Shown here: positions 1 to 64,000 of the stretch, one piece after another
Numbering within the stretch: the stretch's first letter is position 1
Layout: each line of letters opens with the position of its first letter
Assembly: GCA_023954355.1 (NCBI GenBank)
Contig: JAMLID010000007.1
Location: 1-64,000 of the forward strand
Direction of reading: 5' to 3'
Source: Oligoflexia bacterium
Lineage (GTDB): Bacteria > Bdellovibrionota > UBA1018 > CAIPTA01
DNA: 64,000 bases
The notes under the pieces: model-generated
Told to the model about the DNA's origin: nothing
The model's input: the letters and a program-made list of their open reading frames with translations, nothing else
The model's database searches: none
Position numbers and translations under genes: made by a program

Positions 1-7
1 TTGGCAA

Positions 8-57
8 AAAGTGTAAAGGATGTCTCCGGTATAAAGTGTAAACTATCTCTCCGGTAT
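8..57. repeat. Two tandem 25-bp repeats, insertion-sequence-end-like
   Basis: Two adjacent 25-bp units (8-32 and 33-57) both begin AAAGTGTAAA and end TCTCCGGTAT, and differ at only three positions. Short tandem transposase-binding repeats of this kind, with a TCTCCGG core, are found at the ends of some insertion sequences (IS21, IS3 and IS481 types). No transposase reading frame is visible inside the window, so this is either the end of an element lying mainly to the left or a remnant. The repeat itself is seen directly; the mobile-element reading is inference. Confidence 0.5.
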
Positions 58-90
58 GGACCTTTCGTGCAGTGCTAATCCAAAATTTAT

Positions 91-166
91 TGGAGCCGAT
101 GACGGGACTCGAACCTGCGACCTGCGCTTTACGAAAGCGCTGCTCTACCAACTGAGCTACATCGGC
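91..166 (-). tRNA. tRNA-Thr (anticodon CGT)
   Basis: The reverse complement folds as a tRNA. It has a 7-bp acceptor stem (GCCGATG / CATCGGC), a D arm GCTC..GAGC, an anticodon stem GCGCT / AGCGC around the loop TTCGTAA, and a T loop TTCGAGT. The discriminator base is T and the 3' CCA is encoded (91-93 on the plus strand). Anticodon CGT reads threonine ACG codons. The acceptor end matches threonine tRNAs of enteric bacteria as I remember them. The T stem has one G-T pair and one A-C mismatch, which is mildly unusual. Confidence 0.95.
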
Positions 167-240
167 GATTGCTAAATAATGTAAGACTTTCAGATACTTG
201 GGTAAATATCATTTTTCCCCAACCTTGGGCAGTGTTTTTC

Positions 241-268
241 TAAAGCTCCTAAGAAAAATAGCCGATTA
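241..268 (+). promoter_or_regulatory. Sigma-28 (FliA)-like promoter before the secreted-protein cassette
   Basis: TAAAGCTC (241-248) is followed after 12 bases by GCCGATTA (261-268). The FliA consensus is TAAAGTTT, 11 bases, GCCGATAA, so the -10 box matches at 7 of 8 positions with one extra spacer base. The first gene starts at 313 behind a strong GGAGGG (300-305). A small hairpin GACG-TTCAG-CGTC (285-297) sits just before that ribosome site. Similar boxes occur before 37681 and 18382. Confidence 0.5.
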
Positions 269-312
269 AATAGATAGGGTTTGGGACGTTCAGCGTCTCG
301 GAGGGTAACTAT

Positions 313-1464
313 ATGAAACGATTCGCTTTTTTAATACTAGGAATAGCCATCTTAGCATGGCCCATTGGAATGAGAAATATTCTCATCCCTACTGTATATG
401 CCGATACAGGCACTAGCTCTGTTACCGTAACAGGCACGCAAACTACAACAGGCACTGAGACATTTACCAGTAATCCAAGTACAGAAACTGTGAATGATAA
501 CCAAAATACCACGCAACAAGACACTGAAGATTTAAACGACTCCGGCTCTCAGCAATCAACCATGCTTGGAATGATGGCAATCGCTGCAGGGGCTGCAATG
601 GTAGCTGCCGGTATGGCTTGTGCTCCAGCTCCTTGTGTAGGATTAATCATGGCCGGCATGGCATTAATTGCTGCTGGTATGATGGGACTGATGGCTGCTG
701 GTATGATGGGTAACAACGCCAATACAGCAGGCTATCGAAGTGGTAATATGAGTGGAATCACTGGCAGCACAGCTACAAATACCGCAACGGGAACGGGAAC
801 AAACCCTGGAGAAAGTGGCGGGATTAAAATTGATCCTAACCTATTAAGAACGGGTCAATCAGGAACAGTTTTCGATGATTTAGAAAGCAAAACCGGAATC
901 AATAGAGACGACTTTGTGAACGCCATTGGTAACGGTGCTGATCCAGCCTCTATGCTCGCGAATGCTCCCAAATTAAAGGGTCTTGGCGTTTCTGAAGATG
1001 CTCTCAAAGGGTACTTATCAGATGCGCAGAGCTCTTCTCTACCCGGTGCAGATGATATTATGAGCAAACTAGGTTTAACACCTGAAGAGCTAGAAGCTAT
1101 GGCAAAACAAAATGCTGCCTTTAATGCAACAGGAGAAGACAACTCTTATGGAGCAGGCGGAGGCTCAAGAAATCCGGCTTCAAATAAGTCTGCTTCTTCT
1201 AATCCCGATATAAATTCGTTCTTAAATGCAAATAAAGATCTTGGAGCTTCTGTAGATAAGCTAGGTAAAGATGGGATGGGACTTAGCCCAGAAGTTCAGG
1301 CTGCATTAGATAGAAATGGAATCACTGGTCAAACTATTTTCCAGATGGTTCATACACAATACAAAAAGAAAACCCCCATGATGTTTGGTGTTCAACAAAA
1401 GAAAACCATCAGCACCTCTGAAAACCCATTTCTAAACCTAAGCGGTAATGATGTGAATTTATAG
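313..1464 (+). CDS. Secreted protein of unknown family with glycine/alanine/methionine-rich segment and shared C-terminal motif
   Basis: The 383-aa product starts with a long signal peptide (charged MKR, hydrophobic core, VYA-DTG cleavage near residue 31). A Thr/Ser-rich stretch follows, then a strongly hydrophobic Gly-Ala-Met segment at about residues 78-132 that could insert in or lie along a membrane. A block starting at D174 (DPNLL, then GINRDDFV) resembles one in the protein at 37681. Near the C terminus is IFQMVHTQYKKKTP (342-355), a motif shared by four proteins here. It is the first gene of a three-gene cassette, with 13 bases to the next. No known family was recognised. The start is set by GGAGGG seven bases upstream. 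Confidence 0.8.
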   Translation: MKRFAFLILGIAILAWPIGMRNILIPTVYADTGTSSVTVTGTQTTTGTETFTSNPSTETVNDNQNTTQQDTEDLNDSGSQQSTMLGMMAIAAGAAMVAAGMACAPAPCVGLIMAGMALIAAGMMGLMAAGMMGNNANTAGYRSGNMSGITGSTATNTATGTGTNPGESGGIKIDPNLLRTGQSGTVFDDLESKTGINRDDFVNAIGNGADPASMLANAPKLKGLGVSEDALKGYLSDAQSSSLPGADDIMSKLGLTPEELEAMAKQNAAFNATGEDNSYGAGGGSRNPASNKSASSNPDINSFLNANKDLGASVDKLGKDGMGLSPEVQAALDRNGITGQTIFQMVHTQYKKKTPMMFGVQQKKTISTSENPFLNLSGNDVNL

Positions 1465-1477
1465 AAAAGGGGCATCA

Positions 1478-2479
1478 ATGAAGGGGGGATACGAGTTATG
1501 CATATTCATTATAATTACTCTATTCGCTTGTCCTTTTGCCTTTTCAAAAACAAAAGCTAGTGGAGCGAGTCGTATGAACTCAGGGCTAAAAGAGTGCGTG
1601 GCATTAGCAGTAGACGGCAGAGAAAAAGGTCTGTGCTCTGGAGATAATCGTGAAACCGATGATTGCGTTGGTTTACGACTATCTATACAAAACTCACTCA
1701 AAACAACAGAATGTAAAATACATTCTCCGCCTATTTGCCACAGATATGGGCACAAGCAACACCACCAATCGAAATGGGTAGCTGTTAGCTCCGGACATTT
1801 AGCTATATTTGCAAACTGCGTAAGGGATGCTTATCCGCTTAATGACAGAGGTGACTTATCTATCGCTCTTGAAGATGATGCCTTCGTAGCTTTTTTACGC
1901 ACTGTAGATGATGGATCTACTACTTATGGAATGGCTCAAGGAACAATTTTACTAAATCTTCTAAAGGGTGAGAGACTCAGTTCAACATTAAAAAACTCTG
2001 ACATTGGAAAAAAATTAGATAAACGATTACTTCAAGAAATTATCGAATCCGCAGAAACACCTACACCAATCGATTTGAGTGAAGATATTGCTCAAACAGA
2101 AGAATCAATAAACCTCGCAATTGGTAATGATTTTCTAGTGAACAAATCAGTAGATGATAACAGTAAGGAAGCTCCACATCAAAGAAGCTTAGCTGCTCTC
2201 TCTAGCGGCTCGTATCAGTGGGTTTTACCTAAAACCAAAACTGCAACCACTAAAGAAGATGAAAGCAACAATAACAGATCTAATGTTCATATAAGGGTAA
2301 TTAAAAATAATTTATACTCACTTAACTTAGACCAAAGTCTATTTGATAGAGTCAGCTCGGCATATATACGATTATCGCCTGATCTTTTGTCTATGAATGA
2401 ATACATAAAGTTTATCCCTAAAAAACCACCTAAAGACGTAAAAGAGTTAATAGAGAGAGGAAGGCCTGCAAATCTATGA
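1478..2479 (+). CDS. Secreted cysteine-rich protein of unknown family, shared C-terminal motif
   Basis: The 333-aa product has an N-terminal signal peptide (hydrophobic residues about 7-22, cleavage near FAFSK). It is followed by a cysteine-rich region at about residues 38-115 with the order ECV..., LC, DCVGL, C, IC and ANC. The same order appears in the product of the next gene, so the two look paralogous. The C-terminal part carries LFDRVSSAYIRLSP (288-301), the family motif. An AAAAGGGG ribosome site precedes the ATG. The stop overlaps the next start in ATGA, which implies translational coupling. Disulphide bonding in the periplasm or outside the cell is likely but inferred. No known family was recognised. 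Confidence 0.8.
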   Translation: MKGGYELCIFIIITLFACPFAFSKTKASGASRMNSGLKECVALAVDGREKGLCSGDNRETDDCVGLRLSIQNSLKTTECKIHSPPICHRYGHKQHHQSKWVAVSSGHLAIFANCVRDAYPLNDRGDLSIALEDDAFVAFLRTVDDGSTTYGMAQGTILLNLLKGERLSSTLKNSDIGKKLDKRLLQEIIESAETPTPIDLSEDIAQTEESINLAIGNDFLVNKSVDDNSKEAPHQRSLAALSSGSYQWVLPKTKTATTKEDESNNNRSNVHIRVIKNNLYSLNLDQSLFDRVSSAYIRLSPDLLSMNEYIKFIPKKPPKDVKELIERGRPANL

Positions 2480-4095
2480 TGCGCTTCTTTTCTTTTAGTA
2501 TTTTTATTTTTTTAATAAGCTCGTTATCTGCTTACGCAGGCCTAACAGATGCACAACAAAAAATATGTGATACTTATAATGCAAAAAACTTAAAGCCGCC
2601 TGCATATTGCGTTAGCTCAAGCACAGGCACTCCAGGATCCACCGGTGGCGGTGTAACAATTGGTGGGCCTTCATCTGCTCCACCTCCGCCACCACCACCT
2701 CCTCCTCCATGTGTAGTTGCAGGAACACCATGCCCACCACCAGCTGGAGGCGGTGGCACTGTAGTCGGTGGCCCCGCTCCTGCGCCTTCTCCACCACCAG
2801 CTGCGGCTCCAACTGCTCCTAATGCAGCAGATACGTGGGTAGCAGAAAAAACAAACACAGGTTTATTCAATAATTCAGTTGAAGAACAAACAGCTTCAGG
2901 ACAAGTAATGAATGAGGACGGAGTTTTAGAAAATAAATTAATGATAGACCAAAGAGCCTCGTTCCAAGCAAATGCTAACTCTATGTATAATTGCGTCGAT
3001 ACATCGATCAGTGGTCGTACAGATACCGTATGCGCTAGTGATCCAACAAACCCTGAGTGCGTTGGACTAAACAGTGCTCTAAATAATTCTACAAATTGTG
3101 CCATGCTTGCTCCGGATGGAGTCACTTGCTTAGCTTATGGGGCCAATGGCTATACTGGAGAAGAGTGGCTTGCTTTCGGTACTCAGTACTTTGACGGTAT
3201 GCTAGGGTGTTTTTCAGCACACACAGAAAATGCTACAGTCTTGAACACAGACACAGGTGAAAATAAACTAGAAAACTTAACAGATATAGTTAGTGGTGGT
3301 TCAACTTCTGCAACCACTGCTGGTGTTTTGGGATTTAGCGCACCTGGAGGATCAAGCAGTGATATTTCAGCTAGCTCAAAAAATAAAGAACAGAGTTCAA
3401 AGAACACTTATAATCAAAAAAGCAAATCATCCTCCTATGGGTGGGAATATTTCGCTGAAAAAATAAACGATGGTGCCTCATATATTGGTTATAATAATGG
3501 AGAAATTTTTAAACGTGCGGAAGAAAAAGAAAGTTTCTTGACTGTCTTTACTGATTCACCATTTTACCAAAACAAACTTAATAAAAAGCAGCAAGCTAGT
3601 AGCGAAGAAGCCATCAATTATCCTCAAGACCCAATAAACTCGGCTAAAGAAAAATATGCTGCCAAAAAAGAAGAACGAGAATTAAATGGAGAAACAGTAG
3701 CCGAAGCATCTAGCGAAAATAAAGATGCTACAGCTAATGATTTAATGGACGCAATAAATAGCCAAATTGGTCATGAAGAGACACAACAGCCAATTGCTGG
3801 GGGCTCTGCAACATACAGTCTCAATAGTAGCGATAACGAAAATAAACAGACTACAAACCTACCCTATTATAATAAAGAAGTTGTTGCTGAATTAGCCGCC
3901 CGAAGAAGTCTTGCGTCTGTAAATAATCCATCTCAGTCAGAGCAATTATCTGCATTAAGAACAGAAGACCTAAGCATTTTCGAACGTGTATCACTTACGT
4001 ATAGAAAAGTTAGCCCGCATATGAAAAGTTTAGAGTCTCAAACAGGAAAAGATTTGAGACGACTCGACACACCTACGTTCTTCAAAAATCTATAA
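2476..4095 (+). CDS. Secreted proline-rich, cysteine-rich protein, shared C-terminal motif
   Basis: The 539-aa product has a clear signal peptide (hydrophobic residues 4-20, AYA-GLT). A short Cys-containing segment follows, then a low-complexity Pro/Gly linker at about residues 50-115 that includes a run of ten prolines. A cysteine-rich domain (about 170-250: NCV, VC, ECVGL, NC, TC, GC) matches that of the preceding gene. A long polar Ser/Asn/Glu-rich region leads to IFERVSLTYRKVSP (501-514), the motif common to four proteins. The proline run suggests a surface-exposed or wall-spanning linker, which is inference. It is the last gene of the cassette. The function is unknown. Confidence 0.8.
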   Translation: MMRFFSFSIFIFLISSLSAYAGLTDAQQKICDTYNAKNLKPPAYCVSSSTGTPGSTGGGVTIGGPSSAPPPPPPPPPPCVVAGTPCPPPAGGGGTVVGGPAPAPSPPPAAAPTAPNAADTWVAEKTNTGLFNNSVEEQTASGQVMNEDGVLENKLMIDQRASFQANANSMYNCVDTSISGRTDTVCASDPTNPECVGLNSALNNSTNCAMLAPDGVTCLAYGANGYTGEEWLAFGTQYFDGMLGCFSAHTENATVLNTDTGENKLENLTDIVSGGSTSATTAGVLGFSAPGGSSSDISASSKNKEQSSKNTYNQKSKSSSYGWEYFAEKINDGASYIGYNNGEIFKRAEEKESFLTVFTDSPFYQNKLNKKQQASSEEAINYPQDPINSAKEKYAAKKEERELNGETVAEASSENKDATANDLMDAINSQIGHEETQQPIAGGSATYSLNSSDNENKQTTNLPYYNKEVVAELAARRSLASVNNPSQSEQLSALRTEDLSIFERVSLTYRKVSPHMKSLESQTGKDLRRLDTPTFFKNL

Positions 4096-4156
4096 AAAGC
4101 TAATTCTATATAGGAAAGCCGAGCAGCTAAATTTACTTTCAGTAATTAAGCTTATT

Positions 4157-4189
4157 AAAAAGCCCCAGCTAACATCCGTCAGCTGGGGC
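4157..4189 (-). terminator. Rho-independent terminator of the RND gene
   Basis: A perfect 9-bp stem GCCCCAGCT / AGCTGGGGC (4162-4170 and 4181-4189) has a 10-base loop. On the minus strand it is followed directly by five T residues, so it terminates the leftward gene ending at 4221. There is no T run on the plus strand, so it is not a good terminator for the secreted-protein cassette. Confidence 0.8.
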
Positions 4190-4220
4190 CAATGCTCATT
4201 CAAGAATGGCACAAAGAAAA

Positions 4221-7200
4221 TCAATCACTATCTGTTAGCGCACTTTCCGTAAATTCATCATCGTCAAGACCTTTATTAATTTGTAGATTCGACAACTCTA
4301 AAACGGTTCCTCTTTTGGTTTGTAAGTTTTCTACTTGCACTTTCTGAGCTCTCCACACGCCTTTATCAAATTGCTTATAGCCAGAAAAATTACTTACTTT
4401 CAAAGGCTTCATTTTTTTATCAAAGTACTCCATCTTACCCACTAAATTTTTTTCAGCATCAACCCAAATATGAATTTTTCCGTAAGAACTTTCACCGGTA
4501 GGAACACTTTCAATCACATGAAACTTTCGACCAGCCATCGTCTCTTCTTTTAACACAGTACTCTTATATTTTGCATCCGAGCTAGTGCCCATATCTTCAA
4601 AGCTTAACTCAGAATCCATAAAACTAGAGCTTCTCTTACTCGAAAGAATTCTTCTTGTCTGCTTACTTGAAGGTAAGTAAAGCCACTGATCACTTTCAGA
4701 CCCTTTGCTTACAGATAGTAAAGCTGTTCCTTTTAAATCTGCAGGAGAATTCATTCTAACTAAAACTTTTTGTTTATCGTCTGCACCTTTTCTTTTAATT
4801 TCAATCGCACGTTCTTTTTCTGTCCCATCTTTTTCAGTAATTAACATTTTCAAAGTAGCAATTTCATCATTGCTTGATACGTTTTTTTCTACTTTTTCTA
4901 AAATGGTTTTTGCGTCAGCTGATGGGCTCTTAGGAGCAGCAACAGCGCTAGCAGCGCTCACTGTATTTGGCACAAAGGTACCAATAGTAAATAATAAAGC
5001 TACACTTGCAGCGACAGCATTTTCTGACATAACTTTCTCCTTTGGTGCAATTTTCTTCTTATCTCTAAGCAAATTCGGCATAAATGCTAAGATCGTAGGA
5101 AGTAAAACTAAATCTCCTACTAGACTACCAAAAATTGCCACTAACATGTAGAGTCCAAACTGCTGGTTTAAAGAAAAATACGAAGCTAAAAAAACTAAAA
5201 AACCTGCTGACACAGATAAAGAAGAGTAAAAACATAAGTTACCCTCTTGATACCATGCTTTAATTGGATTCACTCTTCCGTGTAAAGAGCGCTCTTGCAA
5301 TAAGCGCAAACGACCTAGCAGATAAACGGTATTATCAAACGAGATGCCTAGAGCGATTGAAAAGATAAGCGCTATCCCAGGTTTAATACTCGTACCAAAC
5401 GCCCCTAAAGTGCCCAATAAAAATACTACAGGAACTAAGTTTGGAATCACTGCTAAAAGAGTCCACTTTAGAGAGCGAAACACTACCAGCAATAAAACAG
5501 AAATCAACAAAAGCGCCTGCCAAAAACCTGATATCAATTCGCTTGAAAGCTCATTATTTAATTGATGAGCTGTGGTTGCCATACCTGCAGGGTAAACTTT
5601 CCAATCCGAAAACTCTGACTGAAGTTCTTTTGTTAAGTTATTAACCTCCTCTTGCATTAAGTCTGCTGGAATATCATGAAGTCTCAAACTCAATCGCGTG
5701 GCTCTCCCATCGGCAGTGACAAATTTTTTATACGGATCTTCTTCAGAAAACGTATATAAAAATCCGACCTCTGCAGCCTCTTGTCTAGTAGAGGCAAGAC
5801 CCCTTCCCTGAACTTTCGCTGCTGCTAGTTGAAAATCAGCCAATGTGATTATCGAACCGATATTCGGGTTTGAACGCCATTTATTAGCTACTTTTTCTAA
5901 TTGAGCAATAGAAGCAGGATCATTCCAAGCATTGACCTCATCTTTTTCAACGATTAAATCTAAAGGAATCATTCCGCCTAGTTTTTCATCTAAATATTCT
6001 GTTGTTTGTCGAGCTGAATGCGACTTTGGCAAATCGTCAAATAGTTTAGATCCCCAGTTTAAATCAAAAGAAAACAGAGAAAGGCTTACAATCACAACAG
6101 CACATGCACCCAATACCCAATGTTTATTCTTTTGTATATAGAGTGCCCATCTTGCTTGTCCGTGCAACCAGTCTCTAGCTTCGGGTACCGGCAATAATAT
6201 TAGTAAAGGCAATAGAGCCACTATCACTACCAACCAGCACACAAAAATAGAAAAACCAATCGATAGTCCATATTGGCGAATTAAAGGAACTTCAGTAAAT
6301 GCTATCGCAAAAAAGCCTATCGTAGTCGTAAGCGATGTTAAAAAATTTGGTAACATCAAGCCTGCATAAGATCGAAAGAGAACTCGTATAGGATTGGGAT
6401 TTTCTTGCTTCTCTTTAGCTGTTTTCCAATCACTAGCATAGCGAAGCATTGTATGCGCAGACATTGATAAAACTGTCAGAGCAACTAAAATCGGCAATGT
6501 ACTAGAAAGTACAGTGAATGAAACATCTACCCAAACCATCCAAGCTAATGAAAGAATATTTGCCAAAACAATAAGAAATAAAGTGATAAACACAGACGAA
6601 ATAGTTCTAAAAAACAAAAGAAGCGTGACAAGACTTGCTAATAGCGAAAGTAAAATAAAATTCACTAACTCTTTTCCTAAAAGTTTTCCCATTTCACCTT
6701 GAATCGCTGGTATTCCACCCAGCTCAGCATTTGCTCCAACGAGCTCTTTTTTGGCTAAATCCAGTGCTTTATTTTGAATCCCTTGCGACTTCTCCATTAA
6801 GATCCCTGGAACTTGACCAATAGCTAAAACTGTCGTGCGCGCGTCTTGAGAAATAATTTGTGGACTCAATATAGGGTCTTTTAAAAATCGCTCTTTCCAA
6901 AGCTCTTTAGGAGTTAGTTCCGTAATCTTGCCAACCGTTAGCCCCTCACTAGAAGAAGATGCACCTTCTATTGTTGCCACACTGTAGACGTATTCCACTC
7001 CCTCCCAGCGAGCGATTTCATCGCTAACAGCCCTTAACTGCGCCACCCGATTCTCTTCAAGCCAACTTCCTTCTGTTGCAGGTAAAGTTAAAACCACGAA
7101 AAATGGCTCAAAACTCGAAAGTAGGAATCTATCCTTATTTTGATCATCTTTTAGCAATAGGGGGTGTGACTGCGGTAAAAACTGTTTCATGGAGTATTCC

Positions 7201-7370
7201 ATGCGAAGTTTGTGAAGAGAAAAAGCAGACAGTGCGCCTAGGGCGGCGATCAAAAGAACGCTAAAAAGGGCAAATCTTTTCGCATATTTTAAAAAAAAGT
7301 TAATATTATTAAATACTTGTATTAGTTTCATAGGCGCTTCCGTCGGATAACCATTTCTATTTTCATCCAC
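4221..7370 (-). CDS. RND (MMPL-type) exporter fused to a LolA-like lipoprotein-sorting domain
   Basis: Residues 1 to about 770 form an RND superfamily permease of the MMPL / COG1033 kind. A first membrane helix lies at about 36-55, with a large periplasmic loop, a block of helices at about 235-400, a second loop, and a second helix block at about 620-765. Residues 781-1049 are a LolA-like outer-membrane lipoprotein-sorting domain (QWLYLPSSKQTRRI and SFEDMG motifs) preceded by a signal-peptide-like stretch ending TVSA-ASA. These two parts are usually separate genes. At residue 781 there is an ATG with a perfect AAGGAG six bases upstream, so the second part may also be made alone. The substrate is probably a lipid or lipoprotein (inferred). 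The gene is divergent from 7491. Confidence 0.85.
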   Translation of the reverse strand: MDENRNGYPTEAPMKLIQVFNNINFFLKYAKRFALFSVLLIAALGALSAFSLHKLRMEYSMKQFLPQSHPLLLKDDQNKDRFLLSSFEPFFVVLTLPATEGSWLEENRVAQLRAVSDEIARWEGVEYVYSVATIEGASSSSEGLTVGKITELTPKELWKERFLKDPILSPQIISQDARTTVLAIGQVPGILMEKSQGIQNKALDLAKKELVGANAELGGIPAIQGEMGKLLGKELVNFILLSLLASLVTLLLFFRTISSVFITLFLIVLANILSLAWMVWVDVSFTVLSSTLPILVALTVLSMSAHTMLRYASDWKTAKEKQENPNPIRVLFRSYAGLMLPNFLTSLTTTIGFFAIAFTEVPLIRQYGLSIGFSIFVCWLVVIVALLPLLILLPVPEARDWLHGQARWALYIQKNKHWVLGACAVVIVSLSLFSFDLNWGSKLFDDLPKSHSARQTTEYLDEKLGGMIPLDLIVEKDEVNAWNDPASIAQLEKVANKWRSNPNIGSIITLADFQLAAAKVQGRGLASTRQEAAEVGFLYTFSEEDPYKKFVTADGRATRLSLRLHDIPADLMQEEVNNLTKELQSEFSDWKVYPAGMATTAHQLNNELSSELISGFWQALLLISVLLLVVFRSLKWTLLAVIPNLVPVVFLLGTLGAFGTSIKPGIALIFSIALGISFDNTVYLLGRLRLLQERSLHGRVNPIKAWYQEGNLCFYSSLSVSAGFLVFLASYFSLNQQFGLYMLVAIFGSLVGDLVLLPTILAFMPNLLRDKKKIAPKEKVMSENAVAASVALLFTIGTFVPNTVSAASAVAAPKSPSADAKTILEKVEKNVSSNDEIATLKMLITEKDGTEKERAIEIKRKGADDKQKVLVRMNSPADLKGTALLSVSKGSESDQWLYLPSSKQTRRILSSKRSSSFMDSELSFEDMGTSSDAKYKSTVLKEETMAGRKFHVIESVPTGESSYGKIHIWVDAEKNLVGKMEYFDKKMKPLKVSNFSGYKQFDKGVWRAQKVQVENLQTKRGTVLELSNLQINKGLDDDEFTESALTDSD
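5028..5042 (-). promoter_or_regulatory. Internal ribosome site and start codon inside the RND-LolA fusion
   Basis: On the minus strand AAGGAG (5042-5037) lies six bases before an in-frame ATG (5030-5028). That ATG opens a 269-residue segment starting MSENAV with its own hydrophobic, signal-like N terminus. This is what an ordinary separate LolA-like gene would have. It suggests either two products from one frame or recent loss of the stop codon of the RND gene. Confidence 0.6.
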
Positions 7371-7388
7371 TTTTTTCTATTGCATAAG

Positions 7389-7406
7389 TGTTAATATATG
7401 TTAACA
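7389..7406. promoter_or_regulatory. Operator-like inverted repeat in the divergent promoter region
   Basis: TGTTAA (7389-7394) and TTAACA (7401-7406) are perfect inverted half-sites separated by six bases. They lie in the 120-bp gap between the leftward RND gene and the rightward gene at 7491. The position and symmetry fit a repressor site controlling both directions. In AT-rich DNA such a palindrome could also be chance. Confidence 0.3.
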
Positions 7407-7490
7407 TTTAATAGTTGAGTAGGTCAATCAGTTATTTTTGGGCTTAGTGAATCCTACTAAATTATCTTTTCGAATAAGAGGGCTGAGAGA

Positions 7491-9020
7491 ATGAGAACTT
7501 TTTGCAAAATCCTATCACTTTGTTTTTTGCTACCGCTAAACGTTGAGGCTCGTTGGCAGGTTAAGAGCCAATTTCAGCTTCATCTAAGCGAAAAGCTTTT
7601 TGACCAAATGATAGAGGATTTCTGGCAAAGCCTTCAAGGACAACAAAACGTACCCATTGGCAACTTCACAATAACGCCTGAAGGTATTCCTATTCAGATT
7701 CAAGGTGTAAGAGCAAACGTAAATTACTCGTTTCCTCTACCTAGACGTACGACCGAAAGCCAAAGAGAGTGGGAACTTGAAACAAATAACCTTTCTGCTC
7801 GACTCTTCATTGATCGCATATCGGCTACACAAACTATCGTAAGAGAAATTGATGGCATCCAAGTAATCATCAGATTAAATGCAGAATGCAGAAATATCGC
7901 TCTCTCTCTTCCTCAAGGCCTCTCGCATGTAAAAGCCACAATTAGTGCGAAGGTAGAACAAAATCAAGTTAAGCTAAGCATGCCAGCCTATGAAGCAAAC
8001 TGGATTCCCGGATCTTGGAACGTTGACTCTATAAGCTGCACAGGCGTACAAGGCTTTGATGAAATCGTAAAAACCGAAGCCCTTAAAGCATTAATGACTT
8101 TTCAAAATTTTGATCCAGAAGTTCGCTCTGCCTTAAACACACAATTTGAAGAATGGAGTAAAAATGCCAGCCTGCTACTACTCTCTCAATCTGAACTCCC
8201 TACAGGAAAAGACTACGTCAGAGCCTATTACGAACCAGAAGAAGCTATTGAAAATGGAATGGGGCTTTTACTTAAAGGTTTTATGCGCTTTGATTATCCT
8301 TATGTCTCTCAAGGGCAAGACATATCGCAAGAATTTTTCTTAGATGGTAATCCCGTAATGGTTCCTCAGGCTAAACCACAAATTCTTCTACCATTTGGTA
8401 CAGTTCGCGCTCTAATGATGGGAGAATATTTTGCCGGCAAACTTGAACACTCTATTAAGAGCAATGAAATACCAGCATTTACGGAACTAATGCAATCAAG
8501 ATGGAAGCAATTTTGGGGCTGGCCAGACCTTATGAACTACTATAAGGATGATATTTTTGCCTTACAATTCTTACCAATGGGACCTCCATCTTTTAGAAAT
8601 GAACGCTCTGGTGGTGCTGGCAAAGTTAACGGTGAACTTGTTGTTCCCCTATCGGTTCGAATGTTTGCTCCAAGAGACGGTAAATTTATTCCTTATGTAG
8701 AATTTAGAAGCACAATTAACGGCTCGACTTCACTACAACTAGAAGATGAGGGAAAAATCACATTCACCTTATCTGCGAATCAATTACCAATCACTTATGG
8801 TTTTGCAAGCAGTTATATTAGAAAATATAACCCTTCTACTAAGATCGCGATCGATACCATGGCAGAAGCCATGAGAAAATCTCTTGATAAACAAGGATTC
8901 TCTACATCTATCCCAACCATTAAAGTAGGTAAAAATGTTATGCTCTACCCACAAAAATGGAATCTAGAAGGAAAAAACCTCAGATTAGACTTTACCACTG
9001 TCTCTGGATCGACAAAGTAA
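7491..9020 (+). CDS. Periplasmic or secreted protein of unknown family, divergent from the RND exporter
   Basis: The 509-aa product begins with a signal peptide (MRTFCKILSLCFLLPLNVEA-RW). The mature part has no further membrane segments. It reads as alternating beta-rich sequence, with two Cys residues (in AECRN and SISCTG) that could pair. I do not recognise a family. Lipid-binding, tubular beta-rich folds are one possibility, but nothing specific supports it. The gene faces the RND-LolA gene across a 120-bp promoter region. It converges on the outer-membrane barrel gene with a 29-bp overlap of coding ends, so it probably belongs to the same envelope export module. The ATG follows an AGAGGGC-type ribosome site. 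Confidence 0.8.
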   Translation: MRTFCKILSLCFLLPLNVEARWQVKSQFQLHLSEKLFDQMIEDFWQSLQGQQNVPIGNFTITPEGIPIQIQGVRANVNYSFPLPRRTTESQREWELETNNLSARLFIDRISATQTIVREIDGIQVIIRLNAECRNIALSLPQGLSHVKATISAKVEQNQVKLSMPAYEANWIPGSWNVDSISCTGVQGFDEIVKTEALKALMTFQNFDPEVRSALNTQFEEWSKNASLLLLSQSELPTGKDYVRAYYEPEEAIENGMGLLLKGFMRFDYPYVSQGQDISQEFFLDGNPVMVPQAKPQILLPFGTVRALMMGEYFAGKLEHSIKSNEIPAFTELMQSRWKQFWGWPDLMNYYKDDIFALQFLPMGPPSFRNERSGGAGKVNGELVVPLSVRMFAPRDGKFIPYVEFRSTINGSTSLQLEDEGKITFTLSANQLPITYGFASSYIRKYNPSTKIAIDTMAEAMRKSLDKQGFSTSIPTIKVGKNVMLYPQKWNLEGKNLRLDFTTVSGSTK

Positions 9021-10311
9021 GGCGGTCATTTTTTCGGTATGTTCCAATGGGAGTTTCTGTTTTTCCATCAAGCAGATCTCCCGCAATTTTTGTTTTCCAG
9101 CCATCGGCAAGCTTATAGCTAATGTCAGAATGAATTACGCTTCCCTCGAATTTTATATCTCGCAAATAAGAAGCAACTGCTGTCCATTTTTCGTTTGGAG
9201 ACCAACGAAGACCTAGCATTCCAGCCTTATCAAACATTCTAGATAAAGATACTGAGTTGGTATCTACCGCATCACCACGATCTACATAAGTTGCTTGTGC
9301 GAGAACGGTAATTGATCCCTTGCCTAAAGCGAAAGAACGCTCAATGCCTAGCACTGATTCCCAAGTTTCAAGTGGTAAATCTCTTCTTGAAGAAACCGGT
9401 TTAGAATTTGCCACAGCACCTTTTACTAAATAGTCATCAAATAGCACCCAGACAAAACTCGTCCCTAACATTCTTGATTTATAATACGCTGCCTGTAAAA
9501 AAATATCTGGATCTACAACAAATGTTAACTCAGGCAATAAGGTTGTTGCCGTCGCCGTTACTCTTCTTAAGTTCACTGCCGGCGTTGTAGCTGCTCCATA
9601 GAACCCTGCCACTGTCCAGTCAAAGCCACTAAAGCGAAATTTAAATCTAGCACCAAAATTATTTTTTAGAGCATCATCTAGTTCTAACGAATCTAGATAT
9701 TGATAATTCATATTTGTAGGTAAAATAATTCGTCCACTTCCAAAAGAGGTTCCAACAGATCTACTTTTATAAACATCTCTTGGCATCCAACGACTCTTCT
9801 CTCCAGGTAGCAGGGTTTTTCTTTGGACTGGAATATACAAAAGCTCTATAAATAATTTTTCAAACTCTCTCTTTACTAAGAGACCGGGTGAACCTAATTT
9901 TTCTGACCGAAACGGATCAAAGTACCGACGAGGATTCACCACATCTAATGGATTAAAAACGTCTGTGTCTCCCCATGTGTGAACGTTAAATCCTAACTGT
10001 ACTGTCCAAGGCAGGCTTTGGTATTGAAAATACGCTTCTTGCGGATCAAAAAAATATCTTTCTCTTTTGCTTTCGTTTGTCGGGTCTGCTTGCATATTTG
10101 GCAAAAGACGAAGTCTCCACCTACGACCGTAACGGATCGTAGATGGTATTTTTAAACTTACGATCGGACGAGCCACTTGCTTATCTGGCAAAACCTTTCC
10201 AGAAACCCAATAAACTCCCTCTAGCTCTAACTCACCCCCAAACGAAGTTTTCCAATCGGCAGCTTGAGTAATCAGAGGAAACAAAAACATAAAAAATAAA
10301 ATTTTTTTCAT
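8992..10311 (-). CDS. Outer-membrane beta-barrel protein (DUF1302-like)
   Basis: The 439-aa product has a signal peptide (MKKILFFMFLFPLITQA-AD). The rest alternates polar and hydrophobic residues and ends in an aromatic residue (QRQW), as expected for an outer-membrane barrel. The stretch WGDTDVFNPLDVVNPRRY resembles the region of DUF1302-type barrels, which are often encoded near RND exporters and LolA-like proteins. This suggests an outer-membrane channel or acceptor for the neighbouring RND system (inference from family and location). The gene converges with the 509-aa gene, overlapping it by 29 bp. Confidence 0.75.
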   Translation of the reverse strand: MKKILFFMFLFPLITQAADWKTSFGGELELEGVYWVSGKVLPDKQVARPIVSLKIPSTIRYGRRWRLRLLPNMQADPTNESKRERYFFDPQEAYFQYQSLPWTVQLGFNVHTWGDTDVFNPLDVVNPRRYFDPFRSEKLGSPGLLVKREFEKLFIELLYIPVQRKTLLPGEKSRWMPRDVYKSRSVGTSFGSGRIILPTNMNYQYLDSLELDDALKNNFGARFKFRFSGFDWTVAGFYGAATTPAVNLRRVTATATTLLPELTFVVDPDIFLQAAYYKSRMLGTSFVWVLFDDYLVKGAVANSKPVSSRRDLPLETWESVLGIERSFALGKGSITVLAQATYVDRGDAVDTNSVSLSRMFDKAGMLGLRWSPNEKWTAVASYLRDIKFEGSVIHSDISYKLADGWKTKIAGDLLDGKTETPIGTYRKNDRLTLSIQRQW

Positions 10312-10565
10312 ATGGGAATGATGCCAATTCTCTAAGAAGATAGCAATTTCTGTAAGAACTTGTCTCTAGGCTACATAGATCGAGGAGATAAAAATCTTTT
10401 AAAAAAATCTCAAAGCAAAATTCAAAACACAACACCAAACCCAATACAGTGTATGAATGTATAATTTCCCTAAAACATTCAATTTATTCAAAATTGCAGC
10501 TTACTCAACTCACTAAAATGTGTGAGACTAAAGTTAAGAAAAGAACTTTTACCAAAGGATTCAAA

Positions 10566-12125
10566 ATGAGCACGCAAACTCAAAAAACATGGATCGATAG
10601 TGCTAAAGACTTTCTAGACATAAGAGCCATTACGATGCTGTTCTTCGGATTTTCCGCAGGGCTTCCCCTCTTACTTATTTTTTCATCCCTATCTCTTTGG
10701 CTAAGAGAAGCAGGCGTTGACCGCTCTACAGTTACCTTTTTTAGCTGGGCAGCCCTACCCTACTCATTCAAATTTGTTTGGTCTCCTCTAGTAGATAAAC
10801 TTCCTATCCCCATCTTATCTAAAGCCATGGGTAGAAGAAGAAGTTGGCTTCTCGTATCTCAATTGCTCATTATACTAGCTATCGTGCTAATGGCTTTTAT
10901 TGATCCTGCAAGCTCGAATCGAAATTTAACATTTATGGCACTAGCAGCCGTACTTTTAGGATTTTCTTCTGCTACACAAGATATTGGAATCGACGCTTTT
11001 CGAATTGAATCAGCACAATCTGAACTACAAGCCATATTAGCCTCTACCTATGTAGCTGGATACAGAATTGCCATGATTGTTGCTGGCGCTGGATCTTTGT
11101 TTATCGCTGAATCTTTTGGCTCTACCTCTGAATCATACTCGCACTCGGCATGGATGAATGCATATTTAATTATGGCTGCCTGTATGCTGATTGGAGTGTT
11201 CACCACGCTTATAAGGCCGGAGCCAAAAGTAAAAGTCAAAACATACAACCACTCAAATAGAGCATATGCTATATTCTTTTTTCTTGTTCTTATTGTAGCT
11301 TCTTGCTTTGCTTCAACTTTTTATTTTTGCGGTAGCTTGGCAGAAACCTATACAAACTTACTCGCTCCAATTGTTCACAATAAGGTATTGGCTGAGTTTA
11401 TTATAGGCTTTATCCGCTTCTTTCTATCTATAGGTGTAGCGGCCATCGTTGCTTTTGGAATCAAGAAAACAGCTCTAGTTAATACAGATTTACTAGAAGA
11501 AGGCTATATAGATCCTATAAAAAACTTCTTTGAACGCTATGGGCGGTCTTTGGCAATACTACTCTTAGCTGTAGTTGGTTTGTATAGAATTTCAGATATC
11601 GTTTTAGGTGTAATCTCTAACGTCTTTTACGGCGATATGGGATTTTCGAAAACACAAATTGCTTCTGCCGTAAAAACCTATGGAGTCTTAATGTCTATTT
11701 TAGGTGGATTCATCGGAGGAATCTTAACAACAAAACTTGGAGTTATTCGAATGCTCTGGTGGGGAGCCCTTCTATCGGCCGCAACAAATCTGCTCTTTAT
11801 GGTCATGGCCAAAACAGGAAATGACCCTTTCATGCTTTATACCGTAGTTTCTGCTGATAATTTAGCCGCTGGATTTGCTAGTGCAGCCTTTGTTGCTTTC
11901 TTATCTAGTCTAACGGACATTTCTTTTACTGCAATTCAATACGCCATATTTACTTCTTTGATGACGTTATTCCCTAAAATTCTTGGCGGATACTCTGGCA
12001 GCATCGTAGATTCTATCGGCTACCAATGGTTTTTTGCCTTCACGACAATTTTAGGAATTCCCGTATTATATCTTGTACATTTATGTGGTAAGAAATTTTC
12101 TATTCAAGAAAAACGATCTAAGTAA
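10566..12125 (+). CDS. ampG: AmpG-like muropeptide permease (MFS)
   Basis: The 519-aa product is a major facilitator with about 12-14 membrane helices. The N-terminal region GFSAGLPLLLIFSSLSLWLREAGV and the later WSPLVDKL, GRRRSWL and SSATQDIGIDAFRIE patterns are typical of AmpG. AmpG imports GlcNAc-anhydroMurNAc peptides from the periplasm for recycling. The ATG at 10566 follows AAAGGA with eight intervening bases. A longer frame back to 10449 has no ribosome site. In a predator such a carrier could also take up prey wall fragments (inference). It is followed after 11 bases by a ferredoxin gene. Confidence 0.85.
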   Translation: MSTQTQKTWIDSAKDFLDIRAITMLFFGFSAGLPLLLIFSSLSLWLREAGVDRSTVTFFSWAALPYSFKFVWSPLVDKLPIPILSKAMGRRRSWLLVSQLLIILAIVLMAFIDPASSNRNLTFMALAAVLLGFSSATQDIGIDAFRIESAQSELQAILASTYVAGYRIAMIVAGAGSLFIAESFGSTSESYSHSAWMNAYLIMAACMLIGVFTTLIRPEPKVKVKTYNHSNRAYAIFFFLVLIVASCFASTFYFCGSLAETYTNLLAPIVHNKVLAEFIIGFIRFFLSIGVAAIVAFGIKKTALVNTDLLEEGYIDPIKNFFERYGRSLAILLLAVVGLYRISDIVLGVISNVFYGDMGFSKTQIASAVKTYGVLMSILGGFIGGILTTKLGVIRMLWWGALLSAATNLLFMVMAKTGNDPFMLYTVVSADNLAAGFASAAFVAFLSSLTDISFTAIQYAIFTSLMTLFPKILGGYSGSIVDSIGYQWFFAFTTILGIPVLYLVHLCGKKFSIQEKRSK

Positions 12126-12136
12126 AAAGGACGAAT

Positions 12137-12427
12137 TTGAAAAAAGAAATACATACCCATTTATTTATCTGCACCAACGACAAGGGAGCGGGAAAACAAA
12201 GCTGCGGACAAAAACAATCCGTAAACATGAGAGCAGAATTAAAAACTATGTGTCGCGACCTAGAGGGCGTAAGAATCAATGCCGCTGGTTGCTTAGGACG
12301 CTGCGAAGTCGGCATTGCGGCTGTTTTATACCCTGAGGGTAAATGGTTTGAAAACTTAGAAACCAATGACATCCAAAAGCTATATTCTGAAGTTCAAGAG
12401 AGTGTGCTAAAAAAACAAAATACCTAA
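12137..12427 (+). CDS. Thioredoxin-like [2Fe-2S] ferredoxin
   Basis: The 96-aa protein reads HLFICTN..., SCGQK, then GCLGRCEVG and AAVLYPEGKWF. This is the pattern of the small thioredoxin-fold (2Fe-2S) ferredoxins, with cluster ligands C12, C23 and the two Cys of CLGRC. It would carry single electrons; the partner is unknown. The start is TTG at 12137, chosen because AAAAGG ends six bases before it and no ATG gives a full domain. It lies 11 bases after ampG and 35 before a radical SAM gene that could be its electron user (inference). Confidence 0.85.
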   Translation: MKKEIHTHLFICTNDKGAGKQSCGQKQSVNMRAELKTMCRDLEGVRINAAGCLGRCEVGIAAVLYPEGKWFENLETNDIQKLYSEVQESVLKKQNT

Positions 12428-12462
12428 AGTTTTTTTAGACAAAGCATGTTAAAACCTGACCT

Positions 12463-14313
12463 ATGAAGGTCTTATTAGTCACGGCTCCCATGGTGCAGAT
12501 CAATTGCCCTTACCCCGCGACAGCATACCTGAAAGCCTATCTAAACCAATTTAAAGAACTAAAAATTGCTCAATGGGACGCAGGAATAGCTCTCACCCGT
12601 GCATTGTTTTCAGAAAAAACTTTAACCAAGCTCTATGAAAAAGTAAAAAAACAAAACCCTATGGATGGTGAACTGGCCTTTTTCTTAGAGGCCTATAGCG
12701 ACTATACGATCCTAGTTAGTAAAGTCTTTGAATGCCTAGAAGGCAGCACAAAATATGACGAACAAATAGCAAAGGGCGAGCTACTCCCAGAAGGCCCAAG
12801 TTTTGCAGCTCTTAGAGAAAATGCTCCTCTGCAAGAAGAATTTCACTCCTTAAGCACTCGAGATAAGGCGCTTCATTTATCTGCCTTATTTTTAGACGAC
12901 CTTGCTCTATACTTTAAACTGGGCGATGACTCTCAATTTTCTTTTTCACGTTATGGAGAAAAATTAGCAGCCTCTCAAGCATCTTTTTCTCCTATAGAGA
13001 AAATTACCAAAGAAAAAACTATTGTAAGCGAAAGTCTTATAGATATTTTTCAAATTATTTTAGAGAAAGAAAAACCAGACCTTGTAGGTATTTCTATTCC
13101 TTTTTCAGGAACTTTATTAGGCGCTCTTCACATGGGAAAACACGCAAAAAATCAAAACAAAATAGTTGTTTTTGGCGGTGGATACCCAAACACTGAATTA
13201 CGATCTTTAAACGATCCTAGATTTTTTGATTTCTGTGACTACCTTTGCTTTGATGATGGCGAAATGCCCCTAATAAGAATTATTGACTCATTACAAGGAA
13301 AAGAATGCAACCTTGTGAGAACATTTACAAGAAAAGACAATGTAGTTCAAAAACATTTAAAATCTGAAAACATCGCTTTTAAAGATCTGGTCTCTCCCGA
13401 TTATACTGGACTTAATAAAAATGATTATATCCCCATGCTTGAATCTTTGAATCCTGTCGAAAGGCTTTGGAGCTCACAATTTTGGAACAAACTAATTCTT
13501 GCTCATGGCTGCTATTGGAGAAAATGTTCTTTTTGTGACACATCTCTAGACTACATCCAACGCTATGAACCAGATCATCCAAAAGCCATTTTAGAGAAAA
13601 TGAAAATGATCACTTCGCAAACTGGCTGTAATGGTTTTCATTTTGTAGATGAAGCTGCACCACCAGCAATCTTGAATGCTTTATCAGATGAAATCATTTC
13701 TTCTAAAATGCCTTTTCATTGGTGGGGCAATATTCGTTTTGATAAAGTATTCAACCAAGAACTCACGAAAAAAATGGCTAAGGCAGGATGCATCGCCGTA
13801 ACTGGTGGTCTTGAGGTTGCTAACGAGCGAATCTTGCGCTTAATTAATAAAGGGGTTCAGCTAGAACAAGTTGCCAAAGTAACTAAATCATTTACTGATG
13901 CAGGCATTTTTGTACATGCTTACTTGATGTATGGCTTTCCCAGCCAAACCTTACAAGAAACTGTAGATAGTCTTGAAATAGTGCGGCAGCTTTTTCAAGA
14001 AAATTGCCTCCAAAGTGCTTTTTGGCACGAATTTTCAGCAACAGCACATAGCCCTATTGGTAAAAATCCTGATCAATTTCAAATTACTTTAAATCCAAAA
14101 GATATGACCATAGAGAAAAATCGCTTCTCTCAAAATGATATACGTTTTTATGATAAGAATGGGTATAACCCTAAAAAAGTTGCTGCCCCACTGCGCGCAG
14201 CCTTGTATAACTATATGCATGGAGTTGGGATCGAGCTAGACGTTCGAGAATGGTTTCCAAAAAACTGCCCGGGAACAACAGTTGCAAAAGGAGTAATTCG
14301 TTCTTACTTATGA
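12463..14313 (+). CDS. B12-binding-type radical SAM protein
   Basis: The 616-aa product has an N-terminal region with the layout of a cobalamin-binding radical SAM enzyme (VLLVTAP start, PDLVGISIPFSG and VVFGGGYPN near 205-245). A radical SAM core follows. The cluster-binding cysteines are C350, C355 and C358 (HGCYWRKCSFCD), a CX4CX2C spacing rather than the usual CX3CX2C. GGLEVANERIL and YLMYGFPSQT are further core features. The substrate is unknown. The stop overlaps the start of hslO in ATGA, and a [2Fe-2S] ferredoxin lies just upstream. Redox and cluster chemistry is a shared theme of this operon. Confidence 0.85.
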   Translation: MKVLLVTAPMVQINCPYPATAYLKAYLNQFKELKIAQWDAGIALTRALFSEKTLTKLYEKVKKQNPMDGELAFFLEAYSDYTILVSKVFECLEGSTKYDEQIAKGELLPEGPSFAALRENAPLQEEFHSLSTRDKALHLSALFLDDLALYFKLGDDSQFSFSRYGEKLAASQASFSPIEKITKEKTIVSESLIDIFQIILEKEKPDLVGISIPFSGTLLGALHMGKHAKNQNKIVVFGGGYPNTELRSLNDPRFFDFCDYLCFDDGEMPLIRIIDSLQGKECNLVRTFTRKDNVVQKHLKSENIAFKDLVSPDYTGLNKNDYIPMLESLNPVERLWSSQFWNKLILAHGCYWRKCSFCDTSLDYIQRYEPDHPKAILEKMKMITSQTGCNGFHFVDEAAPPAILNALSDEIISSKMPFHWWGNIRFDKVFNQELTKKMAKAGCIAVTGGLEVANERILRLINKGVQLEQVAKVTKSFTDAGIFVHAYLMYGFPSQTLQETVDSLEIVRQLFQENCLQSAFWHEFSATAHSPIGKNPDQFQITLNPKDMTIEKNRFSQNDIRFYDKNGYNPKKVAAPLRAALYNYMHGVGIELDVREWFPKNCPGTTVAKGVIRSYL

Positions 14314-15188
14314 GTGATCTATTACAAAAATGCGTAAGTAAAAATCAAGATGCTGTAGTTTACGCAATAGATGCCACTGCTCTCGTACAAGAAACAATGG
14401 AACGAGTCGGCACTTGGCCAACAGCAACAAATCATTTAGGCCAAGCACTTATGGGGGCTGCATTAATACAAGCCCTTAACGATAAAGACGGACACTTAGA
14501 TATCACCTTTCAATGGATGTGCGCTGGTCCCTTTGGCCATGTTTATACAGACGCAAAAAATTTTGGTGAGTTAAGAGGAACAATTTCGAATCCTAAGGCT
14601 GATGTAGATTCTTATGAAGTTGGCCTTGGCACTGGGGTTTTGCAAGTTAAGACAACAAGAAGCCTAGGTGGAGGCACTAGTATAGTAGACTCTAAAGGAA
14701 GTGTAAGTGAAGATTTAGTAGAATATTTAGAAAAATCAGAACAAAAAAATTGTGGATTAAATCTTTCGGTACTTATCGCCTGGAACGAAGATAAAACAAA
14801 CTTCAGAGTTAAATCTGCCCTAGGCTACCTAGTACATATCTTGCCACAACAAAGCACACAAAGAATGAACGAGCTTTTACTCAGCTGGGACCAACATATG
14901 AAAGCCCTTGGCCCCATCAGCAAATGGGTCCTCAATGAAAACCATCGCACTACCGAAATGCTACGTTTTTTATGCGCTGAAGAGCATCCTAAAATTGTTA
15001 TGGATCAGAGAATAACTTTTCGATGTAATTGTGATGAACAAAGAGCAAAACGCGCCTTAGCTCTTTTAGAACACCAAGAAGATCTTGAAGGGCAAAACAA
15101 TCATCAAAATGTTACGGAAATTCGCTGTGAGTTTTGTGGAAAAATTTATGAAATTAAAGCTCCACCTATAAAGAGGAAGAAAAAATGA
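14310..15188 (+). CDS. hslO: Hsp33 redox-regulated chaperone
   Basis: The 292-aa protein matches Hsp33. An N-terminal chaperone domain includes HLGQALMGAALIQAL, GPFGHVYTDA and TTRSLGGGT. The C-terminal zinc switch has the four cysteines in CNCDEQ and CEFC. Oxidation releases zinc and turns on holdase activity in the cytoplasm. The start at 14310 overlaps the preceding stop (ATGA). The longer upstream frame would add 20 residues unlike Hsp33. The end overlaps apaG by 4 bp. Confidence 0.93.
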   Translation: MSDLLQKCVSKNQDAVVYAIDATALVQETMERVGTWPTATNHLGQALMGAALIQALNDKDGHLDITFQWMCAGPFGHVYTDAKNFGELRGTISNPKADVDSYEVGLGTGVLQVKTTRSLGGGTSIVDSKGSVSEDLVEYLEKSEQKNCGLNLSVLIAWNEDKTNFRVKSALGYLVHILPQQSTQRMNELLLSWDQHMKALGPISKWVLNENHRTTEMLRFLCAEEHPKIVMDQRITFRCNCDEQRAKRALALLEHQEDLEGQNNHQNVTEIRCEFCGKIYEIKAPPIKRKKK

Positions 15189-15586
15189 GTCATAAAGAAA
15201 CTAACGGAGTTGCGATTTCTGTTCAATCTTATTATTTGGCAGAAAAAAGCTCGCCAGCAATGAACCAGTATTTGTTTGGATATGAAATTACTATTGAGAA
15301 CAGAAATCCTGAGCCAGTGCAACTTTTGCACCGCCATTGGATTATTGCTGATGCACTTGGCAGAACAGAAGACGTAAAAGGCCCGGGAGTCATCGGGCAA
15401 CAACCAAGATTACTACCTGGCCAGTCTTTTTCTTATAATAGCTTTTGCCCTTTAAGTACACCTTTTGGCAGCATGAAAGGCACTTATCGCATGATGCGAG
15501 ACAATGGAGAAATTTTTGAAGTCATAGTTCCACTCTTCAACTTAGTTCAAAAAGAAGGTAACCCACAAGACGGCCTCATTGTATGA
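15185..15586 (+). CDS. apaG: ApaG family protein
   Basis: The 133-aa protein has the ApaG fold signature: YEITIENRNPEPVQLLHRHWII, then DALGRTEDVKGPGVIG and the closing SMKGTYRMM. The conserved HWxI-D and GPGVxGxxP elements are all present. ApaG is a small beta-sandwich protein linked to cobalt/magnesium sensitivity and nucleotide polyphosphate metabolism in enterics; its exact role is unsettled. It overlaps hslO and the next gene by 4 bp each, so the four genes from 12463 are translationally chained. Confidence 0.93.
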   Translation: MSHKETNGVAISVQSYYLAEKSSPAMNQYLFGYEITIENRNPEPVQLLHRHWIIADALGRTEDVKGPGVIGQQPRLLPGQSFSYNSFCPLSTPFGSMKGTYRMMRDNGEIFEVIVPLFNLVQKEGNPQDGLIV

Positions 15587-16077
15587 TAGACCTTTTTGAA
15601 AACTATGAAAATTTTTTAAAAAAAATTGATGAAACAACTCATAAAATCAATCCCGAAATCACTCAAAATTTAAACTGTCAACGAGGTTGCTCAAGCTGTT
15701 GTAGGTCAGAGATTCAAGTTAATAAAATAGAAAAAGAATATATAAAAAAATATTTAAATCAAAATCCTCTTATTCAGCAAAAAATTTCTCTAAGCCAAAA
15801 ACAAAAAAATAAATGCTCGTTCTTACTTGAAGATGAATCTTGTTCTATCTATGAAGCAAGGCCAGTCATTTGTCGTACCCACGGCTATCCTATACTTATT
15901 GAAAATAATATAGACATTTGCCCATTAAATGCATCGTCTATTCAAAACATAAACCTTAAAGCAAATGATATTTTAAAGACCAACACTATTGAGCTTATCT
16001 TGGCTGCTATATCGGAAGAAAAATTTCCTAGAGAAACTAAACGTACTCCACTAGAAGTTAAAGAAATCTTATCTTAA
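15583..16077 (+). CDS. YkgJ-type cysteine-cluster protein
   Basis: The 164-aa protein carries CQRGCSSCCRSEI near residue 27, then CSFLLEDESCSIYEARPVICRTHGYP, and a further Cys in DICPLN. This is the CxxxCxxCC ... C ... C ... RPxxCR layout of the YkgJ / zinc- or iron-chelating cluster family. Family members bind metal, but a function is not established. It starts in ATGA overlap with apaG and converges on the pseudouridine synthase gene with a 9-bp coding overlap. Confidence 0.88.
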   Translation: MIDLFENYENFLKKIDETTHKINPEITQNLNCQRGCSSCCRSEIQVNKIEKEYIKKYLNQNPLIQQKISLSQKQKNKCSFLLEDESCSIYEARPVICRTHGYPILIENNIDICPLNASSIQNINLKANDILKTNTIELILAAISEEKFPRETKRTPLEVKEILS

Positions 16078-16734
16078 AGATAAACCTAAAACTTTAAGAA
16101 TTTTTAAAAATGCCTCATCGGGTTTCGTTTTAATATGAACATCTTTAGATATCTCAAGCTTAACAGCTGATAATAAAGTTCGATTCAATTGATAGAGTTT
16201 TTCAAAGGTAGAGTTTTCCCATGAATTACCATACTCTTGGTCACCAACTATTGGACATTCTATTTCTTTTAAATGCCTACGAATTTGATGGTGCCTTCCC
16301 GTAAGCGGCTTACACTCTACTAAAGAATAAACCCTCTCTTCATTATTTAGTATTATTTTAGCTGTCGATAGCTCGCGCAGTAATGTCTCTGCCTCTTCTG
16401 CCTTCTTAGACTTTGGATGAATGAGCGAACTTGCTATTTTTTTACGATCACCAATAGATCCGTGAACTATTGCTAAATATGTTTTTTTTATTCTTCTTTC
16501 TTTGAAAAGATTTTGAATTTTTTCTGTCTCTCTTGGATCAAGGCTATAACAAAGAATTCCACAAGTGTCTTTATCAATTCTATGAACAGGGTATATCTTT
16601 TTTTTCAACTGGTGTTCTAAAAAAAATTTACAGCTAATTTTTCTTTGCGAATCAGTATTCTCGTAGGTCAAAAATCCAGAGGGTTTATGAATAGCTACTA
16701 TTTTTTTGCTTTGGAAAAGAATTTTAAAGTTCAT
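16069..16734 (-). CDS. RluA-family RNA pseudouridine synthase
   Basis: The 221-aa protein begins ILFQSKKIVAIHKPSGFLT and has the catalytic motif HRIDKDTCGIL with the essential Asp, plus LTGRHHQIRRHLKEI and VGDQEYG. These define RluA-type synthases that isomerise uridine in rRNA or tRNA. The N-terminal S4 domain is missing, so it belongs to the short TruC/RluA-like group; the target cannot be read from sequence. The start is M at 16734 (MNFKIL); a longer frame begins at 16767. It overlaps the end of the upstream acetyltransferase gene by 11 bp. Confidence 0.87.
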   Translation of the reverse strand: MNFKILFQSKKIVAIHKPSGFLTYENTDSQRKISCKFFLEHQLKKKIYPVHRIDKDTCGILCYSLDPRETEKIQNLFKERRIKKTYLAIVHGSIGDRKKIASSLIHPKSKKAEEAETLLRELSTAKIILNNEERVYSLVECKPLTGRHHQIRRHLKEIECPIVGDQEYGNSWENSTFEKLYQLNRTLLSAVKLEISKDVHIKTKPDEAFLKILKVLGLSLR

Positions 16735-17158
16735 ATTTTTTTTCCATCTTAAAATGAGGCCCAACACCCTCTATAATAAACTCATCACTTATAATGGAAT
16801 ACCCATTTTTTTGATAAAAAGCGACAGCTTCAGACCTGGCATTACACCAAATTCTTTGTGCTTTTTTTTCGTATAAATAATTATCTATTGCCTCTATGAG
16901 TTGTTTACCAAAACCTGCTCTTTGCTTTTTAGGTGCTACGGCCATACCTCTAAGCTGCCAAGTGGCTTTTTGCCCCTCTGGAGCAGGAAAAACACTAACT
17001 ATAGCAACCACTTCTGTCTTAACTTTTATTGCAAAATGGGTAGATCTTGCATCTTCACTAAAAAAACAACTCTCTATGGGAAGATCGGGGCGAAGAACCT
17101 CAGATCTTAGCGGCAAAATCTCTTCGGTCTTTACAAGAATTATTTGATCATTTCTCAT
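16724..17158 (-). CDS. GNAT-family N-acetyltransferase
   Basis: The 144-aa protein has the acetyl-CoA-binding core WQLRGMAVAPKKQRAGFGKQLIEAI, where the R/Q-x-x-G-x-G/A loop is recognisable. It also has the C-terminal AVAFYQKNGY signature. The acceptor is unknown. The ATG at 17158 is chosen because AAGG lies upstream and longer starts would run into the divergent dus gene at 17214. It is transcribed together with the pseudouridine synthase. Confidence 0.83.
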   Translation of the reverse strand: MRNDQIILVKTEEILPLRSEVLRPDLPIESCFFSEDARSTHFAIKVKTEVVAIVSVFPAPEGQKATWQLRGMAVAPKKQRAGFGKQLIEAIDNYLYEKKAQRIWCNARSEAVAFYQKNGYSIISDEFIIEGVGPHFKMEKKYEL

Positions 17159-17213
17159 ACTTTCTACTACCTTAGCACTTGCAGTCTTGCCAAGAAATTC
17201 GTAAAAAACATCC

Positions 17214-18227
17214 ATGCAAAACTGGATACAAAACGGAACGCCAGCAGTGGTTTTAGCTCCCATGGAGGGAGTCACTGATCTTCCCATGAGAACCTTTCAA
17301 ACATCTCTTCCGGGTTACACCCATTGTGTTACTGAATTTTTGCGTATTAGCCACAATGTACTTCCCAAAAAATGTTACCCTCGTCACGCTAATGAATTAA
17401 ATCACAATGCTAAAACACCTAGTGGTATTCCTGTGCATTTTCAACTTCTTGGAGGCAATCCCCAATTATTGGCTGCATCTGCTAGTTTAGCAGTAGAGCG
17501 TGGGGCTAAAAATATAGATATAAATTTTGGTTGCCCAGCACCTACTGTAAATAAGAGAGACGGTGGCGCTACCATACTTCAGTACCCAGATAGAATAGAA
17601 TCTATATTAAAAGAAATTCGCTCTGCCATAGGAACCAAAGCTTCGCTTTCTGCAAAAATACGCTTGGGCTGGGAAAATAAAACCGATGTATTTGAAACAG
17701 TCAATCGAGTTGCCAAGGCTGGTGCCGACTGGGTTACCATTCATGCAAGAACAAAAGCACAAGGCTACCAGCCACCGGTAGACTGGGAACTCATTGGTAA
17801 AATTAAAAAAGAATTCTCTTTTCCCGTTGTTGCAAATGGAGACATTTGGAATTTCTCTGACTTTTTGCGCTGTCGAGAAATTACAGGCTGTGAACATTTT
17901 ATGGTTGGCAGAGGAGGTCTTGCCAACCCACATTTAGCGAATCGAATAGCCCGAGAACTTGGCATTAAAATCCAAGAACTAAATGATTTTCCAAATAGTA
18001 CAGAATGGAAAAATTATATTTTAGATTTTATAAAAATCTCTCAATCGGTCTCTAACAACCCAAACTATACTTTGTCTAGAGTGAAACAATGGCTTGGTTA
18101 TTTATGCCTTCGGTACCCATTCGCGCATTACCAAACTATCAAAAGAATACAAAATATCGATGATCTAATAAGCTTACTTCCTGATATACAATTTTCAACA
18201 ATACACGAAAAACATAGTTCAAGTTAA
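17214..18227 (+). CDS. dusC: tRNA-dihydrouridine synthase, DusC-like
   Basis: The 337-aa FMN enzyme reduces a specific uridine in tRNA. Visible motifs are VLAPMEGVTDLPMR (FMN and start of barrel), CVTEFLRI, the catalytic NFGCPAPTVNKRDGGA with Cys, KIRLGW, VTIHARTKAQGY, VVANGDIW and MVGRGGLANP. The VTEFLRI and TKAQGYQPPVDW patterns are closest to DusC (U16) as I recall it, so that name is favoured over DusA or DusB. The gene is divergent from the GNAT gene with a 55-bp gap. Confidence 0.88.
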   Translation: MQNWIQNGTPAVVLAPMEGVTDLPMRTFQTSLPGYTHCVTEFLRISHNVLPKKCYPRHANELNHNAKTPSGIPVHFQLLGGNPQLLAASASLAVERGAKNIDINFGCPAPTVNKRDGGATILQYPDRIESILKEIRSAIGTKASLSAKIRLGWENKTDVFETVNRVAKAGADWVTIHARTKAQGYQPPVDWELIGKIKKEFSFPVVANGDIWNFSDFLRCREITGCEHFMVGRGGLANPHLANRIARELGIKIQELNDFPNSTEWKNYILDFIKISQSVSNNPNYTLSRVKQWLGYLCLRYPFAHYQTIKRIQNIDDLISLLPDIQFSTIHEKHSSS

Positions 18228-18335
18228 AAGTACTTTAACCAGGTACTAATAAGCATTTGTTTTTATTCCATATATCTTCTCTGCAAGAGCAACGACTCTG
18301 CATTTTCAATGCCTAAGATAATACAAGGTAAAAAC

Positions 18336-18362
18336 TAAGGATCTTCTGTTAATTTCCGATAA
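18336..18362 (+). promoter_or_regulatory. Sigma-28-like promoter before a small secreted peptide
   Basis: TAAGGATC (18336-18343), 11 bases, TCCGATAA (18355-18362). The -10 box matches GCCGATAA at 7 of 8 positions with the exact consensus spacing, and the -35 box matches at 5 of 8. A start would fall at about 18369, right at the GGAGG ribosome site of the peptide gene, so the leader would be very short. Confidence 0.4.
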
Positions 18363-18381
18363 GTAGTTGGAGGCTAATTTT

Positions 18382-18516
18382 ATGAAATTTTTGTCATTAT
18401 TTTTTTTAGGATTACTTCTTTCAACCAATTGCTTAGCCAAATATCCTGAACCAAACGTACTCCTTTCAGACAATCCAATTCATGAGCTTAGTAATGTACT
18501 AGAACTTGAAAAATAA
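18382..18516 (+). CDS. Small secreted peptide, 44 aa
   Basis: A short frame reads MKFLSLFFLGLLLSTNCLA then KYPEPNV..., ending LELEK. It has a clear signal peptide and only about 25 mature residues. GGAGG (18369-18373) lies eight bases before the ATG, and a sigma-28-like promoter is directly upstream, which supports it as a real gene. The NC before LA is not a good lipobox, so a soluble secreted peptide is more likely than a lipoprotein. No family was recognised. The 154 bases between the dus gene and this gene contain nothing else obvious. Confidence 0.55.
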   Translation: MKFLSLFFLGLLLSTNCLAKYPEPNVLLSDNPIHELSNVLELEK

Positions 18517-18551
18517 TCGCTCTCCGGCAAATAAATTTCCCACTAGAGTTT

Positions 18552-18872
18552 TTGCTCTTCACCTGCAGGTCGATAGAAGACTTTGAGATGCATGCCATTG
18601 GTCTTGTTAAGCAATCTATGCCCATTCGCAAAGCCGACAGAAGCGATTTTGCGATGACCCTTTATGTTAAAAAAGGCAGTAGAGACTATTTAACACAAAC
18701 ATTAAATGGATCATCCACTACTGTGCCCGAGGGGATGATTTTACGAGCGAAAACGAGCATTTTAAAGAACGAAGTAGTTCTGTTTCACTTTCACCCAAAC
18801 GATAATACAAAACTACCAGGCGTAGATGATGAACTAGAGTGTCGCATTACTGGTCTTCTGGAGAGCCAATAA
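18552..18872 (+). CDS. Small cytoplasmic protein of unknown function upstream of pilT-like gene
   Basis: The product has 106 residues from the TTG at 18552, or 94 from the ATG at 18588 (MHAIGLVKQSM). Neither start has a strong ribosome site. There is no signal peptide or membrane segment, and the composition is mixed alpha/beta. The stop codon abuts the ATG of the pilus ATPase gene with no gap, so the two are co-translated. This suggests a partner or regulator of the ATPase, but that is inference from position only. No family was recognised. Confidence 0.6.
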   Translation: MLFTCRSIEDFEMHAIGLVKQSMPIRKADRSDFAMTLYVKKGSRDYLTQTLNGSSTTVPEGMILRAKTSILKNEVVLFHFHPNDNTKLPGVDDELECRITGLLESQ

Positions 18873-20207
18873 ATGACAGAGTTAGAGCAAAAATTTTTAA
18901 CTCTTTTAAAAAGTGCACTTACGAGTAAGGCTAGCGATATTCATATCACTCAAGGCCAAGCACCGGCCATACGTTCTTCGACTGGTCTTTCTAGTTTTGA
19001 GCAACCCCCTTATAGTGCTGAAGAGATGCAAGCCATCTGTCAGTTCATGGTTTCGGATCCTAAGCAAAAAGCAGAGCTTTCAAAGTACAAAGATCTAGAT
19101 GGATCTTTTGAAGTAAAAAATTTGGGCCGTTTTCGATTTAATATTTATAAATCCACATCGGGTTACAATTGCGTGCTACGGGTTATCCCCAGTAAAATTC
19201 CAAGCCTAAGCGAATTACAATTGCCTAAGATTTTAGAAAAAATTTCAGAATCCCCAAGAGGGTTAGTTCTCGTCACCGGCGCAACTGGTAGCGGCAAAAG
19301 CTCTACTCTGGCTGCCATGATTAATCATTTAAATGAAAATTCATCTATACATATTTTAACTGTCGAAGACCCTGTAGAATATTTACACACTTCCAAGAAA
19401 GCTAAAATTTCACAACGAGAAATTGGCCGTGATACAGACTCATTTGCAGTCGCATTACGTTCTGCACTTAGACAAGACCCCGATGCAATTCTTGTAGGTG
19501 AAATGCGTGATCTAGAAACTTTAGATATTGCCCTAAAAGCGTCTGAAACAGGTCATCTAGTTTTTTCTACGGTACATACAAATGACGCAATGAAAACCAT
19601 TGGTAGACTTATTTCTATGTTTCCTCCAGAGGAGCAAGCCGCTGCAAGAGCTAGGCTTGCTGACAATATTCAAGCGATTATAAGCCAAAGATTGATTCAA
19701 ACCCACACTAACGAAAGAGTGGTTGCTCAAGAAATTCTTGTAACTAACGCCGGAATCGCAGAGTGTATTGCCAACGAAAAAAGAACTTCTGAAATACCTT
19801 CTTTTATCCAAAAAGGTAAAGAAGTTTCTGGGATGCAAACCTTTGATCAGCATTTAGCAGAGCTAGTCCAAAGAAAAGTTATCAGCGTAGAAACAGCTTT
19901 AGCCAATGCTTCTAACCCCACAGACTTTCAAAGAAATCTTTCTTTCGGAGGTCTTTCTGACATTGAAAGTAATTCTTCTAGTCTAGAACAAATGCAATCT
20001 ACCCTATCTGTCGAAAGTACGATCCCGGAACAAGATGAGCCTCCTAGTGAAGATGCTTCGTTAAGTGCTGACCAAATTTTAAATTCTACTGCAGGCAGCT
20101 CGCCACCACCATTTAAACCACCAAAGCCACAAACAGCAATCAACACTGCCGTAAAGCCAGCAACACCTCCAACGACTCCACCAATACCAAAGCCAAAAGT
20201 TGCCTAG
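18873..20207 (+). CDS. pilT: PilT/PilU-type type IV pilus retraction ATPase
   Basis: The 444-aa secretion ATPase has an N-terminal PilT domain (ASDIHITQGQAP), Walker A GATGSGKSS near residue 135, an Asp box, Walker B DPDAILVGEMRD and the His box GHLVFSTVHTNDA. It powers pilus retraction at the inner membrane. PilT of enterics and pseudomonads is about 345 aa; here about 90 extra C-terminal residues are Ser/Glu- then Pro-rich (PPTTPPIPKPK), a likely flexible tail. There are no other pilus genes nearby, so PilT and a PilU paralogue cannot be told apart. Confidence 0.88.
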   Translation: MTELEQKFLTLLKSALTSKASDIHITQGQAPAIRSSTGLSSFEQPPYSAEEMQAICQFMVSDPKQKAELSKYKDLDGSFEVKNLGRFRFNIYKSTSGYNCVLRVIPSKIPSLSELQLPKILEKISESPRGLVLVTGATGSGKSSTLAAMINHLNENSSIHILTVEDPVEYLHTSKKAKISQREIGRDTDSFAVALRSALRQDPDAILVGEMRDLETLDIALKASETGHLVFSTVHTNDAMKTIGRLISMFPPEEQAAARARLADNIQAIISQRLIQTHTNERVVAQEILVTNAGIAECIANEKRTSEIPSFIQKGKEVSGMQTFDQHLAELVQRKVISVETALANASNPTDFQRNLSFGGLSDIESNSSSLEQMQSTLSVESTIPEQDEPPSEDASLSADQILNSTAGSSPPPFKPPKPQTAINTAVKPATPPTTPPIPKPKVA

Positions 20208-20215
20208 TTTTTATC

Positions 20216-20358
20216 AGCTGCCCCCTTTAATTGTGTTTAGAGTGGGTATTTCTTTAGTAAAAACAATTTATTAGCTATAGCTTTCTTACTTAAAATTCTA
20301 AAGGGTATAACATCGCCTGAGTGATCGAGTGGCTCATCAACAATTAAAGGGGGCAGCT
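20216..20358. repeat. 19-bp perfect inverted repeat enclosing 105 bp
   Basis: AGCTGCCCCCTTTAATTGT (20216-20234) recurs as its exact reverse complement at 20340-20358. The 105 bases between have no reading frame and a small internal inverted repeat (TGAG ... CTCA). A T6 run follows the right arm at 20364-20369. It fills the 188-bp gap between the pilT-like gene and the leftward receiver gene. It could be a long stem of a structured RNA, a convergent terminator or a small non-coding mobile repeat. No clear target duplication is seen. Confidence 0.6.
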
Positions 20359-20395
20359 AGTAGTTTTTTAAACTGACCTAGATAGCAAGAAAAGC

Positions 20396-21145
20396 CTATG
20401 CCTTATTCTGATTAGCCTCGCTTAAACGCCTAGCAAGAGTTTTCATAAGCGCCTTAGACCAAGCAGGTTTTGTAAATAGTAATAAATCAAGCGTGCCTAT
20501 GGGAATTTCAACTAATTCACATTGTTCTAAGGCTTCCACATCAGCAGACCTTACCTGTCCGTTGATATAAGCCATTTCTCCTACAAATTCTCCAGCACAG
20601 GCATCACCTAAAGTCTGTAATTTGCCAGATATATTCGCCATTGCTCTTAGTCTTCCTTTTTTTACTAAGAACGCAGATTTTGCCTGTTCTCCTTGTGAAA
20701 ATAATTTCTCGCCAGGAGACAAAGAAACAAGCTTAAATTGTGAATCAATAGTGTTTCCGTTTGCATGCGATAATGCTCTAGAAACAGAATCAATAATCGC
20801 TGGAGCTCCTGAAGGCTTTGCCAAAAACTTTAACCTGCCATCAGCTACATCATCAGCAAATCGATCTTGATCCGGAATATCAGAGAGTGCGACAACAGAA
20901 ATTCCATTAAATTTTTTATCTTTCATCACAGTGGTGATTAAATCGGCACCAGATATTTTTCTTAATTCAAGTTCGGCGATTAAAACATCAGGCTTAACAT
21001 TGCTCATTTTAGCAAGCGCTTCAGCTCCATCATAGGCCACATAAATAGTAGCGCCATCGTATGTGACTCTTAAGACATCAGATACTTCTTTTGCAGTTTT
21101 TTCATCATTAACTGCTAACATAAAAATGCTATTCTTTTTTTCCAT
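20396..21145 (-). CDS. Receiver-like plus cyclic-nucleotide-binding protein
   Basis: The 249-aa protein has an N-terminal CheY-like domain (1-120) and a C-terminal cyclic-nucleotide-binding domain (about 135-240: GEKLFSQGEQAKSAFLV, GEFVGEMAYINGQVRSADVEA). The receiver has Glu58 (PDVLIAELEL) where the phosphorylated Asp should be. The FLAKP lysine is kept, so it may act as a permanently 'on' or phosphorylation-independent module. The GEM...RSA phosphate-binding cassette looks intact. There is no DNA-binding domain. It is the last gene of a three-gene leftward operon with the LpxH-like and CNB genes. Confidence 0.85.
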   Translation of the reverse strand: MEKKNSIFMLAVNDEKTAKEVSDVLRVTYDGATIYVAYDGAEALAKMSNVKPDVLIAELELRKISGADLITTVMKDKKFNGISVVALSDIPDQDRFADDVADGRLKFLAKPSGAPAIIDSVSRALSHANGNTIDSQFKLVSLSPGEKLFSQGEQAKSAFLVKKGRLRAMANISGKLQTLGDACAGEFVGEMAYINGQVRSADVEALEQCELVEIPIGTLDLLLFTKPAWSKALMKTLARRLSEANQNKA

Positions 21146-21148
21146 ACG

Positions 21149-21871
21149 TCAAAACTCTTCTAAAGAAAATTTACCATTTTCTAAGCATATATAGGTAGAA
21201 GAAAGCATCCATGAGCCTGGATTCATATACACTCCTCCGTTTAATAGAATCTCTCGTCCTTTATGATGTGTATGACCGAAAATAATTGCATCAAATCCTC
21301 TGAGTTCTATTTCTTTAGCGGCTTCTATAAAGTCAGGATGCTCGCCTTTGATGCCCGATTTTTTAAATCTCATTTCGGATCGTCTCTTTTCAAACCATAT
21401 CCACAATCTGTATAGCGATGGATTTAATTTCAATACAAGCCCACCTAACCAAGTAGAAAGATCATATAGCCTGGGGCTAAAGACAAAAAAGGGATCATAT
21501 AAGTGACCGTGTTCTATTCGTATTCGCTTATTAGCTTGCGTCACATTTAGAAATGGCGCTAATTTAAATGCTCCCCAATCATGTAAAAAATGTTCGAAAA
21601 GAATATCGTGATTTCCAACCACATAATAAACCCTAATGCCTTTATCCATAGCCATGCGTAATGATTGTAAAACCTCGGGAGCATCACTCGTCATTTTCGC
21701 TATTGAGACTTGAGATATTTCAAAACCATCTCCATTTAAACAAATATCGTACTGATTCTCAGCAGCCCACTGAATGAAAGAAACTGTTTTATTTCGCACA
21801 TTCGAAAATGGATTTCCCAAGTGCAAATCACTTAACACTACCATTTTCTGACTGTCTATATTCGTAATCAT
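21149..21871 (-). CDS. Calcineurin-like metallophosphoesterase (LpxH-like)
   Basis: The 240-aa protein carries the metallophosphoesterase motifs VVLSDLHLGNP, LNGDGFE, VVGNHD, EHGHLYD and FGHTHHKG in order. This layout resembles UDP-2,3-diacylglucosamine hydrolases (LpxH) and related phosphoesterases. The usual GDxxD reads GDGFE. The substrate therefore stays open: a lipid A precursor or a cyclic nucleotide is possible. It sits between two cyclic-nucleotide-domain proteins, overlaps the upstream one by 4 bp and leaves 3 bp to the downstream one. That context favours a role tied to a nucleotide signal (inference). Confidence 0.8.
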   Translation of the reverse strand: MITNIDSQKMVVLSDLHLGNPFSNVRNKTVSFIQWAAENQYDICLNGDGFEISQVSIAKMTSDAPEVLQSLRMAMDKGIRVYYVVGNHDILFEHFLHDWGAFKLAPFLNVTQANKRIRIEHGHLYDPFFVFSPRLYDLSTWLGGLVLKLNPSLYRLWIWFEKRRSEMRFKKSGIKGEHPDFIEAAKEIELRGFDAIIFGHTHHKGREILLNGGVYMNPGSWMLSSTYICLENGKFSLEEF

Positions 21872-22293
21872 GCTTGTTGATCAATAAGTTCTTGAATGTC
21901 TTCTTTTGTTAAACTATTCAAGGCTACTTTCTTTAAAAGCATGTCATTAGTGTGCCGTATTCTTTTAGAAAGAGACTGAAGCAATTCAAATGCAAAAGTA
22001 GGATCTCTACGTATTTTAACCAAAAAACCACCAGCTTGAATGCATAATAATTTTGTTTCTCCTATTGCAACTGCATCTGCACTTCTAGGTAAGCTTTCTA
22101 AAAGAGACATTTCCCCTAAAAAATCTCCCCTATTAAGAGTCGCTAGCTGAATAACACCGTCAGATGTTTTTTTACAAATTTTAACTCTGCCACTAAAAAC
22201 CACATACATCTCTTTTGTGTTATCGCCTTCACGAAAAATTGCTTCTCCATCAGAAAATTCTTTTACACTGCATTCTGTATTTTTTTGCTTCAT
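21868..22293 (-). CDS. Single-domain cyclic-nucleotide-binding protein
   Basis: The 141-aa protein is one CNB domain (GEAIFREGDNTKEMYVVFSGRVKI ... RGDFLGEMSLLESLPRSADAVA) followed by a short helical tail. The phosphate-binding cassette GEMSLLESLPRSA looks complete, so cAMP or cGMP binding is plausible. There is no helix-turn-helix, so it is not a Crp/Fnr transcription factor. The start at 22293 is chosen because GAGGT lies seven bases upstream; an earlier ATG at 22311 has no ribosome site. First gene of the operon. Confidence 0.85.
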   Translation of the reverse strand: MKQKNTECSVKEFSDGEAIFREGDNTKEMYVVFSGRVKICKKTSDGVIQLATLNRGDFLGEMSLLESLPRSADAVAIGETKLLCIQAGGFLVKIRRDPTFAFELLQSLSKRIRHTNDMLLKKVALNSLTKEDIQELIDQQA

Positions 22294-22380
22294 AAAACAG
22301 ACCTCACTCATTTATCGACTTTTTAAGTATTAATTTTAGGTTAAACTAAGAGAACGTGCTCTTTAAACCGAAAGGAAACT

Positions 22381-22917
22381 ATGCGCGCAAATCTGATATA
22401 TTCGTTATTGTTGATATTTACTTTCGGTTGCGCTTCAACAGAGTTTCATGAACGTAAATATGTAAAAGAAAATAGCTGCCCTCTCTTAAATCACAGTAAA
22501 CGTTCTCAAATATTAAGAATCGCTAATCCAAAAAATTTTCCTAAAACAAGATACAGAATGGGTTCCACTCATAAAATAGAAAAATCAACGGACTGTTCTC
22601 GTTTCGTACACGAAATTTATCGAAGAGCAGGTCTTAAATACAACTTCATGACCACAAATCAGCTTAAATCCTCATCTCAATTTCTGAGAATTCGTGAATC
22701 TGAAGCAAAACCAGGTGACTTGATGCTATTTCGTGGACATGTAGGAATCATTGCATCTGATGGAAAAATCATCAGCGCAACTAAGTCAAAAATAAACGGA
22801 AGCTCAATTACAAAAATGTCGAAAGAATCCTTTCGCTCAATTAGAGGTAAACGCATCGCCCTTCGTTATCGATGCGACTCAACTGAGAATCGCCTAGCTT
22901 CCTACGAAAAAGAATAA
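22381..22917 (+). CDS. NlpC/P60-family lipoprotein, putative cell-wall peptidase
   Basis: The 178-aa protein has an N-terminal lipoprotein-like signal (LLIFTFGC-AST). Its NlpC/P60 core carries the catalytic Cys in STDCSRFVHEIYRRAG and the catalytic His in GDLMLFRGHVGII, then SATKSK. Such enzymes cut gamma-D-Glu-diaminopimelate bonds in stem peptides. The lipobox is imperfect (Phe at -2). GAAAGGAAACT precedes the ATG. It is divergent from the CNB operon. Confidence 0.83.
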   Translation: MRANLIYSLLLIFTFGCASTEFHERKYVKENSCPLLNHSKRSQILRIANPKNFPKTRYRMGSTHKIEKSTDCSRFVHEIYRRAGLKYNFMTTNQLKSSSQFLRIRESEAKPGDLMLFRGHVGIIASDGKIISATKSKINGSSITKMSKESFRSIRGKRIALRYRCDSTENRLASYEKE

Positions 22918-22931
22918 AAAAGCTGCTGAGA

Positions 22932-23570
22932 TCATTTTTTTTGAAAATGAAAAAAAGGAGGATTCCATTTTCTAATTTTCCATCCCAAGATATCAGCTAA
23001 ATAAGAAAATGTTTTTTTTGAATAGAAAAACACATGAGTAGGATCTCTTCGATACCACCACCGTTTGAAGTCTGTTTCTTTTTCAGGCCTCAATGAGGTT
23101 CTGAGTAAAATACTTCCACCAGAACATATCAGTGAATCCATAGTTAAGAATTCTTTCTTTGGTTCAAAAAAATGCTCCACTACCTCTATAGCAAAAATAC
23201 CGTCATAGCCATTTTTAACCATGATTATCTCTGGCTCATATATAGGATCATAAGAATCTACCTTTAACTCTTGCTTTAGCGCGAAGCGCTCTAATCCTCG
23301 TTCAGAGCCACAACCGTAATCTAAGTATTTTTTATTTGAAGATAGATCTGGCCTGACCTCATCTAAAATTGACTGTAAATAGCTACTATAATCCGGTGAA
23401 TCCAATTTATTTTGGTGAAGCTCATAACGTTTTTTTTCTTTTGACAACCCTAGACGCAAATTTGGTGCTAAAAACACCCCATCACACTCTTCACAAAGAA
23501 AGTATTTTTCTAAAGAAGAATACTCTGCATATAGATTATTTTTTGCGCTCTGACATAGTGAACAAACCAT
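22932..23570 (-). CDS. Class I SAM-dependent methyltransferase with N-terminal zinc-ribbon-like cysteines
   Basis: The 212-aa protein starts MVCSLCQ and has a second CxxC (FLCEECDG), a likely zinc ribbon. It is followed by a methyltransferase domain with YLDYGCGSERGL (SAM motif I), VDSYDP and FAIEVVEHF. The C-terminal part contains RRDPTHVFFYS, typical of methyltransferase_23-like proteins. The substrate is unknown. The start at 23570 keeps the first CxxC and avoids overlap with the divergent regulator gene; a longer frame reaches 23657. Confidence 0.78.
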   Translation of the reverse strand: MVCSLCQSAKNNLYAEYSSLEKYFLCEECDGVFLAPNLRLGLSKEKKRYELHQNKLDSPDYSSYLQSILDEVRPDLSSNKKYLDYGCGSERGLERFALKQELKVDSYDPIYEPEIIMVKNGYDGIFAIEVVEHFFEPKKEFLTMDSLICSGGSILLRTSLRPEKETDFKRWWYRRDPTHVFFYSKKTFSYLADILGWKIRKWNPPFFHFQKK

Positions 23571-23650
23571 ACGCCTACCTAACCTAATTTCTTCTTTTTC
23601 ATCAAACGTTTTTGCTGATTTTCTATAAAATATCGAATAGATTCCTAAAA

Positions 23651-24634
23651 ATGGCACTCAACGACTATGTAAAACAATATGCACAAAAATTTCAACTCAC
23701 CGAAAGAGAGAATGATGTTCTTTTTCAACTAACAAACAGAAACGTTAGTCCACAAGATATTGGAAAAGCTCTCAACATAAGCTTACATACGGTTAACAAC
23801 CATCTAAAAAAAATTTTAGAAAAAACGAATTCTGATAGCAAAACAGAGCTACTTGCCGATTTTTTGCTATTTCTAGAACAACAAAAGTTTCAAATTGAGT
23901 CCGTAGAAAAAAAACCAAAAGTTTTAATTTTAGATGACGAATCAGATTTAACAGAACTTTTAGCAGAATATTTAAAAACAAAAGGCATTATTTGCTATCG
24001 CGAACATGATCCGCTGGCAGCACTAGACGCAGTTAAAAAATTAGAACTAGACGTAGTAATCAGCGATATCAAAATGCCAAAGTTAGATGGCGTGGGATTC
24101 TTAAAAAAACTCCGAGAGCTTCACTACTATCGACCAGGCTTAGTTTTCATTTCTGCCTATCCAAAAGACTATCAACTTGAAAAACTTTTAGATTACGGTG
24201 CTTTTGCTTTTTTCGAAAAACCGATCGATCTAGAAAAACTCAATCGCGTAATTTGGGAATTTGTACTTGGTGCCAATACCAAAGGTGGCGCAGGCGACAG
24301 TCATGCATCTATTCGTTTAGGAAATGTAGACGTAGGTATTCGACAACTTGGCTTTGGTGGTTTCTTTTTACCACAAAAAGAACTTTCTAAAAATGCTGGC
24401 ATCATTCTCAATGTGGGCGGAAAAATTGATGTCACCATACATATTCCAAACTTATTAGACCCTGTGAAAACAATTTGTGAAGTGGTTTGGAAAAGAGAAG
24501 ATGGTGACCCAACTCTAGCTGGTTATGGATTAAAATTTCTAGACTTAGATTTAGAAACAAAAAATCAAGTTTTTGAAATTGTTAAAAGCCACAATATTTT
24601 AAGCTTTATTCCTAAAGGATCTCTTAGCGAATAA
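23651..24634 (+). CDS. Response regulator with LuxR-type HTH first, receiver second, PilZ-like domain last
   Basis: The 327-aa protein has an unusual order. A GerE/LuxR-type helix-turn-helix (LTERENDVLFQL ... SLHTVNNHLKKIL) occupies about residues 10-75. A receiver follows at about 88-205, with LDDE, VVISDIKMPKLDG, ISAY and EKP all intact. A PilZ-like domain comes last (RQLGFGGFFL ... GYGLKFLDLDLE). The PilZ N/DxSxxG motif is degenerate (QLGFGG), so c-di-GMP binding is doubtful. Usual NarL-type regulators have the reverse order. ATG 23651 is preferred over TTG 23612; neither has a strong ribosome site. Confidence 0.82.
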   Translation: MALNDYVKQYAQKFQLTERENDVLFQLTNRNVSPQDIGKALNISLHTVNNHLKKILEKTNSDSKTELLADFLLFLEQQKFQIESVEKKPKVLILDDESDLTELLAEYLKTKGIICYREHDPLAALDAVKKLELDVVISDIKMPKLDGVGFLKKLRELHYYRPGLVFISAYPKDYQLEKLLDYGAFAFFEKPIDLEKLNRVIWEFVLGANTKGGAGDSHASIRLGNVDVGIRQLGFGGFFLPQKELSKNAGIILNVGGKIDVTIHIPNLLDPVKTICEVVWKREDGDPTLAGYGLKFLDLDLETKNQVFEIVKSHNILSFIPKGSLSE

Positions 24635-24635
24635 A

Positions 24636-25031
24636 CTATCTCAAGTATCGTTTTGGTCTATTTTTTTTCAAATACTCTCTTACTCTTTCCGGGCAGTTTT
24701 GCTCATAACGAAGAGTCATCGTTGTTGATGGTGCGCTCTCGTTTACTCTGAAAATATCTTCATATTTCCATAAATAGAAACACCCCTCCACTGGACGATT
24801 TTGCTGAAATGCAATATTAGCCATATGTTTTAGAGCAGAAAAATTCCAAGGATCAAGCTCTAACGTATTCAAAACAGTTATTCTTGCATCATCTAATTTT
24901 CGCTCTGCCATTTCTATACGAGCTTTCTGCAAACACGCTCGCCAGTGTAAGGGCACCAATTTACAAGAAACTGATACTAGATCTAATTGAGTGCTCGCTT
25001 CAGTTTGTCTAGCTGCTATAGCAATAATCAT
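24636..25031 (-). CDS. TPR-like protein following the O-antigen-ligase-like gene
   Basis: The 131-aa protein has helix pairs resembling tetratricopeptide repeats (CLQKARIEMAERKLDDARITVLN, then LDPWNFSALKHMANIAFQQNRPVEG). Twelve bases separate it from the upstream membrane protein gene. Some O-antigen-ligase-like proteins carry a C-terminal TPR region, so this may be the detached tail of that protein. No ribosome site is clear. Confidence 0.6.
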   Translation of the reverse strand: MIIAIAARQTEASTQLDLVSVSCKLVPLHWRACLQKARIEMAERKLDDARITVLNTLELDPWNFSALKHMANIAFQQNRPVEGCFYLWKYEDIFRVNESAPSTTMTLRYEQNCPERVREYLKKNRPKRYLR

Positions 25032-25043
25032 AGTTAATTCTAA

Positions 25044-26255
25044 TCAAATGATTACAATTTTTTTTACTATTTCATTTTTTAAAATCTGAAAGGTTCTTTG
25101 CTGCCTAACTGACAAACAAAACGCAAAAAAGATACTTCCTAAAAAAAATGTGTAAGGGTTCATCCAAATGAACTGAAAAAACATTTCCGAAAAATAAAAT
25201 CCTATCAAAAATAAAATAGATGAAGAAAAGATAGAAAATGCACTAGCGATAAGAACGACAACCGCAACTAAATATATTGGCGCAAAAAGCACCCCATCTT
25301 CAATAAGAAATCTTAAAAACTCGTTATGTGGATTATCGGGGCTGTTTTGCTCGCTAATTGCAATACCCCCTCTTAAATAAGGAACATACGCAAATTCATA
25401 GCGAAATGGTCCAAGCCCCATGGGAAAGTCACGAATCATTGGTAAAGATCTTGACCATAAGTCTTCACGCCAATCGATCATAGATCCTTTTGAAAAGGGC
25501 AATTTTTCTAAAAGCACAGAATCTATTTTTTTCTGATAAAAAACACCTAGGCCTGCAACCAGTAAACCCAAACCGATGAATCCAAAAAAGAATTCTTTCT
25601 TCTTTAGCCTATATAAATATCCAAGAGCATAAGCAAATACGCCTATAGAAATAGAGATATAAATAGATCTTGACTGCAGAAAATACAAATACACAATGGA
25701 TGCCACAAGAATTATTATTAAATAAATTTTTCTTTTCCCTGTGTTCGACAGCCAAGCCAAAACACCAAGCATTGCCACCAAAGATTGAGCCGCATTATTA
25801 GAAAATCCAAAAATAGATCCGATGTTTTTTTGCTGTAGCTCTTGATAAGAAAATACTTGAGTAACTTGATACAATCCAATTGTAACTAAGCAAAATATAG
25901 ACAATGCAATCGACCAATAAAAATCTTTAAGCTGTAGTTTTTTTTCTTTTAAGCACGCAAAGGCATAAAGAAGTATTATAAAAAAACTTAGACGATCACA
26001 AAATACAAAAAGATTCGATTTAAGTACTGCTTGTCCCATAGCAAATAAAGCTACTAAACCAAAAAGCGCAGACTCCCACTTTTTGCATTTTGGGAAAGGC
26101 ATTCCCATTGCTGTCCATCGAACAAAACACACAGTGGCCAGCAAATGAATTAGACTCCATTTTCCCCAATTAAATGGGTACCAAAGCCAAGGTACATAAA
26201 ATATAGAAACCAAAAATAAACCTAACGGTAAAATAAATTTGTCTATAGATTTCAT
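25044..26255 (-). CDS. O-antigen ligase / Wzy-like membrane protein
   Basis: The 403-aa protein has about ten to twelve membrane helices and a large loop containing PMGLGPFRYEF and NSPDNPHNEFLRFLIEDG. This is the conserved region of the O-antigen ligase superfamily (Wzy_C / WaaL). Members polymerise or ligate glycans on undecaprenyl carriers at the outer face of the inner membrane. The exact substrate cannot be read. It overlaps the sirtuin gene in ATGA and is followed by a TPR-like gene. Confidence 0.8.
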   Translation of the reverse strand: MKSIDKFILPLGLFLVSIFYVPWLWYPFNWGKWSLIHLLATVCFVRWTAMGMPFPKCKKWESALFGLVALFAMGQAVLKSNLFVFCDRLSFFIILLYAFACLKEKKLQLKDFYWSIALSIFCLVTIGLYQVTQVFSYQELQQKNIGSIFGFSNNAAQSLVAMLGVLAWLSNTGKRKIYLIIILVASIVYLYFLQSRSIYISISIGVFAYALGYLYRLKKKEFFFGFIGLGLLVAGLGVFYQKKIDSVLLEKLPFSKGSMIDWREDLWSRSLPMIRDFPMGLGPFRYEFAYVPYLRGGIAISEQNSPDNPHNEFLRFLIEDGVLFAPIYLVAVVVLIASAFSIFSSSILFLIGFYFSEMFFQFIWMNPYTFFLGSIFFAFCLSVRQQRTFQILKNEIVKKIVII

Positions 26256-26953
26256 TTGTAACCCTCAATGACCTCATTCAGTGTCTTAGGAACTATTTCT
26301 GAGGCTTTTCCAAATCTCGTCTCAGAAAAAAAAGAAGAGATTTCTGTTCTACATAAATTTAACTCAATAGAGCGAGCTTTAGGGTTTAGCATTTGTATAA
26401 AGCCTGCCGCAGGATAGACGCTCCCTGATGTACCAATACTGATAAACAGATCTGTTGTTTGTAAAAACTCATCACACTCATCCAAAAAATAGGGAACTTC
26501 GCCAAACCAAACTATATCAGGTCGCATTGATCCCTTTTTTTTATACTTCTCGCACTCTGTGCTTAGTGACAAATCTTCTTCATAGTAAATTTGAAATTTA
26601 CAGCTAGTACATAATGCCTGCCTTAACTGACCATGCATATGAAGAACATTACATGAGCCTGCTCGCTCGTGTAAATCGTCAACATTTTGTGTAACTAAAA
26701 GAAATTTACCAGAAAATATTTTTTGAAAGTTTGCCAGTGCATAATGAGCTTTATTTGGGATTACACTTTTTAGCTGCCTTCTACGCAAATTGTAAAATTG
26801 ATGAACAAGCTCTGGGTTACGCATGAAACCCTCAGGGCTAGCTACATCTTCGATTGAATGATTCTCCCAAAGACCACTTTGGTCCCTAAAAGTAGAAATA
26901 CCCGACTCTTGAGAAATCCCCGCGCCACATAAAACAAATATATTGGCTCCCAT
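26252..26953 (-). CDS. cobB: NAD-dependent protein deacylase (sirtuin, CobB-like)
   Basis: The 233-aa protein has the sirtuin motifs LCGAGISQESGISTFRD, TQNVDDLHERAG, the catalytic His in LHMHGQL, RPDIVWFGEVP and IGTSGSVYPAAGF. FYNLRRR contains the Tyr and Arg that mark desuccinylase/demalonylase activity in class III sirtuins. The zinc site seems incomplete: ALCTSC provides two Cys, but the second pair reads CEKY, with one Cys. It removes acyl groups from lysines in the cytoplasm. It is first in an operon with the O-antigen-ligase-like gene; that link is unexplained. Confidence 0.9.
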   Translation of the reverse strand: MGANIFVLCGAGISQESGISTFRDQSGLWENHSIEDVASPEGFMRNPELVHQFYNLRRRQLKSVIPNKAHYALANFQKIFSGKFLLVTQNVDDLHERAGSCNVLHMHGQLRQALCTSCKFQIYYEEDLSLSTECEKYKKKGSMRPDIVWFGEVPYFLDECDEFLQTTDLFISIGTSGSVYPAAGFIQMLNPKARSIELNLCRTEISSFFSETRFGKASEIVPKTLNEVIEGYK

Positions 26954-27072
26954 AGGATTATTTTGACGTAATCTATCTTATTTTCCTAGTCTACGTATTG
27001 AATTCATCGAATCTCGTTTTAATGGCTGATTTTTCAATTTATCCTAGTGAAATCACCGAAAAAAACTTTTCA

Positions 27073-27099
27073 TTGACAGCTCAGTGTATTAAATAAATT
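27073..27099 (+). promoter_or_regulatory. Possible sigma-70 promoter of the polyamine genes
   Basis: A perfect TTGACA (27073-27078) lies 15 bases before TAAATT (27094-27099), a 4-of-6 match to TATAAT. The short spacer lowers confidence. The 175-bp gap to the sirtuin gene holds no other feature apart from a run of seven G at 27117-27123 that acts as the ribosome site of the next gene. Confidence 0.3.
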
Positions 27100-27128
27100 C
27101 TCTTACAAATTTTCTAGGGGGGGTGTGA

Positions 27129-28412
27129 ATGGATTCTTTAGGACGACATATTTTGGTAGAATTCAACGGTTGCACACCGGACATTCTCAATGATGTAGAA
27201 AAAATTGAAAAATCCATGGTTGATGCTGCGCGAAAAGCAGGAGCCACAGTTATTCAATCGACTTTCCACCATTTTTCTCCCTTTGGAGTCTCGGGCGTAG
27301 TTGTCATCCAAGAAAGTCATTTAGCCATTCATACATGGCCAGAGTATCAATATGCTGCAGTAGATCTTTTTACTTGCGGCGATACTGTTGACCCATGGAT
27401 TTCTTTTGATCATTTAAAAGAGGCTTTTGAGGCAAAAAACCACTCTGCCTTAGAAATGTATCGAGGTGCTCTATCGCTATTAAAGCGCGTTGATTTTAAT
27501 GCAGACCATAATCGCAAACAACTAGAAGAAGCTCTTGTTGCACCAAAGTTTCAGAGAAATCTCTGGTTTACAGACAAAGACGAAAACCAAGCATTTTCTC
27601 TTCGCCATAGCGGAAACATACTTTTCAATGAAACTTCTCCTTTTCAACAAGTTAGAGTTTTAGAGAGCCATTCTCATGGAAAATTTCTAGCCATAAACAA
27701 TATGGTTATGTGCACAGAAAGAGATGAGCAGCACTATCATGAAATGATCGTTCACCCTGCCTTATTATGTCATAAAGCACCAAAGCGTGCGCTTGTGATT
27801 GGCGGCGGAGATGGCGGCACCATTCGTGAAATTTTTAAGCATAAGTCTATAGAGCAAGTTGTTATGGTAGAAATTGATGAAACCGTAGTCAACGCCTCTA
27901 AAGCTCATCTACCAACTTTAAGTAAAGAGTTTTCGAATCCGAAACTAGAATTAAAAATTGCTGATGGTATTGAGTATGTAAAAAAAGCAAAACCAGACTC
28001 TTTTGACATTGTAATTGTAGATGGTTCAGACCCAGTTGGGCCGGCAGAAGGACTATTCACCCATTCTTTTTATCAAGACTGTGCAAGAATTTTAAGTAAA
28101 GATGGGGTCTTAATTACTCAGGGTGAATCTCCCCTATTCCATGAAAATGCATTTATTGAACTCAATCACTGCCTTAAAGACATTTTTGGAAAAGAAAGCG
28201 TGCACACGCTTCTTTTTTACGCCCCTACATATCCAACAGGAATGTGGAGCCTACAAATGGCCACAAAAGCACAAATGAAGCCTGAAAAAGATTTTGCTAA
28301 AGATCGAGCTAAAGATTTATTAAAATCAAATTCGTTGAAATACTATAACGAAGGTATTCATGCGGCTGCGTTCCAGCTGCCAAACTTTGTAAAAGAAATG
28401 TTAGAAGGGTAA
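27129..28412 (+). CDS. speD-speE: Fused S-adenosylmethionine decarboxylase and spermidine synthase (SpeD-SpeE)
   Basis: The 427-aa bifunctional protein makes spermidine. Residues 1 to about 125 are a prokaryotic AdoMet decarboxylase: E62-S63 is the self-cleavage site that forms the pyruvoyl group, and H68 (HLAIHTWPE) and C83 (DLFTCG) are catalytic. From about 150 on is a spermidine synthase with GGGDGG (225-230) for decarboxylated AdoMet and [11 protein letters not shown] from D298. The two enzymes are usually separate. Self-cleavage would leave a pyruvoyl alpha chain joined to SpeE, channelling the aminopropyl donor. G7 precedes the ATG. It is 4 bp from the ureohydrolase gene. Confidence 0.93.
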
Positions 28413-28416
28413 CTTT

Positions 28417-29433
28417 ATGTCTTTTGACCCATCTAGTGTAGCAATTCGAAATGGAAACTTTTACGGACTTCCTTACAGCCTTGAAGAATCTGATATTGCT
28501 ATACTATGTGTACCATGGGACGTAACGACGTCTTATAGAGATGGCACGCGCTATGGTCCACAGGCAGTTTTAGAAGCTAGTTATCAATTAGATTATAGTA
28601 GCCCGCTCATAGACAATGCTTGGAAAACAAAAATTGGAACAGTCGCATTGAATAGTCAATGGCTTGAAAATGCAGAAAAAAACCGCAAGCTTGCAAAAAA
28701 AATTATAGATGATTTAGAAAACGATAAAGAGCCTGTTCTTTCTGAAATAGAAACCATTAATCGCTCAGGTGAAGAGTTTCATCAAGAAGTAGAACGAGTC
28801 ACCCACGAACTTATAAAAAGAAAAAAGAAAGTACTCACTCTTGGTGGAGACCACAGCATAAGCCTAGGCCCTATTCGAGCTCATGCTAAAGAAGGTACTT
28901 TTTCTGTACTACATATTGATGCACATGCAGACTTAAGAGTAGCCTACGAAGGCTTTACTCATTCACATGCGTCTATCATGAACCATGTGAAAGATATTCC
29001 AGAAGTAGATAAATTAGTGCAGATAGGCATCCGAGACCTTTGCCCTGAAGAAAAAGAAGAAATTTTAAAAAACTCTAAAATAAAAACATTCTTTGACTGG
29101 GACTTATACCGAGCCGCACACAAAGGAGAGAGCTGGGATTCTGTTTGTGAGCAAATTCTTTCTCACCTAGGACCTAAAGTATATCTTTCATTTGACATTG
29201 ATGGACTTGATCCAAAATATTGCCCTAATACAGGAACTCCAGTACCTGGAGGTATTCAGCTTGATCAATTTTTCTATTTATTAGAAAAACTGATTTCTGC
29301 GAAGAAACAATTAATTGGTGCAGATCTAGTTGAAGTTGCCCCTTCTCAAGATGAAAACGAATGGGACGCAAACGTTGGTGCCAGAACTCTTTTCCAAATT
29401 GCTCAAACGATTGAGGCTACGAAAAACTTTTAG
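28417..29433 (+). CDS. speB: Agmatinase-family ureohydrolase
   Basis: The 338-aa manganese enzyme has the ureohydrolase motifs LTLGGDHSISLG, HIDAHADLR with FTHSHASIMN, and SFDIDGLDP. The metal-binding His and Asp residues are all in place. Family members split urea from agmatine, or from aminopropylagmatine in bacteria that aminopropylate first. Co-transcription with SpeD-SpeE fits either route; no arginine decarboxylase is in the window. The end converges on the RlmM-like gene with 17 bp of overlap. Confidence 0.88.
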   Translation: MSFDPSSVAIRNGNFYGLPYSLEESDIAILCVPWDVTTSYRDGTRYGPQAVLEASYQLDYSSPLIDNAWKTKIGTVALNSQWLENAEKNRKLAKKIIDDLENDKEPVLSEIETINRSGEEFHQEVERVTHELIKRKKKVLTLGGDHSISLGPIRAHAKEGTFSVLHIDAHADLRVAYEGFTHSHASIMNHVKDIPEVDKLVQIGIRDLCPEEKEEILKNSKIKTFFDWDLYRAAHKGESWDSVCEQILSHLGPKVYLSFDIDGLDPKYCPNTGTPVPGGIQLDQFFYLLEKLISAKKQLIGADLVEVAPSQDENEWDANVGARTLFQIAQTIEATKNF

Positions 29434-30343
29434 CCGACCAATACCAGCTAAGCTCATGTTTATTTGAGTATAAATGTCTAATCATGCCAAACTTAGCAAA
29501 TTTATCTAAAATGGCAAAATCACATTCACCCTTAAGTTTAATCGTGCAAAGCATTTCTTTCACTAGTCCACTTTCTTGCCATAGACGAACAAAGTCTAAA
29601 AGTTTTTCTGGATAACAGATTAAATCGCTAAAAAGTATATCTATTTCGCCAACGACATCAGGTGTAAACTTAAACGCATCACCCTTACGAAAATCTAAAA
29701 ATTTGTATTTTTTAAATTCTACCCCTAACTCAGCACGATCTACAGCAATCACATTTGCTCCCAAGCCTAATAGAGCCTTAGTCCATCCACCTGGATACGC
29801 ACCTAATTCTAATATTTTTTTCTCCTTGATCTCGGCTATTTCAAAAACCTGTACTGCCTCATATAATTTATTTCTAGCTGTTGAAGGCGAGCGCTCATCT
29901 TCTACAGAAAAAAATCTGCCTAACGGATCAATACGGTTATAATTTTTCGTAAACAAAAGCTCTTCTTTACTCACTAAAGTATAGACACCTAAACTAGGCA
30001 GTTTTTCGTTCATTGCTCGAAATTTAAATTTTGATAACTGATCGTGAATGAGATTACCCCTACCATTTTCATTTAACGAATAGTACTCCCATATTTTTGC
30101 TTCATTTTTTAAGAGTTTTGCAGCATTTCCGATAGATTCAATTTTTCGTTTTTGGACATCACTCCATTCTACCTGACTCCAAAAAAGACTTTTTCTATCC
30201 CCTTCAAATAAATAAAAAGACTCAAAACGAAGAACGGGTTTCAATGATCTATATTCTAATTCTCTTATAAATTCTTTTTCATATCCAATTGCAGGTATGG
30301 CAGCCCATAAGTTCATATATATAAAGTATGATTGATAGACCAT
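29417..30343 (-). CDS. rlmM: RlmM-like rRNA 2'-O-ribose methyltransferase
   Basis: The 308-aa protein ends in an FtsJ/RrmJ-type methyltransferase domain: RSPSTARNKLYEA, LELGAYPGGWTKALLGLGA, IAVDRAE, ILFSDLICYPEK, CTIKLKGE and SNKHELSWYW. The order and the SNKHEL ending resemble RlmM, which methylates C2498 of 23S rRNA; E. coli RlmM is 366 aa. The start could be 30343 or 30316 (MNLWAAIP); neither has a clear ribosome site. Confidence 0.72.
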   Translation of the reverse strand: MVYQSYFIYMNLWAAIPAIGYEKEFIRELEYRSLKPVLRFESFYLFEGDRKSLFWSQVEWSDVQKRKIESIGNAAKLLKNEAKIWEYYSLNENGRGNLIHDQLSKFKFRAMNEKLPSLGVYTLVSKEELLFTKNYNRIDPLGRFFSVEDERSPSTARNKLYEAVQVFEIAEIKEKKILELGAYPGGWTKALLGLGANVIAVDRAELGVEFKKYKFLDFRKGDAFKFTPDVVGEIDILFSDLICYPEKLLDFVRLWQESGLVKEMLCTIKLKGECDFAILDKFAKFGMIRHLYSNKHELSWYWSAKSFS

Positions 30344-30394
30344 ACCTACAAGTAAGAAATTGACCTATACGTAAATCTTAGAGAAGATCGTAAC

Positions 30395-31180
30395 ATGCAA
30401 ATTGAATCTTTAGCCATCTACCCAGTAAAAAGCTGTCAAGGAATCATACAAGACCTATTTGCCTTCACAAGTGAAGGTTTTTTGTTTGACCGACAGTGGA
30501 TGTTTGTAGACGAAAGTAATAATTTTATTTCACAAAGACAAATGCCAAGCTTAGCAACTATTCAGACCAAGCTTACCTCTGACCATTTAGAATTAATTGC
30601 AAAATCAGGTGATCGAATCCAAATTAGTTTAACTCCTAGCAATTCTCAAAAAAATGTCACTGTTTGGAATCAGACGGTTTCAGCAGTAGCAGAACTAAAT
30701 GCCTCTAAGTGGATAGAAAAAAATATTGGTACGGGAATCACTTTAGTTAGAAAAAATGGTGAACGTATGAAAGATAATCCAACAAAAAGATTCATTAGTT
30801 TTGCTGATTCATATCCATTTTTGCTATGCAACTTAGCAAGCCTTGAAAAATTAAATGAAAAAATGAATCCCATCATTCCCATGAATCGCTTTCGAGCAAA
30901 TATTATTGTGAAATCGAATTCTGCCTACGAAGAAGATTACTGGAACACAATTCAAATTGGTGGCACCAAACTCATAAGAGGCAAAGCATGTACTCGCTGT
31001 ATCATTACTACTACCGACCAAAATACGGGAAAAAGAAATGGGCAAGAGCCATTATTAACTTTAGGAAAAACCCGTAAAATAGAAAAAGGCGTTGCTTTTG
31101 GGCAATACTTTCAGCCCTTAGAATCTCAGGGAAAAATTTCTGTTGGCGATCAAATCACCATTCACGATCTTCAAAAATAA
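30395..31180 (+). CDS. MOSC-domain protein (YcbX-like)
   Basis: The 261-aa protein has an N-terminal MOSC beta-barrel (IESLAIYPVKSCQGI, GFLFDRQWMFVD, FISQRQMPSLA) and a MOSC domain with NRFRANIIV and the conserved Cys in CTRCIITTTDQNTG. Relatives handle molybdenum-cofactor-bound sulfur and reduce N-hydroxylated bases such as hydroxylaminopurine. There are no molybdenum genes nearby. The coding end overlaps mtnA by 26 bp, converging. Confidence 0.87.
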   Translation: MQIESLAIYPVKSCQGIIQDLFAFTSEGFLFDRQWMFVDESNNFISQRQMPSLATIQTKLTSDHLELIAKSGDRIQISLTPSNSQKNVTVWNQTVSAVAELNASKWIEKNIGTGITLVRKNGERMKDNPTKRFISFADSYPFLLCNLASLEKLNEKMNPIIPMNRFRANIIVKSNSAYEEDYWNTIQIGGTKLIRGKACTRCIITTTDQNTGKRNGQEPLLTLGKTRKIEKGVAFGQYFQPLESQGKISVGDQITIHDLQK

Positions 31181-32102
31181 TTTTCGTAATTAACTGCTTT
31201 GGAGTCACATCAAAAGCAGGATTCCATACTTTCGCATCTGTAGGAGACTTCCCCGCACGGACCTCATCCGCAGATCTTTCTTCGATACAAATTTTATCAC
31301 CGCTCAGGCAATTTGGATCATATGTGGTTGATGGTGCTACAATATAAAAAGGTATATTATGATGTTTGGCATTTACTGAAAGGCCATAGGTACCAATTTT
31401 ATTTGCAGAATCCCCATTCACAGCCACTCGATCAGCACCCACAAAAATTTTCTGTATTTTCTTTTCTCTCATCAATACTGCAGCCATATTGTCACAAATC
31501 AATGTGTAAGGAATCCCTAATTTTTTAAGCTCCCAACTGGTAAGTCTGGCCCCTTGTAAGAGTGGTCTGGTTTCATCTACATAAACATGAATTTTTTTAC
31601 CACTCTCCCATGCATGACGAATTACTCCTAAAGCAGTACCAATGCCTACTGTGGCCAGCCCACCAGTATTACAATGAGTAAGAATTCCATCATTATCATT
31701 GATAAGTTTGTTGCCTCTTTCTGCCATCTGCAGGCAAAGCCTAACATCTTCTTTGTATATCTCTTCAGCCTCCTTAACTAAGCCATCAACACCTTGTTGT
31801 TTCCATCGCAACAGTACTCGATCAAGGGCATTCATAAGATTAACAGCTGTTGGGCGTGAGCTTCTAAGCTTTTGTTCCCATTCTTCTATAGAAAAACTTT
31901 TATCTTTTGAAAAATAGGCCAAAGTAAGTGCAGCTGAAACTCCGATAAGAGGTGCCCCTCTCACGGCTAAAGTAGATATAGCATCTACCATATCTTGAGG
32001 TTTTATAATTTCTAACCACTCTTCTTCATGAGGCAATTGTCTTTGGTCTAAAATAAAGAACCGCTCACCGTAACGTAAAGAAAGACTTTCGAATTTGCTC
32101 AT
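31155..32102 (-). CDS. mtnA: S-methyl-5-thioribose-1-phosphate isomerase
   Basis: The 315-aa protein matches MtnA. It has TLAVRGAPLIGVSAA, the catalytic Cys in LTHCNTGGLATVG, DETRPLLQGARLT and the catalytic Asp in VGADRVAVNGDSANKIGTY. It converts methylthioribose-1-phosphate to the ribulose form. It is the last of four chained genes that together take apart methylthioadenosine. The start overlaps the aldolase stop (ATGA). Confidence 0.95.
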   Translation of the reverse strand: MSKFESLSLRYGERFFILDQRQLPHEEEWLEIIKPQDMVDAISTLAVRGAPLIGVSAALTLAYFSKDKSFSIEEWEQKLRSSRPTAVNLMNALDRVLLRWKQQGVDGLVKEAEEIYKEDVRLCLQMAERGNKLINDNDGILTHCNTGGLATVGIGTALGVIRHAWESGKKIHVYVDETRPLLQGARLTSWELKKLGIPYTLICDNMAAVLMREKKIQKIFVGADRVAVNGDSANKIGTYGLSVNAKHHNIPFYIVAPSTTYDPNCLSGDKICIEERSADEVRAGKSPTDAKVWNPAFDVTPKQLITKIIFEDREW

Positions 32103-32746
32103 AAGGTACGATCCCCTAATTGAACTCTCATTCTCTTTAACTCGTCTATCTCAGCCTGAGGTAGTGAAGTGATTCCACCCATAAGAATGGCAGATTTTAA
32201 AATTTGCGAAACATGCTCAAGGCGCTCCATACCATTATATGCCTCTTCGAGGCTTTCTCCCCAAGAAATAGCTCCGTGTCTAGCCATAACGATCACTCTA
32301 TTTTTTGGTAAGTATGGCCTTAGTACGCTTCCCATTTGCTCTGTTCCGGGCCTAGCGTATTCAGCAATAGGAATCGAGCCCAAGGCTAAAATCAATTCCG
32401 ATAAAGCACCCACTGGGTATTCTTTCCACTCGGGCCTTGCTACCGTTAAAGCTATAGCTGTTGGCGGATGAGCATGCACTACAACTTTCGCTTTATCACA
32501 TGCTTTAAAAACAGCTAAATGCATTAATAGCTCTGAAGACGGCTTTCCTTTTTTCACAGCACCATTATCGTCTACCAAAGCAAAATCTTCTTTCTTAAGG
32601 TGTGCCTTATTGATTCCAGTAGGAGTAATATAAATTTCTGAACTCGAATGCCTATAGCTTACATTCCCATCAGCAGAAGCTAATAGATTTTTTGCATTTA
32701 GTTTTTTACAACAATCAATAATTTGCTCAAAAATAAATTCATTCAC
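32099..32746 (-). CDS. Class II aldolase, probable methylthioribulose-1-phosphate aldolase
   Basis: The 215-aa class II aldolase/adducin protein has ASADGNVSYR, YITPTG, PSSELLMHLAVF, the zinc ligands in VVHAHPPTAIA and a third His in ARHGAISWG. Family members include fuculose-phosphate aldolase and MtnB dehydratase. Lying directly before mtnA and after the MTA phosphorylase-type gene, it most likely cleaves methylthioribulose-1-phosphate to DHAP and methylthioacetaldehyde, as in the DHAP shunt. MtnB is the alternative, but no MtnC, MtnD or MtnX is seen. It overlaps its upstream neighbour by 8 bp. Confidence 0.83.
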   Translation of the reverse strand: MNEFIFEQIIDCCKKLNAKNLLASADGNVSYRHSSSEIYITPTGINKAHLKKEDFALVDDNGAVKKGKPSSELLMHLAVFKACDKAKVVVHAHPPTAIALTVARPEWKEYPVGALSELILALGSIPIAEYARPGTEQMGSVLRPYLPKNRVIVMARHGAISWGESLEEAYNGMERLEHVSQILKSAILMGGITSLPQAEIDELKRMRVQLGDRTL

Positions 32747-34073
32747 CTTTGATCGTCCTTAATTGTTTTTCTATTTTTTTCTGCCATTTTTGTGCGTTCG
32801 AAAAAACTTGATTTTGATTTAATGATAGAACTTTTTTATTTTTCATTAAAATTTTTCCATCACAAATTGTTGTATCCACCTCTAAACCTTGAGCAGAATA
32901 TACTAAATGACTAAAAATATTATTGACCGGTTGCAAATGAGGAAAAGACAGATCCAATAAAATCATGTCTGCAAGCATTCCCTCTTCAATAGTACCTAAA
33001 TCACTATATCCTAAGTTTCTAGCCCCCTCTACTGTTGCCATTCGTACGGCTTCATAGGCACCAAAAGAACTTTCTTTTTTCTGTGATAATTTTTGTACTT
33101 TCGTGCCAATATCCATGGCACCAAGAACACTTAAATCATTATTACTGGCAGTCCCGTCGGTACCAAACATTGTAGAAATTCCCTTTTCTCTATATTCAGA
33201 TATGGGAGCCATCCCGGACGCAAGCTTCAAGTTCGAATCTGGGTTATGCACAACAACGGCTTTTGTTTTGGTAAAAATCTTTTGGTCTTCTTCATTCAAA
33301 TGCACACAATGAGCACATATTGTTTTATCTGATAAAATTCCTAGCTCGTATAATCTTTGCGGTGGAGTTTTTTTGTATTGATTTAGCGAATCATCAACTT
33401 CTTTTTTTGTTTCACTAACATGAATATGAATAGGCAGTTTATGTAACTTAGCAAAATCACGAATCTTAACCAATAAATCATCAGAGCAGCTATAAGGTGC
33501 ATGAGGTCCAAGACCAACGCGAATGCGAGAGTGGTCTTGATATTTTTTTAAAGCTTTCTCTACTACTGCGAATTTATCTCTTCCCAAATCTTTATCCTCT
33601 GGTAGTGGAAAATCAGCAAATGTTTGCGAAATAATAGCTCGAAGACCACTCTTGTCTATAGATTTTGCGGTTTCTTCTAGGTAAAAATACATTTCATTTA
33701 CAGTTGTTACTCCAAAACGAATACTTTCTAGCGCAGCTAGATCTGTTCCGGCCTTAATGAAACCTTTATCTACAATCTTTTGCTCTAAAGGTAGAATTCG
33801 TTCAAATAGCCATACATGAAAAGGAACATCATCTTCTAAACCTCGAAAAAGTGTCATAGGCAAATGTACATGCCCATTTACTAAACCAGGCATACAAAGC
33901 ATGTTTTTTCCAAATATAAACTTTTTACATTTAGTTTTTAACTGCGGTTTGTATGGCTGAACGGTGGCAATTCGATTTTTTTTAATCCCGATAAAAAACT
34001 TTTCTTTTACCTTCGATGAATTCATCGGAATTAAAAAATCAGCATATATTCCTATATCGAACTTTTCACTCAC
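32739..34073 (-). CDS. mtaD: Methylthioadenosine / S-adenosylhomocysteine deaminase
   Basis: The 444-aa amidohydrolase has the metal motif PGLVNGHVHLPMTLFRGL, then GPHAPYSCSD, HIHVSETKKE, CAHCVHL, NPDSNLKLASGMAPI and GTDGTASNNDLS. These are the hallmarks of MTA/SAH deaminases. It would turn methylthioadenosine into methylthioinosine. It is the second gene of the MTA salvage operon (4-bp overlap with the phosphorylase, 8-bp overlap with the aldolase). The next gene product has the 6-oxopurine-selective Asn, which agrees with a deaminated substrate. Confidence 0.9.
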   Translation of the reverse strand: MSEKFDIGIYADFLIPMNSSKVKEKFFIGIKKNRIATVQPYKPQLKTKCKKFIFGKNMLCMPGLVNGHVHLPMTLFRGLEDDVPFHVWLFERILPLEQKIVDKGFIKAGTDLAALESIRFGVTTVNEMYFYLEETAKSIDKSGLRAIISQTFADFPLPEDKDLGRDKFAVVEKALKKYQDHSRIRVGLGPHAPYSCSDDLLVKIRDFAKLHKLPIHIHVSETKKEVDDSLNQYKKTPPQRLYELGILSDKTICAHCVHLNEEDQKIFTKTKAVVVHNPDSNLKLASGMAPISEYREKGISTMFGTDGTASNNDLSVLGAMDIGTKVQKLSQKKESSFGAYEAVRMATVEGARNLGYSDLGTIEEGMLADMILLDLSFPHLQPVNNIFSHLVYSAQGLEVDTTICDGKILMKNKKVLSLNQNQVFSNAQKWQKKIEKQLRTIKGE

Positions 34074-34903
34074 AAGGCCTCCTGTAAGTAATCTGAAATT
34101 CCCCTTATAATTTTCGCCGCAGACTCTCTACATGTTTCTATAATTTGTAAATGATCAAGAGATGCATTTGGATCCATGCCAGCCCCTAAATTACTAATAA
34201 GAGATATCCCTGCTAATTCGGCTCCGCTATGTCTTAACGCAATAGACTCCCATACGGTGCTCATTCCTACAGCATGCATCCCCCAAGCGGCATAAAGCTG
34301 AACCTCAGCCGGAGTTTCAAAAGAAGGTCCAAGAACACCCAAATATGTGCCTTCATGAACTTTTAATTTTTGTTTTTGAAACGACTTCTCTAGTTTTTTT
34401 CTCATTGGCTGAGAATAAAGAGTATTCATATCGGGAAATCTTGGACCAAGTTCTTTGCCTTTTGAATCTTTAGGGTTCTCTCCCATCAGTGGATTGGCCC
34501 CCGTCAAATTTACATGATCTCGAATCAACATCACATCGCCTGGTCGATAAGCTAGAGATAAACCACCAGAAGCATTTGTTAATAAAAATTTTTTCACACC
34601 AGCGAGCCTTGGCAAAATAACCGTTCTGGCTACTTGCTGTGGACTATGCCCCTCATACCCATGAAGGCGCCCCATTTGAAAAGAAATGGTTTTTCCTTTC
34701 ACTTTGTAAAAACGATACACTCCTTTGTGATCAGGAACTGTAGAAGGAACTAGACCGTCAACTTCAGCAAATGAAAGTTCGGCTAGCTGCTCGCCATCTA
34801 AATGGTTTAAGGCTTCCCCAAAACCAGACCCTAAAACGATATGATATGCAGGAACTTCGATTTGCTTCTTTTCTAAAAAATGAGAAAAATTCATAAGAAG
34901 CAT
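34070..34903 (-). CDS. Purine nucleoside phosphorylase, probable methylthioinosine phosphorylase
   Basis: The 277-aa protein has VLGSGFGEAL, MGRLHGYEGH, LLTNASGGL, LGPSFETPAE (E200) and VGMSTVWESI, the trimeric PNP/MTAP family layout. SLISN places Asn238 where Asn marks preference for 6-oxopurines (inosine type) and Asp marks adenine-type MTA phosphorylases. With the deaminase next door, methylthioinosine is the likely substrate, giving hypoxanthine and methylthioribose-1-phosphate. It is first in its operon. The start is 34903 or 34894. Confidence 0.87.
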   Translation of the reverse strand: MLLMNFSHFLEKKQIEVPAYHIVLGSGFGEALNHLDGEQLAELSFAEVDGLVPSTVPDHKGVYRFYKVKGKTISFQMGRLHGYEGHSPQQVARTVILPRLAGVKKFLLTNASGGLSLAYRPGDVMLIRDHVNLTGANPLMGENPKDSKGKELGPRFPDMNTLYSQPMRKKLEKSFQKQKLKVHEGTYLGVLGPSFETPAEVQLYAAWGMHAVGMSTVWESIALRHSGAELAGISLISNLGAGMDPNASLDHLQIIETCRESAAKIIRGISDYLQEAL

Positions 34904-34925
34904 CTTAGCAAGGATCAGAATGATA

Positions 34926-34967
34926 AGAAAAAGAAAACCCCACTATTTCTCTACGAAAAGTGGGGTT
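34926..34967 (-). terminator. Rho-independent terminator of the DUF3015 gene
   Basis: The stem AACCCCAC / GTGGGGTT (34936-34943 and 34960-34967) has a 16-base loop. On the minus strand a T-rich tail (TTCTTTTTC) follows. It lies just after the leftward gene ending at 34993 and insulates it from the MTA operon. Confidence 0.8.
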
Positions 34968-34992
34968 AGTTCTTTTAGCTAAAAGCGAAGAA

Positions 34993-35457
34993 TTAAGCTG
35001 AACAGCCTAAAGCGCTATTTCTGCTAGCTTCGTCTCTTAAACGACGCACCAACTCAGAAGCGTCTGCGCCATCAACCAAAGAAGAAAACTCTTTCTTGGT
35101 CATATCGCCAAATGCAGCGGTATTGCTACAGCCCATAGAGCTAGCCAATGCATTTAAAGACTCACCTTGACCTTGCGCCATATCAAAAAGAACAGCGTCA
35201 AAGTTAGAAGCAACAAAACGAGCAGCACCTAAATCTGCTTTTGCAAATGTATGCTGATCACAACCGATAGAACCAGTGGTCATACCGAATGTAGGAGGAA
35301 CAAACGCGTTTGTTGTACCTCTTGTAGATGTTGCTAAGAATGATTTCTTTTGAGTTACTTCCCAACCAAGTCCACAGCTATCTGTTCCACCTGGGGTGCC
35401 TGCATAAACTGCGCTAGAAACTAAACTTACTGCTAATACTAGTATCCACTTTGTCAT
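34993..35457 (-). CDS. DUF3015-family secreted protein
   Basis: The 154-aa protein has a signal peptide (MTKWILVLAVSLVSSAVYA-GT) and the DUF3015 pattern: DSCGLGWEV, then TTNAFVPPTFGMTTGSIGC. Three more Cys may form disulphides. It is probably periplasmic; the family function is unknown. GGAGG lies seven bases before the ATG and a terminator follows, so it is a single-gene unit. The upstream 120 bases hold its promoter region, where no consensus stands out. Confidence 0.85.
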   Translation of the reverse strand: MTKWILVLAVSLVSSAVYAGTPGGTDSCGLGWEVTQKKSFLATSTRGTTNAFVPPTFGMTTGSIGCDQHTFAKADLGAARFVASNFDAVLFDMAQGQGESLNALASSMGCSNTAAFGDMTKKEFSSLVDGADASELVRRLRDEASRNSALGCSA

Positions 35458-35579
35458 TAAAAACCTCCGTATATTTGTTGAATACCAGTTAAGTCTAGAG
35501 AGCTTTTTAAAAAACTCAAAGAAAATTCAACACTTTTCAATATTTTAGAAAGCAGAAAATAGACTCGGGGCAATATATT

Positions 35580-37439
35580 TTAAAAGGAAAAAACAGTTGA
35601 AATCAACGCTTCTCTTTCAAATGAACTCTGCTTTTGTAAATTAGTTTGCCCTTTCAGACGCAAACGCAAACTACTCATCTCTGTTACCATATAAGAAGAG
35701 TGAAGACTAAGGTCTAGCCATTCACCATTCTCTGGTGCGATCCATCCTTTGTGTAATCTTGATTCTAGAACCAGCTTCCACGGTTGCAGTCCATAGACAA
35801 AACCAAAATCTAAAAAATTTGAAAGCCGATATCCTCTACTCCACTGCCTAGATTCTTCAGCCTGTGCTCCGAAAAAAATCCACGAAACCATTTTTTCAGA
35901 CACCTTAAACGAAGGTCCCCCAGCGGCTGATGCATGTATCCCCATACAACGAATTTTGCCACATTTCTCTGTTTGTATATTTTTATATGCCAATAACCCT
36001 CTCCACGAAAATGGCCGTGACACAAGTGACCAGGGCGTAAGCGATATAATCGAAAGGGCCTCTGCTGATTCTAGATAAAACGATTCTTTCATCCACCTAA
36101 AAGTAAAATTCGGAAATAAAAAGTGTGAAAATGGCAGATATCCTAAGTCCCCATCAACCAACTCATGATAGGCAAAGCGAATGTATAACTCACTTCCGTA
36201 TCTCGTGCCATTGAGCTCTCTAGCAAATGCCCCTAGCCCTAGCCCATAAGGGCCATGACCTTTATCAGGCTGACTAAGCTCATCGTAAATATCTTTTTCA
36301 ATCACCTTATCTTTTTTTGCTGCTAGTGCAATTAAAGACTGGCGGTATCTTTTTTCTTGATCGCTTGTCCACTTTTTTTCATCCTGTTTTTTTACGGATA
36401 AGAGATATAAGTTATAGGCTTGTAATACTTTAGTACTCACATTTTCATTCAAAGAATCTTCTTCTTTTAACCTATCAAAAGACTGATCTTCTTCTTTACT
36501 AAACCCAGAAGCGATAGACTTAATTCGTCTATGTAAAGATGGACGAAAGCGAATTTTGTGAACCGCCCCTTCTTGTTTTGCTACTTTTTTAATGGATTCT
36601 CCTGGAATCATATGCACAAAGTAACCACTAATATCCCAATCTAACTTTGCGACCTCAAGCAAAGTGAGCAATTGAAACGAACAATTCTCATCACCAAAAA
36701 AATAATTAAAATAGCTATTGGTTTCTACTTCCCAGACCGCATTAATAAGTCTTTGCAACTCATAGGAATTAAGATTTAATTCGTATTCCCATAGATCACG
36801 ACCTTCAAAATACCCATACTCTGCTACCTTCGTATAGTACGGCAAAAGAGAGAACTGTCCCTGATACCCACCTGTTAAGCCAAAATAAGCAAAGGCAAAG
36901 GGATTTTCATCATCAGAGACAACCGCTGCATAATTAATACTCCAGTCGAGTAACCCTGGATGTGATTCGTCTTCAGATTTTTTGTAAAATTTTAAAAAAC
37001 TATGACCAAACATGGAAGCAGGATTATTTGGATAAGCTGAAGCGAATACGAGCGCAACCCCATCTGTTTGTGTCTTCTTTTGAAAGTCTTCAAAATGCTC
37101 GCATCTAGATACAGTATTAAACTTAAGAGACAAAACTCTTTCTAAAAATTCTTTTCTCGCCGGAAAAGCACAATGAATGGGTTGCTTTAATCTACCGTAC
37201 TCTCCCCCACCTCTCTCAAAAGCCGCAATAGATGCTTCTAACTCAGCTAAGCGATCTGTATCTCCATTAGGAGCAAGAAAAAAACCCTTACCGTCTAGGG
37301 CAGATCGATAACCACGAAAAAAATGCTGTTTATAGTACAGTAAGCGCGTCCACTCTTTTGATTCGGCAATAGTAGCTAAGTCTTTTTTCTCATAAGAAAA
37401 AGTTAGTGTAGAGGCTACAAGTAGAAACCAGGTGAGCAT
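35580..37439 (-). CDS. DUF4105-family envelope protein
   Basis: The 619-aa protein has a signal peptide from M at 37439 (MLTWFLLVASTLTFS). The DUF4105 core has LVFASAYPNNPASMFGHSFLKF, PFAFAYFGLTGGYQGQF, and NYFFGDENCSFQLL with a Cys. The C-terminal third reads as outer-membrane beta-strands ending in F. The conserved His and Cys recall NlpC-like or LRAT-like hydrolases, but no activity is established. It is probably anchored in or on the outer membrane. A TTG start at 37481 is possible but would precede the signal peptide with unlikely residues. Confidence 0.82.
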   Translation of the reverse strand: MLTWFLLVASTLTFSYEKKDLATIAESKEWTRLLYYKQHFFRGYRSALDGKGFFLAPNGDTDRLAELEASIAAFERGGGEYGRLKQPIHCAFPARKEFLERVLSLKFNTVSRCEHFEDFQKKTQTDGVALVFASAYPNNPASMFGHSFLKFYKKSEDESHPGLLDWSINYAAVVSDDENPFAFAYFGLTGGYQGQFSLLPYYTKVAEYGYFEGRDLWEYELNLNSYELQRLINAVWEVETNSYFNYFFGDENCSFQLLTLLEVAKLDWDISGYFVHMIPGESIKKVAKQEGAVHKIRFRPSLHRRIKSIASGFSKEEDQSFDRLKEEDSLNENVSTKVLQAYNLYLLSVKKQDEKKWTSDQEKRYRQSLIALAAKKDKVIEKDIYDELSQPDKGHGPYGLGLGAFARELNGTRYGSELYIRFAYHELVDGDLGYLPFSHFLFPNFTFRWMKESFYLESAEALSIISLTPWSLVSRPFSWRGLLAYKNIQTEKCGKIRCMGIHASAAGGPSFKVSEKMVSWIFFGAQAEESRQWSRGYRLSNFLDFGFVYGLQPWKLVLESRLHKGWIAPENGEWLDLSLHSSYMVTEMSSLRLRLKGQTNLQKQSSFEREALISTVFSF

Positions 37440-37646
37440 TTGCCCAAAACAATAGGAGAGCCCTGCAAAGAGAACAAGCAAAAAAACACCTTAACAAAAG
37501 CTAATTCATGAATATTATTAGGCTTTTTTTGACTCAACCTACAAAAGAAAAAACATTTTTAATATCAAGTAGTTAAGAACAAATACCCCATCCTTAAAGA
37601 AGCACATAAATTAGCTTTTCCGTATAAATTTCAGACTTTTTTTTAC

Positions 37647-37674
37647 TGAAGATATTTTCTTGGCTAGCCGATAG
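37647..37674 (+). promoter_or_regulatory. Sigma-28-like promoter before the fourth motif-family gene
   Basis: TGAAGATA (37647-37654), 12 bases, GCCGATAG (37667-37674). The -10 box matches GCCGATAA at 7 of 8 positions, and the spacer equals that before the gene at 313. The box ends only six bases before the ATG at 37681 and no ribosome site is visible, so the mRNA may be leaderless. Confidence 0.42.
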
Positions 37675-37680
37675 ATAGTT

Positions 37681-38700
37681 ATGTTGTGGAAACCCCTAAT
37701 TCGCACAATTTGGCTTAGCGGACTACTGCTCACGAATATTACGTGGGCCTCACAGACTATTGACCAAAATACTGCTCAAAACCAAGCAGAACAATTAAAC
37801 CGAATTGCTTCAGATCGCAGCATGGAAAACTCTACTGTATTTGCGATGCAAGCATTAATGGATCTTTCTTCTGCTAATGTACCCTCTGCAGTAAAAAACG
37901 GAGTTAACGCCTACGGAAAATATAGAAACTCTCAAGGGCTAGATCGTATTGGAGATCAAACCTTTAATAATTCTATGAGTATGAGCTCAGCAGGTGGTGG
38001 GCAAGCTAAGAAAACAGAAACAACTTTTCGTCGCCTTGACCCATCTTTTTTACACAAAGGCGAAGCTGCCAAAGTAGCAGCTGAATTTGAAAAACGATCC
38101 GGAATGAAAAGAGAAACATTTCTTAAAGAAATGAGTGCGATTTCTGAAAATAAAATCAGTAAGAAAGATCCACAACTAGTAGATAAAGCACTATCAAAGT
38201 TTGAAACATTTGCGGCGAAAATACCTAATCAAGAATTTCGTTCGAATATAGAAAAAACGATCAATATGGTACCTCAAACCGTAAGAACAGGCGTAATAGC
38301 CAAAGCTGTTTCTCAGTTTTCTAATCTTTTTTCTGCAGTTAGCTCATCGTCTAATCCAAATTTAGCTGGTGGTGCCACGGGACCACTCACAGAATCTCCT
38401 GCACAAACAGATGCTGCAAATAGAACACCTAGCTCTAGTGAAGAGCAAAGCGCATTAAATGCGGCTAATGATACTTCTGGCGAGAGCAATATAAGTGGTG
38501 GCGATACGAATAATATACATGAAGAAAAAGAGCCCTCACTACGCTATGGAATCGGAGAAGATGTACCCGAAGCCGAAAAAGGCGCTCTCGGTAATGTAGT
38601 ACAGGCTGCTATCGACTCCCAGGAAGAGGGCATTACCATCTTTCAGCAAGTTAGTCGGAAAATCCGCAAATTAACCCCCGAACTAGCTGAAATTAAATAG
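37681..38700 (+). CDS. Secreted protein of unknown family, paralogue of the product at 313
   Basis: The 339-aa protein has a signal peptide (LIRTIWLSGLLLTNITWA-SQ). A block from D120 (DPSFLHKGEAAKV ... SGMKRETFL) aligns without gaps to residues 174-202 of the protein at 313, with 9 of 29 identical and many conservative changes. The extreme C terminus carries IFQQVSRKIRKLTP (320-333), the motif of the cassette at 313-4095, just six residues from the end. The middle is polar and helical. The function is unknown. The start codon has no ribosome site but lies just after a sigma-28-like -10 box. Confidence 0.78.
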   Translation: MLWKPLIRTIWLSGLLLTNITWASQTIDQNTAQNQAEQLNRIASDRSMENSTVFAMQALMDLSSANVPSAVKNGVNAYGKYRNSQGLDRIGDQTFNNSMSMSSAGGGQAKKTETTFRRLDPSFLHKGEAAKVAAEFEKRSGMKRETFLKEMSAISENKISKKDPQLVDKALSKFETFAAKIPNQEFRSNIEKTINMVPQTVRTGVIAKAVSQFSNLFSAVSSSSNPNLAGGATGPLTESPAQTDAANRTPSSSEEQSALNAANDTSGESNISGGDTNNIHEEKEPSLRYGIGEDVPEAEKGALGNVVQAAIDSQEEGITIFQQVSRKIRKLTPELAEIK

Positions 38701-38800
38701 CTTTTTATCCTACGCAATAAATTACACTTGAGCTCAAGCAATTCTTTCGTTTAGTCGTTATAGTATATATAGGGCAAAAAATCCCTGACTCGGAGGACCT

Positions 38801-39013
38801 ATGAACTTGAAGAAAATTGGTTTTGTAGCCGCACTTATCATTGGATCTGCACTTACTGTAGCTTGCTCGGACGATGATCCAACGCAGGATAAAATAAATA
38901 TGTGGGTTCAGCAAAAGATGCTTGAAGAAAAATACGGCGGTGGTGGTACGAATACAACAACAACAACCACTACTCAAACTCAGACAGTTACACATACGAT
39001 GACAGCTAACTAA
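38801..39013 (+). CDS. Small lipoprotein, 70 aa
   Basis: The 70-aa product has a signal peptide with a lipobox LTVAC, then SDDDP, a short helix (KINMWVQQKMLEEKY), GGGG and a threonine-rich tail. GGAGGACC lies just before the ATG, and a strong terminator follows at 39021. It is a single-gene unit, so abundant expression is likely. The Asp after the lipid Cys region does not sit at +2 (Ser does), so outer-membrane delivery is expected. TCAAGCAA, 12 bases, GTCGTTAT upstream (38734-38761) is a weak sigma-28-like pair. The function is unknown. Confidence 0.75.
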   Translation: MNLKKIGFVAALIIGSALTVACSDDDPTQDKINMWVQQKMLEEKYGGGGTNTTTTTTTQTQTVTHTMTAN

Positions 39014-39020
39014 TTCTGTA

Positions 39021-39058
39021 AAAAAAAGTAGTCCATCTATACAGAGGACTACTTTTTT
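39021..39058. terminator. Bidirectional terminator
   Basis: GTAGTCC / GGACTAC (39028-39034 and 39046-39052) is extended by A7 on the left and T6 on the right, with an 11-base loop. It has T runs in both directions, so it can stop the rightward lipoprotein gene and the leftward gene ending at 39084. Confidence 0.85.
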
Positions 39059-39083
39059 ATTTATGGTCTCTTTGCTTTATAAA

Positions 39084-39593
39084 CTAAGGACAAAGACCTT
39101 CTAACTTTTCTACACCTGCGCTGGTGGCAACTACGTTGATAGAATTTACCTTCTTATTGTTATAGGCGTTTTGAATATACCAACCACCGCTACCATTATT
39201 TTTCAATTTCAAATTACAACTTTTGTACTTTAAATTTTTAGCATCTGATAAGTACATAGCTTTTAAAGTACCCTCTTGAGAATCACGACTTAATCTTCCC
39301 TGCAATAAAAGAACTTTATACCCCCAGGTTTCGTAAAGAACTACACCATCGTTTTTCTCAATATCTTTTAACCAAAATGTTGCGTCTCCTACTGTCGAGT
39401 GAATACCTACAAGCTCACCATTTTTAGTTAAAATAGATAGCTTGGTAAACGATTTAGACGCTTTTCGAATGTCTGCTAAAACCTTTGAATCCAAACCTGA
39501 GGGGATTCCTGCTTGCGCCACGAATGTGGTCATCATGAGAAGAGAAGTAGTGATTGTGATCTTTATAAGTCCGACGAATATTTTTGCTTTCAT
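39084..39593 (-). CDS. Secreted protein of unknown function
   Basis: The 169-aa protein has a signal peptide (MKAKIFVGLIKITITTSLLMMTTFVAQA-GI). The mature part is beta-rich (GELVGIHSTVGDATFWL, VVLYETWGYKVLLLQG) and has two Cys (KSCNLKL and EGLCP) that could form a disulphide joining the C terminus. The start at 39593 is set by AGGAGGT six bases upstream; a longer frame starts at 39614 without a site. No family was recognised. A terminator lies directly downstream. Confidence 0.75.
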   Translation of the reverse strand: MKAKIFVGLIKITITTSLLMMTTFVAQAGIPSGLDSKVLADIRKASKSFTKLSILTKNGELVGIHSTVGDATFWLKDIEKNDGVVLYETWGYKVLLLQGRLSRDSQEGTLKAMYLSDAKNLKYKSCNLKLKNNGSGGWYIQNAYNNKKVNSINVVATSAGVEKLEGLCP

Positions 39594-39810
39594 TTGGCAC
39601 CTCCTAAGGAGCACTGTTTACGCATAGAGTCATAACACATATATTCCCGAACCCTCTTCTCTGATAATATTTTCATAAATAAAATCAGCTACTTATTTTC
39701 TATTGACGAATTCCTGTCTAAACTTTTATGCGATAATTCTTGCGGATTCTCTTCGAAATGCCAGAGGCTCAAAAAATCTATATAGACCTTCAAATAATAT
39801 GATAACTGTA

Positions 39811-39828
39811 ATATTATATATATAATAT
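39811..39828. promoter_or_regulatory. Perfect 18-bp palindrome overlapping the TetR start codon
   Basis: ATATTATATATATAATAT is a perfect palindrome whose last two bases are the first two of the ATG at 39827. A TetR repressor bound here would block its own translation start, which suggests autoregulation. It is entirely A and T, so chance is possible in this genome. The 233-bp gap upstream holds both divergent promoters and nothing else obvious. Confidence 0.35.
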
Positions 39829-40414
39829 GAAAAAAGAATCCATTTCTAAACGAAAACTCCAGTGGCAAGACACGCATAGAAAAATACTCTCAAGAGCAGG
39901 CCTCTTTTTTAAACGAAAAGGCTTTAAAGCAACCAATATAGCTGACCTGATGAGAGCCGAAAACCTCACCGTAGGGGGATTTTACTCTCACTTTAAAAGT
40001 AAGAACGAGCTACTTCTCTCAGCAGTATCTAACGAGCTATCAATTTATGAAGAAAAAATAGAACATTTTCATGAAGAAAATAATTCTGCTAATTATATCA
40101 AAGAATATTTATCTAAAACACATAGAGATCATCCTGAAAATGGCTGCCCTATTTCTTTTCTCGTCTGCGAAATAGCAAATCTACCTGAAGCAATGAAAAA
40201 AAACATTAGTAACCTGCTAAAAGAAGCTCTTGAGAAACGGCACACGCAAGCCTTCAAAAGCCTATCAGAAGAAAAAGCACTAACCTTATACTGTTCCATG
40301 CTAGGAGCCCTTCTACTAGCAAGAGCAACTAAAGAACTTTCTTTTTCTGACCAAATCTTAGAAATCGTTAAACAAGAACTACTACAAATTCATAGTTGCT
40401 ACCCTTTAAAATGA
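39827..40414 (+). CDS. TetR/AcrR-family transcriptional regulator
   Basis: The 195-aa protein has an N-terminal HTH (HRKILSRAGLFFKRKGFKATNIADLMRAENLTVGGFYSHFKSKNELL), where the GFYSHFxSKxEL ending is diagnostic of TetR regulators. The C-terminal ligand domain has HPENGCPISFLVCEIA, as seen in the group related to TetR_C-type LfrR/YfiR-like repressors. The ligand is unknown. There is no ribosome site before the ATG, but a perfect palindrome covers it. It ends 3 bp from the convergent GT-C gene. Confidence 0.87.
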   Translation: MKKESISKRKLQWQDTHRKILSRAGLFFKRKGFKATNIADLMRAENLTVGGFYSHFKSKNELLLSAVSNELSIYEEKIEHFHEENNSANYIKEYLSKTHRDHPENGCPISFLVCEIANLPEAMKKNISNLLKEALEKRHTQAFKSLSEEKALTLYCSMLGALLLARATKELSFSDQILEIVKQELLQIHSCYPLK

Positions 40415-40417
40415 AGA

Positions 40418-41992
40418 CTACCAGTCCACTCTAGAAACTCGTAATCTTTCTTGAGGGGTAAGCTGCTGTTCATATAAAGGAGTAAGACGATACCCTTCTC
40501 GCACTAAAGAAAACTCTTCAGGGCTAGAGCCATATTTTACCCGTTCGATAACTAGCATTCTTTGATATAGGCGATTTCTCATTTCTGTTAAATACCTAGC
40601 TTGATCTTGTTTAAATTTATTCCACGAAATTGCTGACAATCCTATAGCTGATAATTGCCCTGGTCGATCGTAAACATAAATATCTCCAATATCACCATCC
40701 CTTTTGATGAAGTCTCTAAGATGTCGAACCTCTCTGGTCATAGACAAGGTAGACATTAGTGGGTCTTGAACCGCATATTTATGATGATGAAACGCTAATA
40801 AACCAAAAATTAGGAAAACACTTGGCAAGTGAGTCCAATGCTTCAACTCTGATAGTGCATAAATAGAAAAGACACAGAGAAAAAAACTGATTGGCAAAAA
40901 CAATCGTACTTGCGTTGGATGGCCAGCAAAGCCAAAGTGATGCGCGAGCAGCAAACTCAATATTGTACATACAAATACAGCTGCTGCTTTTCCCTCTGAG
41001 CGAATTCCTTTATTTTTGATTACATAAACAACCACACCCACCACCCCTAGTAAATGAGCAATAATTGGATATGGACCATTACCGTTGATAAAAAATTCGT
41101 AAAAGAAAATTGGAGTGTGATGAATGATATGGCCAATAGAAAATGGAGCCACACCGTCGGGATTTTCAAAGCTCCCCCATGTTACAAGTCTTTGCGTAAT
41201 AAGTGGCGATATGAATAAAAGCCCCAGAGCGTAATCTACAATATTTAATTTTTTGACTATTTTAAATCTTTCTTCAAAAAGTAAAAACATAGCAATAATA
41301 GGTAAAATTAATATGGACTCATACCTAACGGATGAAAAACAAATCGCCATAAAAAACAATGCTCGTAGGTTTTCGCTCGATCGGTTTACATAATATTGCC
41401 CTAAAAGCAAAAACGTAGAAAAACCAAATAATAATGAGCATAGGTCAAAACCCGCAGATGTAGCCATAATCGATAAAGCAGAATTCATTATAAGCACTAA
41501 AGCAAATAGAGCATGAGGATAGATATCTTTTGATGCTTTTTTTCTAACAAATCTTAGCGTTAAGAAATTCAGTAAAAATAAACAAATGAAATTTACAATA
41601 AATGCGCTCTTTAAAGAAACCCCAGCAATCAGGTGAACAATAGCGATTAAAAGTGGGTATAATATTGGTCGAGTTGGTGTACTAACATCCAGTGCATGAA
41701 ATGTATGATAGTACCAAACCCACTGCTCTGTATTAGATGCTTTACCTTCGTATGCGAGCATATTGGCTACAGAAATTAAGTTTGTTTCATCGCTCAACAC
41801 TTTTAAATCTATCTGCACAGATAGAAAAACAATTAATGTGACCACAATAGAAAGAAGAATCTCTATCTTTGAATCGTTAAAGTCTATTTTATCTTTTATC
41901 GTTATCCATACAGAAAAAAGAGCCATAACGAGCCCTAGTAAAGTGATATAGCCAGCATAATGTATAAAATAGTGGATCAATTCTAATTTCAT
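40418..41992 (-). CDS. GT-C-type membrane glycosyltransferase
   Basis: The 524-aa protein has about ten to twelve membrane helices. The first outer loop holds SDETNL, matching the acidic catalytic motif of GT-C enzymes (dolichyl/undecaprenyl-phosphate-sugar-dependent, PMT/ArnT-like), followed by RPILYPLLIAI. A soluble C-terminal part follows the helices (about 430-524). It would transfer a sugar from a polyprenyl carrier to an envelope acceptor. It overlaps the mepA stop by one base, so it is downstream in the same operon. Confidence 0.72.
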   Translation of the reverse strand: MKLELIHYFIHYAGYITLLGLVMALFSVWITIKDKIDFNDSKIEILLSIVVTLIVFLSVQIDLKVLSDETNLISVANMLAYEGKASNTEQWVWYYHTFHALDVSTPTRPILYPLLIAIVHLIAGVSLKSAFIVNFICLFLLNFLTLRFVRKKASKDIYPHALFALVLIMNSALSIMATSAGFDLCSLLFGFSTFLLLGQYYVNRSSENLRALFFMAICFSSVRYESILILPIIAMFLLFEERFKIVKKLNIVDYALGLLFISPLITQRLVTWGSFENPDGVAPFSIGHIIHHTPIFFYEFFINGNGPYPIIAHLLGVVGVVVYVIKNKGIRSEGKAAAVFVCTILSLLLAHHFGFAGHPTQVRLFLPISFFLCVFSIYALSELKHWTHLPSVFLIFGLLAFHHHKYAVQDPLMSTLSMTREVRHLRDFIKRDGDIGDIYVYDRPGQLSAIGLSAISWNKFKQDQARYLTEMRNRLYQRMLVIERVKYGSSPEEFSLVREGYRLTPLYEQQLTPQERLRVSRVDW

Positions 41993-42852
41993 TAGTTTAG
42001 CACTCCCATATCTACTAAGCTTTCACACTGTTCAGGCAATTTCGGAAAAGCTCTTTCCGCGAATTGGCTTCTTTTTTTTGCAAGCTCTTCTTCAGCTTCT
42101 TTAGAAAACCACCAAGCTAAATCCTCACCACATTGATCGTTATTTGCGTCTAAAGCATCTTGCGCCACGCATGTGCTTGACCCATCATTTGGACACTTAA
42201 GTCGAACATGTAAGTGATCATCATGACCATACCAAGGTCTTACTTTATAGAGCCATGGCTCTCCTTTATATTTTAAGCACAACTCTTTCTTAATTGCAGC
42301 ATGAACAAAGACTCTTTCTACATCTTCTTGCTTAGCTGTCAGCTCAATGAGGCTTCTTTGAAAAGCCCCCCACTGCTTTTTAAGCTTATTTTTTTTTACA
42401 TAAGAGGTTGCTGAAAGACGTTCACGAGACTTCAGATTTATTTTTTTACTCATTGGCAAAAACCAAATATCCACATCTAAACCAGATTGATGACTTACGT
42501 GGCCCGAAATCATAGGCCCTCCTCTTGGTCGGCCCAAATCACCTATCAATATTTTCTTTTTTGATTTGTTAAAATTTTCTTCAGCAATATTTTTAATAAA
42601 TCGCACCAAATGACTATGCCCAAAATAACGTAAACGTGATGGCCGCATCACTTCATAGCCAAGCCCAGATAACGGCAGCTCTACTCCACCAGACAAACAT
42701 CCAGCGCTATAACTCCCTATTGACTGACTATTTCCCTCGTTTGGTTTTTTAATTTGCTCCCATAAAGCAAAATCATTTTTTGCAGCAATTAGATTTGTAG
42801 AATAAAGAAAACTTAGTACTATCGATAGAAAGCATATGATTTGATTCTTCAT
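41992..42852 (-). CDS. mepA: Penicillin-insensitive murein endopeptidase
   Basis: The 286-aa protein has a signal peptide (MKNQIICFLSIVLSFLYSTNLIAA). The MepA core has IGDLGRPRGGPMISGHVSHQSGLDVDIWF and RPWYGHDDHLHVRLKCP, with the zinc-binding His and Asp residues in place. It cuts D-Ala-meso-DAP cross-links in the periplasm. Several Cys pairs near the end probably form disulphides. The start at 42852 avoids overlap with the divergent aat gene; longer frames begin at 42879 and 42909. Confidence 0.92.
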   Translation of the reverse strand: MKNQIICFLSIVLSFLYSTNLIAAKNDFALWEQIKKPNEGNSQSIGSYSAGCLSGGVELPLSGLGYEVMRPSRLRYFGHSHLVRFIKNIAEENFNKSKKKILIGDLGRPRGGPMISGHVSHQSGLDVDIWFLPMSKKINLKSRERLSATSYVKKNKLKKQWGAFQRSLIELTAKQEDVERVFVHAAIKKELCLKYKGEPWLYKVRPWYGHDDHLHVRLKCPNDGSSTCVAQDALDANNDQCGEDLAWWFSKEAEEELAKKRSQFAERAFPKLPEQCESLVDMGVLN

Positions 42853-42881
42853 ATGTATATTGTAGCGGAGGTTTTTCATTC

Positions 42882-43580
42882 GTGGCCAAAAAAATTCCTC
42901 TCCCTTCAACAGATATTAAATTCCCCGACCCTAAAATATTACCCAAAGAGTCTGAAGGATTACTTTTCGTAGGTGGTGCACTAAATACAAGAAATCTTCT
43001 ATCAGCATATAAAAAAGGTATATATCCTTGGCCCCTAGACGAAACCTACCCTGTTTTCTGGTTTTGCCCTGAACCAAGAGGAGTCCTAGACTTTCAGGAT
43101 CTACATCTTCCAAAATCACTGCAAAAAATACGAAAGAAAAACTTATACCGCTTTTCGTTTAATACAGCTTTTTTATCCGTAATCAACCAATGCCAGAAAC
43201 AACCAAGACCAGGACAAGAGGGAACATGGATCACAGAGGCAATGAAAGAGGCCTATTGTAATTTTCATGCTGACGGATACGCACACAGTATTGAGTGCTG
43301 GAATCAAGAAGGTACGTTAGTTGCTGGAATCTATGGAGTCTATGTAGACGGTGTTTTTTCTGGAGAAAGCATGTTTCATATTGAAAGCAACTGCTCTAAA
43401 TTATGCCTAATAGAACTTGTATTAAAACTACAGTCTCTTGGTCTTAAGTGGATAGACACTCAAATGCTCACTCCAGTAACAGAACAACTGGGTGGAAAAT
43501 ACATCTCCAGACAAGACTTTCTCAAAAGAATAGAGAAAGTCCATAAGCAAAAACCTTCATCGAAAATCTCTCTTCTATAA
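42882..43580 (+). CDS. aat: Leucyl/phenylalanyl-tRNA-protein transferase
   Basis: The 232-aa protein matches Aat of the N-end rule pathway: LLFVGGALNTRNLLSAYKKGIYPW, FWFCPEPRGVL, EGTWITEAMKEAY, HSIECW, GIYGVYVDGVFSGESMFH and DTQMLTPVTEQLGG. It adds Leu or Phe to N-terminal Arg or Lys for ClpS/ClpAP degradation. The usual W[WF]SPxPR reads WFCPEPR here. The start is GTG, supported by CGGAGG ten bases upstream. Divergent from mepA. Confidence 0.93.
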   Translation: MAKKIPLPSTDIKFPDPKILPKESEGLLFVGGALNTRNLLSAYKKGIYPWPLDETYPVFWFCPEPRGVLDFQDLHLPKSLQKIRKKNLYRFSFNTAFLSVINQCQKQPRPGQEGTWITEAMKEAYCNFHADGYAHSIECWNQEGTLVAGIYGVYVDGVFSGESMFHIESNCSKLCLIELVLKLQSLGLKWIDTQMLTPVTEQLGGKYISRQDFLKRIEKVHKQKPSSKISLL

Positions 43581-43600
43581 AAATTAGCTAGAAATACTTC

Positions 43601-44791
43601 TTATTTTCGACTGTTCAAATATTTTATAAGCTCGGCCCACCCTTGATTTTCTGCGTTTGAATCCGCAAGATCAAATACACTTAAACCCTGCTTGTCTTTT
43701 TCTGTAAGTGAGGCTTTATTTTCTACTAAAAGTCTTGCGGCATCAACATTACCTGTTTCTAAAGCAACGTTCATTATAGGTGTTCTTCCTAAGTTATCTT
43801 TAGCATTTACGTTAGCTTTATTATCTATCAATAACTGCATCATCTCTAAATTACTACTATAGGCCGCATAATGTAGTGAACTATGTCCATCTTCGTCTCT
43901 AATATTTACATCAGCCCTATTCTCTATTGCCTTTGCTACAGATTGTAGATTACCACTCTTAGCCGACGACAAAAGAATTTGATTGTAATCAACTTTAGAG
44001 TCTTCACTCTTTTCAGATTTTGGTTTTTCAGAAACCACTTTAGGTTTTACCATTTTCGGAGGTTTTGCTTTTGCAATTACCTTTGATTTTGGTTGCTCAA
44101 CCACAACTGGCGATCTCGCTTTAAGCTCATTGCCAGTTCTTGCGGCCAAGGGACCAAAAATTCCACTCTTACTATCGATATCCCTTAAATAGTTTTTAAG
44201 CACAAAGGCTTTAGGCGCTGTAGGCTTTTTGGCTCCGCTAGTTATACTACTTTCGTATCCTTTTTTAATTTTTACCAATTCTTCATCATTAGCTAAGTCT
44301 ACTTCTAGCGCACCAAAGACAACCTCACCGGTTAATCCTTTAAGATTTGTTTCTCCTTCTTTTCGAACAACTACGAACTCTGTCCCTCGAACTCCAATTG
44401 TTCCCTCTGGGGTTTGCATTTTAAATTTAATAGCACTTGTTTTGTTTCCATCTTTTTTACTAGGAACAAGAACACGAACTGCACCTTGTAAAAGTTTATG
44501 AAAAAAACCAGAACCTGATTCTTCTTGGAAACGATAACTTGAATTTAAACCTACTCGTAGAATGGTATTGTCTTCAAATCGAATATCCACAGCGGTTACC
44601 GCATCAGTATTCAGCTCATCTCCTAGCTGTAAAAGATCACCAGCTTTTAACTTTACTTGGCTACCTGCTCTTTTAATGAAAACAGTTTCAGCACCACCTA
44701 TTGCTTCAATTTTTGCCGTAGTCGCTGTCCAAGCCGTCACCGGTAACGCTAAAAAAATGAATACTATTAAATACTTAGATATACCCCTCAT
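43601..44791 (-). CDS. FecR-domain and ankyrin-repeat secreted protein
   Basis: The 396-aa protein has a signal peptide (MRGISKYLIVFIFLALPVTAWTA). A FecR-like beta domain (TVFIKRAGSQVKLKAGDLLQLGDEL, TPEGTIGVRGTEFVV) extends to about residue 185. A Lys/Pro-rich linker (PKSKVIAKAKPPKMVKPK) leads to three to four ankyrin repeats (GHSSLHYAAYSSNLEMMQLLIDNKANVN, GRTPIMNVALETGN). It is probably periplasmic, with the ankyrin part binding a protein. The partner is unknown. It lies 14 bp downstream of the HAD gene. Confidence 0.85.
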   Translation of the reverse strand: MRGISKYLIVFIFLALPVTAWTATTAKIEAIGGAETVFIKRAGSQVKLKAGDLLQLGDELNTDAVTAVDIRFEDNTILRVGLNSSYRFQEESGSGFFHKLLQGAVRVLVPSKKDGNKTSAIKFKMQTPEGTIGVRGTEFVVVRKEGETNLKGLTGEVVFGALEVDLANDEELVKIKKGYESSITSGAKKPTAPKAFVLKNYLRDIDSKSGIFGPLAARTGNELKARSPVVVEQPKSKVIAKAKPPKMVKPKVVSEKPKSEKSEDSKVDYNQILLSSAKSGNLQSVAKAIENRADVNIRDEDGHSSLHYAAYSSNLEMMQLLIDNKANVNAKDNLGRTPIMNVALETGNVDAARLLVENKASLTEKDKQGLSVFDLADSNAENQGWAELIKYLNSRK

Positions 44792-44805
44792 GGATGCCCC
44801 CTATT

Positions 44806-45501
44806 TTAAGCTTTATCGTCCCTATTCAAAAAATCCTTCAATACATCACGAACTTGGCTGGAATTATTGAAGATTTCAGCTTGCAACCCGGCTTTACGAG
44901 CCCCTTCGATATTTGCCTCAACGTCGTCAAAGAAAACTAGAGACCTTGGATTCAAATCTAAAGACCTTGCCACATCTCGATAGATACCAGGATAGGGCTT
45001 TCTTTTCTTCATCTCATGAGAAGCGTATATAGAAGAAAAAAGCTTTAATTTCGGAAACTTTTCTAAACAATAGGAAAGATGAACTTCATTAGTATTAGAT
45101 AAACAAAACAGCCTTGTTTTATCGCTCAGCTCTTCTAGTAAAGAAAACATTCCAGGCACTTCACCGGGAAAAATGGAACAAAATTTTTCAAAAAACTCAT
45201 CTTCAGAGCTATTCATCCGGTAATGAGCATTTACTCGAGAGTGAAATTCTTTTCTCGTTACGTTACCAAATTCAAAATCAAAAAAAAGCGAGCTACCTAA
45301 TAGACGGGCAGCTTGATTTTCGTCGGTATTTGATTTTTGCTGAACCCAACTAAGAAATGGACGAAAATCTACCTCTATAATCACATTCCCTAAATCAAAT
45401 AGCGGCGCCTCAGTTACAATACTATTTTTACCAGTTAAGTCTGAATTGATAAATTCTACTCCCCATAGATAATAAATAAAGGTGCTTATACTCTTCATCA
45501 A
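44806..45501 (-). CDS. HAD-superfamily hydrolase (subfamily IA)
   Basis: The 231-aa frame contains LFDLGNVIIEVDFRPFL (motif I, nucleophile Asp), CLSNTNEVH (motif II), the Lys in KKRKPYPGIYRDV and LVFFDDVEANIEGARKAGL (motif IV). This resembles YihX-type sugar or nucleotide phosphatases. The first 28 residues precede the domain and overlap the bamB coding end by 74 bp, so the true start may be further in, but no other ATG, GTG or TTG with a ribosome site is seen. Confidence 0.8.
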   Translation of the reverse strand: MMKSISTFIYYLWGVEFINSDLTGKNSIVTEAPLFDLGNVIIEVDFRPFLSWVQQKSNTDENQAARLLGSSLFFDFEFGNVTRKEFHSRVNAHYRMNSSEDEFFEKFCSIFPGEVPGMFSLLEELSDKTRLFCLSNTNEVHLSYCLEKFPKLKLFSSIYASHEMKKRKPYPGIYRDVARSLDLNPRSLVFFDDVEANIEGARKAGLQAEIFNNSSQVRDVLKDFLNRDDKA

Positions 45502-46573
45502 CCAACAAAGGAGAAAAAGTCCCTGTACTTGAACCTAAAGAATACCGATCAAGTACCTCTCCAGTGTCTGGGTTCAGTGCGTAAATATACTTCTTGGAAG
45601 AGCCTACAATTAGATACGACTTTTGCTCGCCTTCTTTAAGAATAATGCTCGTAGGAACTCCTGTTGGTAAAGGAACCTGCCATAAAATTTTTCCACTACT
45701 GCCATCAATTGCATAAACAGCTCCATCAGAAGAAGGAAGATAAATTTTTCCAGAACGGCCGATCACGGCTGCTCTTGCCCCTCCAACTTTTTGTTCCCAA
45801 ATGGTGCTTCCATCCATACGCAAATAGCGCAAGCTTCCATCATAAGTAGGAAACAATATGCCATCTCTCCAACTCAAAACTTTTGCATCCAAATCAAAAA
45901 ACTTAGGATTATCTCTATATTGTTTTTCAAACTCTACTCGCCCATCATGTATATTTAAGGCCACTAGAGTACCGTCACTAAAACCTGTCCAGACCTTCCC
46001 TTGGATCACAGAGGGATTCCCCCCTCCACGAATACTAGTCCCTGAAAAAGCATTTCTTCTGTAAGTCCAAAGCACCTTACCAGTGCTAATATCTAAAGCG
46101 TGCATTGCTTCATCTGCAGTACCCACAAATAAGCGCCCATCACTAAAAGCAAAAGCTCCATGCACAGGACCAGATAGTTCTTGCTTCCACGTCTCAGTAC
46201 CCAGCTGAGCATCAAAAGAACTCACTAATCCAGTATCGGTACCAACAATCACTTTATCATTAAATAAAAATGGGGTCGCCGACACACCAGCTCCAGAAAA
46301 TCTTTTCTGCCATAAAATTTTTCCATTTTTTTCTGAAAGCGCTGTAAGCCCAAATCGATCAGAGCCAAAAATAACTTTATTGCCATGTAAAATAGGTGCC
46401 GAATAAGAGACTTGATTGACCCCAGCATTCATACTTAAAAATTCATTCTCAGGCTCAATAAACCCCCAGCCTCGACTAAAAGCAGGTTTATCTTTGCGCA
46501 AGGATGTAGGCTTACCTAATTGCGCACAAGAAGCAGCTAATAAACATACAAAAAAATATTTATAGAGCTTCAT
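45428..46573 (-). CDS. bamB: BamB-like outer-membrane assembly lipoprotein
   Basis: The 381-aa lipoprotein (KLYKYFFVCLLAASC-AQ) has PQQ-type beta-propeller repeats: GKILWQKRF, GTETWKQEL, GKVLWTYRR, GSTIWEQKV, GKILWQVPL and DTGEVLDRYSL. BamB is the propeller subunit of the BAM complex that inserts outer-membrane barrels. It follows the YfgM-like gene by one base, the pairing found in many Gram-negatives. The start at 46573 is chosen because it gives a proper lipoprotein signal; a longer frame overlaps yfgM. Confidence 0.88.
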   Translation of the reverse strand: MKLYKYFFVCLLAASCAQLGKPTSLRKDKPAFSRGWGFIEPENEFLSMNAGVNQVSYSAPILHGNKVIFGSDRFGLTALSEKNGKILWQKRFSGAGVSATPFLFNDKVIVGTDTGLVSSFDAQLGTETWKQELSGPVHGAFAFSDGRLFVGTADEAMHALDISTGKVLWTYRRNAFSGTSIRGGGNPSVIQGKVWTGFSDGTLVALNIHDGRVEFEKQYRDNPKFFDLDAKVLSWRDGILFPTYDGSLRYLRMDGSTIWEQKVGGARAAVIGRSGKIYLPSSDGAVYAIDGSSGKILWQVPLPTGVPTSIILKEGEQKSYLIVGSSKKYIYALNPDTGEVLDRYSLGSSTGTFSPLLVDEEYKHLYLLSMGSRIYQFRLNW

Positions 46574-46574
46574 C

Positions 46575-47204
46575 TTAATTCTGTAGTCTTTTCTCAAAAG
46601 CAGAGGCCGCACCGCTATAAAATGATCGATTCGCAAACTGCGACTGAACTTGCTTATAGGTTTCTATCGCTTTATCTATCTGCTTTAGCGCTTCAAAGCA
46701 TCGTGCTTTAGCCATCATAAGCTCAGGTTTAAGAAAATCACCTTCTTTTGCCTTAATTGCCTCATCATAACTTAGTACAGCACCCTCACAATTCCCCGAT
46801 TGTTCTTCTGCAATACCAAGACTATAACGAGCAAGAACAGAAGAAAAACCGTCTCCTGCAGCCTTCATTGCTTGCTGGTAAAAAGGAACAGCTTCTTTAG
46901 GATTCCCAGCATCCATTTGGTAATCTCCCAACTGCAATGCAGCTTCATAAGATGCTCTTGTATTTGGATATTTTTCGAAAAGATCTTGGTAGCTATTTTT
47001 AACCGAATCAAAATCTTTACTCTCTACTTTAGGCTGAACCTCTTGAGAAATAGAAAATAGTAACTCATGCGCTTTTCTCTCTCGCGCTTGCTTATACTCT
47101 ATCCAACCAAAAGCCCCACCGCAAACGATCGCAACACCAGCTACGAGCCCTGCTAAAAACTTCCAATTATCTGCCACAAATGTTTCAAAATTAAATTTTT
47201 CCAT
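46575..47204 (-). CDS. yfgM: YfgM-like TPR membrane protein
   Basis: The 209-aa protein has one N-terminal membrane helix (WKFLAGLVAGVAIVCGGAFGWIEY) and then TPR repeats (AALQLGDYQMDAGNPKEAVPFYQQAMK, YSLGIAEEQSGNCEGAVLSYDEAIK, AKARCFEALKQIDKAIETYKQVQ). This is the layout of YfgM, which links the Sec translocon to periplasmic chaperones. Gene order with bamB supports the call. Confidence 0.87.
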   Translation of the reverse strand: MEKFNFETFVADNWKFLAGLVAGVAIVCGGAFGWIEYKQARERKAHELLFSISQEVQPKVESKDFDSVKNSYQDLFEKYPNTRASYEAALQLGDYQMDAGNPKEAVPFYQQAMKAAGDGFSSVLARYSLGIAEEQSGNCEGAVLSYDEAIKAKEGDFLKPELMMAKARCFEALKQIDKAIETYKQVQSQFANRSFYSGAASAFEKRLQN

Positions 47205-47261
47205 ACAAGGTTTATACCTTTAGATTTGAGGTTCCGTAAAGAATCTCCTATAATTCTTCCT

Positions 47262-47750
47262 ATGAATAAATATTACGCTCTGCTTCTACTTATATTCTCA
47301 TCAACCAGCTATGCCAATTCTGAAGCCAAGTCGCTTACAGGACGACTCGGTCTTGGCTTTACTCAGCAAATTGCCACTATTGGTGATGCAAAAATCCCTG
47401 CCATTAGTGCTAAATATTATTTAAGCAGAAGAACGGCATTCTCTGTTGGTACTGGCTTTGATACGAAGTCAGGCTCATCCACCGTTGCCGTTGGATCAAA
47501 ATTTTTTAACAACCTGCATGTAGAATCAAACCTCTTCTTCTACGCTGGTGCTGGTCTAGCTTATGTCAGCCATAAGGGTTCAAAAATCCAAGGAAGCTTA
47601 TTTATTGGAAGTGAATTCTTTTTCGATAAAGTCCCAAGTGTCGGATTTAGTTTTGAAGCGGGCGTTAGAGGAGACTCTATAAATGGTTCGTTTGCCATTA
47701 AAACCATTGCAGACTCTATTGTCACCGGAGGAATGCACTTTTACTTTTGA
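47262..47750 (+). CDS. Small outer-membrane beta-barrel protein
   Basis: The 162-aa protein has a signal peptide (MNKYYALLLLIFSSTSYA-NS) and about eight amphipathic strands (GRLGLGFTQQIA, ISAKYYLSRRTAFSVGTGF, LFFYAGAGLAYVSH, SFEAGVRGDS), ending in HFYF, a typical BAM recognition end. It resembles small OmpA/OmpX-like barrels, but no specific family is clear. It is divergent from yfgM-bamB. The start at 47262 is chosen for the signal peptide. Confidence 0.75.
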   Translation: MNKYYALLLLIFSSTSYANSEAKSLTGRLGLGFTQQIATIGDAKIPAISAKYYLSRRTAFSVGTGFDTKSGSSTVAVGSKFFNNLHVESNLFFYAGAGLAYVSHKGSKIQGSLFIGSEFFFDKVPSVGFSFEAGVRGDSINGSFAIKTIADSIVTGGMHFYF

Positions 47751-47780
47751 CAAACACGCTAAGCATCATACAATGAGCGT

Positions 47781-48497
47781 ATGACTGCAAGGATGCTATT
47801 CATAAGCTTATTGGTTTCTCTTTATTTGCTGCAACCAGCACATGCTGCCGACGAACCTCAGCCTGGCTCGACAGAATTAGCAAATCCTTTTTCAGACTAT
47901 GTACCCTTTGAAGACGAATACGATGTTGATGAAGATGAACGCTTTATGTACTTTGGGCGCTTTTTTGCTGTTTCTTTGGGAACAGGTGTTCACCAATTTG
48001 GTGGAAACATTGGAAAACTATATAATACAGCACTCCCCGTTCTAGATTTTCGCTTAATTTACTTTTTTGATTTTCGACTAGCAGGCTCTATCGGTATTAG
48101 TTCTTCTGCCCATGCATTCAACGCACAACCCAACGGCCCAGTTGAGGTAAATCTTTTTCGATTCAATGCAGATTTAAAATATTATTTTGATACTAAAAAC
48201 GTGGGAGCAGCCATTACAGCGGCAAACCCCTATATCATCGCTGGTGTTAGCCAAACTTACCGCACGCAAGTTTTTCAGCAACGAGGTGATATAGGAAAAG
48301 ATAGAACACTTGCTGTAAATGGTGGCCTAGGAATGGAGTTTGCCTTAAAACCCAGGAAAACAAGCCTAGGCATCGAAGGTCGAATTCACCAAATGTATTT
48401 CAAAGACAGATTTGATGAAGAATATTTAGAAAGTGGAATCCCTGATACGACAGGAAATATGTATTCTGTCATTACCAGTGTTATCTTCTTCTTCTAG
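47781..48497 (+). CDS. Outer-membrane beta-barrel protein
   Basis: The 238-aa protein has a signal peptide (MLFISLLVSLYLLQPAHA-AD). A short acidic segment (FEDEYDVDEDERF) may bind cations or another protein. Barrel-like strands follow (FFAVSLGTGVHQFG, LDFRLIYFFDFRLAGSIGISSS, FRFNADLKYYFD), ending SVIFFF. It lies 30 bp after the previous barrel gene and probably shares its transcript. No family was recognised. Confidence 0.75.
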   Translation: MTARMLFISLLVSLYLLQPAHAADEPQPGSTELANPFSDYVPFEDEYDVDEDERFMYFGRFFAVSLGTGVHQFGGNIGKLYNTALPVLDFRLIYFFDFRLAGSIGISSSAHAFNAQPNGPVEVNLFRFNADLKYYFDTKNVGAAITAANPYIIAGVSQTYRTQVFQQRGDIGKDRTLAVNGGLGMEFALKPRKTSLGIEGRIHQMYFKDRFDEEYLESGIPDTTGNMYSVITSVIFFF

Positions 48498-48560
48498 TCA
48501 TTCGCTCTGCTAATTTTTTAGGGCCTAGACACTCACGACTACGACTGATAAGTAAGGGCA

Positions 48561-49100
48561 ATGAATGCAAGCCAATTTGTTTTAAACCCAACCCTTGTCG
48601 GCAAATTGGTATCAATACGCCCACTATGTACTGATGACTTTGACAACCTTTATGAATGCGCATCTGATCCTAAAATATGGGAGCAGCACCCTCAAAAAAA
48701 TCGATACGAAAAACCTATTTTTCAAAAGTTCTTTGATGATGCCATAAACTCAAAAGGCGCTTTTGCCATTATTGACATTCAGAGTAGTGAGATCATTGGC
48801 AGTTCAAGATATTACAATTTAGATGTAATAAAAGAACAAATAACTATTGGTTATACTTTCTTATCTAGAAAATACTGGGGGGGCATCTATAATCGCGAGC
48901 TAAAACTTTTAATGCTAGAGCACGCGTTTTCATTTGTTGAATCAGTACAATTCGAGATCGGAAGCTACAATAAACGCTCTAGAAGAGCTATCGAAAAAAT
49001 TGGTGCTTCTTTGAATGATGAGCTTGCGCTTGATGGCAAAGATCATGTTATTTATATTATAAAGAGGTCTCAGCTTAAAGAGTTAGCTAGTTTAAAATAA
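48561..49100 (+). CDS. RimJ/RimL-type GNAT acetyltransferase
   Basis: The 179-aa protein follows the RimJ/RimL-like layout: LVGKLVSIRPLCTDDFDNLYECASDPKIW, then IIGSSRYYNLD, ITIGYTFLSRKYWGGIYNRELK and YNKRSRRAIEKIGA. These proteins acetylate N termini or small amines. AAGGGC precedes the ATG. It is convergent with spoVR, with 4 bp between the ends. Confidence 0.85.
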   Translation: MNASQFVLNPTLVGKLVSIRPLCTDDFDNLYECASDPKIWEQHPQKNRYEKPIFQKFFDDAINSKGAFAIIDIQSSEIIGSSRYYNLDVIKEQITIGYTFLSRKYWGGIYNRELKLLMLEHAFSFVESVQFEIGSYNKRSRRAIEKIGASLNDELALDGKDHVIYIIKRSQLKELASLK

Positions 49101-49104
49101 GTTG

Positions 49105-50583
49105 TTACTTCATTTCTGAAAACTCGCCATTCACTACAGAATACGTCTTTATCGCACCCTCAGATTCTGTTTCAATATGAACAGGGCGTTTCCACAACTT
49201 TTCTAAATTTGTAAGCGTAGCCTGGCAATAACGAACATCTAAGTCTTGGCCATGGTGTTCATGCTTAAGTAAAAGCTCGCCCCTATTTTTAAAATTCGCA
49301 TTTTGCACACGAATCAAAGGTTGACCACCATTTGTAAGCATATTCAGCATACGCTCTTTCACTTCTTTCCAATCTTTACTTTTGATTTCGTACTTTTTCG
49401 TACGAGGATTTAAATCATACGTATAAAGCTTTTGTTCTTCACAAAACTCTTCTGTAAAAAACTCATCAATAAAAGTCACATCATTATGCGATCGACGTAC
49501 ATCAAATATTTTATTCCTACCTAAACCTAATTTTTTATCCCAATTTTTTTTCTGCACCATATCGTCACAGGTATCATAATCTTTACCGAATTTACCTTTG
49601 TTCCAGCGGTCTTCTATGTGACGAAAAAGCTCGATTCCAAGCTTATAAGGATTCATTCCTCCAGGCTGCGTTACCATCACTCCTGCATGGCGATCGGCAA
49701 AATCTATAAACTCAGAAGAATGTAAAACTCTCTCGGTAAGAATTTTAGAGTGCCAATAAGATGCCCATCCCTCGTTCATGATTTTTGTCATTCTCTGAGG
49801 TACGAAATAATAACTTTCTTCACGAATCATAGACAAAACATCTGCCTGCCAGTCCTCTAGAGGTGCATGTTCTATATGAAACAATAAAATATCTCTCTCA
49901 GGTTGTGCAGGAAAAGCCTGTTTTTCTTGTTTTTTCTGCTCTTTGATTGCCGTCTTTTCTTTTTCGATTACCTCTTTTGGATTCATAAAAGTATCGAGAT
50001 AATTTCTAGGAGCCTGAAACTTTATAGTATCTGTTTTTTCTTCTTCTGGCTTTTTTTCTTTTTGCTCCATTCGAAATGGCATGTACGGATCAATTAAATC
50101 TTCAACCGATAAACAAACATCAATAAATGACTCGACTACATCTTCTCCATGTTTGTCCATATAGCGCTTCACTCGAGAGGCGTGATTTGCCATTTGGTCG
50201 ATCATTTTACGATTTGTTTTTGAAAACCAAATATTATTTTTAAAAAAATCACAGTGACCATATACGTGAGCCATTACAAGTTTTTGGTCTATATACGGAT
50301 TAGAATTCAATAAATAGGCATAGCAAGGATCAGTATTGATCACCATTTCGTAAATTTTTTGCATTCCCCACTCATAACCTTTGGAGAGCTGATCATACTG
50401 CATTCCAAATCGCCAGTGTGGATATCTTTTAGGGAATCCACCACCAGCAGCAATCTGGTTTACTTGATCGTAGTCAAGCATTTCAAATATTACATCAAAG
50501 CATTCTAGACCAAACTCTTCCGCAGCAGACTTAACCTTTGCCTGTAGAGCCTGTAGTTCTGGTGGCAAACCCGTAGAGTTCAT
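49105..50583 (-). CDS. spoVR: SpoVR-family protein
   Basis: The 492-aa protein shows the SpoVR core: EMLDYDQVNQIAAGGGFPKRYPHWRFGMQY, MAHVYGHCDFFKNNIWF, RDILLFHIEHAPLEDWQADVLSMIREESYYF, NEGWASYWHS and NPYKLGIELFRHIEDRWNKG. A charged linker at about 170-225 is rich in Glu and Lys. SpoVR, YeaH and PrkA form a conserved stress-linked set (stationary phase, nitrogen stress) of unresolved mechanism. It directly follows yeaH. Last gene of the four-gene operon. Confidence 0.93.
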   Translation of the reverse strand: MNSTGLPPELQALQAKVKSAAEEFGLECFDVIFEMLDYDQVNQIAAGGGFPKRYPHWRFGMQYDQLSKGYEWGMQKIYEMVINTDPCYAYLLNSNPYIDQKLVMAHVYGHCDFFKNNIWFSKTNRKMIDQMANHASRVKRYMDKHGEDVVESFIDVCLSVEDLIDPYMPFRMEQKEKKPEEEKTDTIKFQAPRNYLDTFMNPKEVIEKEKTAIKEQKKQEKQAFPAQPERDILLFHIEHAPLEDWQADVLSMIREESYYFVPQRMTKIMNEGWASYWHSKILTERVLHSSEFIDFADRHAGVMVTQPGGMNPYKLGIELFRHIEDRWNKGKFGKDYDTCDDMVQKKNWDKKLGLGRNKIFDVRRSHNDVTFIDEFFTEEFCEEQKLYTYDLNPRTKKYEIKSKDWKEVKERMLNMLTNGGQPLIRVQNANFKNRGELLLKHEHHGQDLDVRYCQATLTNLEKLWKRPVHIETESEGAIKTYSVVNGEFSEMK

Positions 50584-51702
50584 CTACTTTCCCTTTCCTA
50601 AAAATTCTTTTATCGATTTCATAATGCCTTCTTTATTTTCAATTTTTGAAAGGGCTAATTTTTCGTTTCCATCTTTAAATTGCTCTTGTAAATCTTTTAA
50701 AAATTGCCCAGACCCGTATCGACTTTCTACTTGCCCGTAACAAAACATATTAATTCTTGGAAAAAGATAGTTTTCCAATAAATCAAAACAAACTTTCGTA
50801 TCTTCACCACTCCAATTATCTCCATCAGAAAAATGAAATGGGTAAATATTCCATTGATCTGGTGGATATTCGGTCTCAATCATTTTTTGGCAAAGCTTAT
50901 AGGCACTAGAAATTAAAGTACCTCCGCTCTCTCTTGTAGAATAAAAGGTTTTTTCATCTACTTCTTTTGCAATAGTATCGTGAATGATATAGCGAGTTTC
51001 AATTCCCTTGTATTGAGAGCGAAGCCAGGTATCAATCCAAAAACTTTCCGTACGAACTATTTCTTTTTGTTCATCACCCATAGAACCTGAAACGTCCATC
51101 ATATAAATAATTACAGCATTCGCATCAAACTCTTCGGTTGTCTTCCAAGAACGATAGCGCATATCTTTTCGAATTGGCACAATCACAGGATTTTCAGAAT
51201 CATATGTTCCTGTTGCAATTTGACGCTTTAAGGCCTCTCTAAAAGAACGGCGAAAGTTTCTTAATGAATTGGGGCCTTGATGAGCGATTCCTGTGTAGCG
51301 ATCTTTTTGTTTTTCTAAAATCTCTTTTCCCTTAGCTTCAATTTTAGGAAGCTCAAGTTCCTCAGCCAAAATCTCTGCTAACTCTTGCAATGTTAAATCA
51401 ACCTCTAATGCATGATCACCAGGTTGATTTCCCGCCTCACCTTGACCATCACCCTCTTGAGGCTGTCCATCAGAGCCCACCTCATCACCCACATCTCCAT
51501 CGCCCTGACCTACGCCCCCTTCGTTACTTCCAAATTTAAATCTTGGAATATCAATTTGTGGCATAGGAATAGAGACAGTGTCTTTTCCTTTTTTTACAAT
51601 CATATCTCCATTGGAAATATATTTTTTTAAATCCTGCTTAATCTTGCCCTTAATGATATTTTTGAATCGAGCATGATCTCGTTGGATATTATAAAGTGAC
51701 AT
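50584..51702 (-). CDS. yeaH: YeaH/YhbH-family (DUF444) protein with VWA-like fold
   Basis: The 372-aa protein has a basic N terminus ([21 protein letters not shown]), an acidic Gly/Asp/Gln-rich linker (about 75-105) and a von Willebrand A-like domain with the metal-site motif [14 protein letters not shown] and [10 protein letters not shown]. It partners PrkA and SpoVR. AGGGAG ten bases upstream supports the ATG. The start overlaps the end of a small secreted-protein gene by 14 bp, unlike the usual prkA-yeaH arrangement. Confidence 0.92.
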
Positions 51703-52096
51703 AGCGTCCAGACTCCCTAAGCGTTTTTCTTACGGATTGAAAAATAGATGACTCTGACATTTCTTCAGAACGTACACTCAAATACGTTCCATTTGATTCA
51801 TCATAGAAAAAAAAGTCGCATCCTCTTGGCAGATCTGCGTTCTTTTTGGACAAAATCCAACCTTCACAGTCAGCTGGCCCTTTAATTTCCGACAATTCTA
51901 ATAACAACCCACTGGGATTTCTTAAAAGAACAAGATGAGAGTCTTTGCTTTTTGCGAAATGCACTTCTCCTCTTGGACTCTCGTAGATTTTTTCAATTAC
52001 CTGAGGGGACTCTTCACCTGTTGGTAGCCCTCTATTGGACCAACCTTCAGATGCGAAAAACACCCCCACTACTAATAAAAAGAAAATGGACTTCAT
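51689..52096 (-). CDS. Secreted protein inserted between prkA and yeaH
   Basis: The 135-aa protein has a signal peptide ([20 protein letters not shown]). The mature part has two Cys (PADCEGWIL and PRGCDFFFY) that could form a loop; the rest is beta-rich. It starts one base after the prkA stop behind AGAGGGG and overlaps yeaH by 14 bp, so it is translated with them. Its neighbours act in the cytoplasm, yet this product is exported. I do not recognise a family, and I know of no such gene inside the prkA operon elsewhere. Confidence 0.78.
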
Positions 52097-54163
52097 TTAT
52101 CCCCTCTCTTTTGCATCTCCACGAGCAAAAATCGAAGCAACATAATTTAAGATATCTGTGGCAGAAATATCGTCATAGCCAAAATCACGAATCAATCGAG
52201 TTTTAACTACATCGATTTTTTCCTGCATATTTTTATCAACAACATTAGAAACCAAGCTAGACAGCTTAATTGAATCTTTTTGATCTTCAAAAAGTTTCAA
52301 CTCTAATGCTCTATGTAAACGCTCGTTTGTTTTATAATCAAACTGCTTACCTTCGATGGCTAAAGCACCTATATAGTTCATGATCTCTCTTCTAAAATCA
52401 TCTTTTCTTGATTCTGGAATTTCGATTTTCTCTTCTATAGTTCTCATCAATCGTTCATCTGGCTGTTCTAGTTGTCCCGTATATCGGTTGCGTACCTTTT
52501 CTTTCTGCGTATAGGCTTTGATATTATCAATATAATTACCGCAAAGATTAGAAATCGCAGACTCATCAGCTGAGATGGCTCTTTGCACCTCATTCTTGAT
52601 AATATCTTCGTATTCTTGTTTTACCGCAGAAAGAAGCTCTCTATATTCTCTTCTCTTTTCTTCACTAGAAATTAAAGTGTGGTGTCGTAAACCCGATTCA
52701 AGCTCATTAAATAGCATGAACGGATTAATACAACCCAGATGACCATACTTTACTAAAGTATTAGAAATTTTATCCTGAATATAACGTGGACTGACCCCTT
52801 CTAATCCCTCGCGTATCGCCTCTTTTCTCAGCTCTTTTACGTTATCTTCGGTATATCCCGATAGGGTCTTCCCATTATAAAGCTTTAATTTTTGCATAAG
52901 TGATAGGTCACTTTTCTTAGGCGCTTCTAGTCTTGTTAAAATCGCCCACATAGCGGCCATCTCAATGGTATGAGGAGCAATAAAAACTCCCTGCACCTTA
53001 CCCTTACCGAAATCTTTTTCGTAGATCTTAATCTCTTCATGAAGCTTTGTAATATAGGGAATGTCAATTTTCACCGTACGATCCCTGAGCGCTTCCATAA
53101 ATTCGTTATTTTGCAATTTACGAAACTCGGGTTCGTTCGTATGCCCAACAATCACTTCATCGATATGCGTTTGCGCAAACTTCTTTGGCTTAACCACGTG
53201 CTCTTGCGAGGCACCTAGCAAATCGTACAAGAAAGCCACGTCTAGTTTTAATACCTCTACAAATTCTATAAGTCCGCGGTTAGCTACTTGAAACTCACCA
53301 TCAAAATTAAAAGCTCTTGGGTCAGAGTCTGAACCAAATTCTGCAATTTTTCGGTAATTGATATCACCAGTAAGCTCTGTAGAGTCTTGGTTTTTTTCGT
53401 CCTTGGGTTGAAAAGTACCAATACCGATACGATCTTTTTCTGATAGTAAAAATCTAAACACACGAACGTGCTCTAGAACCTTTGACCAATCTCCTTTGTA
53501 GCGAGACATCAGCTCACGATAGATCATTCTCATAGGAGGCGAGAGCTCTCCTTTAATTTTCATTTTATAATTTCCATCTCCTGATTTATTTAATTCGTCT
53601 TCAAACCCTCTACGCGCACTTTCAGGAATCAATAAAAGTGGATCTTCATTCATGGGTGAGCGCATTTCACCAGACTGACCGACGAGCCCGTATTTGGGAT
53701 CGTCAACAAACTTAAATGTATATAGCGCTCCCTCACTGGTGTGCGAATATCTCTCAATGCCCTTTTTTAGCAACCTAGCAATCGTCGACTTTGCTGACCC
53801 TACTGGACCATGCAGCAAGAGAACTCTTTTTTCTGTTCCATAACCCAGGGCTGCTGATCGCAAAAAATTCACTAACTTCATTAAATGAACATCTAGACCG
53901 AAAACAGCATCTTTACCTTGATCGATTGGGTCTTCAAAAAATTTATAATGCGTAACCTCTTTCTTGTATTCCATGAACTGCGTTGAGCCAAAGCTCATGA
54001 TCATGTCATACATTCTTTGAAACGCATTTCTTGTGAGATTCGGATTTCCCTTAACTAAATCTAGATATTCCGAAAAGTCTCCCTCCCAATGAAGCTCTTG
54101 GTAACTCTTGGGACTGTGCAAGCCAGCAATTAATCCTACTAAATCTTTATTTGATCCACTCAT
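52097..54163 (-). CDS. prkA: PrkA serine protein kinase / AAA+ protein
   Basis: The 688-aa protein has the PrkA AAA domain: [33 protein letters not shown] (Walker A), [37 protein letters not shown] and the C-terminal kinase-like domain ([30 protein letters not shown]). E. coli PrkA is 644 aa. It is active as an ATPase/kinase or protease depending on the species studied. It is first in the operon with the small secreted gene, yeaH and spoVR, and divergent from a PP2C phosphatase. Confidence 0.94.
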
Positions 54164-54285
54164 AGATTCCCCTCTCCTTGGGCTTGAAAGGATTGCCCTT
54201 TCTTATTTTTATTATCCGATTGCTAACCCACGAAGTCAAAGCCTTAGTTGACTTCTTTGGCCCCTTTGTTAGCCTATTGATATCT

Positions 54286-55032
54286 ATGAAGATTGTAAGC
54301 TCTGGAATCACCGATATTGGCCGAAAACGTAAGGTAAATCAGGATTCCTTTCTAATGGAACCCGAAAATAACCTATTTGTGGTCGCCGACGGCATGGGAG
54401 GGCACGCTGGAGGCGAAACCGCCTCACGCTTAACGGTAGAAACTGTAGTTAAGTCTATATTAACTGATAAATCTACCATGCTATCTGCAGAGCCCAGCGA
54501 CTTAGTTATGGGTGCTATTCATAGAGCAAATACTGCCGTTTTCAGTACTGCTGAAAAAAACAAAAGCCTCTCGGGCATGGGAACCACAGTAGTAACAATG
54601 TATTTACAGCAAGGAAAACTCTATGTCGGCCACGTAGGAGACAGTAGAGTCTATATGGCTAAAAAAAATCAAATCTGGCAACTCACCAAAGACCACTCTC
54701 TAGTCAATGAAAAACTAAAAGCCGGTGTCATTACGCGCGAACAAATGAAAAGAGATAAGTCACGAAACGTAATTACCCGCTCTGTAGGATTTGAAAGCTC
54801 TGTTTTGGTAGATATTTACCAAAAAGAAGTAGGCCCTGGTGAGATTTATCTTGCCTGCTCTGATGGGCTTTCGGGAATGGTTGAAGATGATGAGATGCTA
54901 GCAATCTTAAATGAATTAGCCTGGGGAACAGATGATCTAAAACCCTTAGTGCAAACAATGATTGATCGTGCAAATAAAAATGGAGGCGACGACAATGTTA
55001 CTTGCGTTGTCGCAAGAGTAGATACGAATTAG
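54286..55032 (+). CDS. PP2C-family serine/threonine phosphatase
   Basis: The 248-aa protein is a compact bacterial PP2C of the Stp/PrpC kind: SGITDIGRKRKVNQDSF, FVVADGMGGHAGGETAS, GMGTTVV, VGHVGDSRVYM, LTKDHSLV, ACSDGLSGMV and GGDDNVTCVVA. All metal-binding Asp positions are present. The start is M at 54286, since the longer frame adds 36 residues of hydrophobic sequence unlike the family. It is divergent from prkA across 122 bp, so a kinase and a phosphatase share a promoter region. The end overlaps cheD by 4 bp, converging. Confidence 0.9.
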   Translation: MKIVSSGITDIGRKRKVNQDSFLMEPENNLFVVADGMGGHAGGETASRLTVETVVKSILTDKSTMLSAEPSDLVMGAIHRANTAVFSTAEKNKSLSGMGTTVVTMYLQQGKLYVGHVGDSRVYMAKKNQIWQLTKDHSLVNEKLKAGVITREQMKRDKSRNVITRSVGFESSVLVDIYQKEVGPGEIYLACSDGLSGMVEDDEMLAILNELAWGTDDLKPLVQTMIDRANKNGGDDNVTCVVARVDTN

Positions 55033-55477
55033 CTCTTAATTGCCTCTACAGATAATGTATGTAAAGAATTATCAACAACGACAATCCTACCAAACCTATC
55101 ACCTGTATGAGAACCCTCTATAACGATTTTTGACTCATTCAAAACACTCGTAGCAACTAATATATTTTTTTCTCCAACGCCTTTTTGATTGGAGTCTATC
55201 TCATATTCTTCGCTACCACCCAGGATTGTTGCCTTCATCTCTGCTAACTCAGCGCCCTGCGCCAACATTTTTTCTATCAAATATCTCGTTGAAATATCTC
55301 CATAACGAGTATTTGTATCGCCCTCTGGGCCTTAGGGTGGAGAAAATGATTCATACCCAGAATTTTATTTTTGCGATCAAAAATCACCACGCAGACACAT
55401 GTACCTAGAACGGTTTGCGCTATTATAGGATTTTTCGTCACAAGTATTTGACTGGGAAAAACAAAGCGTCTGTTCAT
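55029..55477 (-). pseudogene. cheD: cheD, chemoreceptor glutamine deamidase, split by a one-base frameshift
   Basis: Two overlapping short frames make one CheD. The first (55477-55277) carries the catalytic region TVLGTCVCVVIFDRKNKILGMNHF with the Cys, Thr and His. The second (from 55280 to 55029) carries KMLAQGAELAEMKATILGG and GDRFGRIVVVDN. In the second frame, the bases upstream of its TTG read PEGDTNTRYGD, which is the expected CheD continuation. One extra base at the C-C-C on the minus strand (55327-55329) would join them into about 149 aa. It is either a real mutation or an assembly error. CheD deamidates chemoreceptors. Confidence 0.8.
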
Positions 55478-55560
55478 GATTAAGTTATGTTACATTTTTT
55501 TTAATTATGTCCATAGCAGAAATTCATCATACAAGCTTTTATTCGAAATCCTATGTTGAG

Positions 55561-55574
55561 TTAATTTTTCTTAA
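55561..55574. repeat. 14-bp direct repeat, copy 1, before the receiver gene
   Basis: TTAATTTTTCTTAA is found here and again at 56419-56432. It consists of two TTAA half-sites six bases apart. It lies 113 bp before the regulator gene at 55687, inside a 209-bp gap that holds no gene. It may be a binding site of the winged-helix regulator. Confidence 0.45.
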
Positions 55575-55686
55575 ATTAAATACCGTGATTTAAACTAGCC
55601 CCAGCTAAGACTTGCATTGTCGCTCTCTCTATGAGAAAGCCTTTTATATATACTAACAAGACAAAATTAAGAGATAAATCAAATAC

Positions 55687-56394
55687 ATGAATCAGGTAGA
55701 AAAACCCCAAGTTTGGATATTAGACAATAACAAAAATACATCTCACACTTATCAGCAGGCTCTAGATGATTCGTTCGATTTTAAGGAGTTCTCTAACATA
55801 AACGATTTTAGAGAATATTATTTAAATACTCTTCGTTCTAATAAATCAAGGATTCCTGACTTTATCATCTCAGAGCTCTACCTAGATGATGGATGCATGA
55901 TTGACCTATTCCGTGATCCCAATTTTCCCAAAAACACTCACTCTCAATTTTTTATTGTGTCTCAAGAAAAAGATCCTTCTATTATTGAAAATTGCTTAAA
56001 GTTCGGTGCCTCAGATTTTTTCGCTAAGCCCGTAGCCCTACCGGTTCTACAGGCAAAATTAAATTTTGCACTTCAAGAAAAAATAAAACTCGAAAAACAA
56101 GACGTCCCCGTGCTTAAAGCCAATACTCTTACTTTTTATAAAAATGATTCTTTTGTAACAACACTCACACCTAAAGAGATTCGTATATTTTCAATACTTC
56201 ATGAGGCTAAAGGCGATACAGTTACTCGAGATCAAATCGTAAGTACGGTTTGGAACAATAAGAAAACATGTAACAAAAGCTTTGATGTTCATCTTTTTAA
56301 CTTACGAAAAAAATTATGGGCACTAGATATAGAAGTAGATTTTGTACCCCCAAACTCCTACCGTTTAGAAAAAGGCTGCGCCCTAATTATTTAA
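55687..56394 (+). CDS. OmpR-type response regulator with Glu in place of the phosphorylated Asp
   Basis: The 235-aa protein has a CheY-like domain (1-130) with VWILDNN, PDFIISELYL and FFAKPVA. An OmpR-type winged helix follows (TLTPKEIRIFSILHEAKGDTVTRDQIVSTVW ... FDVHLFNLRKKL ... SYRLEKG). E63 stands where the phosphorylated Asp belongs, and the acidic pocket reads LDNN instead of DDE, so phosphorylation is unlikely; it may be locked active. It is 99 bp upstream of the acyltransferase/di-iron/desaturase genes and probably controls them, as a 14-bp repeat lies before both. Confidence 0.85.
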   Translation: MNQVEKPQVWILDNNKNTSHTYQQALDDSFDFKEFSNINDFREYYLNTLRSNKSRIPDFIISELYLDDGCMIDLFRDPNFPKNTHSQFFIVSQEKDPSIIENCLKFGASDFFAKPVALPVLQAKLNFALQEKIKLEKQDVPVLKANTLTFYKNDSFVTTLTPKEIRIFSILHEAKGDTVTRDQIVSTVWNNKKTCNKSFDVHLFNLRKKLWALDIEVDFVPPNSYRLEKGCALII

Positions 56395-56418
56395 ACTAGT
56401 TAGACACAACGACTGTAT

Positions 56419-56432
56419 TTAATTTTTCTTAA
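56419..56432. repeat. 14-bp direct repeat, copy 2, before the three-gene lipid cluster
   Basis: The second exact copy of TTAATTTTTCTTAA lies 61 bp before the ATG at 56494, in the 99-bp gap after the regulator gene. The flanking bases mirror copy 1 (GAG before copy 1, CTC after copy 2), so the two sites are oriented oppositely in their outer part. It is a candidate operator. Confidence 0.45.
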
Positions 56433-56493
56433 CTCATGTTTTAAAAAAGTATTCCGATCAATTCATCACTTCCTTTCATCTAAAAGAGGTCTT

Positions 56494-57204
56494 ATGTCGG
56501 TGAATCAAGAGTTAATAAAAAATATTCAATGCACTATCTTACCAGGAAAATACAAACTCAATCAAAAAATCCCAGAAATATACAATAAAATGTATTTATA
56601 CTGGAAAAACACCTGGTCGGATTTTTTTGAAAAATCAGGTAGCCCCAAAGGATCCCTAAACATAGAAAATTTTCATCGGCATGATTTTTTGATCGTGCTT
56701 CATACCAAAGACGAACATCAAATTGCGGGTTCTTTGCTTTCTACTTCATTTCCACTTAAAGCGCTAAGTACATATGATCACCCATGCGTTAGTCTTTTTC
56801 CATCATCAATCACAACCACGCTAAAGGAGATGTCAAAAGGCTTCTGCATTACTGCAGAATATTTATCAGTCCATCCAGAATTCAGAAAATCATTAATAGG
56901 AGTTTCACTCGCTGATATACTGGTAGGTTTACAAATGCAGTTATTCGAAGATATTCAGGCAGATATTTCGTTAGCAACTACTGTACGGAAAGCAAAGGTC
57001 GATGAAATAGGCGCAAGCTATGGCTATAAACCGCTAGGCTCTTATGAAAAATGTGGAGTCGATTGCATTATGATGGTCAATACAAAAGAAACGAATAAAA
57101 GACATAAAGATCCCTTAGTTGCAAATCTAGTTGATCTTCTATGGAAAAATAAAATAGACGAAACACATTCACTTCAAAAAACAATAACAAGCATAGCAGC
57201 CTAG
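56494..57204 (+). CDS. GNAT-fold acyltransferase-like protein, FeeM/autoinducer-synthase-like
   Basis: The 236-aa protein has no signal peptide. The central part (ENFHRHDFLIVLHTKDEHQIAGSLLSTSF, then EYLSVHPEFRKSLIGVSLADILVGLQMQLF) fits the GNAT fold: beta-strand, V-hP-E/x-R, then an alpha helix. YGYKPLGSYEKCGVDCIMMV follows. This recalls long-chain N-acyl amino acid synthases (FeeM) and acyl-homoserine lactone synthases more than ordinary acetyltransferases. AGAGGT lies before the ATG. The gene is 15 bp from a di-iron-type enzyme gene. The substrate is unknown; the FeeM comparison is made by eye. Confidence 0.6.
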   Translation: MSVNQELIKNIQCTILPGKYKLNQKIPEIYNKMYLYWKNTWSDFFEKSGSPKGSLNIENFHRHDFLIVLHTKDEHQIAGSLLSTSFPLKALSTYDHPCVSLFPSSITTTLKEMSKGFCITAEYLSVHPEFRKSLIGVSLADILVGLQMQLFEDIQADISLATTVRKAKVDEIGASYGYKPLGSYEKCGVDCIMMVNTKETNKRHKDPLVANLVDLLWKNKIDETHSLQKTITSIAA

Positions 57205-57219
57205 AAGAGAGGTAGTACC

Positions 57220-57861
57220 ATGACAAAAGACGATGTTAAAAAAGTGTTCAAACAAACGCACGAAAGAATGAATAAAGTAGCACAAGAGTTTCCCTGGGAA
57301 AATAAAGAAGCTTACTTATCGTGGCTAGCTCAAACAATGGAATATGTAACTTATGGTACACGTATTTTAGCCTTAACGGCCGGAACTTTTCCTCTAGATC
57401 AAACTCCCCTAACTGCGCGATTTATTCAGCATGCTACAGAAGAAAAAGGCCACGAAAAACTTCTTATAAATGATGCAAAAGCCCTAGGCATGAATATTGA
57501 AAAAATTGCCATCTTACCTGAAGCAGAAGCTTTTCATAAAAGCGTTTATTATTGGATCTACCAACATAGACCCGCTGTAATTATGGGTTGGATTTTATTT
57601 TTAGAAGGCTTTGCTATAATCAGTGGACCGGGGATTCACAAACGAGTCGAAGCTGCCTACGGAAAAAAACCAACGAGCTTTGCAAGAGTACATACAAACG
57701 AAGACCCTGATCATGTAGATAAAGCGATGGATATTCTAGATTATTTTTCAGCCTATGAGCTCAAAGATATTATTCATGGCTTAGAGCTTTACTCGTCACT
57801 CTATACAAATATTTTAAAGGCTGTACCTGCTAATTTAAAAAAGCAGTCAGTCGCTGCATAA
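57220..57861 (+). CDS. Haem-oxygenase-like iron-containing redox enzyme (HDO type)
   Basis: The 213-aa all-helical protein has QHATEEKGHEKLLINDAKALG, GWILFLEGFAI and RVHTNEDPDHVDKAMDILDYF. Probable iron ligands are E74/E75, H78, E129, H158, D162/D164 and H165, the pattern of haem-oxygenase-like di-iron oxidases and oxygenases (UndA, BesC, SznF central domain and TenA-like relatives). Known members act on fatty acids, amino acids or amines with O2. It sits between an acyltransferase and a desaturase with 15-bp and 14-bp gaps, so an acyl chain or N-acyl product is the natural guess. Confidence 0.78.
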   Translation: MTKDDVKKVFKQTHERMNKVAQEFPWENKEAYLSWLAQTMEYVTYGTRILALTAGTFPLDQTPLTARFIQHATEEKGHEKLLINDAKALGMNIEKIAILPEAEAFHKSVYYWIYQHRPAVIMGWILFLEGFAIISGPGIHKRVEAAYGKKPTSFARVHTNEDPDHVDKAMDILDYFSAYELKDIIHGLELYSSLYTNILKAVPANLKKQSVAA

Positions 57862-57875
57862 CTATAGGGATTCCT

Positions 57876-58739
57876 GTGGATCAAAATATTTTTCAATTTT
57901 CTAAACCTTCTTTTTTGAAATTTGTTCCCTACTTAGTTTTAGACTGGATAGGGATTTCTGCAGGCATTTTACTTTTTTACCACCAAAAGAATGTTATTGG
58001 TTTTTTCTTAGCCTCAATCATTATTGGGCATTTTCAACACTCACTTGCTATTTTAGGGCACGAGGCCGTACATTTCAGAATTTCTAAAAATCGAACCTTA
58101 AATGAGTGGATTGGCAGAATTTTTTGTTTTTTCCCTGTAACAATCACGGTTAGCACCTACAGGGATTTTCATTTTCCGCACCATAAAAGCCCAAATGGCA
58201 TCATTGATCCAGAAATTCCCATACGTAAAGCCATGGGTAAAAACTGGGTAGCTCCATTCAGTATTACTAGAGGCATAAGGCTTTGGACGTTAAGTTTTAT
58301 AGGCTTTTCATTACGTGAATTGGCTATATTTAGCTTTATGCTACCTAGTGGGTCAAAAAAAGAAAAAATTCTTTTAACAACTTATTGGTCGGTCATTGGA
58401 TATTGTGCTTATAGGTTTCAGGCTGCCAGCTACCTAGGATTGTGGTTTTATGCTATCGCCACTACTTACTTTTCAAAACTAAGGGTCCAAGCGTGGTACG
58501 AACACAGCCTCGATACTGAGTATGCAAACAGATACCAGCTTCCTAATACTTTCTATCGACTCATATTTCCACATAATATTTGGGTGCATTATGAACACCA
58601 TAAATATCCCACTGTGCCTTTTTACCATTTAGAAAACGTACGCACATTAGATGAGAATGAAAAGATTTATACCTTTAAGGAAATGAATAATAAAATAAGA
58701 AATAACTTAAATGCATCTCAAGCAACAAAAGCTGCTTGA
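57876..58739 (+). CDS. Membrane fatty acid desaturase
   Basis: The 287-aa membrane protein has the three histidine boxes of the desaturase/hydroxylase superfamily: GHEAVHFR (H62, H66), HFPHH (H99, H102, H103) and HYEHHKYP (H238, H241, H242), with helices between and an extra WYEHSLDTE. GTG or ATG starts are possible; the GTG at 57876 gives MDQNIF. It is the last gene of the three-gene cluster. The usual acyl-lipid desaturases of this type are 300-400 aa, so this one is short. It would modify the acyl chain used or made by the preceding enzymes (inference). Confidence 0.83.
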   Translation: MDQNIFQFSKPSFLKFVPYLVLDWIGISAGILLFYHQKNVIGFFLASIIIGHFQHSLAILGHEAVHFRISKNRTLNEWIGRIFCFFPVTITVSTYRDFHFPHHKSPNGIIDPEIPIRKAMGKNWVAPFSITRGIRLWTLSFIGFSLRELAIFSFMLPSGSKKEKILLTTYWSVIGYCAYRFQAASYLGLWFYAIATTYFSKLRVQAWYEHSLDTEYANRYQLPNTFYRLIFPHNIWVHYEHHKYPTVPFYHLENVRTLDENEKIYTFKEMNNKIRNNLNASQATKAA

Positions 58740-58741
58740 TC

Positions 58742-59476
58742 TCATTCGGCTAAATATAAATTTCTCTCTCTACTAGCCGTAGGAATACTAATCTCTTTCT
58801 GACCAATAATGTCTGCAGAAGTAACCACCATCCATGCCTTAGGCGTGCCACGAACTTTATCTTTTAATATACACAACAAATCATACTTAACATCCAAAAC
58901 AAGCCTAGAACTAGAGCTAGTTTCTTCAAGCTTATGTCTTGGAATGTCAGGGCAGTACATATCTCCAGAAATTTGTCCCGTTAACAAAGCGTTTACTTTT
59001 TTAAAACAAAGCTCATTTACGCTTTCATCTCTTCTATACCTCTTATACCACTCTAAACAGTGAACCTCTTCAAGAGTGTATGAGCAGTACTTCATAAACT
59101 GAAAATTCCGCCAAATTTGGTGCCCTTCAAAATCATAAATCTCAATAAGTGAACTAGACTTTATATGGCTAAATAAATTACTCGGTGGAGTTAGTTCCAT
59201 TGTCACTAATGCGTGCCAAGCTGATTTATCACTACTATCAACACGCTCACCAAAGGACTCTGCTTCTTCTAAAGAATCCAAAAAGACACGTAAACGAAGG
59301 AGAACTTCTTTTTGCACACTTTCTGAGAGCGCACTAAATAAAGGTAGGTCTCTGGACCTATAACCAGATATTTGCAAACCATAAGAACGGTAAATTTCTT
59401 TGATCCGATCAGCGGACTCACAAAATAAATTTCGTCTCTTAGTTAATGCATCGTCATCTTTAAGATAAAGTGACAT
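58742..59476 (-). CDS. Cytoplasmic protein of unknown function, partner of an HTH gene
   Basis: The 244-aa protein has no signal or membrane segments. It contains ESVQKEVLLRLRVFLDSLEEAESFGERV, MELTPPSNLF, LIEIYDFEGHQIWRNFQFMKYCSYTLEEVHCLEWYKRYRRD and VNALLTGQISGDMYCPDIPRHKLEET. No known domain was recognised. The ATG at 59476 is preceded by a run of eight G (59485-59478) and one A. An earlier TTG at 59491 would read through that run. It lies 25 bp downstream of an XRE-type regulator, so the two form an operon. Confidence 0.65.
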   Translation of the reverse strand: MSLYLKDDDALTKRRNLFCESADRIKEIYRSYGLQISGYRSRDLPLFSALSESVQKEVLLRLRVFLDSLEEAESFGERVDSSDKSAWHALVTMELTPPSNLFSHIKSSSLIEIYDFEGHQIWRNFQFMKYCSYTLEEVHCLEWYKRYRRDESVNELCFKKVNALLTGQISGDMYCPDIPRHKLEETSSSSRLVLDVKYDLLCILKDKVRGTPKAWMVVTSADIIGQKEISIPTASRERNLYLAE

Positions 59477-59501
59477 TCCCCCCCCAAACAAAGAACAATC
59501 C

Positions 59502-59765
59502 CTATTGCTCTAACACCTCTACACCATCGACCATCTTCAAAATAAACTTCGGATCAATATTTAAGCAATTAGACAACGCATATAATTGATTAAGTGGAGG
59601 ACTCATTCTTCCCCCCTCTATTGTACGCAACTCATCAACACTTACACCCAAATAGCGTGCTACATCATCTTCACAAAACCCGAGTTGCTCTCTTTTACTT
59701 TTAACAAAGCTTCCAAACTGCTCTGCTAGACCGATTTGCTCTTCTAACTTCTTATTAATTGACAT
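59502..59765 (-). CDS. XRE-type helix-turn-helix regulator
   Basis: The 87-aa protein is one HTH domain: KREQLGFCEDDVARYLGVSVDELRTIEGGRMSPPLNQLYALSNCLNIDPKFIL, with the DVA-x-x-LGVS-x-x-x-L recognition helix. It lies upstream of an unknown cytoplasmic protein in the same operon. Together they could be a regulator with its partner; a toxin-antitoxin pair is possible but unsupported by any toxin fold. Confidence 0.82.
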   Translation of the reverse strand: MSINKKLEEQIGLAEQFGSFVKSKREQLGFCEDDVARYLGVSVDELRTIEGGRMSPPLNQLYALSNCLNIDPKFILKMVDGVEVLEQ

Positions 59766-59835
59766 ATTTAGGAGATACCAAAAAATACAAAAACTTTATA
59801 GAGAAAACGGCTCTCATCTCAATAAAAAGTCTTTA

Positions 59836-60336
59836 CTATTTACGGTATTTTGTTGCGATTAACTTTTCATGGGCCTCAGAGTACGCACGCCTACGCTCTT
59901 CAGTAGTTCCCTTAGTTAAGATTTCTTTAGTCAGTTCACCTAACGAGTATATGGCAGCACCATGCTCTACTGCCAAGCTAACAGCATCGATAATTTCTTG
60001 GTTCTTAACAGGTTTTTCTAGAAAACTATAAGCCCCAAGATCAACCGCTTTCATTAACTTTTCTTTATCTCCATAACCACTTAAGAAAACAAATGGAGTT
60101 TCATAACCCTTGGTTCGCAATTCCTGTAAAAATTCTATGCCCCCCAGCTCAGGCATATTGATATCGCTCATAATAGCTACTATGGGATCGACCTCTTGGC
60201 ATTCTTCAAAAATGTTAAGGGCAGCTCTACCATTATTAGCCTTTGTGCAGCGGAATCCTTTTTCTTCCAACACACAAGAAATAGCCTCTAATAAATCAAC
60301 TTCATCATCAACAATAAGCACATGTATATTTTTCAT
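59836..60336 (-). CDS. Response regulator, receiver plus helical tail
   Basis: The 166-aa protein is a complete receiver (1-122): VLIVDDEVDL, VAIMSDINMPELGG with D58, VFLSGYGD and FLEKPV. A charged helical tail follows (TKEILTKGTTEERRRAYSEAHEKLIATKYRK). There is no DNA-binding or enzyme domain. AGGAAG lies before the ATG. A membrane protein with a kinase-type His box but no ATPase lies just upstream (60819-61592), though a lipoprotein gene separates them. Confidence 0.88.
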   Translation of the reverse strand: MKNIHVLIVDDEVDLLEAISCVLEEKGFRCTKANNGRAALNIFEECQEVDPIVAIMSDINMPELGGIEFLQELRTKGYETPFVFLSGYGDKEKLMKAVDLGAYSFLEKPVKNQEIIDAVSLAVEHGAAIYSLGELTKEILTKGTTEERRRAYSEAHEKLIATKYRK

Positions 60337-60354
60337 TCAACTTCCTAACTTAAT

Positions 60355-60777
60355 TCAAAAATTCAACTGACATCCCGCATCAAGACAGGCGTTTGACTTA
60401 AAATGCTTTGAGCAATTTTGTCGAGCCACACCCATAGCCTCTAACTGACTATCGGCAACACCTGTAAAAATTTTTCTCTCTCCCTCAACTTCACATAGCC
60501 ACTTTTTCTGCGATGAAACCGCTCTCACTACACCACCTAGAGAATTCATTTTTTTTCTTCTCTCTTCTAATCCTCTTAGGTAAGCCTCTTTAGCATCCTT
60601 GCGATTTGAACCAGCACAAAATGAATTCCAAACTACTTCAGGATCTTCGTTTTGGTTAAGCGCAAGCCCTTTTTTATATGCCGTTTCTGCCGTACAGGTA
60701 TTATTGGTCGTTGGCTTGTGAGCTGTCGCACAAGCCTGCAAAAACAGAACAACTGCTATTAAGTAATTCTTTCTCAT
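60355..60777 (-). CDS. Lipoprotein of unknown function
   Basis: The 140-aa protein has the lipobox LQAC (YLIAVVLFLQAC-ATA). The mature part has six further Cys (TCTA, SFCAGS, WLCEVEG, QNCSKHF, ACLDAGCQL), probably disulphide-bonded in the periplasm. GVADSQLEAMGVARQNCSKHF looks like a small alpha-beta repeat. No family was recognised. The GTG at 60783 is an alternative start. Lies 18 bp from the receiver gene. Confidence 0.7.
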   Translation of the reverse strand: MRKNYLIAVVLFLQACATAHKPTTNNTCTAETAYKKGLALNQNEDPEVVWNSFCAGSNRKDAKEAYLRGLEERRKKMNSLGGVVRAVSSQKKWLCEVEGERKIFTGVADSQLEAMGVARQNCSKHFKSNACLDAGCQLNF

Positions 60778-60818
60778 ACCCACGAAAATTCTATCGCATC
60801 GACTGCATAGAGGAAAGA

Positions 60819-61592
60819 TTATTTTTCTGACTCATCCACGTCCATATGAAGCATAGCAATTCTACCTAGGTACTGAACTTCTTCATATTTTTTTGCCTGT
60901 CGCAACTTTTTAATTAAACCAACTATTCTCTTAAGGTTTCTCTCAAGGGTATTTAATTTTTCACCAGACAAAACCACGCTAGATTCTTTTTTTTCCAAAA
61001 TTGACTTCAACAAAATATCACAAATCGCAACAACATTATTAAATTCATGACTTAGCGTTACAACTGTCGCTCGAAACGCTTCTAATTGTCTATTTTTGAC
61101 GTTCTCATAGCTCATTTTTTGCCAACCTAGATTGACTACGAATTTCCAGATCAGCAACAATCCCACAGGACCAATAATCAACATATTCTGGAAATCGGGA
61201 ATCCAAAAAATTAGTATAGATGTTTGCATTGCAGAAAAAATATGGTTCATTGTCATTAACCTAGTTGGCATTAAAACTCCACAATCTACGACTGCAATCA
61301 ACATAACAATACAACAAATGATATGCCCCTCACCGCCAAATAAAGGAAAATAAAAAAACGTATTCCCCAAGGTCAATTGGCAAATTATAAATAACCATAG
61401 AGAAAAATAACTTTGTTTTAGTCGCAATGTACTCATACTTAATACAACGCAAATAGATAACATCATTAGGCTAAAATAACCTACTCCCCTACTAAGAGGC
61501 AGATTCAATTCTTTTATAACAATTAAACCCAATAACCCGTATGCAGTAGCTCCTATGAGCATGATGATTGCTTGTTTATTAAGAAATTTCAT
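60819..61592 (-). CDS. Membrane protein with histidine-kinase dimerisation domain but no ATPase domain
   Basis: The 257-aa protein has six or so membrane helices (residues 8-150), a linker (QKMSYENVKNRQLEAFRAT) and a HisKA-like helix pair: VVTLSHEFNNVVAICDILLKSIL ... LNTLERNLKRIVGLIKKLRQAKKYEE. The His in LSHEFNN sits at the usual phosphorylation position. The protein ends about 40 residues later, with no HATPase_c N, G1 or G2 boxes, and no continuing frame was noticed. It may be phosphorylated by another kinase, or be a truncated sensor. Confidence 0.75.
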   Translation of the reverse strand: MKFLNKQAIIMLIGATAYGLLGLIVIKELNLPLSRGVGYFSLMMLSICVVLSMSTLRLKQSYFSLWLFIICQLTLGNTFFYFPLFGGEGHIICCIVMLIAVVDCGVLMPTRLMTMNHIFSAMQTSILIFWIPDFQNMLIIGPVGLLLIWKFVVNLGWQKMSYENVKNRQLEAFRATVVTLSHEFNNVVAICDILLKSILEKKESSVVLSGEKLNTLERNLKRIVGLIKKLRQAKKYEEVQYLGRIAMLHMDVDESEK

Positions 61593-61595
61593 AGA

Positions 61596-62720
61596 TCAGC
61601 GCTTTTCTAGCGGAACTGAATCCAACATCGCGTTCCAAATTTTTTTATAATTTAACTGAGAGTTAAAGTTTTTCGTCACAAAATCTACACCCGCAGCCCC
61701 CATACGCAATCGCAAAACTGGGTCTTGCATCAATTTTCTAAGTGCAGACTTATACTCTTCTTTATCCATAAACGTTGTCAAAAAACCTGATGAACCGGCG
61801 TTAACGGCATCTGCGATTCCTCCGTTTAAAAATGCCACTACCGGCAATGCCGATGCCTGAGCCTCAACATAAACCAATCCAAATCCCTCATCAATGCCCG
61901 GGAATGCAAATATGTCCGAAGAAGCCATAACCTCAGCCACTTTACTAGAATCAACACTACCTAAGAGCTGCGCTCTATGGCCCAGCAAGCGAAAAGCCTT
62001 ATCTCTAATATACTCTTCTTTCTGACCAGCCCCCATATGCACCCAGCGAAACAATAACCCTTCATCTTTTAGCTCTGCCAAACACTCTAATAAAAATTCG
62101 ACTCCCTCTGTTTTACGATCTGGACGTAACATTGCCACTGTACAAATAACAATTTCTTCAGAAGCAATCCCTAAGGTTTGGCGACCATTCTTTTTTCTTT
62201 GTGGCGTAGAGAAAAAATTTCTTAAATCAATAGAAGGGGGCAAGTACACCACTCTATCTTCAGAAAACCACTGTTTTAAATAGTTGTAGTCATCTGTTTT
62301 ATCGCTAAATATTTTAGTTGCATAAGAGAGCGCAAACTTTGTGAACAAAAATCCGATCCATCGCCCTGGCCTAAGTGCGGCCTTACGAGCATACATCCCC
62401 TCAAAAACAAAATACGGTTTTGAAAACCACCACGCTAAAATACATGCGATTGGATCGGGCGCTTTATAATACAGATGATAAGTGAAATAAACATCTGGCT
62501 GCTCTATCTTTGCTCTGCGAAAAGCTCTCGCAAACGCAATAAAAAAACGCATCCACCTAACAGGAGAGCGATAAAACCATCTAGTACGAAATTCGGATAA
62601 AATAAAAATATTAGCATTCTGTTCAGAAAAATACCGATGAACACTTCGTCCAATCTCTCGATCTCCTGACGGATTTTCATGAGTAATAGGTTTTAAGGGT
62701 GCATAAAATGCGATTTTCAT
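61596..62720 (-). CDS. GT4-type glycosyltransferase
   Basis: The 374-aa protein has the GT-B layout: MKIAFYAPLKPITHENPSGDREIG, VYLPPSIDLRNF, ICTVAMLRPDRKTEGVEFLLECLA, and the C-terminal DIFAFPGIDEGFGLVYVEAQASALPVVAFLNGG, with the E-x7-E-like EGFGLVYVEA motif of GT4. It transfers a sugar in the cytoplasm, probably in envelope glycan synthesis. The start overlaps the end of the next upstream glycosyltransferase gene by 4 bp (ATGA). Three such genes lie in a row. Confidence 0.85.
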   Translation of the reverse strand: MKIAFYAPLKPITHENPSGDREIGRSVHRYFSEQNANIFILSEFRTRWFYRSPVRWMRFFIAFARAFRRAKIEQPDVYFTYHLYYKAPDPIACILAWWFSKPYFVFEGMYARKAALRPGRWIGFLFTKFALSYATKIFSDKTDDYNYLKQWFSEDRVVYLPPSIDLRNFFSTPQRKKNGRQTLGIASEEIVICTVAMLRPDRKTEGVEFLLECLAELKDEGLLFRWVHMGAGQKEEYIRDKAFRLLGHRAQLLGSVDSSKVAEVMASSDIFAFPGIDEGFGLVYVEAQASALPVVAFLNGGIADAVNAGSSGFLTTFMDKEEYKSALRKLMQDPVLRLRMGAAGVDFVTKNFNSQLNYKKIWNAMLDSVPLEKR

Positions 62721-63847
62721 ACACTTTCCAACCTCAATATATACTCAGCAGTCTTTACGCTTCCGTCCAATTTTAAGTCTAATTTAGGATACTCTAACGC
62801 TAAAGATTTTTTTACTATTTCACTTAGTGTTTTAGGACTTGCAATATCAGATCTTGAAATCACTTTTAAAGTATTCATTGCCTCTAATTTCTCTGCTCTT
62901 GTTCTTTGCTCTTCATTAGCATCATACGGAAAAACCAAGCCGAACGTCTTCGTATTCAAGAGATTCATTACAGTATTGTATCCAGCCAAGGAAATAGACA
63001 AAGCAGAAGACGAAAGCACATCTTCAAAATTATCAAGCAAGCCACATATTTCTACTCTATCCATTTCTGAAATCACTTGTTCCTCGATAGCACTTTTTAA
63101 TCCTGGCTCTGAAAATGGGCCTAAAATAAATTGAAATCTATACTCGGGAAAATCTTTCACAATTTTAGCTACAGCCAAAACCAATTCTTCTCCGACGATG
63201 CCTCCCCCCATACTAATAACAATTTTTTTCTCTCGAGCTTTGTTTATTAAACGCTGCGATGACTCAGTCACAAATCCAGTATAACAAACTTTATGTGCAA
63301 TATGCACATAGGCAGTGAAGCTATCCGATAATAAGATTAATCTTTCATCTGAGTGTACATATATTTTATCGAAATATTTTTCGATTAAAGAAACAATTTT
63401 TTGATTTCTTATTTCTTCATTTTTTTTACGAACAAGTATATCTCTTAACGAACATACTACTTTTAGCGATTTATTTTTCTTCTTTAATCCTTCTATTAGA
63501 TAAATCATTTCAGAAGTAAATTTATTTCTTCCAAATGGCCACAGCTCAATTACCAATAGATCATAAGAATTTAAATCTATATGTTGATCTATTATTTGTT
63601 TTCTTTGTAAAAAGACATCTTCTACGCTTTGCTTTTCTGAAGGGTCATATAAGCTAGAGTCGTGCTCTCTCATCAATAAAGGTGGCAATTGAAGAGTACG
63701 AACGCTTTGATTGGGCTTTTTTTGAGTCGCCGGACCACCTTGAATATATGTCGTGTCTGCAATTTTAGAAATTTCGTTAACCAGCGCTAGTGAGCGGCTT
63801 ACGTGGCCGATACCCAAAAGATGCTGACAAAAAAACGCAACTCTCAT
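62717..63847 (-). CDS. GT-B glycosyltransferase (MurG/GT28-like)
   Basis: The 376-aa protein begins RVAFFCQHLLGIGHVSRSLAL and has ISMGGGIVGEELVLAV and SISLAGYNTVMNLLNTKTFGLVFPY. These recall the GT28 (MurG-like) fold, with a glycine-rich C-terminal nucleotide-sugar site. The exact donor and acceptor are not readable. The start overlaps the upstream partial gene by one base (TGATG). Confidence 0.75.
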   Translation of the reverse strand: MRVAFFCQHLLGIGHVSRSLALVNEISKIADTTYIQGGPATQKKPNQSVRTLQLPPLLMREHDSSLYDPSEKQSVEDVFLQRKQIIDQHIDLNSYDLLVIELWPFGRNKFTSEMIYLIEGLKKKNKSLKVVCSLRDILVRKKNEEIRNQKIVSLIEKYFDKIYVHSDERLILLSDSFTAYVHIAHKVCYTGFVTESSQRLINKAREKKIVISMGGGIVGEELVLAVAKIVKDFPEYRFQFILGPFSEPGLKSAIEEQVISEMDRVEICGLLDNFEDVLSSSALSISLAGYNTVMNLLNTKTFGLVFPYDANEEQRTRAEKLEAMNTLKVISRSDIASPKTLSEIVKKSLALEYPKLDLKLDGSVKTAEYILRLESV

Positions 63848-64000
63848 CAGTTACCTCTATAAGGTGCTAATAATTTTTCGCAAGATGAGATACACATATT
63901 AGCATCGAAGCACTTTTGTACTTTCTCTCTAGCGGCTATACCTAGTGCATAAGCAAAATCTGGTTGCTCTATTAGTCTCTTAATTGCTAGTGCCATCGAG
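63847..64000 (-). CDS. Partial GT4-type glycosyltransferase, C-terminal end only
   Basis: Only about 50 residues are inside the window: MALAIKRLIEQPDF, AYALGIAAREKVQKCFD, then MCISSCEKLLAPYRGN and the stop. A C-terminal segment like LxxLIEQPDxAxxLGxxAREKVxxxF is common in GT4 enzymes. The gene is cut by the window edge. Its stop overlaps the next start by one base, so it heads the glycosyltransferase operon seen here. Confidence 0.7.
   Translation of the reverse strand, partial: SMALAIKRLIEQPDFAYALGIAAREKVQKCFDANMCISSCEKLLAPYRGN

Follow-up and report, generated by a model that had tools for sequence, protein, structure and literature searches.

The closest described counterparts of the C-terminal motif analyzed here are the PEP-CTERM and GlyGly-CTERM sorting signals. 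As with the motif, a short homologous C-terminal region recurs there on a large variety of exported proteins within a single lineage, and these proteins likewise carry an N-terminal signal peptide. Type IX secretion (T9SS) offers another parallel, namely a C-terminal targeting region on diverse Sec-exported proteins; the C-terminal domains of T9SS cargo are beta-sandwiches of about 70-100 residues. The encapsulation peptides of encapsulin and microcompartment cargo are short amphipathic helices that follow a flexible linker and dock different cargo, although that cargo is cytosolic whereas the motif proteins undergo export, and shell proteins were not seen. Two further systems are relevant to the genes found beside the motif genes: the minor pilins at the tip of Tad/Kil systems (TadE/F/G, KilLMN), as a TadG-like gene is a recurrent neighbor of motif genes, and the chaperones of the Eag, DcrB and Mog1 types together with PsbP, which have the same fold as a conserved neighboring protein that we call NFIEF. 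Predation by Myxococcus and Bdellovibrio makes use of Tad/Kil-like systems, and it has been proposed that minor pilins of the TadG type are exchangeable tips (PMC12075869, PMC5430801).

Four C-terminal motifs in the window

The analyzed stretch of DNA (the window) comprises 64,000 nucleotides from an Oligoflexia bacterium. An earlier note, made from the sequence alone, had described four secreted proteins with a common C-terminal motif of identical spacing. All four sequences were recovered at the places given there, in open reading frames (ORFs) of the lengths listed in Table 1 (P1 to P4), and the spacing from the phenylalanine to the proline is indeed 12 residues in each of them. The genes for P1, P2 and P3 are consecutive on one strand, with the start of P3 overlapping the stop of P2 by four bases (ATGA). 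The distance from the phenylalanine of the motif to the C-terminus is 19-45 residues in the four proteins. Signal peptides are predicted for all four, as the note had it: the N-termini look like Sec signals by eye, and our heuristic caught every one except that of P4 (MLWKPLIRTIWLSGLLLTNITWAS).

Table 1. Positions of the motif proteins, their motifs and associated features (window positions, unless another locus is named)
Feature	Position	Strand	Description	Related sequences or support
P1	313..1464	+	383 aa; signal-peptide-like start, Gly/Ala-rich helical hairpin, linker, C-terminal motif	Orthologue in G001
P1 hairpin (residues 64-143)	502..741	+	Gly/Ala-rich hydrophobic helical hairpin	AlphaFold, pLDDT about 63-73; aligned with the f18 family
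P1 motif	1336..1377	+	IFQMVHTQYKKKTP	Isolated helix 342-353 in the model
P2	1478..2479	+	333 aa; signal-peptide-like start, Cys-containing domain common to P3, C-terminal motif	Orthologue in G001
P2 motif	2339..2380	+	LFDRVSSAYIRLSP	
P3	2476..4095	+	539 aa; signal-peptide-like start, Pro/Gly-rich segment, Cys-containing domain, C-terminal motif	
P3 motif	3976..4017	+	IFERVSLTYRKVSP	
P4	37681..38700	+	339 aa; signal-peptide-like start, C-terminal motif	Paralogue P5 at G000:C2:30102-31004 (own genome)
P4 motif	38638..38679	+	IFQQVSRKIRKLTP	
Barrel-like protein and NFIEF pair	L143:9150-11225 (G000:C56)		Near-universal in the phylum	Without a Pfam family

The strict pattern had been derived post hoc from its four sequences, and for this reason it was tested by leave-one-out scoring with the held-out protein excluded from the profile. 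When a profile of three motifs was applied to the fourth protein, the best-scoring 14-mer was exactly the motif in each of P1 to P4, with scores of 38.5-44.0 compared to 18.2 for the next best ORF of the window. None of 10,000 shuffles scored as well for any of the four proteins, which is the excess over shuffled sequences that the earlier reading presupposed. Elsewhere in the window, no further match to the strict pattern was found in six frames.

Several other genes of the window lie next to these proteins. A tRNA-Thr gene (cgt; 91-166, minus strand) is located immediately upstream of P1. An MMPL transporter fused to a LolA-like domain (4221-7370, minus strand) adjoins the P1-P3 operon both here and in the only genome from the same family (G001), where the orthologues of P1 and P2 retain the motif; MMPL genes are also present near motif genes in G351, G349 and G346. 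P4 is adjoined by a Lnb_N/DUF7840/DUF7843 protein (35580-37481, minus strand). The C-terminus of a 135-aa protein (51689-52096, minus strand) resembles the motif core and was missed by the profile; it is possibly a degenerate copy or a chance look-alike.

Distribution of the motif and diversity of its carriers

Whole-protein searches with P3 and P4 returned little beyond the nearest relative, and we therefore used a motif profile instead. With the four-row profile, two further motif genes were found on other contigs of the same genome (at 5e-4 and 0.12), both of them long ORFs in which the motif is C-terminal. A broader profile identified 16 distinct motif genes in this genome, rather than the four of the earlier note. 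Seven of them are consecutive on contig C56, with signal-like starts by eye throughout. Three tails of this genome have a pair of cysteines after the core, HQKCFKRGCV (L143:843-2459), HVRCLMRGCV (L235:12094-13818) and HKHCMQSGCV (L236:7663-8907), and perhaps constitute a subclass of the motif.

An eight-row profile, with rows from this genome and G001 only and with position not included in the query, was applied to 58 genomes of the class and provides the clean test of position. Its matches in long ORFs, including those from other genera, were nearly all located 18-45 residues from the C-terminus. Of the 369 Bdellovibrionota genomes searched with a 23-row profile, 208 had a motif match at E<=0.1, a threshold at which some single matches are due to chance; the claim rests on the dozens of matches below 1e-3 and on their position. 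Sixty loci, picked by motif score alone, were then fetched as an unbiased set. Among all fetched ORFs of at least 200 aa, 120 of 124 matches (>=4.5 bits) were within 70 aa of the C-terminus compared to 18 expected by length, a count that is partly circular because some of these genomes also contributed C-terminal members to the 23-row profile. Shuffled fetched ORFs gave matches in 3 of 1370 cases. High-scoring internal matches (L137, L238, L247, L248) and matches in short ORFs were set aside as chance. In f11 g89, probably Bdellovibrio, there are at most one or a few weak motif copies per genome.

The consensus for the phylum is [NS]-[IL]-F-[EQD]-[RMI]-[IV]-[SH]-x-R-Y-Q-K. It differs from the earlier consensus, whose terminal proline and strict K/R spacing did not prove general; the terminal proline and the preceding serine or threonine belong mainly to this lineage. 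Exported proteins that otherwise differ from one another, well in excess of a hundred in the phylum, bear the motif; the profile search of Bdellovibrionota proposed in the note gave a phylum-wide set of exported carriers. Signal-peptide-like starts were assigned by the heuristic to 83% of motif proteins against 45% of a background of neighboring ORFs from the same phylum, and most of the misses are evident by eye. The absence of a known family with this signature was confirmed: no family scored above cut-off in Pfam or NCBIfam for any motif protein scanned (18 proteins in the case of NCBIfam), and the motif was not found in the literature searched. Four candidates from these scans, New_glue, YfiO/BamD, NheB and HrpE, were far below cut-off and were dropped.

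The bodies of the motif proteins are diverse. With the tails removed, phmmer separated them into at least 13 clusters and many singletons, and HHalign comparison of 17 body groups gave mostly no match, with P2/P3 matching none. The body links that HHalign did find, some of them weak, connect groups C, K and I, groups D and J, group E with P6, and P1 both with P4/P5 and with the f18 family. The residues G, S, A, N and T are abundant in the motif proteins (median 43% vs 30%), which have a median of eight cysteines. An A/G-rich hydrophobic segment is found in 66% of them compared to 20% of the signal-peptide background; it is absent in P2, P3 and P4. In some subfamilies only, an 'NPF' helix is present upstream of the motif (15 of 113 proteins, shuffled mean 1.1).

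These links raise the possibility of a single ancient family of exported proteins of the envelope that has diverged fast, in which the motif would be the last recognizable sign of common descent, with a structural or internal role and without being a portable tag. We consider this less likely than not. The A/G-rich segment in two thirds of the motif proteins would fit such a family, as would the frequent tandem duplication (for 63 of 121 motif genes, an immediate neighbor on the same strand also has the motif). However, the P2/P3, P1, C and D groups have no convincing mutual similarity of their bodies, three of the four window proteins are devoid of the segment, and the motif is positioned outside the folded body in the low-confidence model of P1. 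Moreover, a motif that is kept while the body is lost would still imply a function in the motif itself. Of the single protein family described in the earlier note, the common C-terminal signature on exported proteins stands, whereas the bodies form several profile-distinct groups.

Structure of the tail

The AlphaFold model of P1, obtained with a 17-row alignment, is of low confidence (mean pLDDT 58). It consists of a disordered N-terminus, the long helical hairpin, a small helical bundle at residues ~175-240 (pLDDT up to 89), and a disordered linker followed by the motif as an isolated helix with a pLDDT of ~70. As modeled at this confidence, a linker and a helix of ~12 residues at the C-terminus are unlike the beta-sandwich of T9SS cargo. 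Across the motif proteins, the helical moment of the motif is 1.52 compared to 0.95 when the same residues are shuffled. The protein ends 12-55 residues from the phenylalanine of the motif, and the tail has a median net charge of +3, with basic residues after the core.

The C-terminal position, the exported carriers and the basic residues after the core would also be expected of a processed sorting signal with a membrane anchor, in the style of PEP-CTERM or GlyGly-CTERM. Such signals have a hydrophobic transmembrane stretch close to the C-terminus and a basic cluster after it, whereas the motif core is an amphipathic helix without such a stretch: when the final 60 aa of 113 motif proteins were scanned for a hydrophobic anchor in the form of a TM-like 15-mer, none of the proteins had one. 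In addition, no CTERM model matched any of the motif proteins scanned against NCBIfam, and we regard this explanation as highly improbable.

Neighboring genes and candidate partners of the tail

The common genes that the earlier note expected near the motif genes do recur, in the form of a TadG-like gene and of the gene pair for a barrel-like protein and NFIEF. The TadG-like gene, a type with a Tad/TadE domain (Pfam), was found in 6 of the 60 unbiased loci (families f16, f18 and f23) compared to 0.17 expected for a single-copy gene, although such proximity counts are correlated by descent within families. Two more TadG-like neighbors were observed in G262 (f14) and G346 (f23), and one Tad-domain gene is present in nine of ten genomes tested. 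G100 encodes a T2SSE-type ATPase (CpaF-like) close to a motif gene, and in f9 genomes such an ATPase is found in the vicinity of the NFIEF/barrel pair. In the genome of the window, P5 is directly adjoined by a gene of the prolipoprotein diacylglyceryl transferase family (LGT, PF01790; L144:9377-10081).

Adjacency of the TadG-like gene in four families (f14, f16, f18 and f23), the CpaF-like ATPase and the predatory role of Tad/Kil-like systems cited above are consistent with a specific form of the tag, in which the motif proteins would be subunits or effectors of a Tad-like (Kil-like) apparatus and the tail would dock on the TadG-like tip minor pilin or at the site of its assembly. We judge this form to be unlikely: the motif proteins have Sec-type starts and not prepilin leaders, they have no Pfam Tad or TadE match, inspection by eye around the TadG-like gene of the own genome showed no further tad genes, and tad genes are absent from most motif loci.

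After the seven motif genes on C56 come the gene for the barrel-like protein and then that for a 236-aa NFIEF protein, whose start is conserved (N[QN]FxEFxLP..W.C) and whose C-terminus carries a membrane anchor. NFIEF was identified in 337 of 369 genomes, usually preceded by the barrel gene. It adjoins motif genes in f1, f2, f9 and f23, and the NFIEF/barrel pair stands alone in most genomes of the class. No Pfam family was found for NFIEF. Its model (pLDDT 83) has a PsbP/Mog1/DcrB fold, and Foldseek matched it with a probability of 1.00 to PsbP, Mog1, DcrB, EagT6 and SciW at 7-15% sequence identity. The matches include the EagT6-Tse6 and SciW-Rhs1 complexes, in which Eag chaperones of type VI secretion systems are bound to effector helices. 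The modeled fold suggests that NFIEF may be a chaperone or receptor. It differs from the Eag, DcrB and Mog1 chaperones and from PsbP in being exported, in its C-terminal membrane anchor, and in having no Pfam family of such kind.

By analogy with the Eag chaperones, which hold the transmembrane helices of effectors, NFIEF might be anchored in the inner membrane and act in the periplasm as a chaperone or receptor to which the tail or the A/G-rich helices of the motif proteins are bound. The enrichment of A/G-rich segments in motif proteins and the adjacency to motif genes in four families are in agreement with such a role. Nevertheless, PsbP gives the best fold matches, Eag proteins are matched with low TM-scores, and folds of this type are common; furthermore, NFIEF is almost universal whereas motif matches are not, many genomes having NFIEF without a motif match found. 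This form of the tag also appears unlikely to us.

The explanation that fits best is a phylum-wide C-terminal docking or recruitment tag on exported envelope proteins, to which we give about an even chance. It would account for a conserved, amphipathic and basic C-terminal helix that follows a flexible linker and is found on exported proteins whose bodies differ. The explanation agrees with the sorting tag or docking site proposed in the earlier note, without its wording of one family and its consensus. The absence of both TadG and NFIEF from the vicinity of most motif loci counts against the tag. In the proposed mechanism, the envelope proteins would first be exported by Sec, and the flexible linker would then present the tail, a basic amphipathic helix ([NS][IL]F[EQD]x[IV][SH]xRYQ), whose I/L-F-V/I-Y face would be held by a common envelope partner. 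Different bodies would thereby be recruited to one assembly, which may be surface or Tad-pilus related, with NFIEF or the TadG-like protein as candidate partners.

A specific link between the tag and the TadG/NFIEF set, drawn from gene order, is put forward tentatively. We are rather doubtful about a fuller version, in which the tail would be a docking code to a previously undescribed envelope apparatus. This would include a barrel in the outer membrane, a TadG-like tip pilin and, as receptor in the inner membrane, a protein with the PsbP/Mog1 fold, and might be used in surface contact or predation. If the tail is a docking tag, a single profile groups a large unannotated share of the exported proteins in a phylum known for predators, and points to a shared machinery that would include NFIEF, the outer-membrane barrel and the TadG-like protein. 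If the tail is instead no more than the final remnant of a single divergent family, the motif still marks a major exported family that has been missed by current databases.
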